Assembly (NCBI GenBank): GCA_004376055.2
Contig: CP049016.1
Coordinates: 2,666,001-2,730,000, forward strand
Source: Nitrospirales bacterium LBB_01
Lineage (GTDB): Bacteria > Nitrospirota > Thermodesulfovibrionia > Thermodesulfovibrionales > Magnetobacteriaceae
DNA length: 64,000 nucleotides
Direction: 5' to 3'
The translations under genes were made by a program, and so were the position numbers. Shown piece by piece: positions 1 through 64,000 of the stretch. Below the pieces are notes generated by a model, which had not been told where the DNA came from, searched no databases, and was given only the letters and a program-made list of their open reading frames with translations. Each line of letters starts with the position of its first letter. Within the stretch, counting starts at the first letter, position 1.

Positions 1-1073
1 GTTCAGCTCTGGCTGTTGACAGAGCTCTGTTTGCTAAGTACATCACGGAGGCTATTGAATCAAATCCAAATATAGAGGTCATAAGACGGGAATGCAGAGA
101 CATATCAGAGTTCTGCTCAACTAGTTCTGACGGCTCTCCAATTGCCTATATTTTAGCCACAGGGCCTCTAACCTCTCAATCAATGTCAAATAGTCTGGCT
201 CAGATTTTAGGCCGGGACTCGTTGTTTTTCTATGACGCTATAGCCCCTGTAATTGATGCCGAAACGATTGATTACTCAAAAGTGTTTAGTGCCTCGCGCT
301 ATGGCAAAGGCGGAGATGATTACATAAACTGCCCGATGGACACTGAGTGTTACCATACCTTTTATGAAGCTCTGGTCAGCGCCGATAAGGTAAGTGTCAG
401 AGATTTTGAGGACAATAAAGTGTTTGAGGGTTGTATGCCGATAGAGGTTATGGCCTCACGCGGCATAGATACGCCGCGCTTTGGCCCTATGAAACCGGTT
501 GGCCTCATTGACCCTGAAACTCAGAAGCAACCATATGCAGTGGTTCAACTTCGTACAGAAAATGCAGAAAAGACTGCCTATAACATGGTGGGGTTTCAAA
601 CCAGACTAAAGTACCCGGAGCAGCAGAGGATATTTAGAATGATACCGGGCCTGCAAAATGCCGAGTTTCTCCGCTTTGGCAGTGTTCACAGAAACACCTA
701 CATCAACTCCCCTGCGTGTCTAACCACAGAGCTTGCCATAAAAGGGCATGAGCATATACTTTTGGCCGGACAGATTACCGGAGTTGAAGGTTATATTGAA
801 TCAACTGCTATGGGACTTTTTGCAGGCGTCGCTGCGGCAAGGAAAGTCAGAGGGGTTTCTTTTGTTGCTCCTTCTGAAACAACGTCTGTCGGAGCTCTTA
901 TTAAATATGTGACGACAGAAAAGGCACATGGTGCTTTTCAGCCGTCTAATATAAACTTCAGCCTCTTTCCTCCTCCGGAGGTTAAGTGCAAAGACAAAAG
1001 CATCCGGCGGCAGCGAATTGTGGAACGAGCGCTTACGGAGATTGATGGGTTTATTAAAACAGCATATAGATGA
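1..1073 (+). CDS. trmFO: TrmFO, tRNA m5U54 methyltransferase (5' end outside window)
   Basis: Folate- and FAD-dependent methylenetetrahydrofolate--tRNA uracil-54 C5-methyltransferase, which makes ribothymidine in the T-loop of tRNA in the cytoplasm. The frame is open from base 3, so the gene starts upstream of the window. The visible part carries the family blocks ATGPLTS (about base 150), FYDAIAP, SRYGKGGDDYINCP, FEGCMPIEVMASRG, FGPMKPVGL, VVQLRTEN, MVGFQT, IPGLQNAEFLRFGSVHRNTYI and GQITGVEGYIES. The N-terminal FAD-binding glycine motif is missing only because of the window edge. The 3' end overlaps the start of xerC, and the trmFO-xerC order is common in bacteria, which supports both calls. 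Confidence 0.96.
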   Translation, partial: SALAVDRALFAKYITEAIESNPNIEVIRRECRDISEFCSTSSDGSPIAYILATGPLTSQSMSNSLAQILGRDSLFFYDAIAPVIDAETIDYSKVFSASRYGKGGDDYINCPMDTECYHTFYEALVSADKVSVRDFEDNKVFEGCMPIEVMASRGIDTPRFGPMKPVGLIDPETQKQPYAVVQLRTENAEKTAYNMVGFQTRLKYPEQQRIFRMIPGLQNAEFLRFGSVHRNTYINSPACLTTELAIKGHEHILLAGQITGVEGYIESTAMGLFAGVAAARKVRGVSFVAPSETTSVGALIKYVTTEKAHGAFQPSNINFSLFPPPEVKCKDKSIRRQRIVERALTEIDGFIKTAYR

Positions 1074-1977
1074 CTTTTTAAGATACATGTCAGTAGAGGT
1101 AAATGCCTCAGAGCATACGCTAAGGGCATACACTAAAGACCTTGAAGAGTTTTTAAAAATCACAGAAAAAAGTGACGCCGAAGACACAGACCTTTACGAT
1201 ATAAGGGGGTTTGTGGCATCCCAGAGCCGGGCAGGGCTTGCTAAGTCAACTGTAGCCAGAAGACTTGCCACTGTTAAGTCGTTCTATAAATACCTAAGAG
1301 CTCAGGCAGTTGTGACAAATAATCCAACAAGGCTTGTGCCGACGCCAAAGGCGCCCCGTCCGCTTCCAAAGTTTTTAAGCGTAGATGACATATTTAATAT
1401 GATAGAGAAAACCTCCGGGATGGGATTTATCATGGCAAGAAACAGGGCGATTATTGAGCTTTTTTATTCAAGCGGGTTAAGAATCAGCGAGCTTACCGGC
1501 AGTAACATGGAGGACATAAACCTAAATCAGGGACTTATAAAGGTTATGGGTAAGGGGAAAAAGGAGCGTATTGTGCCGGTTGGAGAGCCCGCGGTTAAGG
1601 CTATGAAGATTTATCTGATAGAACGTTTGCTGATTAAAAAGACAAAAGCAGATGTTACAAAAAAAGGCACTTCTAAGAAAATCACAGAGGATGACGCAGG
1701 GGCACTCTTTTTAAACTCAGGAGGCAAAAGACTTACGGTGAGGCATATCAGACGGGTAGTGGTAAAATTTGCCCGTCTTATAGGTATTCAGGGAAAGATG
1801 GGGCCGCACACGTTAAGGCACACCTTTGCAACACACCTGCTTCACGGTGGTGCTGATCTTAGGGTAATTCAGGAGCTTCTTGGTCACTCCTCGCTTTCCA
1901 CCACACAGCGCTACACACATCTGGACATTGAACACCTCATGGATACATACGACAAAAGCCATCCGCTGGCTAAGTAA
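1045..1977 (+). CDS. xerC: Tyrosine recombinase XerC/XerD family
   Basis: Site-specific tyrosine recombinase; its usual role is resolving chromosome dimers at dif. The N-terminal SAM-like core-binding domain (FLRYMSVEVNASEHTLRAY) is followed by the catalytic domain with Arg in SGLRISEL, Lys in GKGKKER, the H-x-x-R block HTLRHTF, His in LLGHSS and the nucleophile Tyr in QRYTHLD. All expected catalytic residues are present, and about 310 residues is normal for XerC/D. I chose ATG at 1045 because GGAG lies about 5 bases upstream and the protein then begins like other Xer proteins. A TTG at 1018 is possible. The gene overlaps the end of trmFO by 29 bases, suggesting cotranscription. XerC is preferred to XerD from this context only. 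Confidence 0.92.
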   Translation: MGLLKQHIDDFLRYMSVEVNASEHTLRAYTKDLEEFLKITEKSDAEDTDLYDIRGFVASQSRAGLAKSTVARRLATVKSFYKYLRAQAVVTNNPTRLVPTPKAPRPLPKFLSVDDIFNMIEKTSGMGFIMARNRAIIELFYSSGLRISELTGSNMEDINLNQGLIKVMGKGKKERIVPVGEPAVKAMKIYLIERLLIKKTKADVTKKGTSKKITEDDAGALFLNSGGKRLTVRHIRRVVVKFARLIGIQGKMGPHTLRHTFATHLLHGGADLRVIQELLGHSSLSTTQRYTHLDIEHLMDTYDKSHPLAK

Positions 1978-2002
1978 AAAGACTCTTAATTCATCGTGTT
2001 TT

Positions 2003-2698
2003 CTAAACTTTTTTAATAATAGCAAGCGAAAGATAAGCGGCATCAAAGTCTGGAGCGGATTCAAGCAAATCTATAGTGTTCTCACCCTCAAGTCCTACTC
2101 TTTGAATCAGATATGCCTCATCGGGTGCAGATTCTCTTATGGCTTCAATCAGCGCATTCAGTTTCTTGTGGACTTTCATAAATATGGTGGTAGAGTGATT
2201 TTTTATGCGCTCGGCATTAACGTCTGCTTTTGCGCTGAGTTCATAAATTCCAATATTGTCTCCTTTACTGGCAAGTGAAATTCCTAAAAGCGCAGAGGAC
2301 GCATTTACTGAGCTAATTCCTGGAATATGCTTTATCGCAACTCCAATGTTTTTTAGTTTATCGGTCAGGTAGTTTGATGTGCTAAACAGTGTGGGGTCTC
2401 CCATTGATACATAAGCGACTGTCTTACCGGAATCAAGAAGGGATTTAATAGTCTCGGCAAGCTCAGTGTATCGCTTTACCAATTCCTCTTTTTTGTTATT
2501 CATCGGGAAAAAGTACATCTGGATTTTTTCATCCGATACATAGTGAGATATAATGTCTTTAGCGACACTTCGCCCAAGCTCATCCGATTGCGGCACAATT
2601 ACCACATCGGACTGCTCTAAAATCCGCATGGCTTTAATTGTAATAAGCTCAGGGTCACCGGGCCCAAGCCCAAGAGAATACACCACGTTTTTATCCAT
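2003..2698 (-). CDS. cbiL: Precorrin-2/cobalt-factor-II C20-methyltransferase
   Basis: SAM-dependent methyltransferase that methylates C20 of the early corrin ring intermediate in cobamide biosynthesis. The tetrapyrrole-methylase fold is recognisable: N-terminal LGLGPGDPELITIKA, then PQSDELGRSVA, the FPM block, VSMGDPTLFST (P-loop-like SAM site) and IPGISSVNASSA. At 231 residues the length is typical of CobI/CbiL. No other corrin ring gene is adjacent. CbiB at 14.6-15.7 kb and the B12-riboswitch-controlled BzaF-like gene at 57.2 kb show that cobamide genes are scattered in this genome. Whether the substrate is the cobalt-free or cobalt-loaded form cannot be read from sequence. The anaerobic symbol is chosen because the other genes look anaerobic. 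Confidence 0.9.
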   Translation of the reverse strand: MDKNVVYSLGLGPGDPELITIKAMRILEQSDVVIVPQSDELGRSVAKDIISHYVSDEKIQMYFFPMNNKKEELVKRYTELAETIKSLLDSGKTVAYVSMGDPTLFSTSNYLTDKLKNIGVAIKHIPGISSVNASSALLGISLASKGDNIGIYELSAKADVNAERIKNHSTTIFMKVHKKLNALIEAIRESAPDEAYLIQRVGLEGENTIDLLESAPDFDAAYLSLAIIKKV

Positions 2699-2708
2699 AA
2701 TTTTAAGT

Positions 2709-3446
2709 TTAACTCTCCACTTTTTTTAATGCGGCTATTGCCGTAAGAAAGAATACCACAGAGTATGCAAAAAGCAAAAGTATGTACAGTGGATTAATCA
2801 CGCCTCCTGTCAAAGACGCCCGTATTACCTTAACTGAATAGGTAAGTGGCAGCAAATGGACTATTGCTTTAAAAAACACTGGGAGCCTGTCAACCGGATA
2901 AAACGTGCCGCAGAGAAAAATCATAGGCGTTATTACAAAGTTATTAACCAGCGCCTGCCCAGCGTGGTCTTTTACAACCATCGAGGTGGTTACGGCAAGT
3001 GAGGAAAATAAAAACGTGTGCAACAAAAGTGCCGGTATGAAGGCGGCGTTAAATTGCAGCTTAACGTTAAAGACAATTGCAAAGGCAAAAATCATTAACC
3101 CGCTAATTACCCCTCGCATTACTCCAAAAACCGCCTCACCCAGCACGATTTCAAAGTGAGAGACGGGTGCTGTCAGGTATTGTTCAAACGTGTGAAAGTA
3201 AAACCTTGAAATGTTTAGCTCCCCTGAGATGGCATAACTTTGATTAAGGCTGCTCATTGTGATTAACCCGGGAATTAGAAACGACATATAGGACAAATCT
3301 CCAACTACAATAGCATTCCCCATCCCCCAGCCAAAGGCGATTAAGTAAAGAAGCGGCGACAGCGATTGCGAAAGGAGCTGCTTTTTTAACCGCTTCCTAA
3401 AAATGGAAAGCTCCCTGTAGAGCACCGCATAAAAACCGTTAAACAT
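2709..3446 (-). CDS. ABC-2 type transporter permease
   Basis: Inner-membrane permease of an ABC-2 exporter (NodJ/drug or polysaccharide exporter type), 245 residues with about six hydrophobic segments. The N-terminal cytoplasmic stretch FYAVLYRELSIFRKR is followed by LSPLLYLIAFGWGMG, a block around ISRFYFHTFEQYLTAPVSHFE and, near the end, ITPMIFLCGTFYPVDRLP, which is the conserved C-terminal ABC-2 signature region. It overlaps the preceding ATPase gene by 8 bases, so the two are translationally coupled and form one exporter. The substrate cannot be inferred: no glycan or drug gene sits next to it. Confidence 0.88.
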   Translation of the reverse strand: MFNGFYAVLYRELSIFRKRLKKQLLSQSLSPLLYLIAFGWGMGNAIVVGDLSYMSFLIPGLITMSSLNQSYAISGELNISRFYFHTFEQYLTAPVSHFEIVLGEAVFGVMRGVISGLMIFAFAIVFNVKLQFNAAFIPALLLHTFLFSSLAVTTSMVVKDHAGQALVNNFVITPMIFLCGTFYPVDRLPVFFKAIVHLLPLTYSVKVIRASLTGGVINPLYILLLFAYSVVFFLTAIAALKKVES

Positions 3447-4299
3447 TAATTTTCCTTCCGGTTATCTGCAAAAACACGTCCTCAAGTGTGCTCTCCCGAA
3501 TTTTGCAGGCATAGGAGCAGCTTTTAATAGCCTCCATCGCATCCTCTTTGTGTTCAAAAAACTCCTCCACGATTTTTTCCTCTTTGAAAGTCTCCAGCAC
3601 AAACTTTCCGGTTGCGGCTTTAAGTTCATTCGGAGTGCCTTGTGCTATTATCAATCCCTTGTCTATTATAAGCACCCGAGCGCAGAGTTTTTCCGCCTCC
3701 TCTATGTAGTGGGTGGTTAGAAGTATTGTGGTGTTCTTTGTTTGATTTATTTTAACGATAAACTCCCAGATAGTGCGTCTAATCTGAGGGTCAAGGCCAA
3801 TCGTTGGCTCATCAAGGAATATGATTTGTGGCTCATGGAGCAGTGCGCGCAAAATAACAAGCCGTCTCATCATCCCGCCTGAAAATGTCTTGACCGCCTT
3901 GTCTTTCATATCTATAAGGCCTGCAAATGTCAGGTATTTCTCAATCTTCTCTGCACGCTCACGTTTAGGAATGCCATGAAGCAGGCAGTGCAGATAGAGG
4001 TTTTCATAAGCTGTCAAGTCTCTGTCCAGATTGTTTTGCTGAGGGACAACTCCGATGATTGCCTTTAAGCGTTTTGAGTTACTAAAGAAATCATCACCGT
4101 AGTAGCTTACCTCGCCAGATGAGGGTTTAATAAGCCCTGTTAGGATTTTAATAATCGTGGTTTTACCGGCGCCATTAGGCCCTAAAAGGCCTACAAATTC
4201 GCCCTTAAAAAAACTAAAATCCACGCCCGCCACAGCGGCTTTTTTCCCGCCATAGTTTTTCGTAAGATTGCGTACCGATAATAAAACGCTGTCATCCAT
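3439..4299 (-). CDS. ABC exporter ATP-binding subunit
   Basis: Cytoplasmic ATPase partner of the downstream ABC-2 permease. The nucleotide-binding domain contains Walker A GPNGAGKTT, a Q-loop in VVPQQNNLD, the ABC signature FSGGMMRR (a slight variant of LSGGQ, usual in the NodI/drug-export class), Walker B IIFLDEPT, D-loop GLDP and switch His in LTTHY. A C-terminal extension of about 70 residues after the ATPase core, rich in charged residues, is also typical of this class. Its stop overlaps the permease start by 8 bases. The gene is the first of its operon, with a repeat-rich gap upstream. Confidence 0.93.
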   Translation of the reverse strand: MDDSVLLSVRNLTKNYGGKKAAVAGVDFSFFKGEFVGLLGPNGAGKTTIIKILTGLIKPSSGEVSYYGDDFFSNSKRLKAIIGVVPQQNNLDRDLTAYENLYLHCLLHGIPKRERAEKIEKYLTFAGLIDMKDKAVKTFSGGMMRRLVILRALLHEPQIIFLDEPTIGLDPQIRRTIWEFIVKINQTKNTTILLTTHYIEEAEKLCARVLIIDKGLIIAQGTPNELKAATGKFVLETFKEEKIVEEFFEHKEDAMEAIKSCSYACKIRESTLEDVFLQITGRKINV

Positions 4300-4367
4300 T
4301 ATCCAGTTTAATCTTAGTTCTAAAAAAAAGACAACCGTGCGTGAAGTAGGTTAAGAAATAGGTTAAG

Positions 4368-4555
4368 AAGGGGAAGGACTCTGTCCTTCCCCTTAGACCC
4401 CATCCTGCACGGGGAATGATTCCCCGTGACCCCCGGTTTGTTAGCAACGATTGGGTGGTTTAATTTAGTGCTGGTTGATTTGCCTGTAGATAGAATATTT
4501 TTCAACCGGCGTTCCGCCGCTTAAAAAGTTTCAATTGCGAGTTTCACCCGCAAAA
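4368..4555 (-). repeat. Composite two-module hairpin repeat, copy 1
   Basis: Lies in the 523-base gap between the ABC ATPase (start at 4299) and the end of the next gene (4823). Read on the minus strand, module A (about 4491-4555) holds hairpins around CGGGTGAAACTCGC and GCGGCGGAACGCCGG joined by TTGAAACTTTTTAA. After about 56 bases comes module B: a perfect ACGGGGAATCATTCCCCGT hairpin (4409-4427) and AAGGGGAAGGAC..GTCCTTCCCCTT (4368-4394). The same order recurs at 5797-6011 and 59181-59365. Nothing gene-like was seen in the rest of this gap (4556-4822), which is AT-rich. Confidence 0.8.
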
Positions 4556-4822
4556 AGGGATGAAAAAATTTAAAGAGATTTATAAATATTTCTTCTATAA
4601 ACAATATTCTGTACAAATTGCTCTGGTAAAAATAAATTCTGCTCAGAAACGTTTCCTTTTACTTCAAATCTGAAATTAGAGGTACAAAAAAGGAAACACT
4701 GTGAAACAATCTGCATGATTGCTCCAACGCGGAAATATTACCGTTTTAATGCAATTTAGTAAAATATCTAATCGGTTTTACCCGATTTACACTGAGCCAT
4801 AATACCGAATAAAAAGAAATCA

Positions 4823-5563
4823 TTATTTTTTATCATTATACCATAAAATAGTCTTCTTTTTTACTTTTCTCCATGAAACATGATAGTTAACATAATTTAT
4901 AGTACCAGTCACAGCTAAAGGTCCAATAAATTTTGTAACAACGTCATATAACCACTTATAAATATCATCTATAGGCTGACGTATTGTTAAAGCGTATGAA
5001 AGAGCAATGAGTATCATCGTCAAAACTGTACAAATTACCCATGTGTAATGTTCAATTTTAATACTATTGCGAAAGAATTCGCGCCTGTCCTTTTTTTCAG
5101 GTAATATACTACCTTTTTCAACCTCTATATCATGTTCTGTTTCAAGAAGTACTACCTCCTTGTTTATAAATACAATATCTTTTTCATTTTTCGTACATTT
5201 CTCATAGACTATCTCAATAATGTTCTCCGTTGCAGTTTTTAATAAAACAATATTTGCGTTAAACATTCTAATTATCCATGTTTCCATTTCAAAGCCTATC
5301 AATCCATGAGAATGAGTGGGCTTATGATAAATGAGGAATTTTGCGCCTAATGATACAACATGTCTATCTTTTTCAACAATTTTACTCAAAACACTATTAA
5401 AATTTTCTAAATCCTCAAGATCATGTGTAGATATGGCTTTTTTTGTATCTGCCTTGGTTAGCAATTCTTTTACTCTAACAGGTGATAATCCTTTATCAGT
5501 AAGAAAGTCATAAAAAAAATTATCACTCATTTTGTTACTAATCACCCTAACTCTACTACGCAT
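4823..5563 (-). CDS. Unknown two-TM membrane protein
   Basis: I do not recognise this family. The 246-residue product has a soluble N-terminal part of about 170 residues, rich in charged residues, including two VLLKT/VLLET-like hydrophobic strands. It then has two likely membrane segments near the C terminus (around WVICTVLTMILIALSYAL and FIGPLAVTGTINYVNYHV) and a basic tail. I start it at the ATG at 5563 because AGGGAGG lies about 5 bases upstream on the minus strand. An in-frame ATG at 5611 has no such site. It stands alone, flanked on both sides by repeat elements. Codon and base use is AT-rich compared with neighbours, which may hint at acquisition (inference). Confidence 0.6.
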   Translation of the reverse strand: MRSRVRVISNKMSDNFFYDFLTDKGLSPVRVKELLTKADTKKAISTHDLEDLENFNSVLSKIVEKDRHVVSLGAKFLIYHKPTHSHGLIGFEMETWIIRMFNANIVLLKTATENIIEIVYEKCTKNEKDIVFINKEVVLLETEHDIEVEKGSILPEKKDRREFFRNSIKIEHYTWVICTVLTMILIALSYALTIRQPIDDIYKWLYDVVTKFIGPLAVTGTINYVNYHVSWRKVKKKTILWYNDKK

Positions 5564-5796
5564 AGCAACCTCCCTAAATATTATGCTTATATAGGATACA
5601 GAACTAAGCAATATCTATGCCAACTTTATTTTTTTTGTAACACAATAATTTGTATAGGTTTTATCTTGTACATACTTCACAGGTGTGTGATTAGCGCCAT
5701 ACATTGTGTGAAATATACCACATTGAGATCCCCTGCATTTTTTTTAAGATCAAGTCTGACAAAGAGACAAAAATCTTCTCATCTTTTCATCTGTTT

Positions 5797-6011
5797 TTGC
5801 GGGCGTAGGTCGCAATTGAAACTTTTTAATTGGCAGAATGCCGGTTGAAAAATTCTTTAATCACAACACATAGCACTTATCAAAGGGCGAGATTGCCACG
5901 TCGCTATCGCTCCTCGCAATGACAGCTTGTGATTATCGTCGCCAACAAACATGGGGTTAAGGGGACAAGTCCCCTTACGGGAGGGTTTAAGGGAGGGCAG
6001 CGTCCTCCCTT
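5797..6011 (+). repeat. Composite two-module hairpin repeat, copy 2
   Basis: Plus-strand orientation in the 423-base gap before the RND pump. Module A (5797-5856) starts TTGCGGGCG and ends TTGAAAAATTCT. The spacer is about 100 bases and contains an extra block (GAGATTGCCACGTCGC... to GCAATGACA) resembling another dispersed genome repeat. Module B has the hairpins AAGGGGACAAGTCCCCTT (5959-5976) and AAGGGAGG..CCTCCCTT (5989-6011). Module B runs into the 3' end of the RND gene, so the last codons of that protein are encoded by the repeat. The rest of the gap (5564-5796) shows nothing gene-like. Confidence 0.82.
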
Positions 6012-9000
6012 ACTTTCTTTGGTTCTTTCTTAGAATCCTTCGTTATCCAGCGATTGAATTTATCAATATAAATATAAAACACAGGAGTAATATATAGCGT
6101 CATAAACTGAGAGAAGAATAAGCCGCCGACAACGCATATGCCAAGCGGTTGGCGTGCTTCACCTCCGGCGCCTATTCCAAGAGCTATAGGCAAAGTGCCA
6201 AAAAGAGCCGCCATTGTTGTCATCATAATTGGTCTAAATCTAATTTGGCAGGCTTTAAAAATTGAGTCTTCGGCGGAAAGCCCTTCATTTCTCTCGGCAT
6301 CCAGAGCAAAATCAACCATCATGATTCCGTTTTTCTTTACAATTCCTATAAGCATAATCATTCCGACGTATGCGTACATATCAAGCTCCTTACCAAAAAT
6401 CCACAAGGCAAACAGTGCGCCAAAGCCGGCAAGCGGAAGCGCTGTGAGAATTGTAAGAGGATGAAAGAAACTCTCGTAGAGCATCCCCAAAACCAAATAG
6501 ATAATCACAACGGTAACTATCAGCAAAAAACCCATGCTTGCAAATGACTGCTTAAACGCTTGTGCCGAGCCTTGAAAACCTGTGGTAATAGTGGCAGGCA
6601 GTGTGTCACGGGAGAGTTTGTTGATGTCCTCCATTGCAGTTCCTATTGAGTAGCCTGGTTTTAGGTTAAACGATATGGTAGCAGCCGGTATCTGCCCTAT
6701 GTGATTAATACTTAGCGGGGAGACGCTATGACGAATCTGCGCCACAGTTGAAAGCGGGATTAGTTTACCGGTTGAGGACTTAATATAGAGCATAGAGAGC
6801 AGCTCAGGGGATTCCGCAAAGCCGGGAGCAAGCTCAAGTATCACATAGTATTGGTTAGCGGCGGTGTACATGGTAGAAACCTGCCTGTCGCTATAGGCGC
6901 TATAGAAAGCGTCCTGAATCTGCTTAACTGTAAGCCCAAGCGAGGAGGCCTTGTCACGGTCTATGATGATTTCAATAGTTGGCTTTCTCATCTGTAGGTC
7001 AGAGCGGACATCGGTAAGCGCCGGCAATTTTCTCAGGCTTTCCTCCATCTGAGTGCCATATTTAAAAAGCTCGTCAATGTCTGTGGTTTGCAGGGTGTAT
7101 TGCCATTGAGCGCTGCTAATCCTGGCTCCAATCGTTATAAGCGGCGGGTTTACCAATGAAACGATAAGACCGGGAATTTGATTGAGTTTTGGTCTTAAAC
7201 GATTGATAATCTCATCAACCGAGCTTTTTCGTTCCGCCTTGTCTTTAAGGCCGCAAAAAAGGATGCCGCTTGTGTCACCGGGAAAACCCGCTGCTGAGGC
7301 GCCGCTTGCCTCCTTTATGTCAGGGTCTTCTAAAATCCGTTTGATAACCTCCTTCTGATGCATTACCATGTTCTCAAAAGAGATACTGTCTGAGGCTATG
7401 GAAAATACTCTGAAAAAGTTCTGATCCTGAGTCGGAATAAATCCCTTTGGTACTGCCCGTGCCAAATAAACCGTTCCAATAACTATAAACACTAAAAATA
7501 TGACAACATACTTGCGATGATAAATGACCCACTTTAAGGTGTGAGAATAAAAGTTAAGCATCCACTTAAAAACCGACTCTGAGGACTCATAGAAGCGGCC
7601 ATGAGTGTGTGACACTGTGCCCATAAAGTGCGCTCCCATAACAGGAGTAAGTGTCAGTGAGACAAGCCCGGAAAACAAAATGGCAGATGTGATGCACACT
7701 GAAAACTCCCTGAAAAGCCGCCCAATAATTCCTCCCATAAACATAATAGGGATAAAAACCACAACCAGAGAAAGCGTCATAGAAAGAACCGTAAATCCGA
7801 TTTCTTTTGAGCCGTTAAGGGCGGCAGTCATCGGGTCTTCACCCATTTCCCTACGTCTTACGATGTTTTCAAGCACAACAATAGCATCATCAACCACAAA
7901 CCCGACGGCAAGCGTAAGCGACATCAAAGACAAATTATTCAGCGTATAGCCCATTAAATCCATGACGGCAAAGGTTCCAATAAGTGAAAGAGGAACACTT
8001 AGGGCCGGAATAAGAGTCGGCCTCACCGCTCTTATAAAAAGAAAGATAACTATGATAACCAGAATAACTGTAAGAATCAGTGTGAACTGAACATCGTTAA
8101 TGGATTCTTTGATAAACAGCGACTGGTCATAGAAAATCGCCATATCCATAGCACCCGGCATAGAGGCCTTGAGCATCGGCATCAGAGATTTGATTTCCTT
8201 AGCAAGCGCTACTGTGTTAGTTCCTGGCTGTCTGCTTACCAAAAGAAAAATGCCGCGTTTAGCCTGTCCTTTAGTAAAAAACCATGCTCTCTGCTTTTTA
8301 TACTCAACGCCGTCAATTGCTTTGCCAATGTCTTTAATCCTGACCGGATAGCCGTTTTGATATGTGACAATTAGGTTGTTGTACCCTTCGGCGTCAAAAA
8401 TCTGTCCGTAAGGTTTAAGCATAAAGCCGGTGTTAGTGCCCTGAAGTTCACCGCCCGGCATGTTTACATTACCGGATGACAGAGTGTCCTGCACCTCATT
8501 GATTCCAATACCCTTATTAGCTAGCACACGTGGATTAACCTGCACTCTGACAGCGAATCGTTGAGTGCCGACAACACGCACCTGCGCCACACCATTAATT
8601 GTAGAAAGGTGAGGGGTGAGGATGTTTTCGGCATAATCGTTAATGGCGGTAATAGGCAGTGTGTCTGAGACTAGTCCCAGAAAAATAATCGGCATATCAC
8701 CCGGATTAACCTTTTTGTATGTGGGGGGATTGGGCATATTTCCGGGGAGCACTCCCATTGCGGCAGAAATCGCTGCGTTAACATCCTGAGCAGCATCGTC
8801 AATGTTTCTATCCAGTGAAAACTGAAGATTGATTGTGGTTTTCCCCTGAACGCTTGATGAGACCATTGAATCAACGCCGGAGATGCCTGCAAACTGTTTT
8901 TCCAACGGCATGGCTACAGTGGAAGCCATAGTTTCGCTGTTGGCGCCAGGGAGAGCGGCGCTTACCTCAATTGTAGGAAAGTCAACGTTAGGCAGGTTAT

Positions 9001-9103
9001 TAATAGGGAGTTTTCTGTAGCTGATTATACCAAAAAATAAAATCCCCGCCATAAACAAAATGGTCATGATAGGGCGTCTTATCCAGAGTTCTGAAAGATT
9101 CAT
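5987..9103 (-). CDS. RND multidrug efflux pump inner-membrane subunit (MdtC/AcrB-like)
   Basis: Proton-driven resistance-nodulation-division transporter of 1038 residues, the normal length of the family. It starts with the N-terminal TM (WIRRPIMTILFMAGILFFGI), then the first periplasmic porter domain (PGANSETMASTVAMPLE, as in MdtB/MdtC). TM2-TM7 follow, with the proton-relay pair Asp-Asp in VGFVVDDAIVVLENI (about residue 405), then the second porter domain and TM8-TM12, including GIVKKNGIMMVDFAL. It is downstream of its membrane-fusion partner, with only a repeat element between them. Two oddities: no clear Shine-Dalgarno precedes the ATG, since the repeat abuts the start, and the C-terminal residues lie inside a second repeat. 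No TolC-like outer-membrane gene is in the window. Confidence 0.96.
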   Translation of the reverse strand: MNLSELWIRRPIMTILFMAGILFFGIISYRKLPINNLPNVDFPTIEVSAALPGANSETMASTVAMPLEKQFAGISGVDSMVSSSVQGKTTINLQFSLDRNIDDAAQDVNAAISAAMGVLPGNMPNPPTYKKVNPGDMPIIFLGLVSDTLPITAINDYAENILTPHLSTINGVAQVRVVGTQRFAVRVQVNPRVLANKGIGINEVQDTLSSGNVNMPGGELQGTNTGFMLKPYGQIFDAEGYNNLIVTYQNGYPVRIKDIGKAIDGVEYKKQRAWFFTKGQAKRGIFLLVSRQPGTNTVALAKEIKSLMPMLKASMPGAMDMAIFYDQSLFIKESINDVQFTLILTVILVIIVIFLFIRAVRPTLIPALSVPLSLIGTFAVMDLMGYTLNNLSLMSLTLAVGFVVDDAIVVLENIVRRREMGEDPMTAALNGSKEIGFTVLSMTLSLVVVFIPIMFMGGIIGRLFREFSVCITSAILFSGLVSLTLTPVMGAHFMGTVSHTHGRFYESSESVFKWMLNFYSHTLKWVIYHRKYVVIFLVFIVIGTVYLARAVPKGFIPTQDQNFFRVFSIASDSISFENMVMHQKEVIKRILEDPDIKEASGASAAGFPGDTSGILFCGLKDKAERKSSVDEIINRLRPKLNQIPGLIVSLVNPPLITIGARISSAQWQYTLQTTDIDELFKYGTQMEESLRKLPALTDVRSDLQMRKPTIEIIIDRDKASSLGLTVKQIQDAFYSAYSDRQVSTMYTAANQYYVILELAPGFAESPELLSMLYIKSSTGKLIPLSTVAQIRHSVSPLSINHIGQIPAATISFNLKPGYSIGTAMEDINKLSRDTLPATITTGFQGSAQAFKQSFASMGFLLIVTVVIIYLVLGMLYESFFHPLTILTALPLAGFGALFALWIFGKELDMYAYVGMIMLIGIVKKNGIMMVDFALDAERNEGLSAEDSIFKACQIRFRPIMMTTMAALFGTLPIALGIGAGGEARQPLGICVVGGLFFSQFMTLYITPVFYIYIDKFNRWITKDSKKEPKKVREDAALP

Positions 9104-9244
9104 ACCAAGCTACATTCTATCGTCTAACTTTGTTGGCGTGCGTCTAAAGCTCCTCAACGTACTCTCCCCTAAAGGGGAATCCCCTGTAAGGGGAGGTCGC
9201 TTTCTCCTTGCCGCCTCGTTATACTTCTGACTGCAACTTGGTAT
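9102..9244. repeat. MITE-like element with ATACCAAG termini in the pump operon spacer
   Basis: Fills the spacer between the membrane-fusion gene and the RND gene. The left end reads ATACCAAGCTACA and the right end TGCAACTTGGTAT, an imperfect inverted repeat touching the start codon of one gene and the stop codon of the other. It contains the internal hairpin-forming block CCCCTAAAGGGGAATCCCC followed by TGTAAGGGG, also seen near 15845 and 22160. No open frame lies inside. Confidence 0.6.
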
Positions 9245-10389
9245 CACAGTTGAGGGCCTTTGGCAGGAGCAGGGGACACTGTTGGAGCCACTACCGGCAC
9301 ATCATTAATTTTTACAGTTAAGCCGTTTTTAAGCTTTATATGACCGTCTGTTACGACAGTCTCACCTGGCGCTATGCCTGTGGTAATAACTGTCTCATCC
9401 CTTTGCACTCTGTCAACAACCACAGTTCTTAGCTCTGCCGTCATATCGGGCTTAACGACAAAAGCGTAATTACCCTTTAGCCCTGCTTGTACGACAGATG
9501 AGGGAACCACAACAGCGTTGGATTGAATTGTTAGGTAAACGATAACATTAACAAACTGCCCGGGCCACAGAAAACTGTCCTTGTTCTCATACTCGGCCTT
9601 AAGCTCAATCATCCCAGAGCTTTGGTCAACCGCGTTGCTTATAAAGGTGAGCTTCCCTTCAAGCGGTGTGTTTTCATACTTTGGCGGATATGAGAGGACT
9701 TTGAGGCTGCCGACATCACTATAGCGTTTGATTTCGTTAAGATATTTTTCAGGCACTGAAAATCTGACCAATATAGGCTGTATTTGGTTAATTGTTACAA
9801 CTTTGGTTTTATTTTCCTCAACAATAGAGCCTTCTTTCAGTATAAGCCCTCCTGTTTTACCCTCTATCGGAGAACGTACGGAGCAGTAGCCAAGATTAAG
9901 CCTTGCTTGTTTAACCTGTGCCTCATCTGACTTAACCAATTCCTCCTGAGCCTTGAAGCTGCTTGTGTTTTTATCGTATTCGGAGCGTGAGACGGCGCCT
10001 TTTTCAAGCAGGAATGAATACCTTTGAGCCTCTTCTTTGGCATACGTTAGATTTGCTCTGTCTTTAGCGAGGACGGCCTCAGCCTGTGAGAGTTTTTCTT
10101 TATAAGGCTCAGGGTCAATAGTGATAAGCAAGTTGCCTTTTTTAACATATTGCCCTTCTTTGAAATGAATTTTCAGGATTTTACCGGGAACTTGCGGAAT
10201 TATGGATACGGAATTAAACGCTTCAACTGTGCCAAAAGCGGTAATCTCAACCGGCATAGATTTAGCAATTGCTTTTTGCACAGTTACAGGCACAGGAGGC
10301 GGCCCCTTAGGAGCCATTGCCGCCTTGTCACAGCTTGTAAGTGAGATAATTATTAGGACTAATAATCTAATATTTGCGTTTATTTTCAT
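9244..10389 (-). CDS. RND efflux membrane-fusion lipoprotein (AcrA/MdtA-like)
   Basis: Periplasmic adaptor linking the RND pump to an outer-membrane channel, 381 residues. The N terminus is a lipoprotein signal: hydrophobic core RLLVLIIISLT followed by the lipobox LTSC, so acylation at about Cys20 is expected. After it come the beta-barrel start (PVPVTVQKA), the lipoyl half-motifs (GKILKIHFKEGQYVKKGNLLITIDPEPYK and GKTGGLILKEGSIVEENK), a coiled-coil hairpin rich in Ala/Glu/Lys between them, and the C-terminal beta-barrel and membrane-proximal domains (VVVPSSVVQAG, GIAPGETVVTDG). It is the first gene of the pump operon, and no regulator is adjacent. Confidence 0.94.
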   Translation of the reverse strand: MKINANIRLLVLIIISLTSCDKAAMAPKGPPPVPVTVQKAIAKSMPVEITAFGTVEAFNSVSIIPQVPGKILKIHFKEGQYVKKGNLLITIDPEPYKEKLSQAEAVLAKDRANLTYAKEEAQRYSFLLEKGAVSRSEYDKNTSSFKAQEELVKSDEAQVKQARLNLGYCSVRSPIEGKTGGLILKEGSIVEENKTKVVTINQIQPILVRFSVPEKYLNEIKRYSDVGSLKVLSYPPKYENTPLEGKLTFISNAVDQSSGMIELKAEYENKDSFLWPGQFVNVIVYLTIQSNAVVVPSSVVQAGLKGNYAFVVKPDMTAELRTVVVDRVQRDETVITTGIAPGETVVTDGHIKLKNGLTVKINDVPVVAPTVSPAPAKGPQL

Positions 10390-10463
10390 TTTAATTGTTA
10401 AAACCTTTTACTAATTAGGATTATAACGTTAATGGTGTAATGGCTGTCAATAGATAATAAAAC

Positions 10464-12143
10464 TTACGGCCGTTCAACTTTAACAATCGTCCCGACACTG
10501 AGGTCAGTTATCACCATGTGTTTGTAAACATACGCTTTAACGGCGGTGGAAACTTGTGTGCACATAATGTTATAGGTGTATATTTCAAAAGGAAGCGGTC
10601 GTCCGCGCTCATCCTGGAATGTCTCATCGGTAGTTTTATTATACGGAGCCTCACATCGGCTGTTAGTTCTTACCGAATACGTATGAGCAAGTTTACGCTC
10701 ATACTGTTTAAGAGTAAAGCCGTAGTCCATGTAGTGGAAATCGCTGTAGAGGACGTTTTTACCAGCCAAAAACTTATATCTTGACACAAACTGTTTTTCA
10801 ATATTTCCGTACCTGTCATAAGAGAAAAAATCTGGAAGGAAATACACATTTTTCCCCTCGTTTAAGTAGCTCTCTATCTCTTTAGCAAATGCAAGAGCCT
10901 CGCTTTCTGACGGATCTATCGGATGCACCACACAGGTAAGCCCTTTAAAGTACCGAGCAAACACGCAGTCGTCAACACCGGAAACTACAGAGTTATTTTT
11001 ATCAATATTTAGGTTCTTATAAATGGAGGCGACCGTGTTATATCGGCTGTGGAGATCAAGAGCAGGATAGGTTGACCCAAAAAGCGCTGCCGCCGTTGTC
11101 CCAAAAACAACATACAAGACTCCCGAGTCAATTTTTTTATTGAACTTAAAACTCGTTAGAAAATTCCTGACTGTATAGAGCATAGGTGGGAGACAGAGAA
11201 ATGACGTCCACACATAGTGTCTGTATTTTACGACAGTTAGATTTGCTATGAAAATAGAAAGAGCAGCAAACTGGATGCAAAATAATATGTAAATTAACTT
11301 TTCCTTTTTGGTTTTAGCAAAAAAAGGCGCCATCAGCATAACAAACTGCAAGTAAAACAAAAGCGAACCGACTCCGTGTTTCCACGAGGTTAATCCAATA
11401 GGAAGCATATATGAAAACACCCCCATAAACTGCCCGTCATAAGGGGATGCCGTTTTATGGAAAAGGTCTATATAGTGGCGGCTGTCTATAGCAAATGACA
11501 CAATCAGAGAAAGTGACAGAGCTGTCAGGATGTTTTTAATGCCTGTTTTAATGTTTTCCTTACTCAGCAGTTTTTTGTATGATTGTTCAAACTCTGCACC
11601 CATTACGTATAAATATGAAAAATAAAAGGGGACAAATATAATTGGCATGTCTTTGGAAACCAGCGCTAAACCAAAACAAAGCCCAGAGAGAGGTCTTAAA
11701 AACGACGGTCTGTCTTTTGAAGCCATTAGAAATGCCGCAAAAAGAAACATAAACGCAGTGAAGTCTTCTTTTACGTGAGTTACTGTTATTATGCTTGCTG
11801 GAATAAAGAAAAAAAGAAGAGCTGCAAGGAATCCCTCATTAAAACCAAATATCCGCCGTATCCAAAAAAAGTAAAACAGTAAAGCCAAAAGAGCCGTAAT
11901 GGCAGTTGTAACAGGAAGCGTCTTTGCTCCAATAAACACAGACAGCGGTATTAAAATATATGAACTTAAACATCTTGCGCCAAAAAAACACTCAAATCGT
12001 GAAGTGTCCTTAAAGACGTCAACAGTTTTCATATAAAGAACCGAATCAAAATGGTATGGCTCTTTAAGTGTGTATTTATAAAGAACTATAGAAAAAATGA
12101 AAAACATAACCAGTAGAGCAATTTTTTTCAAATTATCTGTCAT
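10464..12143 (-). CDS. Polytopic membrane protein, GT-C glycosyltransferase-like
   Basis: The 559-residue product has about ten hydrophobic segments in the first two thirds and a soluble, probably periplasmic C-terminal third. The first TM is followed by the loop EPYHFDSVLY, placed like the acidic catalytic loop after TM1 of GT-C (ArnT/PMT-type) transferases that use lipid-linked sugars. A run such as KEDFTAFMFLFAAFLMAS and LCFGLALVSKDMP also resembles the PMT_2 region. The C-terminal part has Cys residues in RCEAPYN and YNIMCTQV. I call it GT-C-like from topology and the loop only, and the substrate is unknown. It is a single gene with no glycan operon around it. Confidence 0.55.
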   Translation of the reverse strand: MTDNLKKIALLVMFFIFSIVLYKYTLKEPYHFDSVLYMKTVDVFKDTSRFECFFGARCLSSYILIPLSVFIGAKTLPVTTAITALLALLFYFFWIRRIFGFNEGFLAALLFFFIPASIITVTHVKEDFTAFMFLFAAFLMASKDRPSFLRPLSGLCFGLALVSKDMPIIFVPFYFSYLYVMGAEFEQSYKKLLSKENIKTGIKNILTALSLSLIVSFAIDSRHYIDLFHKTASPYDGQFMGVFSYMLPIGLTSWKHGVGSLLFYLQFVMLMAPFFAKTKKEKLIYILFCIQFAALSIFIANLTVVKYRHYVWTSFLCLPPMLYTVRNFLTSFKFNKKIDSGVLYVVFGTTAAALFGSTYPALDLHSRYNTVASIYKNLNIDKNNSVVSGVDDCVFARYFKGLTCVVHPIDPSESEALAFAKEIESYLNEGKNVYFLPDFFSYDRYGNIEKQFVSRYKFLAGKNVLYSDFHYMDYGFTLKQYERKLAHTYSVRTNSRCEAPYNKTTDETFQDERGRPLPFEIYTYNIMCTQVSTAVKAYVYKHMVITDLSVGTIVKVERP

Positions 12144-12295
12144 TAATTATTCATCCGCAATTATCGCTTAATGTATCCACGATAGGATAACACAAATTAT
12201 TAAAACAATGACAAAAATCTCACCATCTGCTATAATGGCAAAGCCGTACTTTATGGCCTACATAATGCTTTTTCTATATCAGCAAAAGGTGGACA

Positions 12296-13165
12296 ATGCC
12301 GGGATACAGGACAATAGTCAGAGACCATGTAATTCTTATGAAGCCCGGCATAGTTGTGCTTGTTTTAGTCACAGCACTAAACGGGATGTATATGGCACAG
12401 AGGGGGTTCCCTACTTTTCTGCTGATACTGCCCACTATGCTTGGAATAGGGCTTTCGGCTGCCGGTTCTGCGGTTTTAAATAACTTCTTCGATAAAGACA
12501 TAGACTCTCTAATGCCGCGTACGATGGTTAGAGCAATCCCTCAAGGACGGATTTATCCTACATCGGCGCTTATATTTGGTCTTTCGCTTATAACGGCTGC
12601 TATAGCGATTTTTTTGCTTTATGTGAATACTCTTTCTGCGGTGCTCACGTTTATAAGCGCATTTATATACGTTATCCCTTACACGGTGTTAATGAAACGT
12701 CGTACTCACCTTGTCACTCATGTAGGGAGCATCACAGGAGCGCTGCCCCCTGTTATTGGCTACACCGCCGTTAAAGGACACGTGGATGTTGAGGCATTTG
12801 TGCTGTTTGCCATTATGTTTATTTGGCAGCATCCCCATTTTTGGGCATATGCCCTTAAGTACAAAGAGGATTACTCACGCGCTGGGATTCCTATTTTGCC
12901 AATATCAAAGGGTATTATGAAAACCAAAACATCCACCCTTATTTATACCATCATACTGCTGCCCTTTAGTGTGATGCCGTATTTTTTGGCAATGGCCGGC
13001 ATCTTCTATCTCATCACAAGCATCGTGCTTGGAGTTATATATATAGCGTTTGCTGTTAAATTTTACTTATCAGAAAAAGAAAGCGATAGAGCACTGTTTG
13101 TTTACTCGCTTATTTATATAACAATAATATTCATAGTGCTTGTTATGGATATGATTAAGTTATAA
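12296..13165 (+). CDS. ctaB: Heme o synthase (protoheme IX farnesyltransferase)
   Basis: Integral-membrane UbiA-family prenyltransferase that adds a farnesyl group to heme b to give heme o, the precursor of heme a or the cofactor of heme-copper oxidases. The 289-residue protein has about nine TM segments. The first Asp-rich motif is NNFFDKDIDSLMPRTMVRAIP and the second substrate motif is YKEDYSRAGIPILPISKG; both match CtaB/CyoE. The start ATG is preceded by AAGGTGG. No oxidase or heme a synthase gene lies in the window, so the acceptor oxidase is elsewhere. Its presence suggests some capacity for oxygen respiration or detoxification (inference). Confidence 0.95.
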   Translation: MPGYRTIVRDHVILMKPGIVVLVLVTALNGMYMAQRGFPTFLLILPTMLGIGLSAAGSAVLNNFFDKDIDSLMPRTMVRAIPQGRIYPTSALIFGLSLITAAIAIFLLYVNTLSAVLTFISAFIYVIPYTVLMKRRTHLVTHVGSITGALPPVIGYTAVKGHVDVEAFVLFAIMFIWQHPHFWAYALKYKEDYSRAGIPILPISKGIMKTKTSTLIYTIILLPFSVMPYFLAMAGIFYLITSIVLGVIYIAFAVKFYLSEKESDRALFVYSLIYITIIFIVLVMDMIKL

Positions 13166-13189
13166 AGAATTGTGCTCAAAAATATAAAT

Positions 13190-13313
13190 AACTGGATTCC
13201 TGCTTTCGCAGGAATGACAGAGAAAGATTAAGCCCATTTGTCATTCCCGCCTACGAGCGGGAATCCAGTCCTTTTCCTCACCATTATATTACTTTTGAGA
13301 AACTGCTTGGTAT
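13190..13313. repeat. Dispersed GGATTCC/GGAATGAC repeat element
   Basis: Carries two inverted hairpins, GGATTCCTGCTTTCGCAGGAATGAC and GTCATTCCCGCC..GAGCGGGAATCC, facing each other, then CATTATATTACTTTT and a right end TGCTTGGTAT. The right end matches, inverted, the left end of the copy at 22056. No protein is encoded. Confidence 0.75.
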
Positions 13314-13321
13314 AAGTAGGT

Positions 13322-14620
13322 TTATATGTGTCTCCAGCTTTCAGCTATTATCTTATAGTCGCCGGGGCAGCCCTGCAACACCAACGTTTTAATACCCGTG
13401 TCTGAAACCGTGTCAGAGGCATACTCCTGTATGAAAGTCACTTCTATACGCCTTCCAGAAAGAATTTTGAACCTTACATCCTTTACGTGTACCTTTAAAC
13501 TTCTTGAAGCCTTAAACAAGCTCTTCTTGTGAGCTTTCCACTGTTTTATATTCATACCGTCCGATGAAAAGACTGATGAGTAATGGCTTATATACTTTTC
13601 TATATCTTTTGCAGCCCATGCCGCTCTCCATTTGGATACAATATGGGATACATGTTTTGAAACAATCGTATCAACATCCATTTTATTGAATTCCTCAGCT
13701 ACCACCTTATACTCATCACCGCGCTCACCTCCGCCTGTCAGATACAGAAGCTTTGTGCCGTATGAAAGCACATTATCTGCACAATAGAGCTGATTAAACT
13801 TATACATTATAGCGCTTGAATTCTCTGTAAAAATGTTTAAATCGGAGGTTACCACTTTCCTGTTAGGGTATATCTTCATAAGCTTCTTTTTTTCAGCTAA
13901 ATACTGTTGGGCAGTGCCGCCGCTTGCTTCTCCTTTAAACTTTGTATCAAAAAAGCTCGCAAACCCCTCATAGTCGCCCTTTTCCCAACTGGTTATAAAC
14001 TTTTTGAATATATCCATGTATTTCTTTTTCTTTTTCATGTACTCATCTTTATTAAGGAAATGAAGATGTTCGGAGATAATTACCGGAGTGCCCAGCAGCA
14101 GAAAGGTTTTCAACTGCTCGAAATCCTTGTTTTGAAGTGCTACACAGCCTTTAGTCTTGTTGTCATTTCTCTCCTCACCCATGCCGTGTATCCAGATGCC
14201 ATGCCCTGTGCGTCCCATGTTTCTATCGACTATGTTGGGATAGTTCAGCGTTAACGCTCCGTCACCAAACACTTTGCGATCCAGCTTATCAGGCGGAATA
14301 TACTTTGTTATGAAATAGAACCCCTCAGGGGTTTTCAAATCCCCCTCTCTTACCTTTGAGCCATTGTTTTCACCTGTTATTACCTTGTAGTCTTGTACAA
14401 TGTACGGAACTGTATCTTTAACTGTTACCGAATAAAGAGTGCCTGTGTCTTTATCCACAAGTATCACGTTAAAATTATTATTGTTATCGGTAAAAACATT
14501 TCCTGACAGGGAGTCTATATGCGATTTCTGCTTAGCCGTCTCGGCATATAAATTACCGCAAAGAAACGCTGCCGCCACTGCAACATAGAACAATGAATAC
14601 TTTATTTTTCGGAGTGTCAA
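13322..14620 (-). CDS. L,D-transpeptidase (YkuD) with C-terminal NTF2-like repeats
   Basis: Exported enzyme that probably forms or exchanges 3-3 peptidoglycan cross-links or attaches proteins to peptidoglycan. Residues 1-26 are a signal peptide (LFYVAVAAAFLCGNLYA). The YkuD catalytic block is HGIWIHGMGEERNDNKTKGCVAL, with the catalytic Cys in TKGCVAL and His in IHG. After about residue 195 come two related segments (FKKFITSWEKGDYEGFASFF and IVSKWRAAWAAKDIEKYISHY) that look like NTF2-like domains in tandem. This architecture is known in some Gram-negative L,D-transpeptidases. It overlaps the end of cbiB by 4 bases, so it is translated from the same mRNA although the functions are unrelated. 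Confidence 0.88.
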   Translation of the reverse strand: MTLRKIKYSLFYVAVAAAFLCGNLYAETAKQKSHIDSLSGNVFTDNNNNFNVILVDKDTGTLYSVTVKDTVPYIVQDYKVITGENNGSKVREGDLKTPEGFYFITKYIPPDKLDRKVFGDGALTLNYPNIVDRNMGRTGHGIWIHGMGEERNDNKTKGCVALQNKDFEQLKTFLLLGTPVIISEHLHFLNKDEYMKKKKKYMDIFKKFITSWEKGDYEGFASFFDTKFKGEASGGTAQQYLAEKKKLMKIYPNRKVVTSDLNIFTENSSAIMYKFNQLYCADNVLSYGTKLLYLTGGGERGDEYKVVAEEFNKMDVDTIVSKHVSHIVSKWRAAWAAKDIEKYISHYSSVFSSDGMNIKQWKAHKKSLFKASRSLKVHVKDVRFKILSGRRIEVTFIQEYASDTVSDTGIKTLVLQGCPGDYKIIAESWRHI

Positions 14621-15705
14621 AATAAAAATCCCCTTACATAAATTGATAATGTTACCAACGTGACAAAACCGATTATTGCCGCAAAAAAAGAAACACTTAT
14701 TGCATCGTCTATTTTTGTCAAATCAGCCGTCTTCTTAGCATTTCCAATGACAGGTTTCTCAACCATCATGCCTCCGTAGGTGGAGGTACCCCCAAGGGCA
14801 ATTGAAAGCGCACCTGCTATCGCAGCCTCCGGCCTCCCAGCATTTGGGCTTGTGTGCTTATCTCCGTCTCTTAGCAATATCATCATACTCTTACGAACTG
14901 ACAGCCGCCGCAGTTTAGCCGCCCGGCTCTCTGTATCCCCATCAATTATACAAATTAGCGGATACAGTACCATAATTAAGAACTTTAATGCAACAGTGCC
15001 AAAAATTATAAAAAAGGCAGTCAATCGGGCAGGAATATAATTTGCCGCATCATCCAGTTTTGCCCCAAATTTTCCAAAATGTTGATACCTGTCATTTTTA
15101 TATCCAACCATAGAGTCAATTGTGTTTATCGCCTTATAGGCAAACGCTAAAGGCAGTCCGCCGATTGCAAAATAAAACATCGGGGCAATCACACCGTCAG
15201 AGAGATTTTCCGAAAGGCTTTCTATTGCAGCTCTCACTATCCCCTCAGACTCTAGCCGTTCAGTATCGCGCCCCACTATTAAGCTCAAGGCCTTTCGCGC
15301 TCCCACTGTATCTTCTGCCTTTAACTGCTGCAATATCAGGCATACAGAATCTCTAAGCCCTTTGTATGCCAATGAAAATGAACCGATAACTCCGATAACT
15401 ATATCTGAAAGTGCAAATCTGCCGCCGGCTATAAAGATATTACCCAAAAAAATATTCATGTAGTAGGAGATTAAATAAAAAATCCCGAAAGTTATTAAAA
15501 CAACAAATATAACCATAACTGCTCCATAAAAAAACTCAGCGTGATTTGATTTTGTGAATTTACGGAGAGTTTTCTCTGAGCGGTCAATTAGAAAACCTAT
15601 CGCTCGTATCGGATGCGGAATCCAGCGCGGGTCGCCAATCAGCAAATCAACGACAACTGCTGTCAGAAGTTGAAGCGGTATGCCTGTAAGATGTGTTAAG
15701 TTCAT
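14617..15705 (-). CDS. cbiB: Adenosylcobinamide-phosphate synthase CbiB/CobD
   Basis: Inner-membrane enzyme that joins adenosylcobyric acid to an aminopropanol (phosphate) arm late in cobamide synthesis. Diagnostic blocks are LIGDPRWIPHPIRAIG near the N terminus, ESLSENLSDGVIAPMFYFAIGGLP in the middle, NTIDSMVGYKNDRYQHFGKFGAKLDDAANYIPAR, and RDGDKHTSPNAGRPEAAIAGAL with LGGTSTYGG near the C terminus. The 362-residue length is slightly above the usual 320. It overlaps the L,D-transpeptidase gene by 4 bases. Together with cbiL at 2.0 kb and the BzaF-like gene at 57.2 kb it supports de novo cobamide synthesis. Confidence 0.96.
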   Translation of the reverse strand: MNLTHLTGIPLQLLTAVVVDLLIGDPRWIPHPIRAIGFLIDRSEKTLRKFTKSNHAEFFYGAVMVIFVVLITFGIFYLISYYMNIFLGNIFIAGGRFALSDIVIGVIGSFSLAYKGLRDSVCLILQQLKAEDTVGARKALSLIVGRDTERLESEGIVRAAIESLSENLSDGVIAPMFYFAIGGLPLAFAYKAINTIDSMVGYKNDRYQHFGKFGAKLDDAANYIPARLTAFFIIFGTVALKFLIMVLYPLICIIDGDTESRAAKLRRLSVRKSMMILLRDGDKHTSPNAGRPEAAIAGALSIALGGTSTYGGMMVEKPVIGNAKKTADLTKIDDAISVSFFAAIIGFVTLVTLSIYVRGFLF

Positions 15706-15734
15706 AAAGGGTTAACTTCTCCAGCTAAAAAACT

Positions 15735-15880
15735 CTCAGGGAGTATCTGTTATTTTATTTGTCATTCCCGACCCCGATCGGGAATCCAGTCTTTTTATAC
15801 TTTTTAAGGTACATGGATTCCTGCCTTCGCAGGAATGACACTCCCCTAAAGTGGATTCCCCTGTAAAGGATGAGATTGCG
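15735..15880. repeat. Dispersed GGAATGAC repeat, in a 393-base gap without genes
   Basis: The gap 15706-16098 holds GTCATTCCCGACCCCGATCGGGAATCCAGTC, then GGATTCCTGCCTTCGCAGGAATGAC, the CTCCCCTAAAGTGGATTCCCC block shared with 9162 and 22155, and fragments resembling the gagattgc..gcaatgac repeat (15870-15900, and inverted near 15985-16015). I see no credible gene. Short open frames here consist of repeat sequence. Confidence 0.7.
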
Positions 15881-16098
15881 ACGCTACGCTTGTAATGACG
15901 GCAGTGCGTTGTTATCAATGACAGCACTATTTTGTTGTCTGATGACAGACCTGGCTTGTTATCACTGTGTTTTTTCATTCGTCATTATGAGGAGCGAGAG
16001 CGACGTAATAATCTCCTCTTTTGAGAAATGCTCTCCTTTAACAAAAAAAAGGGAGGAGGCATGTTTCCCCCGCCCCCTCCCAAAGAGTGTACCAAAAT

Positions 16099-17199
16099 TT
16101 ACCTCAACAGTGCAAGCACGTTCTGCGGGGCCGAATTGGCCTGCGACAGAACAGATATGCCGGCCTGTTGCAAAATCATGGACTTCGTAAGGTTAGCCGT
16201 TTCAGAAGCAAAATCGGCATCCATTATTCTTGACCTTGAAGCTTGTGTTGTCTGTATTACGTTGCTTATGTTGTTAATGGCAGCTTCAAATTGATTTGAC
16301 TTAGCTCCCATGTCTGCCTTTGCAGAACTTACAGTGTTCAGAGCCTCATCAATAACGGCGATAGCGTTTGAAGCGTTATTTACAAGACTGGTGACGCCGC
16401 TACTAAGATCGGTTTGATTTATCATAAACGCTGCAAATCCACTGTACTGGATATGACCAGTTGCCATTACAGCAAACGGTGAAGTTGCTGTTGTAGGTTG
16501 AGTGTAAGTCCAGTTTGGCGGCGCTCCTATCCCATCTTGATAAGTGGCAGGTGGAGCTGCTGCATAGGTAAAATTACCTGTGCTGAATGTCTGAGTGGAT
16601 GGGTTAGTTGAACTAATGGTGTGAATGTCTTTTAAAAACATCTTTACACCATCTTTGAGGCCATCGGGGCTGTTCATAAATGTTTTGCCGCCTAAGGCGT
16701 CTGTGTTCAGTGAGGTAACAGTTACCCTTACCATTGCATCGCTTGCTGCATAGCTTGTGCCGATACTTTTGTCAAAACCACCGGCAAGCAGTCGTGTCCC
16801 GTTAAACTTGGTTTGCTCAGAAATTCGCCCTATTTCCTCTACGAGTGAGTTCACCTCTTTTTGCATGTAAGCAACATCGGTTACACCATACTGACCGCTC
16901 ATTGCCTGCACGCCAAGCTCACGGATTCTCTGAAGGTTATTGGTTATCTCATTCATTGCACCCTCAGCCGTTTGAACCATCGAAAGACCGTCGTTTGCGT
17001 TTCTTACACCAACTGTCAAACCTCTTGTTTGAGAATCCATTGATGTTGCAATTGCAAGTCCTGCTGCGTCGTCTGCTGCCGAGTTTACACGCAAGCCCGA
17101 CGATAATCTTTGCATAGCTGACGATAGCGGATTTTGGGTTTTCCTTAAGTTGTTTTGTGCATTAATAGACATTATATTTGTGTTTATTACAAATGCCAT
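16099..17199 (-). CDS. fliC: Flagellin, copy 1
   Basis: Filament subunit of the flagellum, exported by the flagellar type III system. The N-terminal D0/D1 region (INTNIMSINAQNNLRKT, MQRLSSGLRVNSAADDAAGLAIA, NDGLSMVQTAEGAMNEI) and C-terminal D1/D0 region (SRIMDADFASETANLTKSMILQQAGISVLSQAN) are canonical. The middle is short and variable with Pro/Thr-rich repeats, giving 366 residues. It is about 95% identical to the neighbouring copy (about 19 differences counted by eye, clustered at residues 23-27, 213-240 and 270-275). A GGA-loop hairpin and AGGAGG lie in its leader, suggesting CsrA-type control. It is the second of the tandem pair in transcription order. Confidence 0.98.
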   Translation of the reverse strand: MAFVINTNIMSINAQNNLRKTQNPLSSAMQRLSSGLRVNSAADDAAGLAIATSMDSQTRGLTVGVRNANDGLSMVQTAEGAMNEITNNLQRIRELGVQAMSGQYGVTDVAYMQKEVNSLVEEIGRISEQTKFNGTRLLAGGFDKSIGTSYAASDAMVRVTVTSLNTDALGGKTFMNSPDGLKDGVKMFLKDIHTISSTNPSTQTFSTGNFTYAAAPPATYQDGIGAPPNWTYTQPTTATSPFAVMATGHIQYSGFAAFMINQTDLSSGVTSLVNNASNAIAVIDEALNTVSSAKADMGAKSNQFEAAINNISNVIQTTQASRSRIMDADFASETANLTKSMILQQAGISVLSQANSAPQNVLALLR

Positions 17200-17226
17200 G
17201 ATAAACCTCCTTGTGTCATTTTCCTC

Positions 17227-17243
17227 AATAGCGTCCAGCTATT
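17227..17243 (-). promoter_or_regulatory. Leader hairpin with GGA loop, flagellin 1
   Basis: Transcript reads AATAGC-TGGAC-GCTATT: a 6-bp stem whose 5-base loop exposes GGA, about 27 bases before the start codon and upstream of AGGAGG. GGA in a hairpin loop plus the ribosome site is the known recognition pattern of CsrA/RsmA repressors. The compensating A/G change relative to the other two hairpins keeps GGA. A separate perfect inverted repeat, GCGTACC-TCGTAA-GGTACGC (17261-17280), lies further upstream with no T-run. Confidence 0.55.
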
Positions 17244-17386
17244 ATTTTAGTTCTGTATAAGCGTACCTCGTAAGGTACGCTGCCAAGAGCCCTATTCTAC
17301 ACTTCAGTCACCTCCTGATATTTCAGTATCTCAAACTATTGGGTATTCTAACCCACTTTTGTAAACCTCCTTATTACCTTATTTTC

Positions 17387-18487
17387 TTATTTCAATAGTG
17401 CAAGCACATTCTGCGGTGACGAATTGGCCTGCGACAGAACCGATATGCCAGCCTGTTGTAAAATCATAGACTTGGTAAGGTTTGCCGTCTCGGTAGCAAA
17501 GTCGGCATCCATTATTCTTGACCTTGAAGCTTGTGTTGTCTGTATTACGTTACTAATGTTATTAATAGCAGCTTCAAACTGATTTGACTTAGCTCCCATG
17601 TCAGCCTTTGCAGAATTTACAGTGTTCAGAGCCTCATCAATAACGGCGATAGCGTTTGAAGCGTTATTTACAAGACTGGTGACGCCGGTATTAATATCGG
17701 TTTGATTTATCATAAACGCTGCAAATCCACTGTACTGGATATGACCAGTCGCCATTACAGCAAACGGTGATGTTGCTGTTGTAGGGTGATTGTAAGTCCA
17801 GTTTGGCGGCGCTCCTTTACCATCCAGATAAGTACCGGCAGGCGCTGCTGCATAGGTAAAATTACCTGTGCTGAATGTCTGAGTGGATGGGTTAGTTGAA
17901 CTAATGGTGTGAATGTCTTTTAAAAACATTTTAACACCATCTTTGAGACCGTCAGGGCTATTCATAAATGTTTTGCCGCCTAAGGTGTCTGTGTTCAGTG
18001 AGGTAACAGTTACCCTTACCATTGCATCGCTTGCTGCATAGCTTGTGCCGATACTTTTGTCAAAACCACCGGCAAGCAGCCGCACTCCGTTAAATTTGGT
18101 TTGCTCAGAAATTCGCCCTATTTCCTCTACGAGTGAGTTCACCTCTTTTTGCATGTAAGCAACATCGGTTACACCATACTGACCACTCATTGCCTGCACG
18201 CCAAGCTCACGGACTCTCTGAAGGTTATTGGTTATCTCATTCATTGCGCCCTCAGCCGTTTGAACCATAGAGAGACCGTCGTTTGCGTTTCTTACGCCAA
18301 CTGTCAAACCTCTTGTTTGAGAATCCATTGATGTTGCAATTGCAAGTCCTGCTGCGTCGTCTGCTGCCGAGTTTACCCTCAAGCCTGACGATAATCTTTG
18401 CATAGCAGTCGCTAAAGGGCTCTGGGTTTTCCTTAGATTGTTTTGTGCATTGATAGACATTATGTTTGTGTTTATTACAAAAGCCAT
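17387..18487 (-). CDS. fliC: Flagellin, copy 2
   Basis: Tandem paralogue of the preceding entry, same length (366 residues) and same D0/D1 blocks. The differences from copy 1 are mostly conservative and lie in the surface-exposed middle (AAAPAGTYLDGKG versus AAAPPATYQDGIG; NQTDINTG versus NQTDLSSG). It ends in ALLK rather than ALLR. The two genes are 187 bases apart and each has its own ribosome site and GGA-loop hairpin, so they can be expressed separately. Near identity suggests recent duplication or gene conversion. No flagellin chaperone, FlaG or FliD gene lies next to them. Confidence 0.98.
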   Translation of the reverse strand: MAFVINTNIMSINAQNNLRKTQSPLATAMQRLSSGLRVNSAADDAAGLAIATSMDSQTRGLTVGVRNANDGLSMVQTAEGAMNEITNNLQRVRELGVQAMSGQYGVTDVAYMQKEVNSLVEEIGRISEQTKFNGVRLLAGGFDKSIGTSYAASDAMVRVTVTSLNTDTLGGKTFMNSPDGLKDGVKMFLKDIHTISSTNPSTQTFSTGNFTYAAAPAGTYLDGKGAPPNWTYNHPTTATSPFAVMATGHIQYSGFAAFMINQTDINTGVTSLVNNASNAIAVIDEALNTVNSAKADMGAKSNQFEAAINNISNVIQTTQASRSRIMDADFATETANLTKSMILQQAGISVLSQANSSPQNVLALLK

Positions 18488-18515
18488 GGTAAACCTCCGT
18501 GTATCTCAATTTAGT

Positions 18516-18536
18516 CTAATAGCATCCGGCTATTAG
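18516..18536 (-). promoter_or_regulatory. Leader hairpin with GGA loop, flagellin 2
   Basis: Transcript reads CTAATAGC-CGGAT-GCTATTAG: an 8-bp perfect stem with GGA in the loop, about 28 bases upstream of the flagellin 2 start; the ribosome site (GGAGGT) supplies a second GGA. Same layout as the leaders at 17227 and 18708. A CsrA-like site is the best reading; known hag/flagellin leaders in other bacteria are controlled this way. Confidence 0.6.
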
Positions 18537-18621
18537 TTTACATAAACTAATTTTAACCACTACTGTCACGCCGCTGTCGCTTAATTCATTAATCATTAAT
18601 AAATTAAGACAACACTATGAG

Positions 18622-18678
18622 CTAAGTATCGTTAATGGTTTGGGGTAAGGGAGTTATTCTTGCAGTGAGTTTTGTCAT
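18622..18678 (-). CDS. Orphan 18-codon ORF behind a flagellin-type leader
   Basis: The peptide is MTKLTARITPLPQTINDT. It starts at an ATG with a very strong ribosome site (AAGGAGG, 5 bases before the ATG) and sits behind a GGA-loop hairpin with the same spacing as the two flagellin leaders. The peptide itself is not flagellin-like. It may be a small regulated peptide, a leader ORF translated ahead of flagellin 2, or the remnant of a third flagellin gene whose body was lost. I cannot decide between these. The gap 18488-18904 otherwise contains only the leaders and the upstream regions of flagellin 2 and fumC. Confidence 0.35.
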   Translation of the reverse strand: MTKLTARITPLPQTINDT

Positions 18679-18707
18679 GTCAACCTCCTTGTAATGTTAC
18701 AGTCTCT

Positions 18708-18724
18708 GACAGCATCCGGCTGTC
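18708..18724 (-). promoter_or_regulatory. Third GGA-loop leader hairpin
   Basis: Transcript reads GACAGC-CGGAT-GCTGTC: a 6-bp stem with loop CGGAT, identical in loop to the flagellin 2 hairpin but with a different stem sequence. Stem covariation with a conserved loop argues that the structure is selected. It is about 30 bases upstream of the 18-codon ORF. Confidence 0.5.
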
Positions 18725-18904
18725 GTTTTAAATCTATAAACTCTGTTACTAACGCATTCTTTGCTACTTCTTGCAGCCTCTTTGCTGCTTTAGTAAACTT
18801 ATCGGCAGTATTTTAGAAAAACTTAATACCGTGTGAAAAAACTCTCTTAAAACTACTATAATACTTACCAATGGTTCTATATACTGTTTAATAAGGAGGG
18901 CAGC

Positions 18905-20299
18905 ATGGCGGCTAAACGCACGGAAACAGACACTATGGGAGGGATTGAGGTTGATGCTGACAGATATTGGGGAGCTCAAACCGAGCGCTCTCTGAGGTTT
19001 TTTTCTATTGGGACAGAAAAAATGCCTGTAGAAGTCATCCGTGCTTTTGGAGTATTGAAAAAAGCGGCAGCCCTTGCCAATAGCGACCTTGAACAGCTTT
19101 CCGCCTCTAAGGCAGAGCTGATTGCTAAAGCTGCCGATGAGATTATAGAGGGCAAACTTGACAGCCATTTTCCGCTCTCCGTCTGGCAGACAGGAAGCGG
19201 CACTCAGACCAACATGAATGTTAACGAGGTGATAGCAAACAGGTCTATAGAGTCAGCTGGCGGCACTATGGGCACAAAAACCCCTGTGCATCCCAACGAT
19301 GACGTCAATAAATCACAATCCTCTAACGATGCGTTTCCAACAGCTATGCACATAGCGGCAGCCACCAGTTTGATGAGGGGGCTGATGCCTTCAGTCAGCG
19401 CGCTGAGAGATGGCTTAAAAACGAAATCCGATGAGTTTGCAAACATCATAAAAATCGGACGCACTCATCTGCAAGACGCCGTACCGCTTACTTTGGGGCA
19501 GGAATTTTCAGGGTATGTTGCACAGCTCAATTTCTGCATAACTGAGATAGAAAACGTTATCCCTCACATGTATGAATTAGCCATAGGCGGCACTGCTGTG
19601 GGAACCGGCCTCAATGCGCATCCTGAGTTTGCAGAGCGTGCCTCAGCGTATATTTCTGAGCTAACGGGTTTCCCATTTAAGCCGGCGCAAAACAAATTTG
19701 CCGCTTTAAGCTCACACGAGCCGATACTGTCGGTCTCCGGTGCGCTTAAGACACTGAGCGCAGCACTAATGAAAATTGCAAACGATATCAGATGGCTTTC
19801 ATCAGGGCCTCGTTCTGGGATTGGTGAGCTGACCTTGCCAGCTAACGAACCAGGCTCCTCCATTATGCCCGGCAAGGTAAACCCTACTCAGTGTGAGGCG
19901 CTTACGATGGTCTGCGCTCAAGTGATGGGAAACGATGTAACCATAGCATTTGCCGGCTCTCAGGGCAATTTTGAACTAAACGTCTATAAACCGGTGATTA
20001 TCTATAATTTGTTACAGAGCATCAATCTGCTTACTGATTCCTGCCGGTCTTTTAACGAAAACCTTGTCAGCGGCATAAAAGCCAATGAAGACACTATTGC
20101 AACACATGTGAGAAATTCTCTTATGCTTGTAACGGCGCTAAATCCAGTTGTGGGGTACGATAATGCCGCAAAAATCGCTAAATATGCCCATGAAAATGGA
20201 ACTACTCTCAAAGAAGCAAGCGTTAAACTTGGGCTTCTAACCGAGGAGGAATTTGACAGGCATGTAAACCCGGCGAAGATGATTTCTAACTCAGTTTGA
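18905..20299 (+). CDS. fumC: Class II fumarate hydratase
   Basis: Oxygen-stable fumarase interconverting fumarate and L-malate in the TCA cycle or its reductive form; a homotetramer in the cytoplasm. The 464-residue length is standard. Signature blocks are [57 protein letters not shown] (catalytic His), and the fumarase-superfamily signature [15 protein letters not shown] (catalytic loop Ser). The start ATG follows AAGGAGG. It reads away from the flagellin region and toward the K+ channel gene 29 bases downstream. Confidence 0.98.
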
Positions 20300-20328
20300 A
20301 ATACAAGGCGGAGATTAGGTAAAAGATT

Positions 20329-21360
20329 TTGGAAAAAAATATAATCCATCATTTTTATGAAAAATTCTTACTGGGTTTAATACCGCTGATACTTATTTCT
20401 GTAATCGGCACTATAGGGTACTGGTATATAGGAAATAAAAGCTATTCATTTTTAGATTGTTTTTATATGACGTTTTCAACCATAGCCACAATCGGTTTTG
20501 GAGAGATAATAGATATGTCCGATAAGCCGCACGGCAGACTGTTTACGATTTTTGTGGCTTTTGCAGGGATTGGAACAATGAGCTATTTACTTTCAAACTT
20601 TACAGCCTTTATCATAGAGGGAGACCTGAAGGAGGCATTCTGGATACGTAAAATGGAAAACAAGATAAAAAAGCTGACAGATCACTATATCATATGCGGC
20701 TCAGAGGGTAACGGCCTTTATATTGCCGGTGAATTAACTGAAACCAAAAGACCGTCGGTTTTGATAGACATAGATATTAAAAAAATAGAGAAAGTGCTGG
20801 AGACTTGCCCTGATCAGCTCTACTTGCAGGGGGATGCCACAGACAATAACGTGCTGCTTCATGCCGGTGTAGAACGCGCAAGGGGACTGTTTGCCGCAGC
20901 CGGAGACGATAATGTTGACCTTGTGATATGTCTTAGTGCCAGACAATTAAACCCAGCTCTGAGAATAGTAGCCCGCTGTCGTCAGTTAAAAAACATCACT
21001 AAAATGGAAAAAGCAGGCGCTGACGTAGTCGTTTCCACTCACCACATAGGCGGCATGAGGATGTCCTCTGAGATGTTCAGACCTGCCGTTGTCTCATTTC
21101 TTGATGAAATGCTCAGGGATAAATCTAAAAACCTCCGCATTGAAGAATTCACGCTGCCGGAGAATTTTACGCCTAAAAAGTTATCCGATATTAATTTCAA
21201 AAACTATCCCAATCTCCTGCTCCTTGCAGTAAAAAACAAAACCTCATGGACTTATAATCCCAACAAAGAGGATTTTATTGTAAATCCCTCGGATATTTTT
21301 ATTTTTATGACCACACCGCAACAAAGAATTGACCTCCGAGATGAACTGAAAGATTTATAA
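20329..21360 (+). CDS. Potassium channel with RCK/TrkA-N and TrkA-C regulatory domains
   Basis: Two-TM ligand-gated K+ channel subunit of the MthK type, 343 residues. The N-terminal TM (FLLGLIPLILISVIGTIGYWYI) is followed by the pore helix and selectivity filter STIATIGFGEI (TIGFG, a variant of TVGYG), then TM2. The cytoplasmic RCK domain (HYIICGSEGNGLYIAGEL, with the Rossmann GxGxxG-like turn) and a TrkA-C domain (LRIEEFTLPENF onwards) follow. The start is TTG at 20329, since no ATG precedes the pore. It lies 29 bases after fumC and 9 bases before the next ATPase gene, so it is probably cotranscribed with them. Confidence 0.88.
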   Translation: MEKNIIHHFYEKFLLGLIPLILISVIGTIGYWYIGNKSYSFLDCFYMTFSTIATIGFGEIIDMSDKPHGRLFTIFVAFAGIGTMSYLLSNFTAFIIEGDLKEAFWIRKMENKIKKLTDHYIICGSEGNGLYIAGELTETKRPSVLIDIDIKKIEKVLETCPDQLYLQGDATDNNVLLHAGVERARGLFAAAGDDNVDLVICLSARQLNPALRIVARCRQLKNITKMEKAGADVVVSTHHIGGMRMSSEMFRPAVVSFLDEMLRDKSKNLRIEEFTLPENFTPKKLSDINFKNYPNLLLLAVKNKTSWTYNPNKEDFIVNPSDIFIFMTTPQQRIDLRDELKDL

Positions 21361-21369
21361 GCAGCCGAT

Positions 21370-22041
21370 ATGCCCCTTTGTGAGTTAAAAATGATTGAGA
21401 AAAAATATCACGTTGGGGAGATGACTGTGGAGGCTCTGAGGGGTATCACTCTGACAATAGAAAAGGGGGATTTTACAGCTATAACTGGTGTTTCGGGCTC
21501 TGGGAAAACCACGCTTTTAAATATAATCGGCTGTCTTGACGTTCCTACCGCAGGCAGTTATAAGCTTAACGGCACCGATGTTTCTCTCTACGATGACGAT
21601 GCTCTTTCTGCCATACGGAATAAGTTAATAGGCTTTGTGTTCCAGCATTTTTATCTGCTGCCCTATATAACAGCAATAGAAAACGTGCTGTTACCGGTGC
21701 TCTATACTGAAACACCTGTGGATAATCAAAGAGAACGAGCACATGATGCGCTTACCAAAGTGGGACTTGCCGACAGGTCAGACTTTAAACCCGGGCAGCT
21801 CTCCGGCGGTCAGCAGCAGCGGGTTGCTATAGCCCGTGCACTTATAAATGACCCATCCCTCATAATATGCGATGAGCCTACAGGTCAGCTTGACTCTAAG
21901 ACCGCCTCCGAGGTCATGCAAACCCTTGTTGACTTAAACGCCGCTGGTAAAACAATTCTGGTTGTAACTCACGATGCCGCTGTGGCTAAAATCGCTAAAA
22001 AAGCCTACAGCATACGAGACGGTCTTATCTGTGAGGGATGA
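21370..22041 (+). CDS. ABC transporter ATPase, LolD/MacB class, without permease
   Basis: ATP-binding subunit of 223 residues with Walker A GVSGSGKTT, Q-loop in VFQHFYLLP, signature LSGGQQQR, Walker B LIICDEPTG, D-loop QLDSKT and switch His VTHD. The motif order and N terminus (MIEKKYHVGEMTVEALRGI) place it in the LolD/MacB/FtsE-like lipoprotein or macrolide group. The usual MacB/LolC-type permease gene is not next to it: downstream lies only a repeat element and then convergent genes. The permease is elsewhere or lost. Confidence 0.9.
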   Translation: MPLCELKMIEKKYHVGEMTVEALRGITLTIEKGDFTAITGVSGSGKTTLLNIIGCLDVPTAGSYKLNGTDVSLYDDDALSAIRNKLIGFVFQHFYLLPYITAIENVLLPVLYTETPVDNQRERAHDALTKVGLADRSDFKPGQLSGGQQQRVAIARALINDPSLIICDEPTGQLDSKTASEVMQTLVDLNAAGKTILVVTHDAAVAKIAKKAYSIRDGLICEG

Positions 22042-22055
22042 TAAGGTTTGTTATA

Positions 22056-22289
22056 ATACCAAGTAACTTCCTAAAAGGTAATATAATAATGGAGAAAAAG
22101 GACTGGATTCCCGCTCGTAGGCGGGAATGACAAAGAAGAAAAGGCGGGAATGACCTCCCCTAAAGGTGATTCCCCTATGACGCCCTCTCTCTGTCATTCC
22201 GTTTTTTACTGTCATTCCTTATTTTCTTGTCATTCCTGCGAAGGCAGGAATCCAGTTTTTTATTTATATCTTTGAACGCAACTCGGTAT
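22056..22289. repeat. MITE-like element with ATACCAAG ends, fullest copy
   Basis: Begins ATACCAAGTAACTTCC and ends with GCAACTCGGTAT, forming an imperfect terminal inverted repeat. Inside are AAAAGGTAATATAATAATGG, the hairpin GGATTCCCGCTCGTAGGCGGGAATGAC, the CTCCCCTAAAGGTGATTCCCC block, several TGTCATTCC units and the inward-facing GTCATTCCTGCGAAGGCAGGAATCCAG. Fills nearly all of the space between the ABC ATPase gene and the converging secreted-protein gene. Confidence 0.7.
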
Positions 22290-22294
22290 AAATC

Positions 22295-22771
22295 TCAAAA
22301 GCCGTAATGGTTGCCGTCATTACAAGTATATCCTGCAAGATTGCGTCTTGGATTTGTAGTGCCCTGAAAACAAGACATTCCTAATGATTCGCAAGTTACA
22401 GAGTTCCCGGTTATTTCTATTTTAAGCCCATATGAGATACTACTACCGCTTGTATCAGAAGCTATATTGACCAAGGTTGAGCCTGATTGAATAGTTTGAC
22501 CGGTGAAAGTTAATAGCACTGATTGTTTGCCGGATACATAAATATTTGTTGAATTAGCAGTCTGAGAGGGCGATGTGGATGAGTTATTGGACATCACTGT
22601 GAAAGCTGCTGTGGCAGTGCTTGTTGTGGTGTTTGAAAGCCAGCAGTAGGAAACTGCATTGGTATGCGTACTTAAAAAAGGCAAATTATATGTAGCTCCT
22701 GCCTTTGCATCTATGTGCCATAATGCAAAAATAATTAAGGTTTGAGCAATAATTATAAGAATTTTTAACAT
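22295..22771 (-). CDS. Small secreted protein, paralogue of the protease C-terminal domain
   Basis: 158 residues: a signal peptide (KILIIIAQTLIIFALWHIDAKA) followed by a single domain that repeats the C-terminal domain of the protease just upstream. Shared blocks are YNLPFLSTHTNAVSYCWLSNT, SVMSNNSS-like SPSQTANSTNI, SGKQSVLLTFTGQTIQSGS, ISYGLKIEI and the Cys-containing tail CESLGMSCFQGTTNPRRNLAGYTCNDGNHYGF. The conserved Cys residues suggest disulfides outside the cytoplasm. Function unknown: it may be a stand-alone surface or pilus-like domain, or an accessory to the protease. It is the last gene before the repeat. Confidence 0.75.
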   Translation of the reverse strand: MLKILIIIAQTLIIFALWHIDAKAGATYNLPFLSTHTNAVSYCWLSNTTTSTATAAFTVMSNNSSTSPSQTANSTNIYVSGKQSVLLTFTGQTIQSGSTLVNIASDTSGSSISYGLKIEITGNSVTCESLGMSCFQGTTNPRRNLAGYTCNDGNHYGF

Positions 22772-22789
22772 AATAAGCCTCCTGATTTA

Positions 22790-24607
22790 TTAAAAATCGT
22801 AATGGTTTTTGTTGTCATTACAGGTATATCCTTTAAGGTTTCGTCTGGGGCTGGTAGTGCCCTGAAAACAAGACATCCCTATTGATTCACATGTAGCATT
22901 AGTGCCAATTGTTGTTAAGAGCATTTTAAGGCCATAAGATATACCACTACCGCTTATATCACCGGATAAATCAACTGAATTTGAACCTGATATAATGCTC
23001 TGACCGTCGAAAGTCAGCATTGCTGTTTTTTTGCCAGCTATAAAAATGTTTGTTGAATTAGCAGTTTGAGACGGCGATGAGGAGGAGTTGCTTGACATAA
23101 CAGAAAATGTCGCAGTAGCTGTTTCCGTCAGAGTGTTTGAGACCCAACAGTAAGTGACTACATTGGAATTTGTATTTAAAAAAGGTATGTTATACGTAAC
23201 CGAGGATCCGGCATTATTTGCTGAGGATGAGTTAAGATATGTGGAAAGCCCATAATAATTGTATGAATGTGCAAACCTGCCGTAAATAGCAAGTCTGGTA
23301 GAGCTGCTGCAGGAGTTAGAGGTATCACTGCCGTACAATTGACCGACAATTTTACCGGATGACTTTAGCATAAGAGGTGAGCCTGATGACCCATTTTCAA
23401 CTATCCCTGAGGTGAAATTTATTGTTACGAAACCCGCATTATTTATACCGCTCCACGAAATAGAAGTTGAGTAAACAGAGCCTTCAGAAATTCTTTCATA
23501 ACTGCCCTTTGGATAATGAATACCATCCACTGTTTCACCAATATCGTTAGTGGTCCAGCCAAGATAATATGTGCCTGAGGGGGGGCTCTCATGAAGCTTA
23601 AGGAGCGTAAAGTCAGTGCCAGAAGAGGCAGATATACCTGCAATATAATCAGAGCCTTCAACATAAGATGCGTTTGAAATACTTGGTGCTGAACCGTTAC
23701 ACGAGCTGGTTCTGTAACCAAAATAGGCAACAAGAGTGTTGGCCACTGTGTCGGTAGAAATACAGTGGTTGGCTGTGAGAAACCAGTTTGTGTTGGAGGC
23801 TGCCGTGTCGGCTATCATAGCCCCTGAGCAAAGGTAGCCCCCGTCGCTTTTTTCAAAGTAAATCAAAGCCACTGCGTTTTTATAATTGGCAGCCGTTGAA
23901 GATGAGCAATTTACGTCAACATTACACGACAGCTCCGATGAGTTTGTACCCGTACTTAGAGGATTAATAAAACCATAACTTATTTTATCAATAATGAGCT
24001 CTGATGTGTCAGCTCCATCCCCCACTACCTCTATGAACAGAACCTCTCCAGCTACCGGAGGCCCCCAAAAGCCATCCACCTTGTCTTTGGAGCTGTTGTC
24101 TGCCATCGGCCCTCGGGCTGAGGACTGTCCATCTGTGCCATAGATAAAAACTTTGGTATTTGCCGGAATGCTCTTAAAGTGCGGCCTGATAAACACAGCA
24201 TCCTTAGCATATATGGCTGCTCGTTTAGAGCTTAGACCGCCAGTTGTTTGTAATTGTCTCATGTATGGCGTAAACATGGACTTGCCGGCTTCAGGTATCT
24301 CAATATGGGTGGAAACCTGGTACTGTTTAGTGCTAATAGAGGATTCGGATTTCAGTTTATTCACCTTATCTGTTGGAATGGATATTGTTAACGTTTCAGA
24401 GGGCAGTCTTTGCATATCAAAATTAAGCGTTTGAATGTAAGGGTCAACTTTTTTAGCAGGTGCGGTAACCAGCCTGCTTGGTGAGACACTTATAGCCCCG
24501 GCATACGCCGCCTGTAATAAAAGAAGCGCTGTTAAAAGCGCTGTCAATTGGCAGTTTCTGCTAAATATTGTATGCCTAAGCCTCACATTCCTGCTTCGGC
24601 AAAACAT
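22790..24607 (-). CDS. Secreted trypsin-like serine protease (lysyl-endopeptidase-like) with C-terminal accessory domain
   Basis: Exported protease of 605 residues. After a signal peptide (LTALLTALLLLQAAYA) and a pro-region of about 200 residues comes a chymotrypsin-fold domain: His in FLTANHCIS, Asp in GTDFTLLKLHE and nucleophile Ser in ENGSSGSPLML, with several Cys suited to disulfides. Spacing and GSSGSP resemble lysyl endopeptidase/Glu-C-like secreted enzymes. From about residue 470 a separate domain follows that is duplicated as an independent gene downstream. It starts 10 bases after the ketosynthase gene, so it may be carried by that transcript. The signal for the start is weak: no good ribosome site. 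Confidence 0.85.
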   Translation of the reverse strand: MFCRSRNVRLRHTIFSRNCQLTALLTALLLLQAAYAGAISVSPSRLVTAPAKKVDPYIQTLNFDMQRLPSETLTISIPTDKVNKLKSESSISTKQYQVSTHIEIPEAGKSMFTPYMRQLQTTGGLSSKRAAIYAKDAVFIRPHFKSIPANTKVFIYGTDGQSSARGPMADNSSKDKVDGFWGPPVAGEVLFIEVVGDGADTSELIIDKISYGFINPLSTGTNSSELSCNVDVNCSSSTAANYKNAVALIYFEKSDGGYLCSGAMIADTAASNTNWFLTANHCISTDTVANTLVAYFGYRTSSCNGSAPSISNASYVEGSDYIAGISASSGTDFTLLKLHESPPSGTYYLGWTTNDIGETVDGIHYPKGSYERISEGSVYSTSISWSGINNAGFVTINFTSGIVENGSSGSPLMLKSSGKIVGQLYGSDTSNSCSSSTRLAIYGRFAHSYNYYGLSTYLNSSSANNAGSSVTYNIPFLNTNSNVVTYCWVSNTLTETATATFSVMSSNSSSSPSQTANSTNIFIAGKKTAMLTFDGQSIISGSNSVDLSGDISGSGISYGLKMLLTTIGTNATCESIGMSCFQGTTSPRRNLKGYTCNDNKNHYDF

Positions 24608-24617
24608 ACAAAAAACT

Positions 24618-25919
24618 TTAGCGGGTTTCTACAACAACTGCCGAGGACTGACCGCCAACGCCATAACTTACAGAAAGGAACGAGTTCTTTCCTCCCGGTG
24701 CGTTCATATGCTCATTGGAAATCAGTATTTTTTTATCATTTCCTGAGTCAACAAAAGTTTTGTCTAAAGAGGAGAAATTGGGCGTTGCCGGAATTATTCT
24801 CTCCTCCTGCGCTTTAATGCCTATGATTATTTCCCCGATGTCGCTTGCAGCGCCCATGTGTCCGGTGTAGGGCTTCATACCGCAAACGTGGATAGGATTG
24901 TTGTCTATAATTGAAAGGATTGAACGGATTTCTGAGGCGTCGCCTTTTTGGGTGCCGCTTCCGTGTGGGCTTATAAATGAAAGAGTGGACACATCTGTGT
25001 TGTACTGCTTAAGGGCAGTAAGCATACATTTCTCTATAACCCTCTCTGGAACACTTATAGCGGGAGCATCGGATAGCTCCACAAAGTTTCCGATCCCTCT
25101 GATAAACCCGTAAATTTTAGCGCCGCGGCTTTTGGCAAGATCAGAGCGCTCAAGCAATATAGCGGCACCGCCCTCGCCCGCAATAAAACCGTCCCGTTTT
25201 CTGTCAAACGGTCTAAATGATGCCGCACCACTGCTACAACCAGACAGCAGCCCAAGTCCCTCCATCTCATACATTGGCACAGGGGAAAGCCAGCTGCCGC
25301 ATCCTACAGCTAAGGCAATGTCAGCCCGCCCTTGATTAATGCTTCGCAGTGCAAGCTCAAGCGCCTGCCCACCGCATGGTGATAAACTTGACAGTGTTGT
25401 GTTTGGCCCCTTAAAATCCAACACGGCAGAAAGCACACTAAAAAGATTATTTGATATGGATTCCAGCAGAAAAAAGGGACTTACCTTATCCAGCGCCGAT
25501 TTGTTTAGTTTTTCATAGTCTATCACATTACCTTGAAGAGCCGCCTTTGTGGCAGGATACATGAAATCATACCCTACTTTTGTGAAATCACCGGTTGCAA
25601 TATATAGTGCGCGGCGCCCGGGTGCAATTCCAGAGGAACAGCTCTCACAAGTTACGCCGGCATCTTTAACGGCATTTAGTGCAGCACTTAAGCCTAATGT
25701 TGAGCCGCGGTTTAAAAACCTCATCTGGCCGGCAAGTTTCCCTGGTATTTCAAAATCATAACTTAAATTCTCAACAACCCCCTGATACTTATATATTCCG
25801 CTTGTGCCTGCAATTTCTCTGATACCGGTTTGTTTGTCCTTAACGGCACGTATGTGCTCATCAGCACCTTTTCCGATAGATGAGATTATTCCAAGTCCGG
25901 TTATTGCCACCTCTTTCAA
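24618..25919 (-). CDS. Beta-ketoacyl-ACP synthase, divergent (KS-1)
   Basis: Thiolase-fold condensing enzyme of 433 residues in a fatty-acid/polyketide-like cluster. The nucleophile region is LSSLSPCGGQALELA: Cys is present, but the usual TACA context is changed. The first His lies in SPHGSGTQKGD, and the Lys and second His in GMKPYTGHMGAASDIGE, so it is probably catalytic although divergent from FabF. Its position beside a second KS, a CLF-like KS, FabG, two FabZ-like proteins and AcpS suggests a role in making a specialised acyl or polyene chain rather than housekeeping lipid. It is the last biosynthetic gene of the operon. Confidence 0.87.
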   Translation of the reverse strand: MKEVAITGLGIISSIGKGADEHIRAVKDKQTGIREIAGTSGIYKYQGVVENLSYDFEIPGKLAGQMRFLNRGSTLGLSAALNAVKDAGVTCESCSSGIAPGRRALYIATGDFTKVGYDFMYPATKAALQGNVIDYEKLNKSALDKVSPFFLLESISNNLFSVLSAVLDFKGPNTTLSSLSPCGGQALELALRSINQGRADIALAVGCGSWLSPVPMYEMEGLGLLSGCSSGAASFRPFDRKRDGFIAGEGGAAILLERSDLAKSRGAKIYGFIRGIGNFVELSDAPAISVPERVIEKCMLTALKQYNTDVSTLSFISPHGSGTQKGDASEIRSILSIIDNNPIHVCGMKPYTGHMGAASDIGEIIIGIKAQEERIIPATPNFSSLDKTFVDSGNDKKILISNEHMNAPGGKNSFLSVSYGVGGQSSAVVVETR

Positions 25920-25933
25920 TTAAACATCCCCAC

Positions 25934-26389
25934 TCAAAGTTGAAAATCTCTTTTTAGAACCTTATACATGTGTTCTATATCGGCGGGAGTTTCAAGCTGG
26001 TCTAATCCAATAGTGACTCCGGAAAACACGGCAATCACTTTCTTTTTTCCTGCAACATTTCCCATTGCAGAGAAAGTCAATTTCCCATCGTCATCCTTGT
26101 TTGTCAGTGTTACCTCAAGTTCTACTTGGTCACCGGCAAGGGCAAAACTATAAAACTTTGCCTTTTCTATCTGCTCCGGTAAAAACCACTCTTTAAACTC
26201 TGACGTTACACAAGTTAACCAGCCTGCCAGCTGAACAAGCGATTCAATAAGCATAACGCCGGGCATCACAGGGTTTTTAGGGAAATGAAACTCCAAAAAA
26301 TCCTCTGACATTGCAACATTTTTAATGCCTTTAATTGATTTACCGGGGCTTACTTCAACAATTCTGTCAATCAATAAAAATCGCATCAT
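25934..26389 (-). CDS. FabZ-like hotdog 3-hydroxyacyl-ACP dehydratase 1
   Basis: Single-hotdog protein of 151 residues. FabZ landmarks are FLLIDRIVEVSPGKSIKGIKNV at the N terminus and EFHFPKNPVMPGVMLIESLVQLAGWL, with the active-site His in HFP and Glu in LIES both present. It is likely to remove water from 3-hydroxyacyl-ACP during chain elongation. The start overlaps the end of acpS by 4 bases, so translation is coupled. It is about as long as FabZ, but its divergence and the second copy at 29467 suggest different chain-length or partner specificity (inference). Confidence 0.86.
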   Translation of the reverse strand: MMRFLLIDRIVEVSPGKSIKGIKNVAMSEDFLEFHFPKNPVMPGVMLIESLVQLAGWLTCVTSEFKEWFLPEQIEKAKFYSFALAGDQVELEVTLTNKDDDGKLTFSAMGNVAGKKKVIAVFSGVTIGLDQLETPADIEHMYKVLKRDFQL

Positions 26390-26772
26390 TCCTCTGTTAA
26401 CGTAACCATAGAGACGGCATAATCGCCGCTATGGCTAATGGATACGTTAAAACCGTTAATGTTCTTTCTTTTACAAACGCTCATTACAAACCCATGCAGA
26501 GTGATTTCCGGTTTCCCAGAGGGTTTGTTTTTTATCTCAACCTGCTTTAAAACACCGAATGCGGAACTGCCCGTAAACCCTATTCCAAGCGCTTTCAAAC
26601 ACGCCTCTTTAGCTGCAAACCGTCCGGCAAGTCTGTCAGCAGACCTTCTGTATTCCTTTGAGGAGGCAATTTCATTAGCTGTAAAAATATCATCCATAGC
26701 AGCGGCATGTCTAACGCAAAACTCCGTAAACTTTGGAATGTTTACAATATCTATGCCCTGATGCAGCACCAT
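26386..26772 (-). CDS. acpS: Holo-ACP synthase (AcpS-type phosphopantetheinyl transferase)
   Basis: Transfers 4'-phosphopantetheine from CoA to acyl carrier proteins. The 128-residue protein carries GIDIVNIPKF near the start (Mg-binding Asp), LAGRFAAKEACLKALGIG (Glu of the KEA motif), KPSGKPEI and the C-terminal VSISHSGDYAVS block. It sits between fabG, whose stop is immediately adjacent, and the dehydratase it overlaps. A PPTase in the cluster implies a carrier protein substrate, yet no ACP gene is visible in the cluster. It may be the only AcpS of the genome or a cluster-specific one. Confidence 0.92.
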   Translation of the reverse strand: MVLHQGIDIVNIPKFTEFCVRHAAAMDDIFTANEIASSKEYRRSADRLAGRFAAKEACLKALGIGFTGSSAFGVLKQVEIKNKPSGKPEITLHGFVMSVCKRKNINGFNVSISHSGDYAVSMVTLTEE

Positions 26773-27522
26773 TTATGACACACTCATGCCGCCGTCAACG
26801 GCTATTATCTGTCCGGTTATGTATGAGGCAGCGGCTGAAGCTAAGAATGTTACAATTCCTGCAACATCGGAGGGTGCACCGAATCTGCCCATAGGAATTG
26901 TATTAAGTATCTGCTCGCCAGCCCGCTTTCTTACTCTGACACTCATATCGGTTTCAATCATGCCGGGTAAGATTGCATTTACTGTTATCCCCTTAGGCGC
27001 AAGTTCCACGGCACATGCTTTTGTAAACGATATAACACCGCCCTTAGATGCCGCATAATTAGTCTGCCCGCGTGAGCATTTTATTGCCGATACGCTTGAT
27101 ATATTTATGATTGCCCCGCTGTGCTTTCCCATCATTACTTCTGAGGCAAACTTTGTGCAGTAAAATGTGCCCTTAAGGTTTACATCCAGCACCTTATCCC
27201 AGTCAGCAGGCTCCATTGCCATAAGCAAGGTATCTTTAATAATCCCTGCGTTGTTAACCAAAATATCGGGGCCTTTGTGGGCTTTAGCAATCTCTTTGAA
27301 CATGGCGGTGACCTCGGCATAGTTTGAGACGTCTGCCTTAATTATATCAGCCATCGGTGAAAGCTCATCTTTAAGAGTTATGGCGGCATCGGCGGATTTT
27401 GCGTAGTTAATGATGACAAACGCTCCGGCTTCTTTCAAAGCCTTGCAAATCTCCCGTCCTATTCCTCTAGCGCCACCCGTTACAAGAGCAGCTTTTCCAC
27501 TTAAATCAGTTTTCATAAACAC
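26773..27522 (-). CDS. fabG: 3-oxoacyl-ACP reductase FabG
   Basis: NADPH-dependent short-chain dehydrogenase that reduces 3-ketoacyl-ACP. The 249 residues hold the cofactor motif TGGARGIG, NNAG (VNNAGIIKDTLLMAM), catalytic Ser in NISSVSA, and Tyr/Lys in YAASKGG, then LPGMIETDM and the C-terminal GQIIAVDGGMSVS typical of FabG. It begins 3 bases after the KS-2 gene ends and abuts acpS, a tight operon. In this cluster it would perform the keto-reduction between the condensing enzymes and the FabZ-like dehydratases. Confidence 0.94.
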   Translation of the reverse strand: MFMKTDLSGKAALVTGGARGIGREICKALKEAGAFVIINYAKSADAAITLKDELSPMADIIKADVSNYAEVTAMFKEIAKAHKGPDILVNNAGIIKDTLLMAMEPADWDKVLDVNLKGTFYCTKFASEVMMGKHSGAIINISSVSAIKCSRGQTNYAASKGGVISFTKACAVELAPKGITVNAILPGMIETDMSVRVRKRAGEQILNTIPMGRFGAPSDVAGIVTFLASAAASYITGQIIAVDGGMSVS

Positions 27523-27525
27523 AGG

Positions 27526-28860
27526 TTATAGTAAACTATCCGCATACTTCTTTACAATGATGGAGGCGTTTTGCCCGCCAAAGCCAAAGGAATTTGATAG
27601 TGCTGCCCTCACTGTTTTTATACGTTTAACATTGGGCACATAATCAAGGTCGCACTTTGGGTCGGGGTTTGTAAGATTTATGGTGGGATGAATTTCGTTA
27701 TGATGAGTGCTTAAGACAGTAAATATAAACTCGGGGCCCCCTGAGGCGGCAAGAAGGTGTCCTATCATAGACTTACTTGAACTAATGCAAATGTCTTTAG
27801 CGTGCTCACCAAAGACTCTTTTTATGGCAGTGGTTTCAGCGGTGTCGTTAAGCTTTGTGCTGGTGCCGTGAGCGTTTATATAGTCAATGGAATCAACTCT
27901 TAAGCCGGAATCTGTCAGTGCCGCGCGCATGGAGGCCTCAGCGCCTGAGCCATCAGGCTGTGGAGCAGTTACCTGAAAGGCATCCATAGAGGAGCCATAT
28001 CCGGCTACCTCGCAGTAGATTTTAGCACCACGATTTAGAGCATGTTGAAGCTCTTCAAGAATGACAATTCCTGCGCCTTCTCCCATAACCAGTCCTGAGC
28101 GTTTCTTATCAAAGGGCCGGCACGCAAGCTCTGGCTTGTCAGTGGTTACAGATGCTGCCCCCAATAGCACAAAAAACACAAGCCCAATTGGGTTTATCAT
28201 GGAATCTGCGCCGCCCGTTGCTATAACATCCTGCTCTCCGCGTTTAATCATACCGTACGCTGTGCCAATGGCTTGAGTAGCCGAGGCACAAGCGGTTGTA
28301 ACTGTGGCATTTACGCCATTTAAGTTAAATTTCTTAGCTATAAGAGCTGCTGCACGGCTTGAGTTGTTTTTTAGCATTGACTCTTGATGAATCTCTTTTG
28401 TGAGCTGTAAATAGCCTTCATAATCAAACTTTTTATCGGCATTGACATGACAATAAATATCCTCAAGTCTATTTACCGGAGCGCCTGCGGCAAGTACCGT
28501 TCCAAATCGCCACCTTTTATCGGAAAATGGCACAAGGCAAGCATCCTCAAGCGCCCGCTTAGCTGCCCATAGTGCAAACAGAGTCCGTTTCTCTCCTGCT
28601 CTGTCAATGTCGTCATGAAACTCAGCCTCAATGCGGCTTAAATCAGTTTCCGAAACAGCTGCAACAGCCTGAACCGGCGAATTTTCAGCGCCCTTTAGAG
28701 TGAGTTTATGAACTCCTGAGACGCCGCTTAGAACCTTTTCCCAACTCCTGGCGACTTCAAGCCCCAAAGCAGTAGCAAGCCCTAGCCCTGTCACCACAAC
28801 GCGTCTTTTTCCGTGAGTTTTCACAATGTTATTTTGGCACTTTACATTTTGTGTGGTCAA
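27526..28860 (-). CDS. Beta-ketoacyl-ACP synthase II, FabF-like (KS-2)
   Basis: Condensing enzyme of 444 residues with an intact active site: Cys in TVTTACASATQAIG, His in NAHGTSTKLND and Lys/His in SSKSMIGHLLAASGG. This is the most conventional KS of the cluster and the best candidate for the catalytic partner (KS-alpha) of the chain-length-factor-like protein at 29934. The N terminus (KRRVVVTGLGLATALG) is standard. An extra stretch of about 15 residues precedes it, so a start at a later codon is possible. Upstream, the hicBA pair interrupts the operon on the opposite strand. Confidence 0.92.
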   Translation of the reverse strand: MTTQNVKCQNNIVKTHGKRRVVVTGLGLATALGLEVARSWEKVLSGVSGVHKLTLKGAENSPVQAVAAVSETDLSRIEAEFHDDIDRAGEKRTLFALWAAKRALEDACLVPFSDKRWRFGTVLAAGAPVNRLEDIYCHVNADKKFDYEGYLQLTKEIHQESMLKNNSSRAAALIAKKFNLNGVNATVTTACASATQAIGTAYGMIKRGEQDVIATGGADSMINPIGLVFFVLLGAASVTTDKPELACRPFDKKRSGLVMGEGAGIVILEELQHALNRGAKIYCEVAGYGSSMDAFQVTAPQPDGSGAEASMRAALTDSGLRVDSIDYINAHGTSTKLNDTAETTAIKRVFGEHAKDICISSSKSMIGHLLAASGGPEFIFTVLSTHHNEIHPTINLTNPDPKCDLDYVPNVKRIKTVRAALSNSFGFGGQNASIIVKKYADSLL

Positions 28861-29105
28861 GAGGGTTTAAAAAGCAGTCAGTTTTTATCTTAAGAGAAAT
28901 CTTAACCAATAATTTTTTCTGTGTTTTATGATATAATACTATGCTATATTATTAACAGGCGACAAGGGTATTTTCTTATTCTACCCTCTCAAAACGTGAA
29001 ATGCCCAACACTTTTTCCTGTATGCTTTAGTTTTCTCAAAGTTATTTGATATAATACCATCAGTACATGGATTCAACAAACTAAGGTTTTTAATCGGAGA
29101 CAATA

Positions 29106-29297
29106 ATGATACACAAAATGACTATGATTTATTGGAAAACAGATAAATTCTGGCTGGGTAAAATTTTAGAGTATCCCGATATAATGACGCAAGGAGAGAC
29201 TATAGCTGAGTTAGAAGAAAATATGAAAGACGCATACCGCTTAATGGTACTGGAGGATATCCCCGCTGATTTCAAGATAAAAGAAATTGCAGTTTGA
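29106..29297 (+). CDS. hicB: HicB-like antitoxin
   Basis: Short 63-residue HicB with the degenerate RNase-H-fold core: aromatic strand MIYWKTDKFWLGKILEYPDIMTQGETIAELEENMKDAYRLML-like, i.e. the GxxxEYPD..TQGET..EL.EN pattern. No DNA-binding tail is present, so it is the short form. It precedes hicA and shares bases with it (stop of hicB overlaps start of hicA). It likely neutralises the HicA ribonuclease. It lies antiparallel inside the ketosynthase operon, in a 600-base AT-rich insertion with its own likely -10 (TATAAT at 29050-29055). Confidence 0.82.
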   Translation: MIHKMTMIYWKTDKFWLGKILEYPDIMTQGETIAELEENMKDAYRLMVLEDIPADFKIKEIAV

Positions 29298-29470
29298 AAA
29301 GAAAGGAACTTATCCACAGTCTCTCAGATGCAGGATGTATTTTTCTTAAACATGGAGCAAGGCATGATTTGTACATTAACCCTGTTACAGGGAAAAAACA
29401 AGCAGTTCCCAGACATAATGAAATTGATGACATATTAGCAAAACACATCAAAAAGTTTTTAGGTGTTTAG
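29294..29470 (+). CDS. hicA: HicA-like mRNA interferase toxin
   Basis: 58-residue protein starting at TTG 29294, overlapping the hicB stop (TTGA). It has the HicA double-stranded-RNA-binding-like fold signature: KRKELIHSLSDAGCIFLK, then the catalytic His block HGARHDLYINP, KKQAVPRHNEI and a C-terminal helix DDILAKHIKKFL. The His in GARHDLY is the expected active residue. The non-ATG start and small size make it easy to miss. Its stop overlaps the stop of the converging dehydratase gene by 4 bases. The order hicB-hicA is reversed relative to the best-known loci but occurs in nature. Confidence 0.8.
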   Translation: MKRKELIHSLSDAGCIFLKHGARHDLYINPVTGKKQAVPRHNEIDDILAKHIKKFLGV

Positions 29471-29943
29471 GTTATTTGCGACTTTCCACTAATTTCCCCG
29501 TGCTTAAATCCGCTGTAGTAGCAAAACCGCTGTATCAGCTCGTCTTTATCAACTTTATGAAAATGGCTGAAGAGAATTCTATCTATGCGGGCTATTTCCA
29601 TACCGTCACAAAAAACCTGAGCGCACCCCATTGTATCATTTTTGGAGCCTGAGACAATTGTTCCCCGTATCTCAACACTGATTCCCGGGCGGATATTTAC
29701 AGGCACCTTTGCGCCTTCAACCAACGTCATTATGGCTGAAAGGTTAAAATCATTAGAATATATAATCAGCCAGCCTAAAAGCTGAGCCATCGCCTCTACA
29801 AAAATAACACCCGGAATCACAGCCCTTTTAGAGAAGTGACCTCTTAGAAATTCCTCGGAAAGCGAAAAGGTTTTTATCCCTGATATCTCCTTACCCTTTT
29901 CAATGTTTAACACCCTGTCGTAGTATAAAAATCTCATGCGCAC
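29467..29943 (-). CDS. FabZ-like hotdog dehydratase 2
   Basis: 158-residue single hotdog domain: RMRFLYYDRVLNIEKGKEISGIKTF, then RGHFSKRAVIPGVIFVEAMAQLLGWL with the FabZ active-site His (GHF) and Glu (VEAMAQ). A C-terminal extension of about 25 residues (KDELIQRFCYYSGFKHGEISG) goes beyond FabZ. It overlaps the CLF-like KS gene by 10 bases and precedes the hicBA insertion. It is probably the second dehydratase of the pathway; the two dehydratases are clearly different proteins, not a recent duplication. Confidence 0.85.
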   Translation of the reverse strand: MRMRFLYYDRVLNIEKGKEISGIKTFSLSEEFLRGHFSKRAVIPGVIFVEAMAQLLGWLIIYSNDFNLSAIMTLVEGAKVPVNIRPGISVEIRGTIVSGSKNDTMGCAQVFCDGMEIARIDRILFSHFHKVDKDELIQRFCYYSGFKHGEISGKSQIT

Positions 29944-31199
29944 CTTTGCACAATAATTGTTGAGGCGTGCCCTTCGTAACTGAGGGAATTTATAAGGACA
30001 GTATTAACTTTAGCGTTAACCGGTTTACCGGTTACAAATTTAAACTTAATCCTGTCATCAAGAGGTGTAGAGTTAAGTGAAGGAGGCACTGTGCTGTGTT
30101 TAATCATACAATCGGCAAGAATTATGTTAATAGCCGGGGTTGCCGCAAAAGTATTGCCGATAGCGCCAGTAGTTGCCGTAACAAGTGTTTTTTCTGAGTG
30201 CGAAAACACGGCATTTATAGCTTCAATTTCGTTAGTGTCAGAATGTGTGCCATCGGCGTGAGCAATAACTACGTCCACATCTTCAGGAGTTATGCCGCTA
30301 CGAGCAATAGCCACCTCCATAGAGTGAACTATGGCCTCAGTAGTTGGAAAGGAAAACCCGTTGTCTTCATAATCAAAAGCAAAACCCCAGCCCGTTATTG
30401 ATGAGATAAAAGGTATACCTCGTTTTTTTGCTGCGTGATAAGGCTCAAGGGCAACGAATGCTCCAGCCTCGCCTAAAATAGAGCCGGCTCTTTTTTGTGA
30501 AAATGGGCGCAGTGCGTCTTCTGTGCTGTCTTTTGAGATAATCTCAAACACCCGGCCTTTTATTAAACTCTGCGGGTTAACCTTCTCTGACACTCCTCCA
30601 ACTATAACTGCCGCAGATTTACAGTTAAGCACGGAGGAAATTCCCTCAGTTATGGCATAAACTGCCGATTCCCCATGAGGTGAACACACTGTGTTGTCTC
30701 CTCTTAAATTTAGCGTAATTGAGCCCTGACAAAAGGCAATGTTATTAAGCATAGCAAGAGGCCAAAGCGGATAAATCTCTCTGTAACCTTTCGTAAAGAA
30801 AGTGTCGTAATTAAACTCATTCTGCCATGACTTCAAAACGGCAGGCAGGAGGTCTGATGTCTCATAATCAACCATCCCAAGGCCTGCAAAAAACCCAATC
30901 CGGTTAGGTGGATATAAATCCTCTCCAAATCGCGCCGATTTATAAGCTGAAATAGCGCTTTCCATAAGGAGATACGAATGGGTGTTCATAATTCTTGCGT
31001 GTTTTTGAGAAATTCCGACAGACTCTGCATCAAGGCAGTGCGCCTGAGCAGACGGGGTCATACTTAGCCCTTCTTCATCATATCCGCGAGTTTTATGCAC
31101 GCCGGACTTTCCGGCAATGAGAGCACTAAAGAGAGAATCGGCGGTGTTACCTAAGCAACAGGTGACACCGCAACCTGTTATCACAACAGAGTCAACCAT
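29934..31199 (-). CDS. Chain-length-factor-like ketosynthase (KS-beta)
   Basis: 421-residue thiolase-fold protein related to ketosynthases but lacking the catalytic residues. The nucleophile position reads TVCSPHGESAVYAI, so the Cys of TACAS aligns with His. The Lys...His block reads ATTGAIGNTFAA, with Lys replaced by Thr and His by Asn. The first His region, VIAHADGTHSDTNE, is distorted. Such inactive partners (CLF/KS-beta) pair with an active KS to set chain length in type II PKS and aryl-polyene systems. It is near the start of the operon. I made the alignment by eye. Confidence 0.8.
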   Translation of the reverse strand: MVDSVVITGCGVTCCLGNTADSLFSALIAGKSGVHKTRGYDEEGLSMTPSAQAHCLDAESVGISQKHARIMNTHSYLLMESAISAYKSARFGEDLYPPNRIGFFAGLGMVDYETSDLLPAVLKSWQNEFNYDTFFTKGYREIYPLWPLAMLNNIAFCQGSITLNLRGDNTVCSPHGESAVYAITEGISSVLNCKSAAVIVGGVSEKVNPQSLIKGRVFEIISKDSTEDALRPFSQKRAGSILGEAGAFVALEPYHAAKKRGIPFISSITGWGFAFDYEDNGFSFPTTEAIVHSMEVAIARSGITPEDVDVVIAHADGTHSDTNEIEAINAVFSHSEKTLVTATTGAIGNTFAATPAINIILADCMIKHSTVPPSLNSTPLDDRIKFKFVTGKPVNAKVNTVLINSLSYEGHASTIIVQRCA

Positions 31200-31228
31200 A
31201 TTTGGCTATCGGCTCAGATAAAGCGCAC

Positions 31229-31564
31229 TTAGGGTACCGATCTCCACGGATGCGGGGGGTACCCTGAGTGAGGGACAACCCATAAAGGTACAGGAAACCA
31301 CGGAACCCATACAATAGTCTCAACCATAACCGGAGATTCCTCCACCACAGGTACAGGGACAAACACGCTTGGCACCACATAAGGATGCCTGTGCAATGGA
31401 TAGAGGGCAGGCGGAGCTGGCGGCAGCGGATACGGAGCCCAGTAACGCGGCGGCGGTGCGTCAGGGGGTGGATACGGAGGCGGAAATGCCTCAAGCAGTG
31501 TGCTAAATAACAAGGCAAACATGAGCGCTGCTGTTGCAAAGACAATGACCTTTTTTAACATCAT
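31229..31564 (-). CDS. Proline-rich secreted protein
   Basis: 111 residues: a signal peptide (KKVIVFATAALMFALLFSTLLEA) followed by a Pro/Tyr/Trp/Val-rich chain (FPPPYPPPDAPPPRYWAPYP, then PYVVPSVFVPVPVVEESPVMVE, ending PPHPWRSVP). There are no Cys and few charged residues. The ATG at 31564 has AGGAGGT 8 bases upstream. I do not recognise a domain. It is placed 29 bases before the CLF-like gene and may be the first gene of the ketosynthase operon; an outer-membrane-linked or cell-surface role is guesswork. An overlapping frame at 31192-31545 is rejected as its shadow. Confidence 0.6.
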   Translation of the reverse strand: MMLKKVIVFATAALMFALLFSTLLEAFPPPYPPPDAPPPRYWAPYPLPPAPPALYPLHRHPYVVPSVFVPVPVVEESPVMVETIVWVPWFPVPLWVVPHSGYPPHPWRSVP

Positions 31565-31679
31565 CTCTGTACACCTCCTCTTCTATGAGCGTTAATTATA
31601 TTTTAAACCTGTATGAACAAATAGTCAAGGCAGCGAATTGCCTCAACTAAAAACTATGTGAAAAGAAACTATAAAGACT

Positions 31680-31788
31680 CTCAGACTTTCGCAGAATTGA
31701 CAAGAAAATAAAGAATGACAGAGAGAGGGTGTCGGGAATACAGTACTTTCTCTCTTCTATTACATTACCTTTTTGTAAGCTACATGGT
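31680..31788. repeat. Degenerate MITE-like element in a 297-base gap
   Basis: The gap 31565-31861 holds a decayed copy of the dispersed element: TTCGCAG, GAATGACAGAG, TCGGGAATACAGTACTTT, CTATTACATTACCTTTTTG and the end CTACATGGTAT. These match, in order, the right half of the copy at 13190-13313. Nothing else is recognisable in the gap. Confidence 0.5.
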
Positions 31789-31861
31789 ATTAGTCAGTCA
31801 CTTATTATAATTCATCTCGCTCATGTTATTTTTGCAACGGTCTCACTCGGTATAAATAGGT

Positions 31862-33523
31862 TTAATAATCACGTGACGATAGAAAATCCTCATCTGTTGA
31901 AAAAGCGATAAACCTTGTGATGTTTAAAAATTGTTTGTTATAAAAAACATTCTGGTCTATAATGTTAATATCCCTAAACAGAGGATGTCCTGTGGGGTAC
32001 GGAAATATATCAGTCATCAGTGAGTCATATTTTGCAGGGCGGTCTATGAAAAAAAGATACGCATGTTTAACAGCCAGCGCCGTTTCATATTCCGTAAGTG
32101 GTTCTATATTGTAAATATCACATATTTTTTGCAGATACTCCGGCACTGAGTTGGAATCTATAGTAAAACCCTTGTTGGAATACCGTCCGGTTCCTGCTGT
32201 CAGCACCGGAATCCCAAAACACGGCAATTCCGCTCCAACTGTGCCCCGCACGGTGATGCCATAGTCTGCTGCCTTAAAAAATGAGTATGGATTTATGTCG
32301 GTGTCAGGATAGACAACTTTTATATTATCAGGGACATCACCAAGCGCCTCTTTGAGAGCCAGTATCTCACCATATTCACCGCTATAGGCTTGAAAACTGC
32401 GGCGATAAACATTAGCAGGGTGTAGTTTCAAAAGCCAGTTTACCTGATTGTTATCTCTGGCTGCCTCCACTGTCTTAACCAGCCACTCTGAAAAACCATT
32501 TGAAAAAATATCCTCGCCAAAAAAAAGATTTGCATCATCAAGAATGTGGGAAAAAATTATTGCTGTCTTTTTATTGGAATCCAAACCATATTTTTTTATT
32601 ATTTCATCTTTGCTTAAGATAACTTTACTCTCAGCGAGTTTTTTATACTCAAACCACCGGCCGTTTAAATATCCGTCTTCAAAAATACTATAGACCATCT
32701 CTCTGTGGTCATTCGTGTCAGCGACAACCTCTTGCCATGTCTTTTCTGAGACAGAAAAAGGATGCACGCGGTGGTTTTTAACACTGTAGCGTTTTAACAT
32801 AATAGAATTAGGCTCATGGCAGCTTGCCCACAGCACATAATCAATCCCTCTGTGTATTGCCTCATGAAACAACTCACAGTTTCCGATGTTACTCTTTTCA
32901 ACACTTAAAACCTTTAACGGCTTCGTCTTATCAAGAATCCTCTCAACAGCATCAGCAGCCGTCAGGGAGTATTTTACGTTATTATAGATTTGAGTAAAAA
33001 ATCCCTTATTACCACTGACGTCTCCTGTAGGAAGCGCACCGGCATAAGAGGCTAAAGCGTGAAGACCTATGGGAATGTTTTTGTATCTAACTTGTTTAAT
33101 TTCTGAAATTGTCTTTATCGACATAATTTTATTTAGAATTTCCTGAGCTTGTGTGGGAAGTGTAAGCGACATGAAATCCTGCAAATACATCACCTCAGTG
33201 AAACCGTGAATTTGTTTGTGAATTATGTCTGAGATGTTTTTATTTTCATATTTAGTCAAAATAATTACTCTAAATCCAAGATTTTCTATAAATCTGCCTA
33301 TTATAGACTCTACGTGCAAACTGTACGCCATGTACAACGGGCTGTTTATCAGTATGACAGAGCCGTTGGACGTATTAACTTGTGGTGTTCTGCATAGAAA
33401 AGGATATTTTTTTGAAAATTGATTGAAATATGTGTCAATTTCCCCTGCATATTTATCCATCGGGGTTTTCTTTAAGAAATTTTTAATCAGAAATTTGCTT
33501 TTAAATAAAAACGGATAGAGCAT
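31862..33523 (-). CDS. Capsule-polysaccharide-biosynthesis-like GT-B protein
   Basis: 553-residue soluble protein. The C-terminal half has a two-domain glycosyltransferase look: KTAIIFSHILDDANLFF, then WLLKLHPANVYRR (KLHP is common in capsule and CDP-glycerol polymerase-type transferases), VVYPDTDINPYSFFKAADYGITVRGTVGAELPCFGIPVLTAGTGRYSNKGFTID. The last block, an E/G-rich acceptor loop, is typical of surface-polysaccharide proteins of the KpsS/Capsule_synth group. The N-terminal half (LINSPLYMAYSLHVESII..., IGLHALASYAG) is less clear. A role in surface glycan synthesis or modification is likely, but the exact activity is unknown. The flanking PHA genes are unrelated. Confidence 0.6.
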   Translation of the reverse strand: MLYPFLFKSKFLIKNFLKKTPMDKYAGEIDTYFNQFSKKYPFLCRTPQVNTSNGSVILINSPLYMAYSLHVESIIGRFIENLGFRVIILTKYENKNISDIIHKQIHGFTEVMYLQDFMSLTLPTQAQEILNKIMSIKTISEIKQVRYKNIPIGLHALASYAGALPTGDVSGNKGFFTQIYNNVKYSLTAADAVERILDKTKPLKVLSVEKSNIGNCELFHEAIHRGIDYVLWASCHEPNSIMLKRYSVKNHRVHPFSVSEKTWQEVVADTNDHREMVYSIFEDGYLNGRWFEYKKLAESKVILSKDEIIKKYGLDSNKKTAIIFSHILDDANLFFGEDIFSNGFSEWLVKTVEAARDNNQVNWLLKLHPANVYRRSFQAYSGEYGEILALKEALGDVPDNIKVVYPDTDINPYSFFKAADYGITVRGTVGAELPCFGIPVLTAGTGRYSNKGFTIDSNSVPEYLQKICDIYNIEPLTEYETALAVKHAYLFFIDRPAKYDSLMTDIFPYPTGHPLFRDINIIDQNVFYNKQFLNITRFIAFSTDEDFLSSRDY

Positions 33524-33549
33524 TTATAACTACACCTCCCAAACCGGGG

Positions 33550-33615
33550 GTCAAGGGGACTAGTCCCCTTGTGCAGGAAAGGGTTTAAGGGAAAGGACAC
33601 AGAGTCCTTTCCCTT
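33550..33615 (+). repeat. Solo module B of the composite repeat
   Basis: Two hairpins only: AAGGGGACTAGTCCCCTT (33553-33570, perfect palindrome) and AAGGGAAAGGAC-ACAGA-GTCCTTTCCCTT (33587-33615, 12-bp stem). They match module B at 5959, 59307 and, inverted, 4368. Module A is absent here. It sits directly downstream of phaC and could serve as a transcript terminator/stabiliser. Confidence 0.8.
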
Positions 33616-33621
33616 ACTCAA

Positions 33622-34722
33622 CTACTTAGCTGTTTTTTTGTGAGGCTTACCGTCTGCTCTTTTATGCAGCCATTCGGAAATGGCAGGGGCTAATTCTTTC
33701 TGGGATTTAGCTCCGACAAACACTCCAATATGACCGCCCTTAAACTCATACAGCTCCTTGTCAGTGCTGCTTACGAGGTCATTAAGCGGTTTTGTGGCAG
33801 CTGGAGGCACAATGTGGTCGCCGCTTGCGTAGATGTTTAAAAGAGGCATCGTTATCTTTTTAAGGTTAACGTCCTTGTCGCCTATCTTTAAGCCGCCAGC
33901 AGCAAGCTTGTTGCCCTGATACATGTCCTTAATAAACTGTCTGAGGCACTCTCCGGCCTGGTCCGGGCTGTCAAATATCCACTTTTCCATGCGCAGGAAA
34001 TTAAGGAGTTTCTCTTTTTCTCCCACAACGTCCAGCATTCCAATGTATTTACCAACGTTTAGTGTAATTGGCATGAGCATTACAAATCCTGAATTAAGGA
34101 AATCTCCCGGCACCACACCATACGCATCAATTAAGGCGTCCGGGTTTATGTTCTTTGACCAGTTAAACAGTAGTCCCTTCTTTATGGAGAAATCTATCGG
34201 CGTCACAAGTGTAATCAGATTTTTAACCTTTTCTGGATATATGGCCGAAAACATCGTTGAAAATGTGCCGCCCTGACAGATACCCATCAGGTTAATCTTA
34301 TCGTTATTTGACGTTTCTCTGATAAAATCAACAGCATCGCTCATATAGACATTTATGTAGTCGTCAAGGCCGATATATCTGTCCGCTTTGGTTGGATAGC
34401 CCCAGTCTATAATATAGAGGTCAAGACCACGGTCAAGCAAGTTCTTTACAATGCTTCTGTCTGGCTGCAAGTCAAGCATGTATTCCTTGTTGACCAGTGC
34501 GTACACGATAAGTACCGGGACACCGCAACTGGGCTTGTCTTTTCTTGTATAGTGGTATAGTTTCATCTTGTCCTGTTGGAAAACAAGCTCTTTTGGCGAT
34601 ACCCCTACGTCTATATTCTCAATGCCCATTATTGTCTCGGCCCCTTTAATCATTTTCTGTCCGAGATCAAATAGTTCTTTATTCATGTTTTTTTGGTCAA
34701 ATGTCAAAAAAGGCGCCTTCAT
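33622..34722 (-). CDS. phaC: Class III polyhydroxyalkanoate synthase catalytic subunit PhaC
   Basis: Polymerises (R)-3-hydroxyacyl-CoA into storage polyester on granules together with PhaE. The 366-residue alpha/beta-hydrolase has the lipase-like box GICQGG with the nucleophile Cys, Asp in YASGDHIVPP and His in KGGHIGVFVG, the full catalytic triad of class III enzymes. Trp-rich IIDWGYP is also a PhaC hallmark. phaE lies 2 bases upstream, so the two are a single transcription and assembly unit. No phaA or phaB is in the window. Confidence 0.96.
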   Translation of the reverse strand: MKAPFLTFDQKNMNKELFDLGQKMIKGAETIMGIENIDVGVSPKELVFQQDKMKLYHYTRKDKPSCGVPVLIVYALVNKEYMLDLQPDRSIVKNLLDRGLDLYIIDWGYPTKADRYIGLDDYINVYMSDAVDFIRETSNNDKINLMGICQGGTFSTMFSAIYPEKVKNLITLVTPIDFSIKKGLLFNWSKNINPDALIDAYGVVPGDFLNSGFVMLMPITLNVGKYIGMLDVVGEKEKLLNFLRMEKWIFDSPDQAGECLRQFIKDMYQGNKLAAGGLKIGDKDVNLKKITMPLLNIYASGDHIVPPAATKPLNDLVSSTDKELYEFKGGHIGVFVGAKSQKELAPAISEWLHKRADGKPHKKTAK

Positions 34723-34724
34723 TA

Positions 34725-35813
34725 TTATTCACCCTCCTTTGCAATTACAGTTTTAATATTGGCATTCTTTTCAAGTACTCGCAGCCTTTTCTTTAAGTCA
34801 TAAATGGTCTTATACACGTCATCCATCTCTGAGCGAACGGGTATAGGCAGGTCGGCAAGGTTCATCTCTATGAGTTTGTGGTACTGTTTTCTGAACTCAA
34901 GTGCAGATTCAAGCAGTGAGCCCTGAACTGCTGAAAACTCCTCAGTGTTAAAGAGCTCAAAGTACTCGGCCTCGTTAATATCAGCCCATATTTTATAGAA
35001 ATCGTTGTAGCCCTTAATTTCCTCGCCTGCTTTGATTTTTTGAGCCAGCGATTCCACAACCTTGCGCATGGCGGCCTCGCCTGCTACGTACATCTTGTGC
35101 TGAAACTGGGTGTTTTTTGCTATATAGACCGAGTAGAGATCCATAGTCCTAAGCATAAGCTCCATCTTCTCTCTGTCTTTACCCACCTGCGGGGTTTTAA
35201 ATACTTTGCCGATGGTCTTTTCAAATGCGCTGTACATGTTGTGAAACATATTCATGCTGGCATTTGGGTCGGCGCCCGATGAGGCGTCAAGCGATATATT
35301 AAAATTCTTCTGTAACGACTCCATCCATGGATGGACAAAATTCTGTGCTGCAGCTCCCCATGTCTCTATCATTCCTGAGGCATTGCCAAAAAACTCTGTT
35401 GCAGACTCAGGCCCTGAAAAACCCAGAACCTTATTCAGCAACTCTTTATATTTGGCCGAATCCAAAAGATCCTTGATGTTTTCCGGATCAAAGGTATTTT
35501 CTTGAATAGCTTTAATCATCGGCATCCAGAACTCATAAAACTTCATATAAGAGTCAAACCCCCTGAATAGCTTTGATACAGTATCTTTGCCAAGACCGGA
35601 TGGGTACATTTTCATCATATCATCAAATGAACCTCCGACAGTTTTAAGCCACGTGTTGTACATACCCATAGCATCATGGTGAGCATCTGTGGTTTGACCA
35701 CTGCCGCCTGGGGTAAATGCCTTCTGCATATTAGTGCCTACGCTAAGCCAGCTGTTCATAAATTCCTTCTGTGCCTTTAGCAAGGCATCGAAGAAAAAAG
35801 AGCTATTTTCCAT
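34725..35813 (-). CDS. phaE: Class III PHA synthase subunit PhaE
   Basis: Non-catalytic partner of PhaC; 362 residues, mostly helical. It has the PhaE pattern: an N-terminal WxxxG-like stretch (FFDALLKAQKEFMNSWLSVG), long amphipathic helices through the middle, and the conserved C-terminal region GYNDFYKIWADINEAEYFELFNTEEFSAVQGSLLESALEFRKQYHKL, ending in a coiled coil (VYKTIYDLKKRLRVLEKNA). Gene order and 2-base spacing to phaC support the call. It is required for activity in known class III systems. Confidence 0.92.
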   Translation of the reverse strand: MENSSFFFDALLKAQKEFMNSWLSVGTNMQKAFTPGGSGQTTDAHHDAMGMYNTWLKTVGGSFDDMMKMYPSGLGKDTVSKLFRGFDSYMKFYEFWMPMIKAIQENTFDPENIKDLLDSAKYKELLNKVLGFSGPESATEFFGNASGMIETWGAAAQNFVHPWMESLQKNFNISLDASSGADPNASMNMFHNMYSAFEKTIGKVFKTPQVGKDREKMELMLRTMDLYSVYIAKNTQFQHKMYVAGEAAMRKVVESLAQKIKAGEEIKGYNDFYKIWADINEAEYFELFNTEEFSAVQGSLLESALEFRKQYHKLIEMNLADLPIPVRSEMDDVYKTIYDLKKRLRVLEKNANIKTVIAKEGE

Positions 35814-35860
35814 TGAGTTTGTCCTCCTCGCATTTTTTTGGGCGCTTGAGCGCCGCCTTT

Positions 35861-36289
35861 TTACTTTGTATCCTTTAATATTTCAAAAAATGACTTTGCC
35901 AATTCCGTGCTTACTGACAACTGTTTGTCTAATGCTGCTTTCCACGTCTCCTGAAAATTCCTGCTGCCCTCCTCAAACACCTTCAGATTCATCTTCTGAA
36001 GAACATCCCTAAGGAAAGCATTTTCCTTTTTGAGTTTATCGTTTTCCTCCACTACCTCATCGTACTTTTTACGGCTAATAAATCCTAACCCTGAGTAGAA
36101 ATCCACCATCTTTTCGAATATATCAGCCCCGCCGCCAAACAGAGCGCTTTTATCAGATGAACCCATCCAGTATTTACGCGCTGATTCCATCCCGTCCTGC
36201 TGCATTCTTACTAGATAATCCGTAAAAGCCCCTTTAAATATAGGGTTGCTGTATAGCGCCATCAAATCCTTTATAAAGTGCTCGTTCAT
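35861..36289 (-). CDS. Small helical PHA-granule/phasin-like protein
   Basis: 142-residue protein with no signal peptide. It has a central coiled coil (YDEVVEENDKLKKENAFLRDVLQKM) and a C-terminal phasin-like amphipathic helix (WKAALDKQLSVSTELAKSFFEIL). Motifs FTDYLVRMQQDGMES and SRNFQETWKAALDKQ resemble phasins and PhaE-like N termini. It is 47 bases upstream of phaE and in the same direction, so it is probably a granule-coating protein or a third component of the synthase. I do not recognise the family with certainty. Confidence 0.55.
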   Translation of the reverse strand: MNEHFIKDLMALYSNPIFKGAFTDYLVRMQQDGMESARKYWMGSSDKSALFGGGADIFEKMVDFYSGLGFISRKKYDEVVEENDKLKKENAFLRDVLQKMNLKVFEEGSRNFQETWKAALDKQLSVSTELAKSFFEILKDTK

Positions 36290-36433
36290 GGTTGCCTCCA
36301 GTGGCTGCCTTTTTCCAGCTCATAACGCTCTGCCGGATATTCTTTGTCTGTAACTAAATTACGATTCCTTAAAATCATTTACCTGTACATTGTAATTGTT
36401 TCTTTCAATATAAGTCAATAAAGGTGTAAAACA

Positions 36434-37492
36434 CTACAAACAGTTGGCAACCATATCACCGACCTCGGATGTAGAAAACCCCATATTACCTGCGGCAAGA
36501 CTTTTAAGCCGCTCTCCGGTAATGTGCATGACGGCGTTTTCAATGGTTTTAGCTGCCTCACTCTCACCCAGATACTCCAGCATCAGACCGCCGGCACAGA
36601 TTGCGGCAAGCGGGTTTATAATGTTCTTTCCAGTATATTTTGGAGCCGACCCTCCAATGGGTTCAAACATGGAGGTACCCTCAGGGTTTATATTGCCCCC
36701 TGCAGCGATGCCCATACCGCCCTGAATCATAGCGCCAAGGTCTGTTATTATATCTCCAAACATGTTATCTGTTACAATAACGTCAAACCACTCCGGATTT
36801 TTAACAAACCACATAGTGATAGCATCCACGTGGGCATAGTCTGCTTTGATTGAGGGGTATTCTTTTGCTACCTCATAAAAAGCCCTCTCCCACAGGTCAA
36901 AGGCATACGTAAGCACGTTAGTTTTACCGCAGAGGGTTAATTTATTACCGATATTTCTCTTTTTGCAGTACTCAAATGCGTATCTGATACAGCGCTCAAC
37001 GCCTTTTCTTGTGTTAATGGATTCCTGAACGGCAACCTCATCTGGTGTTCCTTTTTTGAAAAATCCGCCGGCACCGGCATAAAGCCCCTCAGTGTTTTCT
37101 CTTATGACGACAAAATCTATATCGGCAGGGGTTTTGTCCTTAAGTGGACACTCAACACCGGGAAAAAGTTTTACGGGTCTTAGGTTTATATACATATCAA
37201 GCTCAAAACGCAGGCGAAGTAAAATTCCTTTCTCTAAAATACCGGGTTTAACATCGGGATGTCCTATGGCGCCAAGAAGGAGCGTCTTAAATTTTCTTAA
37301 CTCACCCACAGCGCTTTCTGGCAGCACCTCTCCGGTTTTAAGATACCTTGCGCCACCGAAGTCATACTCTACAAAGTTCAAGCTAAATCCGAAGCGTTGT
37401 GCGGCTGCTCTCAGCACTTTAACGCTTTCTCTGATAACCTCAGGCCCCGTCCCGTCACCAGCTATCACCCCTATATCATAGCTCTTTGGCAT
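36434..37492 (-). CDS. leuB: 3-isopropylmalate dehydrogenase (LeuB family)
   Basis: NAD-dependent beta-decarboxylating dehydrogenase, 352 residues, normally oxidising 3-isopropylmalate in leucine synthesis. Features are [10 protein letters not shown] at the N terminus, [23 protein letters not shown] (substrate-binding Arg residues), [66 protein letters not shown] (metal-binding Asp residues) and [18 protein letters not shown]. The RENTEG pattern is also seen in isocitrate/homoisocitrate/tartrate paralogues, so the substrate is not fully settled. It stands alone, with leuA/leuC/leuD outside the window. Confidence 0.82.
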
Positions 37493-37619
37493 TAGCTCAC
37501 TAACCCTCCTTTAGTATTTATAGCGTAAAACACAATTATGCTAACATTTATTTGTCTCTAAAAACTACTATAGTTGAAAAAAGCAAAAATATGTTATAAT
37601 GAGATTTTAGAAGATATGT

Positions 37620-37692
37620 GGCGGCGTACCCAAGTGGCTAAGGGAGAGGTCTGCAAAACCTTTATGCGCCGGTTCGAATCCGGCCGCCGCCT
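37620..37692 (+). tRNA. tRNA-Cys (GCA)
   Basis: Cloverleaf drawn by eye. The acceptor stem GGCGGCG pairs with CGCCGCC, the anticodon stem GAGGT/ACCTT closes the loop CTGCAAA with anticodon GCA (Cys), and the T-arm is GCCGG-TTCGAAT-CCGGC. The discriminator base is T, as required for tRNA-Cys. The CCA end is not encoded. Confidence 0.97.
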
Positions 37693-37779
37693 TTAAGTAG
37701 TTAGTAAAAAATATTTAACCACGAAAATCACGAAATTTTTTAAAAACCCTATTTAGTGAGAGTCCCTTAGAAATCAGGT

Positions 37780-37975
37780 AAGATGCTTATATACTTAACT
37801 CAGGTACATGGTTTTATGCCAGTTAAAGAAACATTAAAAAGTACTGGATTCCCGCTCGGGGGCGGGAATGACAAAGGAGAGTGCGCTTCTTTGTCTTTCC
37901 TTTGTCATTCCTGCGAAGGCAGGAATCCAGTTTTTTCTCTGCGGAGCTAAGGGCATAAGCAATTCAGGTAAGATT
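37780..37975. repeat. Dispersed GGATTCCCGC/GGAATGAC repeat element
   Basis: Sits between tRNA-Cys and the GT4 gene. It contains GGATTCCCGCTCGGGGGCGGGAATGAC and GTCATTCCTGCGAAGGCAGGAATCC facing each other, ending GCGGAGCTAAGGGCATAAGCAATTCAGGTAAG. That right edge is shared with the copy at 63344-63535, giving a second end type (AGCTAAcTGCATatGCAATT) distinct from ATACCAAG. Confidence 0.72.
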
Positions 37976-37979
37976 TAGA

Positions 37980-39089
37980 TTACTGCACGAAGCCGGTCAG
38001 AAAGCTCTCGTATTTTTGTGCTAAAGAGTCCCACATAAATTTAGAAGCATACGTGCGGCCTCGTTTTCCGAGAGTCTGTCGGAGTGATTGATCGCCAATC
38101 AGTTGGTCAAGTTTACTGGCGAGACTTTCATGGTCTTGCGACTTAAATGTCAGTCCAATGTCGTTTTCTCTGACATACAAAAGCTCTTCAACATCGCTTA
38201 CTATAACCGGCTTTTCGCAAGCAGCCGCCTCTAAAATGCTAACCGGCTGGGATTCATGCCGAGAGGGCAGTACTACAATCATCGCCTCTTGCAGTAGCTT
38301 TATTTTCTCAGCCCCAGATACAAACCCTACGTATTGAATCCTCTGTCTGAGTTTTTGACTCTGTCTGGCTATTAAAAGCGAGGCATTATCAAACTCATAC
38401 CCTGCAAGTTTTATTGTTATATCAGGATACTTATCAGCGATATCGTGAAATGCGCGCATTAAAATATCCAATCCCTTAGTATAAATATCAATACGGCTGA
38501 AGAAAAGTATGTATGGTTTTTCAACCGGCTCAACCTCCAGAAGCTCCTGATTTACACCGTTAGGGATAACTGTGCTTATAGCGTTTCCCATTGATACATT
38601 AGACATCACCTTGCGTCTTGTCACTTCAGAGACAAAAAGCAGCCGGTCGTAAAAACTCGGATAAACGTTCTCGACCCCGTACATGGGTATAGAGTAGAGC
38701 GGGCTGAATTTATTAAACGAGTGCTTTTCCATTATCCCCTGAACCTGAAGCACCACAGGAGTGGAGGTCAGAAATTTTGTAAAAAACGGCGTTGAGGGAA
38801 GAAAATTTTCCACTATTATATCGTAATTGCCGCCATTTTTCTTTACATAGCGCCCAGCCATAAACGTATAAGCAAGGACGCTCTTGGTGAGACTTCTATT
38901 TTCAATGCCGACAAAGACATGCTTTAGACCGTCTTTAACTCCGTCTTTTGCTCCCTTATATTTCATGCACAAGAGGGTTATCTCGTGTCTTTCGGTAATT
39001 CTGCCGTATATTTCGTATGCCCTTACCCCTGCCCCTCCAAACCCAAAAGGGCTGCCCTCACTTTCATATATTATCTGTAGTATCTTCAA
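37980..39089 (-). CDS. Glycosyltransferase family 4
   Basis: Retaining GT-B glycosyltransferase of 369 residues, probably acting on surface polysaccharide. The N-terminal domain begins MKILQIIYESEGSPFGFGGAGVRAYEIYGRI (glycine-rich acceptor site) and has VPNGVNQ-like IPNGVNQE in the hinge. The C-terminal Rossmann domain has FSRIDIYTKGLDILMRAF (the [R/K]-x-x-x-K-G pattern), IKLAGYEFD, YVGFVSGAEKIKLLQEA, VVLPSRHESQPVSILEAAACEKPVIVSD (the E-x7-E nucleotide-sugar site) and FKSQDHESLASKLDQLI. It is isolated, with no polysaccharide operon in view. Donor and acceptor cannot be inferred. Confidence 0.88.
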   Translation of the reverse strand: MKILQIIYESEGSPFGFGGAGVRAYEIYGRITERHEITLLCMKYKGAKDGVKDGLKHVFVGIENRSLTKSVLAYTFMAGRYVKKNGGNYDIIVENFLPSTPFFTKFLTSTPVVLQVQGIMEKHSFNKFSPLYSIPMYGVENVYPSFYDRLLFVSEVTRRKVMSNVSMGNAISTVIPNGVNQELLEVEPVEKPYILFFSRIDIYTKGLDILMRAFHDIADKYPDITIKLAGYEFDNASLLIARQSQKLRQRIQYVGFVSGAEKIKLLQEAMIVVLPSRHESQPVSILEAAACEKPVIVSDVEELLYVRENDIGLTFKSQDHESLASKLDQLIGDQSLRQTLGKRGRTYASKFMWDSLAQKYESFLTGFVQ

Positions 39090-39247
39090 CTAATAAATAC
39101 CATCCTGCATTATTTGCTAAACAAAAGATTAAGAAAAACTGCTATGATTTTAACACATCAGAAGGAAAACAAGCTATCTTTTTTATTGGGGTTATCCTAT
39201 TATGCCTATCCGCTGATATCACCAGTCAGGGTAACCTTTTGGGTGTC

Positions 39248-39409
39248 TTATACTAAAATCTTTGCGGGGTCTGATACATAAAAAGGACACTTTATAAAGG
39301 ACATATCCTTTGATTTACAGTACTCACTCAACTGGAAATCGCTCGGATAATAAACCGATGAAATCTTACTTTTAAGACACAATGCACCATCAAGGTGCGG
39401 GCACTGCAT
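39248..39409 (-). CDS. Small four-cysteine protein
   Basis: 53 residues starting MQCPHLDGALCLKSKISSVYYPSDFQLSEYCKSKDMSFIKCPFYV. The four Cys (CPHLDGALC...YCKSKDMSFIKCP) look like a metal-binding or redox knuckle. I start it at ATG 39409 because GGGAG lies 6 bases upstream; an in-frame codon at 39445 would add 12 residues without a ribosome site. Small proteins of this CPHLDG...C..C type occur in Nitrospirota and Desulfobacterota, to my recollection; function unknown. No partner gene is evident. Confidence 0.5.
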   Translation of the reverse strand: MQCPHLDGALCLKSKISSVYYPSDFQLSEYCKSKDMSFIKCPFYVSDPAKILV

Positions 39410-39736
39410 ATGCATCTCCCTTTTTTTGGGTTGTAACAGTTCCAATTTCTCAAAAACCTCTGCTGCTAACTATCTGTAATTTCCAGTCAAATCCCAGGAT
39501 GCCTTCAAAACCATCCACTCACATGTAACCATAACAAACCCTAAAACATAAAATATGTAGTTTCAACTACATTGTAGAAACTTATTTTGAAAAAAGAGAG
39601 AAATTATCAACCCACAGTTTACAAAATATTTTCAAGTATTTTAATATAGAACTGTGTGGACATTAGTTTCCTCGCAATAAGCTCTTCTCATTGGCAATCG
39701 TGCCGTGTGGACAGAGAGCTGTAAGGAGGTTAGCAG
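39410..39736. other. Intergenic region upstream of the threonine/sulfur operon
   Basis: AT-rich 327-base gap. It contains an inverted repeat TGTAGTTTCAACTACA followed by TTGTAGAAAC (around 39557-39582), and two copies of GTGTGGACA (near 39653 and 39705). A promoter-like TTTACA lies at 39618 with no convincing -10 box. The operon's AAGGAGG ribosome site is at 39722. I could not identify a riboswitch or T-box. Confidence 0.4.
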
Positions 39737-40975
39737 ATGGGTTTTGTTTCAGGGTTAAAGTGTCGTGAGTGCGGTAGGGAATATCAGATAGATCCCATAT
39801 ATGTTTGTGAGTTTTGTTTTGGGCCTCTTGAGGCCGTGTATGACTATCCTAAAATAAAAAAAGCGTTAAATCGCAAAAAAATACTGCAAAGACCCACAAA
39901 TCTGTGGCGATACAGGGAACTACTGCCTATTGACGGCGACCCGCAAGTCGGGCTTGACTCTGGGTTTACTCCGCTTGTTGAGGCTAAAAATTTGGGTAAA
40001 GCGCTGGGGCTAAAGTCCCTCTATATAAAAGACGATACTGTCGTTCATCCAACCCTCTCTTTTAAAGACAGAGTGGTTGCTGTGGCTCTCACTAAGGCAA
40101 AAGAGTTTGGATTTGACACCGTTGCCTGCGCCTCAACCGGAAATCTTGCTCATTCCGTATCAGCGCATGGCGCAAAGGCCGGATTTAAACGTTTTATATT
40201 TATCCCGGGCTCTCTTGAGGCAAGCAAAATTGTGGCGTCTCTGGTCTATGAGCCTAACCTGCTAGCGGTTGACGGTAACTACGACGACGTTAACAGGCTG
40301 TGCAGCGAAATTGCCAACAAATACAAATGGGCATTTGTCAATATAAACATAAGACCGTTTTATGCCGAGGGATCAAAAACTCTCGGGTTTGAAATCATAG
40401 AGCAGCTTAACTGGACTGCTCCCGATAACGTGATAGTACCGTGTGCCAGCGGCTCCCTTCTTACAAAGGTGTGGAAGAGTTTTAAGGAGTTTCATGAAAT
40501 AGGAATTCTTAAAAAACTTGAGACTCGTGTGTTTGCCGCTCAAGCTGAGGGTTGCAGCCCAATAGTGACAGCCATTAATAACCACACAGACGCTATCAGA
40601 CCGGTTAAACCCAACACGATAGCCAAATCACTGGCAATAGGCAATCCTGCGGATGGCTACTATGCGCTTAAAATTACACAGGAGACGCGCGGAGGCGGCG
40701 CCGCTGTGACCGATCAGGAAATCATAGACGGCATTAAACTTTTGGCTAAAACCGAAGGAATTTTTGCCGAAACCGCGGGCGGCGTAACTGTGGCAGCTGC
40801 TAAAAAACTTGCGGCACAAGGTGTTATCGGAAAAAATGAAACCACTGTAATATGTGTAACCGGTAACGGACTTAAGACCCAGGAGGCGTTAAACGGTCAC
40901 ATGGGAGCACCGCACCACATAGCTCCAAACATGAAAGCTTTTGAAGACGTGCTAAAGAAAATTCAAAAAATATAA
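39737..40975 (+). CDS. thrC: Threonine synthase-like PLP enzyme with zinc-ribbon (copy 1)
   Basis: PLP-dependent beta/gamma-replacement enzyme of fold type II; the standard reaction is O-phosphohomoserine to threonine. The 412-residue protein starts with a CxxC...CxxC zinc-ribbon-like segment (LKCRECGREY...YVCEFCFGPLE), typical of one ThrC class. The PLP Lys is in PTLSFKDR, and SGNLAH-like ASTGNLAHS and the phosphate-binding PCASGSLLTK follow, as does the late block ETAGGVTVAAAKKLA. It is the first gene of an operon with MoaD-like and NIL genes and a second thrC. That duplication raises the possibility that one copy makes homocysteine or cysteine with a protein thiocarboxylate as sulfur donor. 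Confidence 0.85.
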   Translation: MGFVSGLKCRECGREYQIDPIYVCEFCFGPLEAVYDYPKIKKALNRKKILQRPTNLWRYRELLPIDGDPQVGLDSGFTPLVEAKNLGKALGLKSLYIKDDTVVHPTLSFKDRVVAVALTKAKEFGFDTVACASTGNLAHSVSAHGAKAGFKRFIFIPGSLEASKIVASLVYEPNLLAVDGNYDDVNRLCSEIANKYKWAFVNINIRPFYAEGSKTLGFEIIEQLNWTAPDNVIVPCASGSLLTKVWKSFKEFHEIGILKKLETRVFAAQAEGCSPIVTAINNHTDAIRPVKPNTIAKSLAIGNPADGYYALKITQETRGGGAAVTDQEIIDGIKLLAKTEGIFAETAGGVTVAAAKKLAAQGVIGKNETTVICVTGNGLKTQEALNGHMGAPHHIAPNMKAFEDVLKKIQKI

Positions 40976-40990
40976 ATCTAAGGAGGTCGT

Positions 40991-41284
40991 ATGGCTGTCA
41001 AAGTGAGAATCCCAACCCCGCTTCAGAGACTGACTGAGGGGAAAGATGTAGTGGAGGCAGGGGCTGGCACTGTCATAGGCATAGTAACGGAGCTTGACTC
41101 AAAGTATCCGGGGATAGCCGAGAGGATTTCCGAGGGCGGTAAAATTCGCCGCTTTGTCAACGTTTATGTTAATGAGGAAGACATTCGCTTTCTATCGGCA
41201 GAAGAGACGCAGGTCAAGGATGGGGATGAGATTTCTATCGTTCCAGCAATTGCCGGAGGATGCCCGACTGACCCAGAGGTTTAA
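40991..41284 (+). CDS. MoaD/ThiS-like ubiquitin-fold sulfur carrier with C-terminal extension
   Basis: 97-residue beta-grasp protein: VKVRIPTPLQRLTEGKDVVEAGAGTVIGIVTELDSKYPGI, then FVNVYVNEEDIRFLSAEETQVKDGDEISIVPAIAGG. The usual C-terminal di-glycine is present but seven more residues follow (CPTDPEV), so a protease must cut after GG before adenylation and thiocarboxylation. Known carriers with such tails serve thiocarboxylate-dependent amino-acid biosynthesis, e.g. HcyS for homocysteine in Wolinella and CysO for cysteine in actinobacteria. Position between thrC and NIL genes fits that role rather than molybdopterin or thiamin. No E1 (ThiF/MoeB) or JAMM protease gene is in the window. Confidence 0.8.
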   Translation: MAVKVRIPTPLQRLTEGKDVVEAGAGTVIGIVTELDSKYPGIAERISEGGKIRRFVNVYVNEEDIRFLSAEETQVKDGDEISIVPAIAGGCPTDPEV

Positions 41285-41287
41285 GGT

Positions 41288-41524
41288 ATGAAAAGACGTA
41301 TAAAATTAACATTTCCCCCGGACCTGATAAAGGAGCCGGTCGTTTTTATGGTAGCCAGGCAGTTTGATATTACGCCAAACATCCGAAGGGCAAGGATTAC
41401 CGATACTGTTGGTGAAATGGTCCTTGAGATAGACGGCACAGATGAACTTATTGATAAAGCAGTTGCAGCGCTCAGGGAAAAGGGTGTTGAAGTTGAGCTT
41501 GTAGAGGGAGACGTTTTACAGTAA
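41288..41524 (+). CDS. NIL-domain protein
   Basis: 78-residue ferredoxin-like NIL domain, as found at the C terminus of methionine transporter ATPases and in a stand-alone homocysteine-synthesis protein. Sequence: RRIKLTFPPDLIKEPVVFMVARQFDITPNIRRARITDTVGEMVLEIDGTDELIDKAVAALREKGVEVE. NIL normally binds methionine or a sulfur amino acid. It begins 3 bases after the MoaD-like gene, so the two are translated together. It is likely to work in sensing or forming homocysteine/methionine with the flanking enzymes (inference). Confidence 0.85.
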   Translation: MKRRIKLTFPPDLIKEPVVFMVARQFDITPNIRRARITDTVGEMVLEIDGTDELIDKAVAALREKGVEVELVEGDVLQ

Positions 41525-41539
41525 TCTCACGGAGGTTAA

Positions 41540-42640
41540 ATGTCATCAAATGCAGACGGAGGTACTATGCCTGCAAAGTTACAGTGGAATGGACTAATAG
41601 ATAAGTACAGGGAGTATCTGCCGGTTACCGAAAAAACCCCTGTCATTACGCTTAATGAGGGAAACACTCCCCTAATACCGGCAAGGAATCTTTGTAAGAA
41701 GATAGGTCTCAATGCCGACTTGTATTTTAAATTTGACGGCTTAAATCCTACAGGGTCGTTTAAAGACAGGGGGATGACTGTTGCAATATCTAAAGCCGTT
41801 GAGGAGGGCTGCCGCGCTGTTATATGTGCCTCTACCGGTAACACGTCAGCCTCGGCTGCCGCATTTGCTGCAAGGGCAGGACTGAGCGCCATCGTGATTA
41901 TTCCAGAGGGGAAAATTGCTATGGGAAAACTTGCTCAAGCAATTATTCATGGCGCTGCTGTGCTTCAGATAAAGGGAAACTTTGACGACGCCCTTAATAT
42001 AGTGAAAGATGTGGTTACCAAGTATCCGGTAACGCTGGTTAATTCGCTAAATCCATACAGGCTTGAAGGGCAAAAGACAGCGGCATTTGAGGTTTGCGAC
42101 CAGATGTCGTGCGCTCCGCACTATCATGTTTTACCGGTTGGAAACGCAGGCAACATTACTGCTTACTGGAATGGCTACAATGAGTACAAAGCTAAAGGCA
42201 AGATACACTTGCTGCCAAAGATGGTTGGGTTTCAGGCGGCAGGGGCGGCTCCCATAGTGCTTGGTAAACCTATAGCAAAGCCGGAGACAGTTGCGTCGGC
42301 TATAAGAATCGGTAACCCTGCCAGTTGGAAACGCGCTGAGGCGGCAAGGGATGAGTCAGGCGGTCTTATTGATTCAGTTACGGATGAGGAAATTCTTGAA
42401 GCATATGCGCTTGTAGCCAAAGTTGAGGGAGTGTTTTGTGAACCTGCATCTGCTGCCACAATTGCTGGTGTTATAAAACTTACAAAGAAGGGTTATTTTG
42501 AAAAAGGTACATCCATTGTGTGCACCCTTACCGGAAATGGACTAAAAGACCCTGACACGGTGTTTAAGGTCGCCAAAGACCCGCTTCAAGTGTGGTCTGA
42601 TATGGCGTCTGTTGAGGAATATATTGAAAAACTGTTATGA
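41540..42640 (+). CDS. thrC: Threonine synthase-like PLP enzyme (copy 2)
   Basis: 366-residue fold-type-II PLP enzyme without the zinc-ribbon of copy 1. The PLP Lys is in NPTGSFKDRGMTVAI, the phosphate-binding loop is CASTGNTSASAAAFAARAG, and the C-terminal block is GVFCEPASAATIAGVIKL with CTLTGNGLKDPDTV. These are standard for ThrC. The two ThrC in one operon are only distantly related, so they are not a recent duplication and may have different nucleophiles. A start at the ATG 41570 (MPAKLQW) is an alternative. It begins 15 bases after the NIL gene. Confidence 0.88.
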   Translation: MSSNADGGTMPAKLQWNGLIDKYREYLPVTEKTPVITLNEGNTPLIPARNLCKKIGLNADLYFKFDGLNPTGSFKDRGMTVAISKAVEEGCRAVICASTGNTSASAAAFAARAGLSAIVIIPEGKIAMGKLAQAIIHGAAVLQIKGNFDDALNIVKDVVTKYPVTLVNSLNPYRLEGQKTAAFEVCDQMSCAPHYHVLPVGNAGNITAYWNGYNEYKAKGKIHLLPKMVGFQAAGAAPIVLGKPIAKPETVASAIRIGNPASWKRAEAARDESGGLIDSVTDEEILEAYALVAKVEGVFCEPASAATIAGVIKLTKKGYFEKGTSIVCTLTGNGLKDPDTVFKVAKDPLQVWSDMASVEEYIEKLL

Positions 42641-42681
42641 TGATATACGAGTCGAAATTATATTGGAATACGATGTAAGAA

Positions 42682-44517
42682 ATGGTTAACGAAAGAAAAA
42701 CAGAGGGGATAGTTCGTTCTCACTTTGAAAAATTCAGAGACCATATTGAAATTGAAGAGCAAAGCTCGGATAATCCCAAAATAGACAAACTATTAAAGAC
42801 AGCATCTAAAAAAGGAAGCGGCAAGGGATTTCCTGAATTTATAATTACACTAAAAGAAAACTCTGATTTGCTTATAGTTATTGAGTGTAAAGCTGATTTA
42901 ACTAAACATGAAAGCCTAAATAGAGACCAATATTCTGAATATGCCGTTGACGGAGCATTGCTATATGCTTCTTATCTTTCAAAAGAATTTGATGTTTTAG
43001 CTATTGCAGTAAGTGGACAAACAATTCAACAGCTTAAAGTTTCTCATTTTTTGCAATTAAAAGGCAGTAAAAAAGCAATCCCTTTTTTTGGTGATAAATT
43101 GCTCTCAGCAAATGATTACTTAGATGGTTATTTGAAAAGCGATGAAAAATTAATTCAAGATTATAACATCCTCTTAGATTTCACAAAAAAGCTAAACGAC
43201 ACTTTGCACTCTCATAAAATTTCAGAGAAATATCGAAGTCTATTAATAAGCTGTATTCTGATAGCATTAGGAAATAAGCCATTTAGATCTTCTTATAACT
43301 TATATGGTGCAACAAATACTAAAGAATTAGCTGATACCCTTGTTGATACAGTAATTCGAGAATTAAAAAATGCTAACATTAAAAGCGATAATCTTGACAA
43401 TTTAAAAATCCAGTTTGGTTTCATTAGAACAGATACATCTCTTTCTACAAAAAAAGACGTACTAAAAACACTAATTGAAGATATTGACAAAAACATTAAT
43501 TCATTTATAAAAACCCATGAATATTTTGATGTTCTCGGTCAGTTATATATTGAGTTCCTCCGATATGCCAATAGTGACAAGGGATTAGGGATAGTCCTTA
43601 CACCTCCTCATATTACAGAGTTATTTGCTGAATTAGCACAAGTAAATGACAATAGTATAGTTTACGATAACTGCACTGGAACAGGCGGTTTCTTAATTAG
43701 TGCAATGAAAAAAATGATTGAGGGTGTAAAAGGAGAAAGTGATACTATTGACAGAATAAAAAAAGAGCAGTTAATAGGCGTGGAATATGGCGCAGATATT
43801 TTTGCATTGGCTGTATCAAATATGTATATTCACCAGGATGGGAAAACCAACATTATAAATGGTGATTGCTTTGATGACACCATTATCAGAGAAATTCAAA
43901 ACAGGAAACCAAATGTTGGATTATTAAACCCTCCATATAAAGCAGATAAGAAAAAAGACATCGATGAACTTGAATATGTTTTAAACAATATGAAATGCTT
44001 AGTTGATGGGGCTAAATGTATAAACATTGTACCAATGCAAAGCGCATTAGCACAAAGCGGTAAAGTATATGAACTAAAAATAAATCTGCTAAAACGTCAT
44101 ACCTTAGAAGCTGTTTTATCTATGCCGAATGAATTGTTTTTTAATTCAAATGTTGGAGTTGTCTCTTGTGTCATGATTTTTACGGCGCACAGACCCCACC
44201 CTAAAAATAAAGAGACTTATTTTGGCTATTACAAAGACGATGGGTTTGTAAAGCGAAAAAACCAAGGTAGAGTTGATGTTTATAGAAAATGGAAAGATAT
44301 AAAAGAAAAATGGGTAACGTACTATATAAATAGAAAAACAGAACCAGGGTTTAGTGTCAATAGGGTTGTAACAGCACAGGATGAATGGTGTGCTGAGGCA
44401 TATATGGAAACGGATTATAGCAACTTATCCAAGCAAGATTTTATAAGAACTATCAAAGAGTATGTTTTATTTAAGGAGTTATATCTAAACAACTATGAAA
44501 CTGACAACAATTCATAA
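42682..44517 (+). CDS. Type IIB restriction-modification RM subunit, BcgI-A-like
   Basis: 611-residue fusion. Residues 1-120 resemble a PD-(D/E)xK nuclease (GFPEFIITLKENSDLLIVIECKADL, with the Glu-Cys-Lys catalytic strand). The rest is an N6-adenine methylase: helical bundle, SAM motif VYDNCTGTGGFLISAMKKM, and the target motif LLNPPYKADKK. Endonuclease and methylase in one chain plus a separate specificity subunit match the BcgI plan and length (about 640 residues). The pair is AT-rich and inserted between thrC and the apgM gene, suggesting horizontal gain. The 3' end overlaps the specificity gene by 23 bases. Confidence 0.8.
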   Translation: MVNERKTEGIVRSHFEKFRDHIEIEEQSSDNPKIDKLLKTASKKGSGKGFPEFIITLKENSDLLIVIECKADLTKHESLNRDQYSEYAVDGALLYASYLSKEFDVLAIAVSGQTIQQLKVSHFLQLKGSKKAIPFFGDKLLSANDYLDGYLKSDEKLIQDYNILLDFTKKLNDTLHSHKISEKYRSLLISCILIALGNKPFRSSYNLYGATNTKELADTLVDTVIRELKNANIKSDNLDNLKIQFGFIRTDTSLSTKKDVLKTLIEDIDKNINSFIKTHEYFDVLGQLYIEFLRYANSDKGLGIVLTPPHITELFAELAQVNDNSIVYDNCTGTGGFLISAMKKMIEGVKGESDTIDRIKKEQLIGVEYGADIFALAVSNMYIHQDGKTNIINGDCFDDTIIREIQNRKPNVGLLNPPYKADKKKDIDELEYVLNNMKCLVDGAKCINIVPMQSALAQSGKVYELKINLLKRHTLEAVLSMPNELFFNSNVGVVSCVMIFTAHRPHPKNKETYFGYYKDDGFVKRKNQGRVDVYRKWKDIKEKWVTYYINRKTEPGFSVNRVVTAQDEWCAEAYMETDYSNLSKQDFIRTIKEYVLFKELYLNNYETDNNS

Positions 44518-45445
44518 ACTCTTCGATATAAAGTATGGGAACAGTTTTGAGCTAATCAATATGGAGCAATGCATGAAAAGTCCTAACTCAATAAATTTTG
44601 TATCAAGAACAGAAAAAAACAATGGCATTTCTGCTTTTGTTTCTAAAATTGACACCGTTGAGCCAAATCCACCTAATACAATTACAGTTGCTGTTGGCGG
44701 TTCAGTATTGGCAACTTTTTTACAACCAGAACAATACTATACAGGATTTCATGTGCTTGTTCTTAGTCCGAAAAAAGAAATGCAAACAAATGAATTATTG
44801 TTTTACACGATATGCATTAGAAAAAATAGGTATAAATATAACTATGGAAGGCAAGCAAATAAAACTCTAAAAGATATTTTAATTCCTGCAGAGATGCCAA
44901 TAGAATTTAAGAGTATTTCACTTGATACAATTCAGATTCCTTCAGATAAAAGATTGCTTCAAAAACACATTGAATTTAATATCGTTAATTGGCAGTCATT
45001 CCAATTAAATAAATTATTTAAAATTCGCGGAACAAAAACTACTCCTTTATTGGAATTAATAGATTATGGCGCAGGTAAATATCCCTATGTAACAACACAA
45101 GCAACCAATAATGGGATAGAGGGCTTTTATGATTTCTATACTGAAAGTGGTAATGTTTTAACTGTTGACAGTGCAGTTTCAGGGTATTGTGCTTATCAGC
45201 CGCTGAAATTTTCAGCAAGCGACCATGTAGAAAAGCTAATCCCTGAATTTGAAATGAATAAATACATAGCGTTATTTTTAGTAGCAATCATTAACCGTGA
45301 ACAATACAGATACAACTATGGGAGAAAGTGCAGTCAAACAAGAATGAGGGAGATAAGTATTAAATTACCTTCTAAAAACAATCAGCCGGATTTTGACTTT
45401 ATGGAAAATTATATTAAAACATTACCATATTCAGGTTCATTGTGA
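44495..45445 (+). CDS. Restriction-modification specificity subunit (BcgI-B/HsdS-like)
   Basis: 316-residue DNA-recognition subunit with two similar half-domains, each ending in the pattern ...YNYGRQANKTLKDILIPAE and ...YNYGRKCSQTRMREISIKLP; that repeat (RYKYNYGRxxxxTxxxxxxIxLP) is the hallmark of HsdS-type TRD-plus-spacer organisation. Each half begins with a KLF/FDIKYGNSFEL- or KLFKIRGTKTTPLLEL-type segment. Together with the RM subunit it should recognise a bipartite site and, if BcgI-like, direct cuts on both sides. The recognition sequence cannot be predicted by eye. The stop is 15 bases before the ApgM gene. Confidence 0.85.
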   Translation: MKLTTIHKLFDIKYGNSFELINMEQCMKSPNSINFVSRTEKNNGISAFVSKIDTVEPNPPNTITVAVGGSVLATFLQPEQYYTGFHVLVLSPKKEMQTNELLFYTICIRKNRYKYNYGRQANKTLKDILIPAEMPIEFKSISLDTIQIPSDKRLLQKHIEFNIVNWQSFQLNKLFKIRGTKTTPLLELIDYGAGKYPYVTTQATNNGIEGFYDFYTESGNVLTVDSAVSGYCAYQPLKFSASDHVEKLIPEFEMNKYIALFLVAIINREQYRYNYGRKCSQTRMREISIKLPSKNNQPDFDFMENYIKTLPYSGSL

Positions 45446-45460
45446 ATTTACTGAGGTTAA

Positions 45461-46681
45461 GTGCATAACCACATTATGAAATACATCGTTCTGATAGGTG
45501 ACGGGATGGCAGACCGTCCGATTGACTCCATAGGCGGGCTTACGCCACTAATGAAAGCACACACGCCAAACATGGATATGCTTGCCGCACGAGGCACAGT
45601 TGGCGGCGTTCAAACCGTGCCTGCAAGTCTGCCGCCAGGCTCTGATGTCGCTAATTTAAGCATATTGGGTTATGACCCCACTCTTTACTACACAGGCAGA
45701 GCGCCATTTGAGGCACTAAGTATGGGTATTGATCTAAGTCCAACCGATGTTGCTTACCGCTGTAATTTGGTCACCTTAAAAGAAGCCGGTGGTGAGACCA
45801 TTATGGAGGACTACAGCTCTGGTCACATTACAACTGAGGAGGGCAAAGCTCTCATTGAAGCGATGGCTAAAAGTGTCTCGTCGCAAAGTGATTTCAAATT
45901 TTATCCCGGCATAAGCTACCGTCATCTGATGGTTTGGAAAAACGGATTGACTGACATTGACTGCACACCGCCCCACGATATAACCGGTAAACCTATCGCA
46001 GACTTTTTGCCTAAAGGACATAAATCAGACGTTTTAAGAAACCTTATGACGGCATCACATGATGTACTCAAGGTGCACGCTGTAAATGTCTGCAGAGCTC
46101 GAGATGGCAAAAAACCCGCTACAAGTATCTGGCTATGGGGACAAGGAAAACGTCCTGCCGTGCCGTTATTTAAGGAAAAATATAAAATTGACGGAGCGCT
46201 CATTAGCGCAGTTGATTTAACACGCGGAATCGGGGTTGCGGCTGGTTTAAAGATAATTCAAGTGCCAGGCATTACAGGTTATCTGGATACCAATTACGAG
46301 GGCAAGGCAAGCTACGGAGTAGAGGCTCTTAATGACGCCGACTTTATCTATATCCATGTAGAGGCCCCCGATGAGGCCGGACACACCGGAAATCTTAATG
46401 ATAAAATCCGTGCAATAGAGGATTTTGATAAATATATTGTAGGCGGCGTATTTAATAAACTTGTGGGCAGACATGATTTTAGGTTGTTAATTATGCCGGA
46501 TCACGCAACTCCAATCTGTATAAAAACCCACAGCCGGGAGCCTGTGCCGTTTATTATCTATGACTCAACAAAGGAAATGAAAAGTCAGGTGAAATCATAC
46601 GATGAAAATATAATTGCAGCCTCAGGGAGTATGACTATAACCTCTGGGCATACGCTTATGGATTACTTTATAAACAGTTAA
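45461..46681 (+). CDS. ApgM-type alkaline-phosphatase-superfamily enzyme, proposed homoserine kinase
   Basis: 406-residue relative of the archaeal cofactor-independent phosphoglycerate mutase. Features are KYIVLIGDGMADRPI at the start (metal Asp), PPGSDVANLSILGYDP (phospho-acceptor Ser), EAPDEAGHTGNLNDKIRAIEDFD and MPDHATPI-CIKTHSREPVPF (metal ligands). Families of this type next to threonine genes are annotated as proposed homoserine kinases; here aspartate kinase follows 10 bases later and two thrC precede it, so homoserine phosphorylation is the likely role. I use GTG 45461 because GAGG lies just before it; ATG at 45476 (MKYIV) is possible. Confidence 0.82.
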   Translation: MHNHIMKYIVLIGDGMADRPIDSIGGLTPLMKAHTPNMDMLAARGTVGGVQTVPASLPPGSDVANLSILGYDPTLYYTGRAPFEALSMGIDLSPTDVAYRCNLVTLKEAGGETIMEDYSSGHITTEEGKALIEAMAKSVSSQSDFKFYPGISYRHLMVWKNGLTDIDCTPPHDITGKPIADFLPKGHKSDVLRNLMTASHDVLKVHAVNVCRARDGKKPATSIWLWGQGKRPAVPLFKEKYKIDGALISAVDLTRGIGVAAGLKIIQVPGITGYLDTNYEGKASYGVEALNDADFIYIHVEAPDEAGHTGNLNDKIRAIEDFDKYIVGGVFNKLVGRHDFRLLIMPDHATPICIKTHSREPVPFIIYDSTKEMKSQVKSYDENIIAASGSMTITSGHTLMDYFINS

Positions 46682-46691
46682 TGGAGAGACA

Positions 46692-47912
46692 ATGTTAATA
46701 GTGCAAAAGTATGGGGGCACGTCGGTTGGCAGCAAAGAGCGAATCCAGGCTGTAGCCGAGCGTGCGGTTAGAACAAAGCGAGAGGGGCATGATGTTGTGC
46801 TTATTGTGTCAGCGATGTCGGGTGAGACTGATAGATTGATAAATCTGGCACAGGAGATAAACCCTAATCCCTCAACCCGTGATATGGATATGCTGCTCTC
46901 TAGCGGAGAGCGGATAAGCGCCGCTCTAACGGCTATAGCGATTGAAGCGCTTGGGGAGAGGTCAGTATCGCTTTCCGGCAGACAGACCGGGATTGTTACA
47001 ACCAGTGAACACACGCGGGCAAAGATTGAAAAAGTAGATGCAATGCGAGTATTAGTGGCTCTGAAAGAGGGACGGATACCGGTAATCGCAGGATTTCAGG
47101 GGGTTACAAATGAGGGTGAGGATGTGACCACTCTTGGGCGCGGCGGCTCTGACCTTAGCGCCGTGGCAGTCAGCGCCGCTATCAAAGCCGATTTGTGTGA
47201 GATATACACCGATGTGGACGGGGTTTATACGACAGACCCAAACGTTGTTAAAAACGCTCGGAAACTTGTCAAAATCTCATATGATGAGATGCTTGAGCTG
47301 GCAAGTTTGGGAGCTAAGGTGCTTCAGACAAGGTCTGTGGAATATGCTAAGAAATACGATGTGCCGGTGGTGGTGCGGTCAAGTTTTAATGATGTGCCCG
47401 GCACCTTAGTGATAAAGGAGGACAGTGAGATGGAAAAAGTGGTGGTCAGTGGTGTGGCCTATGATAAAAATCAGGTAAAGCTAACGGTGCGCGGCGTTCC
47501 GGATAGACCGGGAATAGCGTCAACACTGTTTACAAGCATAGCAGATGCGGGTATCGTGGTTGATATGATAGTGCAAAACATTAGCACAGACAGCAAAGCC
47601 GCCGATATTTCCTTCACTGTGCCTAAAACTGACTCAAAAGCAGCACAGGCTATAACCGAGAAAGTAGCAGGAGAGCTTAAAGCGGAAGGGGTTGTCTTAA
47701 ATGATAACATTTCTAAAATTTCGATAATAGGGGCCGGCATGAGAACCCACTCTGGGGCAGCCGCAAAAATGTTTCAAACCCTTTCTTCAAACAACATAAA
47801 CATCATGATGATAAGCACATCTGAGATAAAAATATCCTGCGTGATAGATGCCAAATACACTGAGCTTGCCGTGCGAGAGCTGCACGATGCTTTTGAGCTA
47901 GCTATTGCGTAA
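46692..47912 (+). CDS. lysC: Aspartate kinase
   Basis: Phosphorylates aspartate at the head of the lysine/threonine/methionine pathway. The 406 residues start with VQKYGGTSVGS (the KxGGTS signature), then SSGERISAALTAIAIE, GFQGVTNEGEDVTTLGRGGSDLSAVAVSAAI, EIYTDVDGVYTTDP, and two C-terminal ACT domains (VSGVAYDKNQVKLTVRGVPDRPGIAS and KISIIGAGMRTHSGAAAKMF...ISTSEIKISCVID) that bind feedback inhibitors such as lysine or threonine. The start ATG is 10 bases downstream of the ApgM gene. It is the last gene of the operon. Homoserine dehydrogenase is not in the window. Confidence 0.97.
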   Translation: MLIVQKYGGTSVGSKERIQAVAERAVRTKREGHDVVLIVSAMSGETDRLINLAQEINPNPSTRDMDMLLSSGERISAALTAIAIEALGERSVSLSGRQTGIVTTSEHTRAKIEKVDAMRVLVALKEGRIPVIAGFQGVTNEGEDVTTLGRGGSDLSAVAVSAAIKADLCEIYTDVDGVYTTDPNVVKNARKLVKISYDEMLELASLGAKVLQTRSVEYAKKYDVPVVVRSSFNDVPGTLVIKEDSEMEKVVVSGVAYDKNQVKLTVRGVPDRPGIASTLFTSIADAGIVVDMIVQNISTDSKAADISFTVPKTDSKAAQAITEKVAGELKAEGVVLNDNISKISIIGAGMRTHSGAAAKMFQTLSSNNINIMMISTSEIKISCVIDAKYTELAVRELHDAFELAIA

Positions 47913-47963
47913 TACATTAAAAAAAACTAAAGACAAATTATTTCATTTAAATTATTCAAGTTG

Positions 47964-47991
47964 ATACTATAGGTGCTAAACCTTATAGTAT
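47964..47991 (+). terminator. Stem-loop after lysC
   Basis: ATACTATAGG-TGCTAAA-CCTTATAGTAT: a 10-bp stem with one bulge, about 50 bases after lysC. There is no T-run, so intrinsic termination is uncertain; it could also be a regulatory inverted repeat upstream of the interrupted kinase gene. The gap 47913-48116 otherwise holds nothing recognisable. Confidence 0.35.
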
Positions 47992-48116
47992 ATTTATGTG
48001 TCTAAAGCTTCAGATGTATATATCAAATCAGAATTCAAAAAGCTCAAATGTCGCTTAAACCAGTGATGGTAATATTGATAGTGGGCAAATCAGTTGCAAC
48101 GAAGAAAACATAAACC

Positions 48117-48269
48117 ATGAATTTTAAGATTAAACAATCAGTATTCCTCTTGCTGACCTTCACGTCTGTGCTTCTTATAATAACCGGTATCTATAGTGGA
48201 CCCCATTGTCAAGACCACTTTTTAGTGGACTTAAGGTATAGCCCTCTAAGAGGGTATTTAGTCTGTTAG
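48117..48269 (+). pseudogene. N-terminal fragment of a sensor kinase interrupted by an IS
   Basis: Opens MNFKIKQSVFLLLTFTSVLLIITGIYS, a typical first transmembrane helix of a membrane histidine kinase. It then runs into the IS at about codon 27 and stops at TAG 48267-48269 inside it. The rest of the gene (a membrane sensor without its first helix) continues after the IS at about 49503 in numerically the same reading frame. Confidence 0.75.
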
Positions 48270-48299
48270 TATAAGGGTAAGGGATAGGGTAATGCATCC

Positions 48300-49127
48300 T
48301 TACGCCGCCATCGCAAAATCAGAGCTTTTATAAACCTCGGCAGGTGTTTTGCCTCTAAGCGTAGAATGCGGACGCTCATTGTTATAAAAATCAAAATAGC
48401 TCCTTAGCGCTTTAATCAACTCATCAACAGTTTCATAATCTTTTATATAAACCTCCTCATACTTGACACTGCGCCACAGCCGCTCAATCATGATATTATC
48501 CATAGCCCGTCCTCTGCCATCCATACTTATCCGAATCCCATTGCTCTGAAGCACATTGATAAACGCTGCCCCTGTATACTGGCTGCCTTGATCTGTGTTG
48601 AATATCTCAGGACTGCCATAGAGCCTAAGGGCTCGCTCAAGGCTACTTACGCAAAAACCATCATCCATTGTCACTGACACCTCCCATGACAGCACATAGC
48701 GGCTATACCAGTCCATTACTGCTGTCAGATACACAAAGCCATGTCTCATTCGAATATACGTTATATCACTGCACCAGACTTGGTTGATGATAGTAATATC
48801 TAATAATCGCAGTAGATAAGGGTAAACTTTATGTTGCTTATTCCGTACTGTCGTTCTTTTTCTGGGTGCTATAGATACAAGACCCATCAACATCATCAAA
48901 CGCTTTACTCGCTTGCGATTTACTTTATATCCTGCTCGGAAAAGAATGTAAACCATTGTGCGGCTTCCATACCATGGATGCATTGTGTACTGCTCATCTA
49001 TTGCCCTCATCACCTTCAAATTCTCCTCGCTCTCCGGTACTGCCTGACGATAATAACTGGAGCGTGGAAGGCTTAGCAGGTTACACTGCTGACGAATACT
49101 CAATTCCTTATTTGCTGGCTCTATCAT
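48300..49127 (-). CDS. IS3-family transposase OrfB
   Basis: DDE integrase-core transposase of 275 residues. The N-terminal HTH_21-like part (RQQCNLLSLPRSSYYRQ, YGSRTMVYILFRAGYKVNRKRVKRLM) is followed by the rve core: Asp in WCSDITYIRM, Asp in FNTDQGSQYTG and Glu in NIMIERLWRSVKYEEVY, then NNERPHSTLRGKTPAEVY. The catalytic triad is complete. It is probably made as an OrfAB fusion by -1 slippage at CTAAAAAAAAAG (about 49167-49178), where orfA's frame runs into orfB's upstream frame. No frameshift or stop inside, so the element may still be active. Confidence 0.95.
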   Translation of the reverse strand: MIEPANKELSIRQQCNLLSLPRSSYYRQAVPESEENLKVMRAIDEQYTMHPWYGSRTMVYILFRAGYKVNRKRVKRLMMLMGLVSIAPRKRTTVRNKQHKVYPYLLRLLDITIINQVWCSDITYIRMRHGFVYLTAVMDWYSRYVLSWEVSVTMDDGFCVSSLERALRLYGSPEIFNTDQGSQYTGAAFINVLQSNGIRISMDGRGRAMDNIMIERLWRSVKYEEVYIKDYETVDELIKALRSYFDFYNNERPHSTLRGKTPAEVYKSSDFAMAA

Positions 49128-49141
49128 CGCTCGTTTCTCAC

Positions 49142-49435
49142 TTACCGTTGCGCAAGTAACAGGCTCTTTTTTTTTAGCCAGTCCACTTCTACTTGCAACT
49201 TCCCTATTTGACTATATAACCGCTCTCGCTCTGATTCATATGCCGCCTGAGAATTTTCTTGCACTCCATTAAATAACGTTGACGCCCCTTCTACTAAATG
49301 CTTTTTCCATTCATTCACCTGGTTCACATGAATATCAAATTCCTGCGCTATCTCATTGGCTGTCCTCTGACCTTTGAGCGCTTCTATTGCTACTTTTGCT
49401 TTGTACTCTTTGCCAAACTTCCGTCTGTTTTTCAT
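49142..49435 (-). CDS. IS3-family transposase OrfA
   Basis: 97-residue helix-turn-helix protein: RRKFGKEYKAKVAIEALKGQRTANEIAQEFDIHVNQVNEWKKHLVEGA, followed by a leucine-zipper-like helix (YESERERLYSQIGKLQVEVDWLKKKSLLL). It binds the IS ends and forms the N-terminal part of the OrfAB transposase. The run of nine A near its 3' end provides a slip site for the -1 shift into orfB. It starts at 49435, with AGGAGG-like GGGAGGAT just before. Confidence 0.93.
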   Translation of the reverse strand: MKNRRKFGKEYKAKVAIEALKGQRTANEIAQEFDIHVNQVNEWKKHLVEGASTLFNGVQENSQAAYESERERLYSQIGKLQVEVDWLKKKSLLLAQR

Positions 49436-49487
49436 TTTATCCTCCCATTCATTACAACCAGCTCTATCTTAACTGATTGTCTCATAT

Positions 49488-51359
49488 TTGGGATCCACTA
49501 TAATCCTTGGGTTTAAGGAGATGAAAGCAATCAAGGACCGCTTTGAGTTCTCTTATGACAATGATGTTGTAATGTTGAGCGATTTAAAAAAGATGTCAGA
49601 CCTCTATGTATTTGACCTGGTAAGTACAGTGCATAAAGTGCAAGCCAGTAAGGTTACATGGGAGGAGGGGATAAAGGCTGTAATGGAAGCACAACAAAAG
49701 TCAAATAGGCTCTGGAATTCTATTAAAGCTAACACGTTGACGGCTGAAGAATTGCAGCTCATAGCAGAGACAGAGCCTTTGGTTACCTCAGTAAACAACG
49801 TGTCTAATCAGTTGATTGATATCATGTCACAGAAAGATAAAACAGTACTTAAAACTTTTAGACACGATAATCTTTATTCTGCAGTAGATCCTCTTATACA
49901 TAAACTTGCGGAACTTAGCGACGTCCAATTGAAACAAAGCAAAGAGCAATTGCAAAGTTCTAAAATATCATACATAAGAAGTAAAAATATACTGATGTTC
50001 GGCGTGCTGTCTGTATTGTTTTTATCTTTTTTTGGTACTGCGTACATAGTCGGCATTATTATTAAAAAAACTAAAGCAATAATAAAGAGAGAACGGGATC
50101 TTCAGGTTGAGGAGCTGCGAAACGCCATTATACTACTGGACACAACAGGTCATATTGCCAGAATTGGCGGTTGGACGCTGAACGTGGATACGATGAAAAT
50201 ATCATGGACAAGGGAGGTTTACGATATTCACGAAATAGATGTTATACAGCCGCTTGATTTCAACACGGCGCTTGAATTTTATCCGCCAGAGGTTCGTCCT
50301 GATTTAATTGCGCAACTGAATGAGTGTTTGACAACCGGTAAGAATATGGATATTGAACTGCCATTTATTACCACCAAAGGCAGCCGGCTTTGGATAAACA
50401 TTCAAGCAAATGCTCAATACAAAAAAGGCAAAATAGTACGCCTGATTGGTTCGTTTCAGGATATAACCAGACACAAATATGTTGAAGACGAATTAAAGAG
50501 GTTAAATAATAATCTTAATGATATGGTAATTGCCGAAACTGAAAAAAGACTGAAACAAGAGCAAATGCTGATACAACAATCTAAGATGGCTTCCATGGGC
50601 GAGATGATTGGATTAATAGCGCACCAATGGAGACAGCCGCTAAATGCTGTTGGGATAACCATCCAGGATTTAGAAGATGCGTACAAATGCGGCGAGGTTA
50701 ATGATAAATATATCGATAATGTAGTTGATACTACAATGAAACAAGTATATTTCATGTCAAAAACGGTAGATGATTTCAGAGATTTCTTTATTCCTTCAAA
50801 GGAGAAGGCATTATTTGATGTAAAGTTAAACATAGAAGAACTGCTGTCAATGTTTGGACATGTCTTTAGTAAGAGTAATATACATGTTTCCTTGCAAGTT
50901 GAAGAAGATACGTTTGCGTTTACTGATGGTTACCCTAACGAGCTTAAACAGGTTATACTCAATATCTTAAATAACTCTAGTGATGCGATTGTTTCAAAAA
51001 ATTGCAGCAAGGTACAAGGTACTATAGAAATTGGTATAGGTAATAATGAAGACAAGTCAGAAGTTTTACTTTCAATAAAAGACAATGGCGGCGGGATTCC
51101 TGAAAATGTAATAGAGAGAATCTTTGAACCTTACTTTACAACTAAAGGAACTGACGGCACAGGTGTAGGGCTTTACATGTCAAAAACAATTATAGAGACA
51201 AATATGGGCGGTAGTTTGACAGTTAGAAATGTGGATGACGGTGCAGAGTTTGTAATTAGGCTCATCACGGCAGAAAGACAGAGTGAACAACAACAGTGTG
51301 TGTCTGCGAAAGTGGATTACAATTTTAGTAAAGAAGAAATCATGTATCTGTCAAGTTAA
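49488..51359 (+). CDS. Sensor histidine kinase, N-terminally truncated by the IS
   Basis: Remainder of a membrane kinase, about 618 residues from the junction. It has a periplasmic four-helix-bundle-like segment (residues 10-165), then a TM (MFGVLSVLFLSFFGTAYIVGIII), a PAS/PAC domain (ISWTREVYDIHEID..., RLIGSFQDITRHK), a coiled coil, the phospho-acceptor His in GLIAHQWRQPLN, and the HATPase with PNELKQVILNILNNSSDAI, IKDNGGGIPENV, FEPYFTTKGTDGTGVGLYMSK. The first TM lies upstream of the IS. The open frame starts at a TTG within the IS end, while ATG 49521 has GGAG directly in front of it; expression may depend on the IS. No response-regulator gene is adjacent. Confidence 0.8.
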   Translation: MGSTIILGFKEMKAIKDRFEFSYDNDVVMLSDLKKMSDLYVFDLVSTVHKVQASKVTWEEGIKAVMEAQQKSNRLWNSIKANTLTAEELQLIAETEPLVTSVNNVSNQLIDIMSQKDKTVLKTFRHDNLYSAVDPLIHKLAELSDVQLKQSKEQLQSSKISYIRSKNILMFGVLSVLFLSFFGTAYIVGIIIKKTKAIIKRERDLQVEELRNAIILLDTTGHIARIGGWTLNVDTMKISWTREVYDIHEIDVIQPLDFNTALEFYPPEVRPDLIAQLNECLTTGKNMDIELPFITTKGSRLWINIQANAQYKKGKIVRLIGSFQDITRHKYVEDELKRLNNNLNDMVIAETEKRLKQEQMLIQQSKMASMGEMIGLIAHQWRQPLNAVGITIQDLEDAYKCGEVNDKYIDNVVDTTMKQVYFMSKTVDDFRDFFIPSKEKALFDVKLNIEELLSMFGHVFSKSNIHVSLQVEEDTFAFTDGYPNELKQVILNILNNSSDAIVSKNCSKVQGTIEIGIGNNEDKSEVLLSIKDNGGGIPENVIERIFEPYFTTKGTDGTGVGLYMSKTIIETNMGGSLTVRNVDDGAEFVIRLITAERQSEQQQCVSAKVDYNFSKEEIMYLSS

Positions 51360-51439
51360 ATATCGTTTTCTGCTCCCCATTATTAATATATTTTCAGGGA
51401 AACTCTGTAAAGCTGATTAATGTTAATATAGCGTCACTT

Positions 51440-52642
51440 ATGATAAGTGAAACTAAGCACAGATTTTCGGCTCTGTATGTGAAAGAGTTCAGGCATTATT
51501 TCTTAGCGCAGGCAATATCGCTTTCCGGGACGTGGATACATCAGACGGCGGCCGGATGGCTTATGTACTCGCTGACAAAATCAGCGCTTTATCTTGGGCT
51601 ACTTGGCATGTCGCTTTCCCTGCCGATTCTTTTATTTACCCTGATAGGGGGAGTGCTGGCCGACAGGTTTAAAAAAAGAGAGCTTCTTATACTGACTCAG
51701 GCTCTGTCAATTATCCCTGCTGCGATTCTTGCACTGCTGCTGGCTTTTAATATGATAAAAGTATGGGAAATCATAGCGGTCTCGTTTTTTCTTGGCACAA
51801 TTAACTCCATAGACACTCCTGTAAGACAGTCATTTCTGATTGAAATAGCAGGGAAAAACAATATTTTAAATGCTGTTGCGCTGACCTCTACGATTTTTCA
51901 TGCGGCACGGGCTGTGGGCCCAATAATTGCCGGATTTGCAATAAACCACTTTGGATTTTCAATATGTTTTACTTTAAATGCCGTTACCTTTCTGCCTGTT
52001 GTATATGTCCTCATACAAATGAAAATCACTTGTGACAACAAAAAATCCGCTCCACAAAGCCTGTTTAAAGAGTTTTCAGAGGGTTTGACGTATGTTATAA
52101 AGTCCCGGCGCATTGCCTTTATCATGGTAACAATAACGGTTTTTAGCCTTTTTTGCATACCGTATAGCCATTTTTTACCGCTTTTCATAGACAAGGTGTT
52201 TCACTCAAATGTTGTGGGGCTGGGTTACCTGATGTCGGCAACAGGCGTAGGCTCACTGTTTGCGGGCTTTATTATTGCGTACAACCGAGATATTAAAAAC
52301 AAAAGAAAGTTCATGTCCATAACTGGTTTTCTGCTGCCGTTTTCGTTGTTTACATTTTGTTTTGTAAAAAACTTTACGGCTGCAATGTTTCTTTTAGCAC
52401 TGACAGGCTTTAATTTAGTCTCATTTCTGGCTACAGCCAACAGTTACATTCAGCTTAAGGTATCTGACTCAATCAGGGGCAGGGTCATGAGCGTTTACAC
52501 CCTGATGTTTCTTGGCATGGCTCCCCTTGGCGCAGCCCTGATTGGCTCTTTGGCACAACTCTGGAGTATAGAGAAAACCATTGCCGTCACAACAAGTATA
52601 AGTCTCTCCGGTTTTCTGATTTTTAGAAGAAAATGGGCTTAA
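51440..52642 (+). CDS. MFS transporter (EntS-like)
   Basis: Twelve-TM major facilitator of 400 residues in the MFS_3/enterobactin-exporter-like group. Landmarks are the TM1-2 loop FLAQAISLSGTWIHQTAAGWLMYSLTKSALYLGLLG, GGVLADRFKKRELL (the MFS signature loop between TM2 and TM3), DTPVRQSFLIEIAGKNNILNAVALTS and ANSYIQLKVSDSIRGRVMSVYTL in the second half. It may export a drug, siderophore or small molecule; the substrate is not visible. The stop overlaps the converging rpsT stop (TTAA). Start at ATG 51440. Confidence 0.88.
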   Translation: MISETKHRFSALYVKEFRHYFLAQAISLSGTWIHQTAAGWLMYSLTKSALYLGLLGMSLSLPILLFTLIGGVLADRFKKRELLILTQALSIIPAAILALLLAFNMIKVWEIIAVSFFLGTINSIDTPVRQSFLIEIAGKNNILNAVALTSTIFHAARAVGPIIAGFAINHFGFSICFTLNAVTFLPVVYVLIQMKITCDNKKSAPQSLFKEFSEGLTYVIKSRRIAFIMVTITVFSLFCIPYSHFLPLFIDKVFHSNVVGLGYLMSATGVGSLFAGFIIAYNRDIKNKRKFMSITGFLLPFSLFTFCFVKNFTAAMFLLALTGFNLVSFLATANSYIQLKVSDSIRGRVMSVYTLMFLGMAPLGAALIGSLAQLWSIEKTIAVTTSISLSGFLIFRRKWA

Positions 52643-52920
52643 GCCAGTTTAGCAACCTTTGAGGCCAACCGCGAAATCTTACGCGATGACGTATTTCTGT
52701 GAATAATCCCCTTAGAGGCTGCTTTGAAAAAAGCGCTCTCTGCCTCAATCAACTGCTTTTGAGCTTCATCTTTTTTGTTTGAAGCTATAGATTCCTGCAC
52801 CTTCCTGGCAAGGGTACGAAGTCTGCTTACTGTCATCTTGTTAATAAGCTGACGCTTCAGCGCCTGCCTTGCTCTCTTTTTTACCGACTTACTTTTCTTG
52901 GGTCTTGATCTTGCTGCCAT
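52639..52920 (-). CDS. rpsT: 30S ribosomal protein S20
   Basis: Primary 16S-rRNA-binding ribosomal protein, 93 residues. Basic N-terminal helix ARSRPKKSKSVKKRARQALKR, then SRLRTLARKVQESI, and the conserved C-terminal block AFFKAASKGIIHRNTSSRKISRLASKVAKL. Length and sequence are standard. It reads toward the MFS gene and overlaps its stop codon. Upstream on the same strand lies the small UGA-containing gene at 52970-53140. Confidence 0.97.
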   Translation of the reverse strand: MAARSRPKKSKSVKKRARQALKRQLINKMTVSRLRTLARKVQESIASNKKDEAQKQLIEAESAFFKAASKGIIHRNTSSRKISRLASKVAKLA

Positions 52921-52969
52921 TTTAACTCCTTTTTATTTTAATACGTAAGTATATACCATCCCTCATCTG

Positions 52970-53140
52970 CTACACGGTGTCGCACGGACGATTAGAAAGA
53001 TAATTCCACGTGTTGGCGTCTATCTCGTCTATATACTCAGACAGAAGAAAACGTGCGCCGCATTCCATGCAGCGTAGCTCCACCGATCGTCACCTAACTA
53101 TCAGGTCTAATGTATTGCCGCAATCACGACACTTCATCAT
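52970..53140 (-). CDS. Dual-CxxC small protein with in-frame UGA: candidate selenoprotein
   Basis: Read from ATG 53140: MMKCRDCGNTLDLIVR, then UGA at 53092-53090, then RSVELRCMECGARFLLSEYIDEIDANTW...RPCDTV and a TAG stop; 56 residues if the UGA is read as Sec17. CxxC before and after the UGA makes a zinc-ribbon or redox motif with Sec between. Coding logic (CMECG, acidic YIDEIDANTW helix) persists beyond the UGA. A ribosome-site-like AGGA precedes the ATG. A hairpin fitting a bacterial SECIS follows the UGA. Small dual-CxxC (seleno)proteins are known in Geobacter-like bacteria (from memory). The alternative is a recent CGA-to-TGA nonsense mutation. Confidence 0.6.
53056..53074 (-). promoter_or_regulatory. 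SECIS-like hairpin after the in-frame UGA
   Basis: Transcript CGCTGCAT-GGA-ATGCGGCG: an 8-bp stem (one G-U pair) with G at the start of the loop, beginning 15 bases after the UGA so that the apical loop is about 24 bases downstream. Bacterial SECIS elements have this distance (about 16-37 bases) and a G within the first loop positions. The hairpin also encodes the second CxxC, so it is constrained by protein too. Confidence 0.5.
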
Positions 53141-53282
53141 ACCCTTTTTCCTTTCCACCGTTAAAGACCTCTTTTTATCAAACTCTCATACCTTAATCTA
53201 TTATATATCAACACAGTGTATATTTAAAATGCAAGGGGAGTACTTATTTTAATAATTGTAAGGATATTTTGCATCCCGCCGT

Positions 53283-56200
53283 TTATTGTTTCTGTCCCGT
53301 ATATTTCTTAATTGTTTGAATCAACTCTGAGGAGTTAATAGGTTTTGTTATATAGTCGTCCATTCCAACCTCCAAGCAGCGCTCCTTGTCTCCTTTTAGA
53401 GCATGTGCAGTCATTGCGATTATTGGGATTTTTCTGGTTGTTTCTAATCCTCTTAATATTTTTGTCGCTTCAAAGCCGTCCATTACCGGCATCTGCACAT
53501 CCATAAGAATTAAATCAAACATCACCTCCGAAGCTAAATCAACAGCCTTTTGTCCATCCACCGCTTCAGTTACAATATACCCATGTTTTTTCAATATTGC
53601 TTTAGCAACCACCCTGTTTGTCTGGTTATCCTCAACCAGCAGTATACGCAAGGGCAACAGTTCAGTTTGAACCGGCGCTATGCTCATCTGCCTAATGTCT
53701 GTCTCAATTTTGTCTGATTGATTAGAAAATACCTTAGTAACTGCATCTATAATGTCCTTATATTTTATTGGTTTAACTATATGTCCGGAAACCCCTATCT
53801 CGGTACACTGTTCAAAATCCCCCTCTCTCTGGTTGGAGTTTAACATCATAACCACAGGAGAAGGGATTCCGGAATCTGCCTTTATGTGCTCCACCATTTT
53901 AAAACCACCGGTGCCGGATAACCTAACATCAACAAAGATAATATCATACGGCTTACCAGCAGACTTTGCAGCCTCCAGTCTCTTAAGCGTTTCATCAGCC
54001 CCAATCGCCTCGCATATCTCATTACATGTATCACCCAGAATGTCTTTAATTATGTTGCGGCAACTGGAGTAGTTGCAGGCTATCAGTATCTTTTTATCGT
54101 TTAAAATACACGTCGCAGGAGTTTTGTCTTCTTCGCTTACAGCAAAGCATGCCGTGAAATGAAATGTGCTCCCCTTACCCTCTGTGCTCTCTATCCATAT
54201 TTTGCCGCCCATCAGTGTTACCAACTGTTTCGTTATGGTAAGCCCCAGTCCGGTTCCGCCGTATTTTCTTGTCATTGAGCCGTCAGCCTGAGAAAAGCTT
54301 TCAAATATGTGGTCAAATTTTGAAGCAGGTATTCCTATTCCGGTATCAATTACAGAAAAATGCAGCAATACGGATTTATCATCGGTATTAGCCGACGCCT
54401 TCTCAACCTCTATCAATATTTCACCTATTGTAGTAAATTTCATCGCATTGCCCACAAGATTAAGAAGAATCTGCCTGAGACGTGCAGGGTCGCCCTTTAG
54501 CTTTAACGGTACCACGGGCTTTATATGACTTGAGAGCTCCAGTCTCTTTTTATGCGCCTGAATTGAAAGCGGTTCACAGATGTTTTCCACTAACTCGCGG
54601 AGGTCAAATTCAGTTTCCTCAAGCTCCAGCTTACCGGCCTCAATTTTTGATAAGTCAAGTATGTCGTTTATAAGCGATAAGAGAGCATTGGCAGAATTTA
54701 GCACTGTTCCTATGTATTCCCTCTGCTGCTGTTGTAACTCCATGTCAAGAACAAGTTCACTTAGTCCGATAATTGCATTCATAGGGGTACGAATTTCATG
54801 GCTCATGTTGGCAAGAAACTCGCTTTTAGCGCTGTTTGCCTCCTCTGCCAATTCCTTTGCTTTGAGTAATTCATTCTCCATTTTCTTACGCTCTGTAATA
54901 TCATGCGCCGATACCACAGCGCCCATTTTGTTGCCAACCGTATCTATTAACATTCTGCTTGTTGTTACCACTATGTGTGGAATGTTATCTTTAGTGACAA
55001 TAACCATCTCAAAATCTGTAACATTTTCGCCTTGCAGTGCTCTAAACAGAGGGGTATCAGTCATTTGCACCTTAGTTTTTCCGTCAGGTAAATATAGAGT
55101 AAAGTAGTCTGCCCATTTATCAGGAGGTATCGGTTCAGCAGGTATTCCGTGCAGCTCCTTCATTGTTGTGTTAAATAACGTTATAACTCCACCGCTGTCA
55201 CAAGCTAATATCCCATCTTCAACACAATCAAGCACTACTTTGATAAAGTGGTGTTGTTTTTCTAACTCTTTTTCAAATCTCTTACGCTCTGTAATATCAT
55301 GTGTCGAGACTACTGCGCCCACTTTATTGCCATTCTTATCTATTAATAATCTGCCTGTTGCCACCATTGTGTGTGGTGTGCCATTTTTGGGAGCAATAAC
55401 CATCTCAAAATCTGTAACATATTCACCTTGCAGCGCTCTAAACAGAGGATTATCAGTTTTCTGCATCTTAGTTTTACCGTCAGGTAAGTATAGGTCGTAA
55501 TAGTTTGCCCATTCATCAGGAGGTATCGGCTCAGTAGGTAATCCGTGTATATTATGGAGTTTTTTGTTAAGTAACCTTATAACGCCGTCACTGTCACAAG
55601 CCACTATACCATCTTCAATACTATCAAGCACCGTTTCAATAAAATAGCGGTTTCTTTCTAACTCATACTCAGATTTCTTACGCTCCACTACCTCAAACAG
55701 CAGAAGTTCATTGGTATCGTTTAGCATCTGAGTTCTTTCTTCAACCCTCGCTTCTAACTCTTCATTTTTATCTTTCATTTCCTTTTCATACTGCTTGCGC
55801 CTTTTTATGTCTGCCATTATCATCACGTTGAATAGAACCAATAAAGATAAAACAATTATTATCAGAAATACGTACAAAACATCGTTTAGAACTTCTTTTC
55901 TGACCCCTGAAAGATCTACAAGCAAATATACATGCCAATTATCCTCCGGGTTTTGAATATCCTCCATAATGTACTCAACATCAGAGTATTTGTTATCAGA
56001 GTTATTTTTTTGACGAATTGTAACAATATTAAAAATATTTTTCTCAGTTGATTTAATTATGGGCAGAGGGAGCAACGCTTGGCTGCCATATTGCCTACTG
56101 TCTTTTATTTTTTGCAAAACTTGATCTGGCAACTTACTAATGGTGTGGTACAAGTATTTATTATCATTAGAAGCAAAAATAACACCATTGCTATCTGTAA

Positions 56201-56807
56201 GAAGCAATATTCCTTTGACTTCATGAGTTTTTGGTTCAAAAAACTTCAAATCAAATTTAATTACAATCACTCCTACTATATCTTTACCATCTTTCACAGG
56301 CTGCGCAGAATAATACCCAAGCTTACCGGTCATAATACCAAGGGCAACAAATGCATTTGGTTTTCCTTTGATGGCGCTCTGGAAGTATTCCCTGAAACTG
56401 TAATTCTTACCGATAAAACTTTCGCTGGACTTGTAGTTACTTGCTGACAGCGTGAGTCCATCTTTATTGATTAAATATGTTACAGCCGCTCCAATAGTAG
56501 AGTTAAACGTCAACAAGTATTCATTCATAGCAGCGATTTCTTTGGGCTGCTTAAAAAACCTAATAATTAAGGGATTTTCCGACATAAGTTGTTTTTGAAC
56601 AGAGAAATCTTTTATATCACCCATCAAATAGTAATTGTACACATTTAAATAATTCATCACATCAATATGCAGCTTTTGCATTATTTTGTTATGCGACCAA
56701 AAGGCAGTAGTTATCAGCGCAATCAGGCAGATTACGATATATGAGGTCAAAATACGAGGGTGTTTGATAATTATTTCTTTTTTTATATCTTTTATGTAAG
56801 AAACCAT
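53283..56807 (-). CDS. Hybrid sensor histidine kinase with two receiver domains
   Basis: 1174 residues. There is an N-terminal TM (ILTSYIVICLIALITTAFW), a periplasmic dCache-like region with YYSAQPVKDGKDIVGVIVIKFD, and a second TM (VFLIIIVLSLLVLFNVMI). A coiled coil is followed by two nearly identical PAS domains (about 400-515 and 520-640: VLDSIEDGIVACDSDGVI versus VLDCVEDGILACDSGGVI). Then come HisKA with MSHEIRTPMNAIIG, HATPase (LVGNAMKFT, DTGIGIP, GGTGLGL), and two receivers with phospho-Asp in IIFVDVRLSGTGG and LILMDVQMPVMDG. The duplicated PAS arose by internal duplication. The signal sensed is unknown. Confidence 0.95.
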   Translation of the reverse strand: MVSYIKDIKKEIIIKHPRILTSYIVICLIALITTAFWSHNKIMQKLHIDVMNYLNVYNYYLMGDIKDFSVQKQLMSENPLIIRFFKQPKEIAAMNEYLLTFNSTIGAAVTYLINKDGLTLSASNYKSSESFIGKNYSFREYFQSAIKGKPNAFVALGIMTGKLGYYSAQPVKDGKDIVGVIVIKFDLKFFEPKTHEVKGILLLTDSNGVIFASNDNKYLYHTISKLPDQVLQKIKDSRQYGSQALLPLPIIKSTEKNIFNIVTIRQKNNSDNKYSDVEYIMEDIQNPEDNWHVYLLVDLSGVRKEVLNDVLYVFLIIIVLSLLVLFNVMIMADIKRRKQYEKEMKDKNEELEARVEERTQMLNDTNELLLFEVVERKKSEYELERNRYFIETVLDSIEDGIVACDSDGVIRLLNKKLHNIHGLPTEPIPPDEWANYYDLYLPDGKTKMQKTDNPLFRALQGEYVTDFEMVIAPKNGTPHTMVATGRLLIDKNGNKVGAVVSTHDITERKRFEKELEKQHHFIKVVLDCVEDGILACDSGGVITLFNTTMKELHGIPAEPIPPDKWADYFTLYLPDGKTKVQMTDTPLFRALQGENVTDFEMVIVTKDNIPHIVVTTSRMLIDTVGNKMGAVVSAHDITERKKMENELLKAKELAEEANSAKSEFLANMSHEIRTPMNAIIGLSELVLDMELQQQQREYIGTVLNSANALLSLINDILDLSKIEAGKLELEETEFDLRELVENICEPLSIQAHKKRLELSSHIKPVVPLKLKGDPARLRQILLNLVGNAMKFTTIGEILIEVEKASANTDDKSVLLHFSVIDTGIGIPASKFDHIFESFSQADGSMTRKYGGTGLGLTITKQLVTLMGGKIWIESTEGKGSTFHFTACFAVSEEDKTPATCILNDKKILIACNYSSCRNIIKDILGDTCNEICEAIGADETLKRLEAAKSAGKPYDIIFVDVRLSGTGGFKMVEHIKADSGIPSPVVMMLNSNQREGDFEQCTEIGVSGHIVKPIKYKDIIDAVTKVFSNQSDKIETDIRQMSIAPVQTELLPLRILLVEDNQTNRVVAKAILKKHGYIVTEAVDGQKAVDLASEVMFDLILMDVQMPVMDGFEATKILRGLETTRKIPIIAMTAHALKGDKERCLEVGMDDYITKPINSSELIQTIKKYTGQKQ

Positions 56808-56949
56808 AGTTTAAAACGTCCTGAAACGGGAGTATTTCACAAACAGTCTGATGACTTATGTTTTACCATAATCCTCATAGCAAGTCAAGATGATACGAGG
56901 TAAGTGACGATTTTGACAAATCTCTTTTATTTTCATTATAATCTGTCGT

Positions 56950-57115
56950 AGTACAGGATTTCAGCATCCCGGAACACGGTGAGAGTCCGTGGCAGTCCCT
57001 CTGCTGTAAATGGTGACGAGGGCTGCAGTTTTTAGCCACTGCTATGAAGTTAACCCATAGTGGGAAGGTTGTGCAGCCGACAGGTTATTAGCCATAAGCC
57101 AGAAGACCTGCTGAG
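56950..57115 (+). promoter_or_regulatory. Cobalamin riboswitch
   Basis: Matches the B12 aptamer pattern in order: GGAACACGGTGAGAGTCCG, GGCAGTCCCTCTGCTGTAA, GACGAGGGCTGC, GCCACTG, a TGGGAAGG block and the B12 box AGCCAGAAGACCTGC (57097-57111). It is 116 bases upstream of the ThiC-like gene and is followed by a strong terminator hairpin, so cobalamin binding should stop transcription of that gene. Confidence 0.9.
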
Positions 57116-57151
57116 ATTTTAAGGTATTATCTATAGGAATCTGATGGTAAA

Positions 57152-57192
57152 GGGTTCCGGAGGACTTTAGTGTCCTTCGGAACCCTTTTTTT
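57152..57192 (+). terminator. Riboswitch expression-platform terminator
   Basis: GGGTTCCGGAGGAC-TTTAGT-GTCCTTCGGAACCC followed by TTTTTTT: a 14-bp stem (one G-U) with a 6-base loop and a T-run. It ends 39 bases before the ATG of the ThiC-like gene and follows the B12 aptamer, so it serves as an attenuator rather than as the end of another gene. Confidence 0.9.
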
Positions 57193-57230
57193 ATTGGTTA
57201 AAATAAAATTTAAAAAGGAGATAACACAAC

Positions 57231-58532
57231 ATGGCACAAATTGAAAAAGCACAACAAGGCATAATCACAAATGAGGTTAGGGCGGTTGCAGTAAGTGAAC
57301 GAGTTGATACTGAACTTATAATGCGGCGGTTGGCGTCGGGTAAAATAACAATCCCGTCAAACTCTAACAGAAAATCAAAAATTATCGGTATCGGTAAGGG
57401 GTTAAAAACCAAGGTTAACGCCTCAATCGGCACTTCAACCGACATTGTTAACCCTGAGATGGAGATAGAAAAAGCTCAGATTGCAGAAAAATTCGGCGCT
57501 GATACAATAATGGACTTAAGCGTGGGCGGCAACCTCACTGAAATCAGACAAGCAATAATGGATGCTGTAACACTGCCCTTAGGAACCGTCCCCATTTATG
57601 AGGCATTTGCCGTAGCGGCTGAAAGATACGGCTCGATTACAGAGATGCCGGAGGAGCTGCTGTGGGAGGTCATAGAAAGGCAGTGTGAGGAGGGCGTGGC
57701 CTTTATGGCGGTTCATTGCGGAATAAACAGACTGACATTGGAGGTGCTTAAAAAACAGCACTATCGGTATGGCGGATTGGTTTCAAAGGGAGGGGCGTGC
57801 ATGGTGGCATGGATGCAGTACAATAACAAGGAAAATCCTTTATACGAGAAATTTGACCGAGTGGTCAGCATCCTGAGAAAGCATGACGTAGTTCTAAGTC
57901 TTGGCAATGGATTTAGAGCCGGAGCAATTCATGATGCAACGGACAGGGTTCAGATACAGGAGTTACTTATAAACTGTGAGTTTTCAGAAGTTGGAAGGGG
58001 GATGGGTTGTCAAACAATGGTAGAGGGACCAGGGCACATTCCAATCAATGAGATAGAGGCAAACATTATTCTGGCTAAAAAACTAAGCGGAGAAGCACCG
58101 TTTTATATGCTTGGGCCAATCACTACCGATATAGCACCCGGCTATGACCACATCACATCTGCCGTAGGAGCAGCGCTCTCATCGTCCTACGGAGTGGATT
58201 TCCTGTGTTACGTAACTCCTGCCGAGCATATTGGTTTGCCCTTTCCAGAGGATGTAAGAGAGGGTGTAATAGCAGCCAAAATAGCGGCTCACATTGGAGA
58301 TATGATTAAACTGAGGGACACAGACAGAGATAAGAAAATCAGCAAGGCACGAAGGGATATGGACTGGCAAAGTCAGTTTGATTTGGCAATTGATCCACAA
58401 AGGGCAGTTGAGATAAGAAATAAAAGGGGAGCTGCCAACGAACACTCCTGCACAATGTGCGGAAAGTTCTGTGCTAACGATATGTTACAAGGAATGTTTG
58501 AAAAACATACCAAAGGAACAGATAAACACTGA
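57231..58532 (+). CDS. bzaF: ThiC-family radical SAM enzyme, probable 5-hydroxybenzimidazole synthase BzaF
   Basis: Converts aminoimidazole ribotide into 5-hydroxybenzimidazole, the lower-ligand base of cobamides, if BzaF; the ThiC relative makes the thiamin pyrimidine instead. The 433 residues lack the long N-terminal domain of ordinary ThiC. Shared blocks are NASIGTSTDI, TIMDLSVGGNL, PIYEAF, FMAVHCGINRLT, SKGGACMVAWM, GLGNGFRAGAIHDATDRVQ-like SLGNGFRAGAI, MVEGPGHIPINEI, GPITTDIAPGYDHITSAVG. The 4Fe-4S cysteines are in CTMCGKFC at about 407-414. Control by a cobalamin riboswitch (not TPP) strongly favours BzaF. ThiC cannot be fully excluded. Confidence 0.85.
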   Translation: MAQIEKAQQGIITNEVRAVAVSERVDTELIMRRLASGKITIPSNSNRKSKIIGIGKGLKTKVNASIGTSTDIVNPEMEIEKAQIAEKFGADTIMDLSVGGNLTEIRQAIMDAVTLPLGTVPIYEAFAVAAERYGSITEMPEELLWEVIERQCEEGVAFMAVHCGINRLTLEVLKKQHYRYGGLVSKGGACMVAWMQYNNKENPLYEKFDRVVSILRKHDVVLSLGNGFRAGAIHDATDRVQIQELLINCEFSEVGRGMGCQTMVEGPGHIPINEIEANIILAKKLSGEAPFYMLGPITTDIAPGYDHITSAVGAALSSSYGVDFLCYVTPAEHIGLPFPEDVREGVIAAKIAAHIGDMIKLRDTDRDKKISKARRDMDWQSQFDLAIDPQRAVEIRNKRGAANEHSCTMCGKFCANDMLQGMFEKHTKGTDKH

Positions 58533-58612
58533 TTGTTCTTTGACAACTGAGTAAGACATCTTTATCGGTTGAAGGTTATGTGCCTGACTAAAATTGTGGG
58601 CAACTGTATATC

Positions 58613-58642
58613 TTGACAATTAGAGCTATACTGTTGTAAATT
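58613..58642 (+). promoter_or_regulatory. Probable sigma-70 promoter of the rhodanese gene
   Basis: Perfect -35 TTGACA (58613-58618), an 18-base spacer, and TAAATT (58637-58642) as a -10 with 4 of 6 consensus bases. It starts 69 bases upstream of the rhodanese ATG, with the GGAGG ribosome site between. It would drive the exported rhodanese, possibly reading into the psr genes past the repeat. Confidence 0.45.
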
Positions 58643-58686
58643 AGCTTTACCTTTAACTTTCTATAAAAAAAATCGGAGGATGTATT

Positions 58687-59151
58687 ATGAGGAGAAAAGT
58701 TGTATTCCTAACTTTGGTGTTACTGTTAGTATCCTATTGCTTTGCTTTTGCAGGGGATGCTAATCGGCCATGGCCAGAGAGCATTGATGAGTATGTCGCA
58801 GCGGTTAAAAAGACAATTAATCTCATTGATATGGAAGCCTTTAAAAAAGTTGTGGAAAATAAGGGCGATGCAGTTATTCTTGATGTTAGAGAACCGGAGG
58901 AGTATGCTTCGGGACATGTTCCTGGCGCAATCAACATTCCACGTGGTCTTGCCGAATTTGCGATTTGGAAAAAGGTAGCAGGGTTTCCTGACAAAACAGA
59001 TACATCAAAGAAGCTTTACATCTATTGCAAACTTAGTGGACGTGCAGCTCTTACCGCAAAAGCTCTTAAAGACGTTGGTTTTACAAACGTTACCTCTGTA
59101 AACATGAAAATGGATGACTGGGTAAAGGCAGGACATCCTGTAGAGCGCTAA
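58687..59151 (+). CDS. Exported single-domain rhodanese
   Basis: 154-residue sulfurtransferase/sulfur carrier of the periplasm. Signal peptide RKVVFLTLVLLLVSYCFAFA, then the rhodanese domain: VILDVREPEEYASGHVPGAINIPRG and the active-site loop YCKLSGRAALTAKALKDVGF with the catalytic Cys in CKLSGR. The six-residue loop is normal for single-domain rhodaneses. The next genes encode a Psr-type molybdoenzyme, so it may supply or trap polysulfide sulfur for that complex, as the Sud/rhodanese partner does in Wolinella (inference from context). Confidence 0.88.
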   Translation: MRRKVVFLTLVLLLVSYCFAFAGDANRPWPESIDEYVAAVKKTINLIDMEAFKKVVENKGDAVILDVREPEEYASGHVPGAINIPRGLAEFAIWKKVAGFPDKTDTSKKLYIYCKLSGRAALTAKALKDVGFTNVTSVNMKMDDWVKAGHPVER

Positions 59152-59180
59152 CAAAAGCAGTTGTGTTATAATTCTTTAAG

Positions 59181-59365
59181 TTGCGGGCATAGCCCGCATT
59201 GAAACTTTTTAAGCGGCGGGTATAACTCGCCGCTTGAAAAATTCTGAAATAGTGATTAATATGAAAAACATGTGCTGACTCAACAAAACATCGAAAAGAT
59301 AGGGTCAAGGGAGCAAGCTCCCTTGTGGGAGAGGGTTTAAGGGAGAGGGCAAAGCCCTTTCCCTT
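59181..59365 (+). repeat. Composite two-module hairpin repeat, copy 3
   Basis: Between the rhodanese and psrA genes. Module A, TTGCGGGCATAGCCCGCA, TTGAAACTTTTTAA, GCGGCGGGTATAACTCGCCGC and TTGAAAAATTCT (59181-59245), is the clearest of the copies. After 55 bases, module B follows: AAGGGAGCAAGCTCCCTT (59307-59324) and AAGGGAGAGGGC..GCCCTTTCCCTT (59339-59365). psrA starts 27 bases later, without a visible ribosome-binding site. Confidence 0.85.
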
Positions 59366-59391
59366 TATTACTTAAAATTATTCCTTAAAAT

Positions 59392-61587
59392 ATGTTAAAG
59401 AAAAAACTATCAAGACGGACATTTCTTAAGACTGCTGGTGTGGCAGTAGCTGCAACGAGCGCTTTAAGCCAGCAGAGTTGTAAAAAACGCCCCAAGCAAA
59501 GCTCTAATAAATCCGAGATTAAGAAAATCGCTACACAGTGTCAGGGATGCGGCGCCAATCGCTGCGCTATTTATGTGTATGTCAAAAACGGGCGCATTTG
59601 GAAAGTAGAGGGCAATCCAAAATCTAATTATAATTTGGGGTCAGTGTGCCCAAGAGGACACGGCTATGTACACGGTCTTTATGATAAATACAGGATAAAG
59701 CAGCCGCTTAAAAGAACCGAAAACAACACTTTTGTGCCAATCTCCTGGGAGGATGCCTTCAAGGAGATTGCAATGAAGTTAAACTTAATAATTATGGACA
59801 ATGGCCCGCAATCCGTCTTTTGGCTTCAGTACCCTATGGCAAACGCAGCCCTATCATTTAGATTTATGCACGCACTTGGCTCTCCTAACACCATATCGCA
59901 CGGCTCTACGTGCTATGTGGCAAGAAATGCCGCTTTTAATGTAACCTACGGCGGACTGCCCTCAGGTGATATGAAGCACTCCCGCTACACTATAATTGTC
60001 GGCAGAAATCCCGCAGCCGGTATCAGATTATATCATCTGCATGACCTAATGTATGCCAAAAATAACGGCGCTAAGATTGTCGTCATTGACCCGCGTCACA
60101 GTGAAACCGCAGTGATTGCCAACGACTGGCTCCCGGTAAATCCTGGAACAGACCTTGCGTTACTTTTGGGCTTGATGCACGTGATTATTGATGAGAATCT
60201 TTATGACAAAGAATTTATAGAAAATTACACAGTTGGGTTTGATAAACTTGAGGAGATGATCGCCTCCTATCCGCCTAAGTGGGCTGAGAAAGTGTGTGAC
60301 ATCCCAAAGGAACTTATTTATAGCATAGCCCGTGAATTTGCGGCAAACAAGCCTCATGCACTTGTTCACAGGGGTTATCACGGTGGATACGGCGCAGGGT
60401 ATGTAAACAGTTTTCAAACGGCACGGGCAATTGCAATAATTAATGCGCTTGCCGGGAATTTTGAGAGAGAAGGCGGTCTCTATATGCCTTTGAAACCAGA
60501 ACTTGGAGAGCTTAAAGAGGGAGGGCACCCATCCCCTGAGTTTCCCACAGCGCCAAAAGCCGACGGCTCGGGGATTCCAGGAAGATATCCGCTTGGCTCA
60601 TACTCCGATGGAATATCTCATGCCGTGCCTGAGCTTGCGATGAGCGGAGACCTTTCGGCAGGTTTCATTTATCACACAAATCCGCTCCGCACTAATCCCA
60701 ATCCAAAACGGGTGATGAGCGGCTACAAAAAACTCAAACTTCTGGTTACGATTGACACTGTGATGTCAGAGACTGCATCTATATCAGACTATGTGCTGCC
60801 TGAGTCCTTTTTTCTTGAAAGAGATGATGCGGTTGATACAGTGCACTCCTTAAAAACCGGTCAAGTAAGCATAGTGCAGCAGGTGGTAAAGCCGATGTAT
60901 GACACAAAGCCGCTTCTGGATATTCTTACCGGACTTTCCAAGTGGCTTGGTATAGAGAAATACTTTGCTTTCACGCAGGATGAGGCAAATGCTTTGCGGC
61001 TAAAGCCGTTTGGCATTACGCTTGATGAGTTGAAACGAGAGGGTGTTATGGATGTTGGAACTGCGTGGACAGAGGGATTTAAACCCCTAAAAACAAAATC
61101 GGAAAAAATTGAAATATACTCTGAAAAACTCGCCTCATTAAACATTGACCCGCTTCCGCACTGGATTGCCCCACTCACATCCCCTGACCCCAACGATAAA
61201 CACTCTTTCAGACTCCTTCACGGCAAACAAGCAGTTCAAACTAACGTCATGACTTTTTATATTCCAGAGCTTCGTGAGCTAAGTCTTAGAGCAGATATGA
61301 TTCGCCTTTGGATAAATCGCAGCAGAGCGGAATCACTTAATATTAAGGACGGCGACAATGTGCAGATTGAGTCTGATATTGGAAAAGGTGTGATGAAAGT
61401 GCGAGTCACTGAGGGACTTCATCCCTCCTGTGTGTGGATGCCAAGCGGTTATGGCGGATTTTCAAAATACTTGGACAACGCTTATGGCGTTGGGTTATCT
61501 TACAATGATTTTCTGCCTACGTATTTTGACCCTGTGGTGGGACACGTTATGGCAAATGAAATCATAGTGCGGATAAAGAAGGTTTAG
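59392..61587 (+). CDS. psrA: Molybdopterin oxidoreductase catalytic subunit, polysulfide/thiosulfate reductase type (PsrA/PhsA)
   Basis: Periplasmic catalytic subunit of a DMSO-reductase-family complex, 731 residues. The Tat signal SRRTFLKTAGVAVAATSALSQ is followed by the 4Fe-4S site CQGCGANRCAIYVYVKNGRIWKVEGNPKSNYNLGSVCPRG. The Mo-ligand region is SHGSTCYVARNAAF (Cys), and the nucleotide-binding blocks TIIVGRNPAAGIR and IDPRHSETA follow. The C-terminal block is WMPSGYGGFSKY...DPVVGHVMANEIIVRI. With PsrB and NrfD/PsrC downstream it forms a quinone-linked reductase for polysulfide, sulfur or thiosulfate; the substrate is inferred from family and the nearby rhodanese. No ribosome-binding site is evident before the ATG, as the upstream repeat ends close by. 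Confidence 0.88.
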   Translation: MLKKKLSRRTFLKTAGVAVAATSALSQQSCKKRPKQSSNKSEIKKIATQCQGCGANRCAIYVYVKNGRIWKVEGNPKSNYNLGSVCPRGHGYVHGLYDKYRIKQPLKRTENNTFVPISWEDAFKEIAMKLNLIIMDNGPQSVFWLQYPMANAALSFRFMHALGSPNTISHGSTCYVARNAAFNVTYGGLPSGDMKHSRYTIIVGRNPAAGIRLYHLHDLMYAKNNGAKIVVIDPRHSETAVIANDWLPVNPGTDLALLLGLMHVIIDENLYDKEFIENYTVGFDKLEEMIASYPPKWAEKVCDIPKELIYSIAREFAANKPHALVHRGYHGGYGAGYVNSFQTARAIAIINALAGNFEREGGLYMPLKPELGELKEGGHPSPEFPTAPKADGSGIPGRYPLGSYSDGISHAVPELAMSGDLSAGFIYHTNPLRTNPNPKRVMSGYKKLKLLVTIDTVMSETASISDYVLPESFFLERDDAVDTVHSLKTGQVSIVQQVVKPMYDTKPLLDILTGLSKWLGIEKYFAFTQDEANALRLKPFGITLDELKREGVMDVGTAWTEGFKPLKTKSEKIEIYSEKLASLNIDPLPHWIAPLTSPDPNDKHSFRLLHGKQAVQTNVMTFYIPELRELSLRADMIRLWINRSRAESLNIKDGDNVQIESDIGKGVMKVRVTEGLHPSCVWMPSGYGGFSKYLDNAYGVGLSYNDFLPTYFDPVVGHVMANEIIVRIKKV

Positions 61588-61588
61588 T

Positions 61589-62140
61589 GTGAAAACTGAG
61601 AAAAAATGGGCAATGCTTATAGATTCCAGTAAGTGCATAGGATGTCATTCATGCACGGTTGCTTGCCAAAATCAAAACGATCTCCCTCCAAAGGAAATTT
61701 TTAATCGGATTGAGGAAAAAGAATACGGGAAATTCCCGAACTTTACCAGACGGTTTTTGCCTGTGCAGTGTCAGCACTGTGACAATCCGCCATGCGTAAG
61801 GGTGTGTCCGGTTGGAGCCTCCTATAAGCGCTCTGACGGCATTGTGATGGTTGACACGGAACAATGTATCGGCTGTAAGTACTGTGTGCTGTCATGTCCA
61901 TATAATGTGCGGGTGGTTAGTGGGGAGTACGGCTTTGTGCATAAGTGTAATTTTTGCATAGACCTTGTTTTAAAGGGAGAGAAACCAGCTTGCGTTACGA
62001 CATGTCCTATGGGAGTCAGGATATTTGGAGACCTTAACGACCCGGACAGTGCGCTTGTCAAAGCTCTTGTTAAAACCAATCATCTCCAATTGCTTAAAGA
62101 GCTAAATACAAAACCATCGGTTTATTACGTTATACGATGA
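61589..62140 (+). CDS. psrB: Four-cluster ferredoxin subunit PsrB
   Basis: Electron-transfer subunit that links PsrA to the membrane. 183 residues with four 4Fe-4S motifs: CIGCHSCTVACQ, CQHCDNPPCVRVCP, CIGCKYCVLSCP and the split CNFCIDLVLKGEKPACVTTCP. No Tat signal of its own, so it is carried out with PsrA. The start is GTG at 61589, one base after the psrA stop, so translation is coupled. Some families use the same layout for DMSO or nitrite reductases; the context fits Psr/Phs. Confidence 0.93.
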   Translation: MKTEKKWAMLIDSSKCIGCHSCTVACQNQNDLPPKEIFNRIEEKEYGKFPNFTRRFLPVQCQHCDNPPCVRVCPVGASYKRSDGIVMVDTEQCIGCKYCVLSCPYNVRVVSGEYGFVHKCNFCIDLVLKGEKPACVTTCPMGVRIFGDLNDPDSALVKALVKTNHLQLLKELNTKPSVYYVIR

Positions 62141-62153
62141 AAGAGGAGTTTTT

Positions 62154-62387
62154 ATGAAAAAAGGCATTATAACAGGAGTTTTCTTTACGGTGATAGTAGT
62201 GGTGTTTCTTGTTTTAACCGGTTATCATCCAAAGAGCAGTGGATTGCCTTCAAATGCTTCAACGTATGACGCTGCGCTTTGGAAAGAGACTAAAGATGTG
62301 CCGCTTAGTGTGGATAATTTAACAAAATTTAAGGATATGTCATTGGCTACCGGCACGGATGCGGCGCCTAAGATGGCACAAAGCTGA
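62154..62387 (+). CDS. Small membrane-anchored protein in the psr operon
   Basis: 77 residues: one N-terminal TM (ITGVFFTVIVVVFLVLTGY) and a short periplasmic tail (HPKSSGLPSNASTYDAALWKETKDVPLSVDNLTKFKDMSLATGTDAAPKMAQS). The start ATG follows AGAGGAG. It sits between psrB and psrC with tight spacing, so it probably belongs to the complex, perhaps as a small assembly or anchor subunit. I do not recognise it. Confidence 0.55.
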   Translation: MKKGIITGVFFTVIVVVFLVLTGYHPKSSGLPSNASTYDAALWKETKDVPLSVDNLTKFKDMSLATGTDAAPKMAQS

Positions 62388-62430
62388 AGTTAGTCACGTT
62401 GACTCTCTTAGGTTAAGAGAGAAGGAAAAC

Positions 62431-63333
62431 ATGAACCATATATATTGGAATTACATAATAGCGTTTTATTTATTTACTGCTGGAATAAGCGCTGGGGCTG
62501 TGTTGGTTGGCTCAATTGCAAAATTTATAGACAGCGGCAAATATCGGCTGACTATAAAAACAGCCGCCCTTACTGCGCCATTTCCTATAATGGTCGGTAT
62601 GCTTGGGCTTGTATATGATTTGGAAAAACCTATGTACTTTTGGCGGCTTTTTACTGTCTTTGAAATAACCTCAGTTATGTCTGTTGGCGCATGGATAATA
62701 TTTCTTTTTTCTATTATCTGTGGTATTAATTTTATTGCTGAGTTACCTGATAAATATGACTTTTTAAAACTGAGGAATTTGTTTAAAAGTCCTTCAGTAA
62801 AAAATCTGTTAAATGTGTCAGGATTTGTTTTGGCCTTTTCTACTGCGACTTACACGGGGGTTCTATTGTGTTGTCTTTCAGCACGGCCTTTTTGGAATTC
62901 TCCGATGTTGCCTCTGATGTTTATGTTTTCAGCCGTCATAGACGGTATAGCAGTCATTCGTTTAATAGCACTGTTTTCAAAACCAGACGAGGTTAAGCAA
63001 AACAATCACCTGCTTCACATCATGGATATGGTGCTGGTGCCGTTTTTGGCTTTATCAATTATTTTATTTTTGTTTGGACTGTATAATTCAACCGATTATG
63101 CTCGGAGTTCAGTTTCTTTAGTGTTAAGCGGAGAGCTTAGGATTTCATTTTTTGCAGGTGTACTGTTAATCGGCATAATTGTTCCCGTTTTATTTGGGAT
63201 TTATGAGTTTTTTAGCGGATACAAACTTAGCGTTAATCTGAAGATTGTTGTGTTGCTGTCAACACTAATTGGCGGCTATATGTTAAGGTATGTCGTTATA
63301 TATGCGGGTCAGATAGCAGACGCTGTGTTTTAA
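62431..63333 (+). CDS. psrC: NrfD/PsrC-type quinone-binding membrane subunit
   Basis: Eight- to nine-TM protein that passes electrons from menaquinone to the PsrAB part. 300 residues from ATG 62431 (MNHIYWNYIIAFYLFTAGISAGAVLVGSI), which has AAGGA at the right distance; a frame extended to 62359 overlaps the small gene and is rejected. Blocks typical of NrfD/PsrC include FYLFTAGISAG near the start, LEKPMYFWRLFT, TYTGVLLCCLSARPFWNSPMLPLMFMFSA and a C-terminal YVVIYAGQ. It is the last gene of the psr operon and is followed by a repeat. Confidence 0.92.
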   Translation: MNHIYWNYIIAFYLFTAGISAGAVLVGSIAKFIDSGKYRLTIKTAALTAPFPIMVGMLGLVYDLEKPMYFWRLFTVFEITSVMSVGAWIIFLFSIICGINFIAELPDKYDFLKLRNLFKSPSVKNLLNVSGFVLAFSTATYTGVLLCCLSARPFWNSPMLPLMFMFSAVIDGIAVIRLIALFSKPDEVKQNNHLLHIMDMVLVPFLALSIILFLFGLYNSTDYARSSVSLVLSGELRISFFAGVLLIGIIVPVLFGIYEFFSGYKLSVNLKIVVLLSTLIGGYMLRYVVIYAGQIADAVF

Positions 63334-63343
63334 TTAGAGTAAA

Positions 63344-63535
63344 TGCTTATTGAGTTAACTCCTGCAATTTTTTTTCAGTCAGCAAATGATACAGTTAAAA
63401 GGACTGGATTCCCGCTCGTAGGCGGGAATGACAAAGGGGGGTAATTTCTTTTTCTTGTCATTCCTTTTTTTCTTGTCATTCCTGCGAAAGCAGGAATCTA
63501 TTTTTTTGTTTGCGGAGCTAACTGCATATGCAATT
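63344..63535. repeat. Dispersed GGATTCCCGC/GGAATGAC repeat element
   Basis: Fills the gap between psrC and the nadC stop. It contains GGATTCCCGCTCGTAGGCGGGAATGAC, TCTTGTCATTCC units and CATTCCTGCGAAAGCAGGAATC. The outer ends are imperfectly inverted: AATGCTTATTGAGTTAACTCC at the left versus GCGGAGCTAACTGCATATGCAATT at the right. Same right edge as the copy at 37780-37975. Confidence 0.7.
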
Positions 63536-64000
63536 TAGAGTATCTTCATGCTTATATCCACGGCCTGTGCCGAGTGGGTGATAAACCCTGTAGAAATCAC
63601 ATCAACTCCGGTTTCTGCAATTGAGCGCACATTTTGAAGCGTCACATTGCCTGAGGCCTCTATTAAAATATTGTTGCCGGAGCTTCTGACAACTCCGACC
63701 GCCTCTTTCATTTGCTCTATATTCATATTGTCCAGCATCACAGCATCTACGCCGCAACTGAGAGCTTCATTGAGTTCTGAGAGGGTTTGCACTTCAACCT
63801 CTATTTTGGTAAGAAACGGGATATTCTTTTTTGCTCTGGCTACTGCCCTTGTAATTCCGCCACAGGCTTTAATATGATTGTCTTTAATCAACATGCCATC
63901 ATAAAGCCCAAACCTGTGATTTGAGCCGCCGCCCACCGTTACCGCATACTTTTCCAACTGCCGCATGTTGGGAGTTGTCTTTCTTGTATCAAGAATTTTA
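63535..64000 (-). CDS. nadC: Nicotinate-nucleotide pyrophosphorylase NadC (5' end outside window)
   Basis: Quinolinate phosphoribosyltransferase of NAD biosynthesis. The frame is open to the right edge, beginning KILDTRKTTPNMRQLEKYAVTVGGGSNHRFGLYDGMLIKDNHI; DTRKTTP is the family signature. Downstream are EVEVQTLSELNEAL, VDAVMLDNMN, IEASGNVTLQNV and the C-terminal GVDVISTGFITHSAQAVDISMKI. The N-terminal roughly half of the protein is outside the window. It ends 202 bases after psrC on the opposite strand, with the repeat between. Confidence 0.96.
   Translation of the reverse strand, partial: KILDTRKTTPNMRQLEKYAVTVGGGSNHRFGLYDGMLIKDNHIKACGGITRAVARAKKNIPFLTKIEVEVQTLSELNEALSCGVDAVMLDNMNIEQMKEAVGVVRSSGNNILIEASGNVTLQNVRSIAETGVDVISTGFITHSAQAVDISMKIL

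Follow-up and report, generated by a model that had tools for sequence, protein, structure and literature searches.

A short gene interrupted by an in-frame UGA lies on the minus strand of the window (the whole 64,000-nt stretch of Nitrospirales bacterium LBB_01 DNA that was analysed), where it precedes an ORF for ribosomal protein S20. The features at this locus are as follows.

52639..52920, minus strand: ORF for ribosomal protein S20 (rpsT, named by eye), 49 nt downstream of the small gene
52970..53140, minus strand: coding sequence of the predicted dual-CxxC small selenoprotein, 56 codons with UGA read as selenocysteine (Sec), stop codon TAG at 52972-52970
53056..53074, minus strand: predicted apical hairpin of the bSECIS, CGCTGCATGGAATGCGGCG, 8 bp with a GGA loop, sharing bases with the codons for the second CxxC
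53060..53071, minus strand: second CxxC motif (C-M-E-C), invariant in the alignment of relatives
53090..53092, minus strand: in-frame UGA, codon 17, predicted to be read as Sec (of 51 genomes, 46 have UGA here and 5 have Cys)
53120..53131, minus strand: first CxxC motif (C-R-D-C), conserved in the alignment of relatives
53200..53228, minus strand: candidate sigma-70-type promoter TTTAAA-17-TATAAT upstream of the small gene, a pattern match only

Read from 53140 to 52970 with TGA translated as U, the frame encodes MMKCRDCGNTLDLIVRURSVELRCMECGARFLLSEYIDEIDANTWNYLSNRPCDTV and ends at TAG. The preliminary description of a 56-codon frame with a UGA between two CxxC pairs gave the correct coordinates and left the strand unstated; the gene is on the minus strand, and a plus-strand reading of 52970-53140 was discarded as a nonsense frame. 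As that description also held, conventional translation ends at the UGA after 16 codons. The start codon may be the ATG at 53140 or the adjacent ATG at 53137, with an in-frame upstream GTG as a further possibility. In a 55-residue numbering the two CxxC pairs (C3/C6 and C23/C26) flank the Sec/Cys site (U16), and these positions were conserved in an alignment of 50 sequences.

The small gene and rpsT are possibly co-transcribed. The 13 genomes in which the two genes adjoin belong to a single taxonomic family; elsewhere the neighbours vary (a YacP/NYN protein, YicC, Gmk, ArgG and others, named by eye) with no constant partner. Because the neighbours differ outside its own taxonomic family, the context of the gene gives no partner, and a conserved neighbourhood was rejected as a clue to function. 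Elsewhere in the window, ORFs resembling an IS3-type transposase pair (by eye) were noted at 48300-49435 on the minus strand; these adjoin a histidine-kinase ORF at 49488-51359 on the plus strand (also by eye; listed start TTG), which may have been cut by the IS3-type insertion.

With the UGA read through, the protein matched the NCBIfam model NF041197.2 (CxxC_Se_CxxC, 'dual CXXC motif small (seleno)protein') with 59.6 bits against a cut-off of 40, and the part following the UGA scored 42.7 bits on its own. By way of two reviews (PMC13188914 and PMC9312934) this family was matched to the 'Dual CXXC motif small protein (hypothetical protein OS_HP3)', which is listed with the motif RxU (PMC13188914) and credited to the 2007 study of an Olavius algarvensis symbiont by Zhang and Gladyshev (PMC9312934, PMC13188914). 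The OS_HP3 protein of Desulfosarcina widdelii is reported to be the only known selenoprotein missed by deep-Sep in its test genomes (PMC12013277). The window protein shares with NF041197/OS_HP3 its size, both CxxC motifs, a Sec placed between them and the C-terminal EYIDEID..TW..R. It departs from the RxU motif of the review in having I-V-R-U before and at the Sec, which is sequence drift only; it is a Nitrospirota member adjoining rpsT and has no feature that places it outside the family. The profile score and the OS_HP3 entries of the reviews therefore make it a member of a known family. It had been put forward as a candidate new small selenoprotein, of which the selenoprotein with its bSECIS has stood up well and the novelty has not: the family is already named and modelled, so the gene is not counted as new. 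What is added here is the wide spread of the family in one Nitrospirota order, evidence for the SECIS at the level of codons, and a low-confidence structure model.

To follow the UGA site, the NF041197 profile was run against the window's genome and those of 59 relatives, and the family was present in 51 of these 60 genomes, the window's among them. All 51 were decoded at the residue site: 46 have UGA there, 5 have a Cys codon (four of these from one genus), and nothing else occurred; neither Arg nor Gly, the residues whose occurrence at this position had been set against the proposal, was seen in any of them. In a sample of the phylum the family occurred in 152 of 396 genomes, 139 of them over the curated cut-off. 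Among the matches listed for that sample nearly all had exactly one internal stop, always TGA, and two more members without an internal stop also carried Cys at the site. The family was kept in most of the searched genomes of one Nitrospirota order. A further scan of a genome collection with a five-sequence alignment returned 18 loci, of which 17 were true relatives (with Nitrospirae, Nitrospiraceae, Thermodesulfovibrionales and Nitrospira among their titles) and one, from Halieaceae (L128), was a chance match. The named relatives were Nitrospirae/Nitrospirota metagenome-assembled genomes, including Thermodesulfovibrionales and a Nitrospira sp. bin, and by these the window's genome most probably falls within the same part of Nitrospirota.

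Codons past the UGA showed dN of 0.01-0.09 against dS of 0.33-1.2 in comparisons covering the window's genus and two other genera, with dN/dS of about 0.04-0.1 within the window's genus. Judged by these rates, purifying selection is acting on the codons past the UGA, which argues that the stretch beyond it is translated and useful.

The hairpin CGCUGCAU-GGA-AUGCGGCG has 8 bp and a 3-nt loop with G first (arms CGCTGCAT and ATGCGGCG around the GGA, 15 bases past the TGA). As it begins 15 nt after the UGA and its stem is 8 bp, the loop begins 23 nt after the UGA. A published bSECIS model allows a loop of 3-9 nt with G in its first two positions, 16-37 nt from UGA to loop, and a stem of 4-16 bp with a minimum free energy of -7.5 kcal/mol or lower (PMC13188914); the GGA loop of 3 nt, the distance of 23 nt, the 8 bp and the energy of -10.0 kcal/mol (stem alone) all lie within these limits, which bears out the earlier proposal of an 8-bp hairpin with bacterial SECIS geometry and a G-starting loop 15 bases after the UGA. 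The folding energy of the region was ordinary (z = -0.17; 84 of 200 shuffles folded as well), and the significance of the hairpin comes from its conservation and not from its folding energy. At least five of six stem pairs, together with a G at loop position one or two, were kept in 27 of 29 UGA-bearing genera. Codon tests were made with one UGA-bearing sequence for each of the 29 genera, so that shared ancestry was reduced and not removed. The Arg before the second CxxC was encoded by CGC in 18 of 18 genera against a background of 0.133 (p 2e-16, one per genus), and Thr at the loop codon by ACG, which supplies the loop G, in 8 of 9 against a background of 0.21 (p 3e-5, one per genus). In the second CxxC 56 of 58 Cys codons were TGC, whereas the first CxxC of these genes had TGC in 38 of 57 (p 2e-5). 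The constraint on third bases in the hairpin thus greatly exceeds what codon usage would give. Four of the five Cys forms, all from a single genus, no longer have the pair at positions 22-34. A SECIS-like hairpin was also largely kept in members with a Cys codon (TGC/TGT) in genomes G057 (L087) and G257 (L108, L121).

The preliminary description had made its proposal depend on selA, selB, selC and selD, a check set beforehand, and all four are present in the genome (a single contig of 3,273,455 bases, 99.87% complete). Matches were obtained to selA (591.8 bits), selB (351.1 bits, the sole match over the cut-off) and selD (317 bits, with one in-frame TGA), and to tRNA-Sec (70.7 bits), which ARAGORN also called as tRNA-Sec with anticodon TCA (UCA); the second-ranked Rfam match over the cut-off was an ordinary tRNA-Ser. 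The SelD gene (L048, G000:C1:3237280-3238206) appears itself to be a selenoprotein gene, with an in-frame UGA followed by a hairpin. In one relative with the Cys form (G010, 92% complete) no selA was found, and no selB or tRNA-Sec over the cut-off; the Cys-form genomes G004 and G012 still carry Sec genes. Genome G048 (L093) has the UGA form together with tRNA-Sec(UCA), yet its draft, rated 99% complete, yielded neither selA nor a selB match above the cut-off.

Given the Sec machinery of the genome, the exclusive use of UGA or Cys at the site, the selection past the UGA and the constraint on the hairpin codons, recoding is well supported, and these sequence grounds speak strongly for a selenoprotein gene with a bSECIS. 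In the mechanism that we propose, SelB with Sec-tRNA-Sec(UCA) would bind the hairpin starting 15 nt past codon 17, and Sec would be inserted at the UGA to yield a full-length protein rather than a 16-residue stub. The product would be a selenoprotein of 55-56 residues of the NF041197/OS_HP3 family. We infer that its two CxxC pairs hold one zinc, as a pair of zinc-ribbon-like knuckles, and that the beta-hairpin between them carries the Sec at its tip, where it would be an exposed redox or nucleophilic residue and not a zinc ligand. This explanation as a whole, that is an OS_HP3-family selenoprotein made through SelB and the hairpin together with the suggested zinc-ribbon part and its Sec at the tip, is in our judgement highly probable.

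Two other accounts of the UGA were weighed against it. The codon could be a genuine stop, a sequencing error or the mark of a pseudogene, leaving a 16-codon leader or a decayed gene, with the hairpin serving as a terminator or attenuator before rpsT. A scan for terminator patterns did flag the same hairpin, with the tail CACGTTTTCT, and rpsT lies 49 nt past the gene; however, a T-rich tail was not general among the sequences of relatives and adjacency to rpsT was limited to one taxonomic family, while strong purifying selection on the codons beyond the UGA, and UGA at the same codon in 46 genomes with Cys in 5, are not what a stop or a decayed gene would lead one to expect. We regard this account as very unlikely. 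Alternatively, a second SelB (selB*) could deliver a tRNA-Sec-like tRNA-Cys (selC*) that reads the UGA as Cys; the selC*/selB* system has been described from Desulfobacterales and other anaerobes (Mukai et al. 2017; PMC7609411). Cys is the sole replacement seen at the site, and several relatives have a second tRNA-Sec-like gene with a GCA anticodon, one of them just upstream of a second selB. Against this, those selC*-like tRNAs of relatives read Cys codons and not UGA, and in the window's genome a single SelB scored over the cut-off and the single tRNA-Sec has a UCA anticodon; the pair of a second tRNA-Sec-like tRNA-Cys and a second SelB over the cut-off was not found there. There is accordingly very little to commend a Cys reading of this UGA, and Sec insertion directed by SelB and the hairpin remains much the better account.

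The structural part of the preferred explanation was approached with AlphaFold2 in two runs without zinc, headed by the window protein (Sec as Cys) and by a natural Cys homologue, respectively. Both models had a strand at 9-14, residue 16 in a turn, a strand at 19-23, a third short strand and two helices, with moderate to low confidence (mean pLDDT 71 and 76, pTM 0.46 and 0.49). In a fold search Rpb9-type ribbons were matched weakly (Z up to 4.0 over 40 residues, rmsd 3.0); the best Foldseek match was Thermus ZifS (8yoz) at E 0.15, with no fold match at E < 0.1. Pfam zinc-ribbon matches were weak, all below the gathering score, and a sequence search of solved structures gave no convincing relative. 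As modelled, the protein would resemble zinc ribbons such as the Rpb9 N-terminal ribbon, the eIF5 zinc ribbon and ZifS in having two CxxC knuckles joined by a beta-hairpin, although it has no significant sequence match to these proteins (Rpb9, eIF5, ZifS). The models are consistent with a zinc-ribbon-like protein whose zinc would be held by the four CxxC cysteines, with the Sec placed at the hairpin tip. A rival that contests only this structural part accepts the inserted Sec and takes the product to be a redox protein of the dithiol/selenol type, with Sec partnered by a cysteine of a CxxC pair and without structural zinc. Bacterial selenoproteins are mostly redox proteins (PMC9312934), and Sec and Cys interchange at the site, as this rival would have it; but the models put residue 16 at the hairpin tip between the CxxC pairs and the weak profile matches go to zinc ribbons, and we consider a redox protein of this kind rather unlikely, if by no means far-fetched. 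More speculative, and in our view doubtful, is the notion of a zinc ribbon whose reactive Sec tip points away from the metal on a nucleic-acid- or ribosome-associated scaffold, in place of a classical redox motif.

The gene is thus a real one and belongs to a little-studied selenoprotein family that is widespread in one Nitrospirota order. This wide spread makes the OS_HP3 family a good target for studying the role of Sec outside the usual UxxC/CxxU motifs.

The second GCA tRNA genes of the relatives look like a selC* tRNA-Cys/selB* system by analogy with the published one. In G057 such a tRNA-Sec-like gene (C20:15540-15631; L102, L149) lies just upstream of a second selB (C20:13633-15489), and more were noted in G200:C15 (L150), G293:C35 (L152), G295:C62 and C142 (L147, L156), G303:C101 (L151) and G363:C13 (L154). 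Of the Cys-form genomes G057 and G257, the former carries this GCA selC*-selB* pair and the latter showed only canonical tRNA-Sec.
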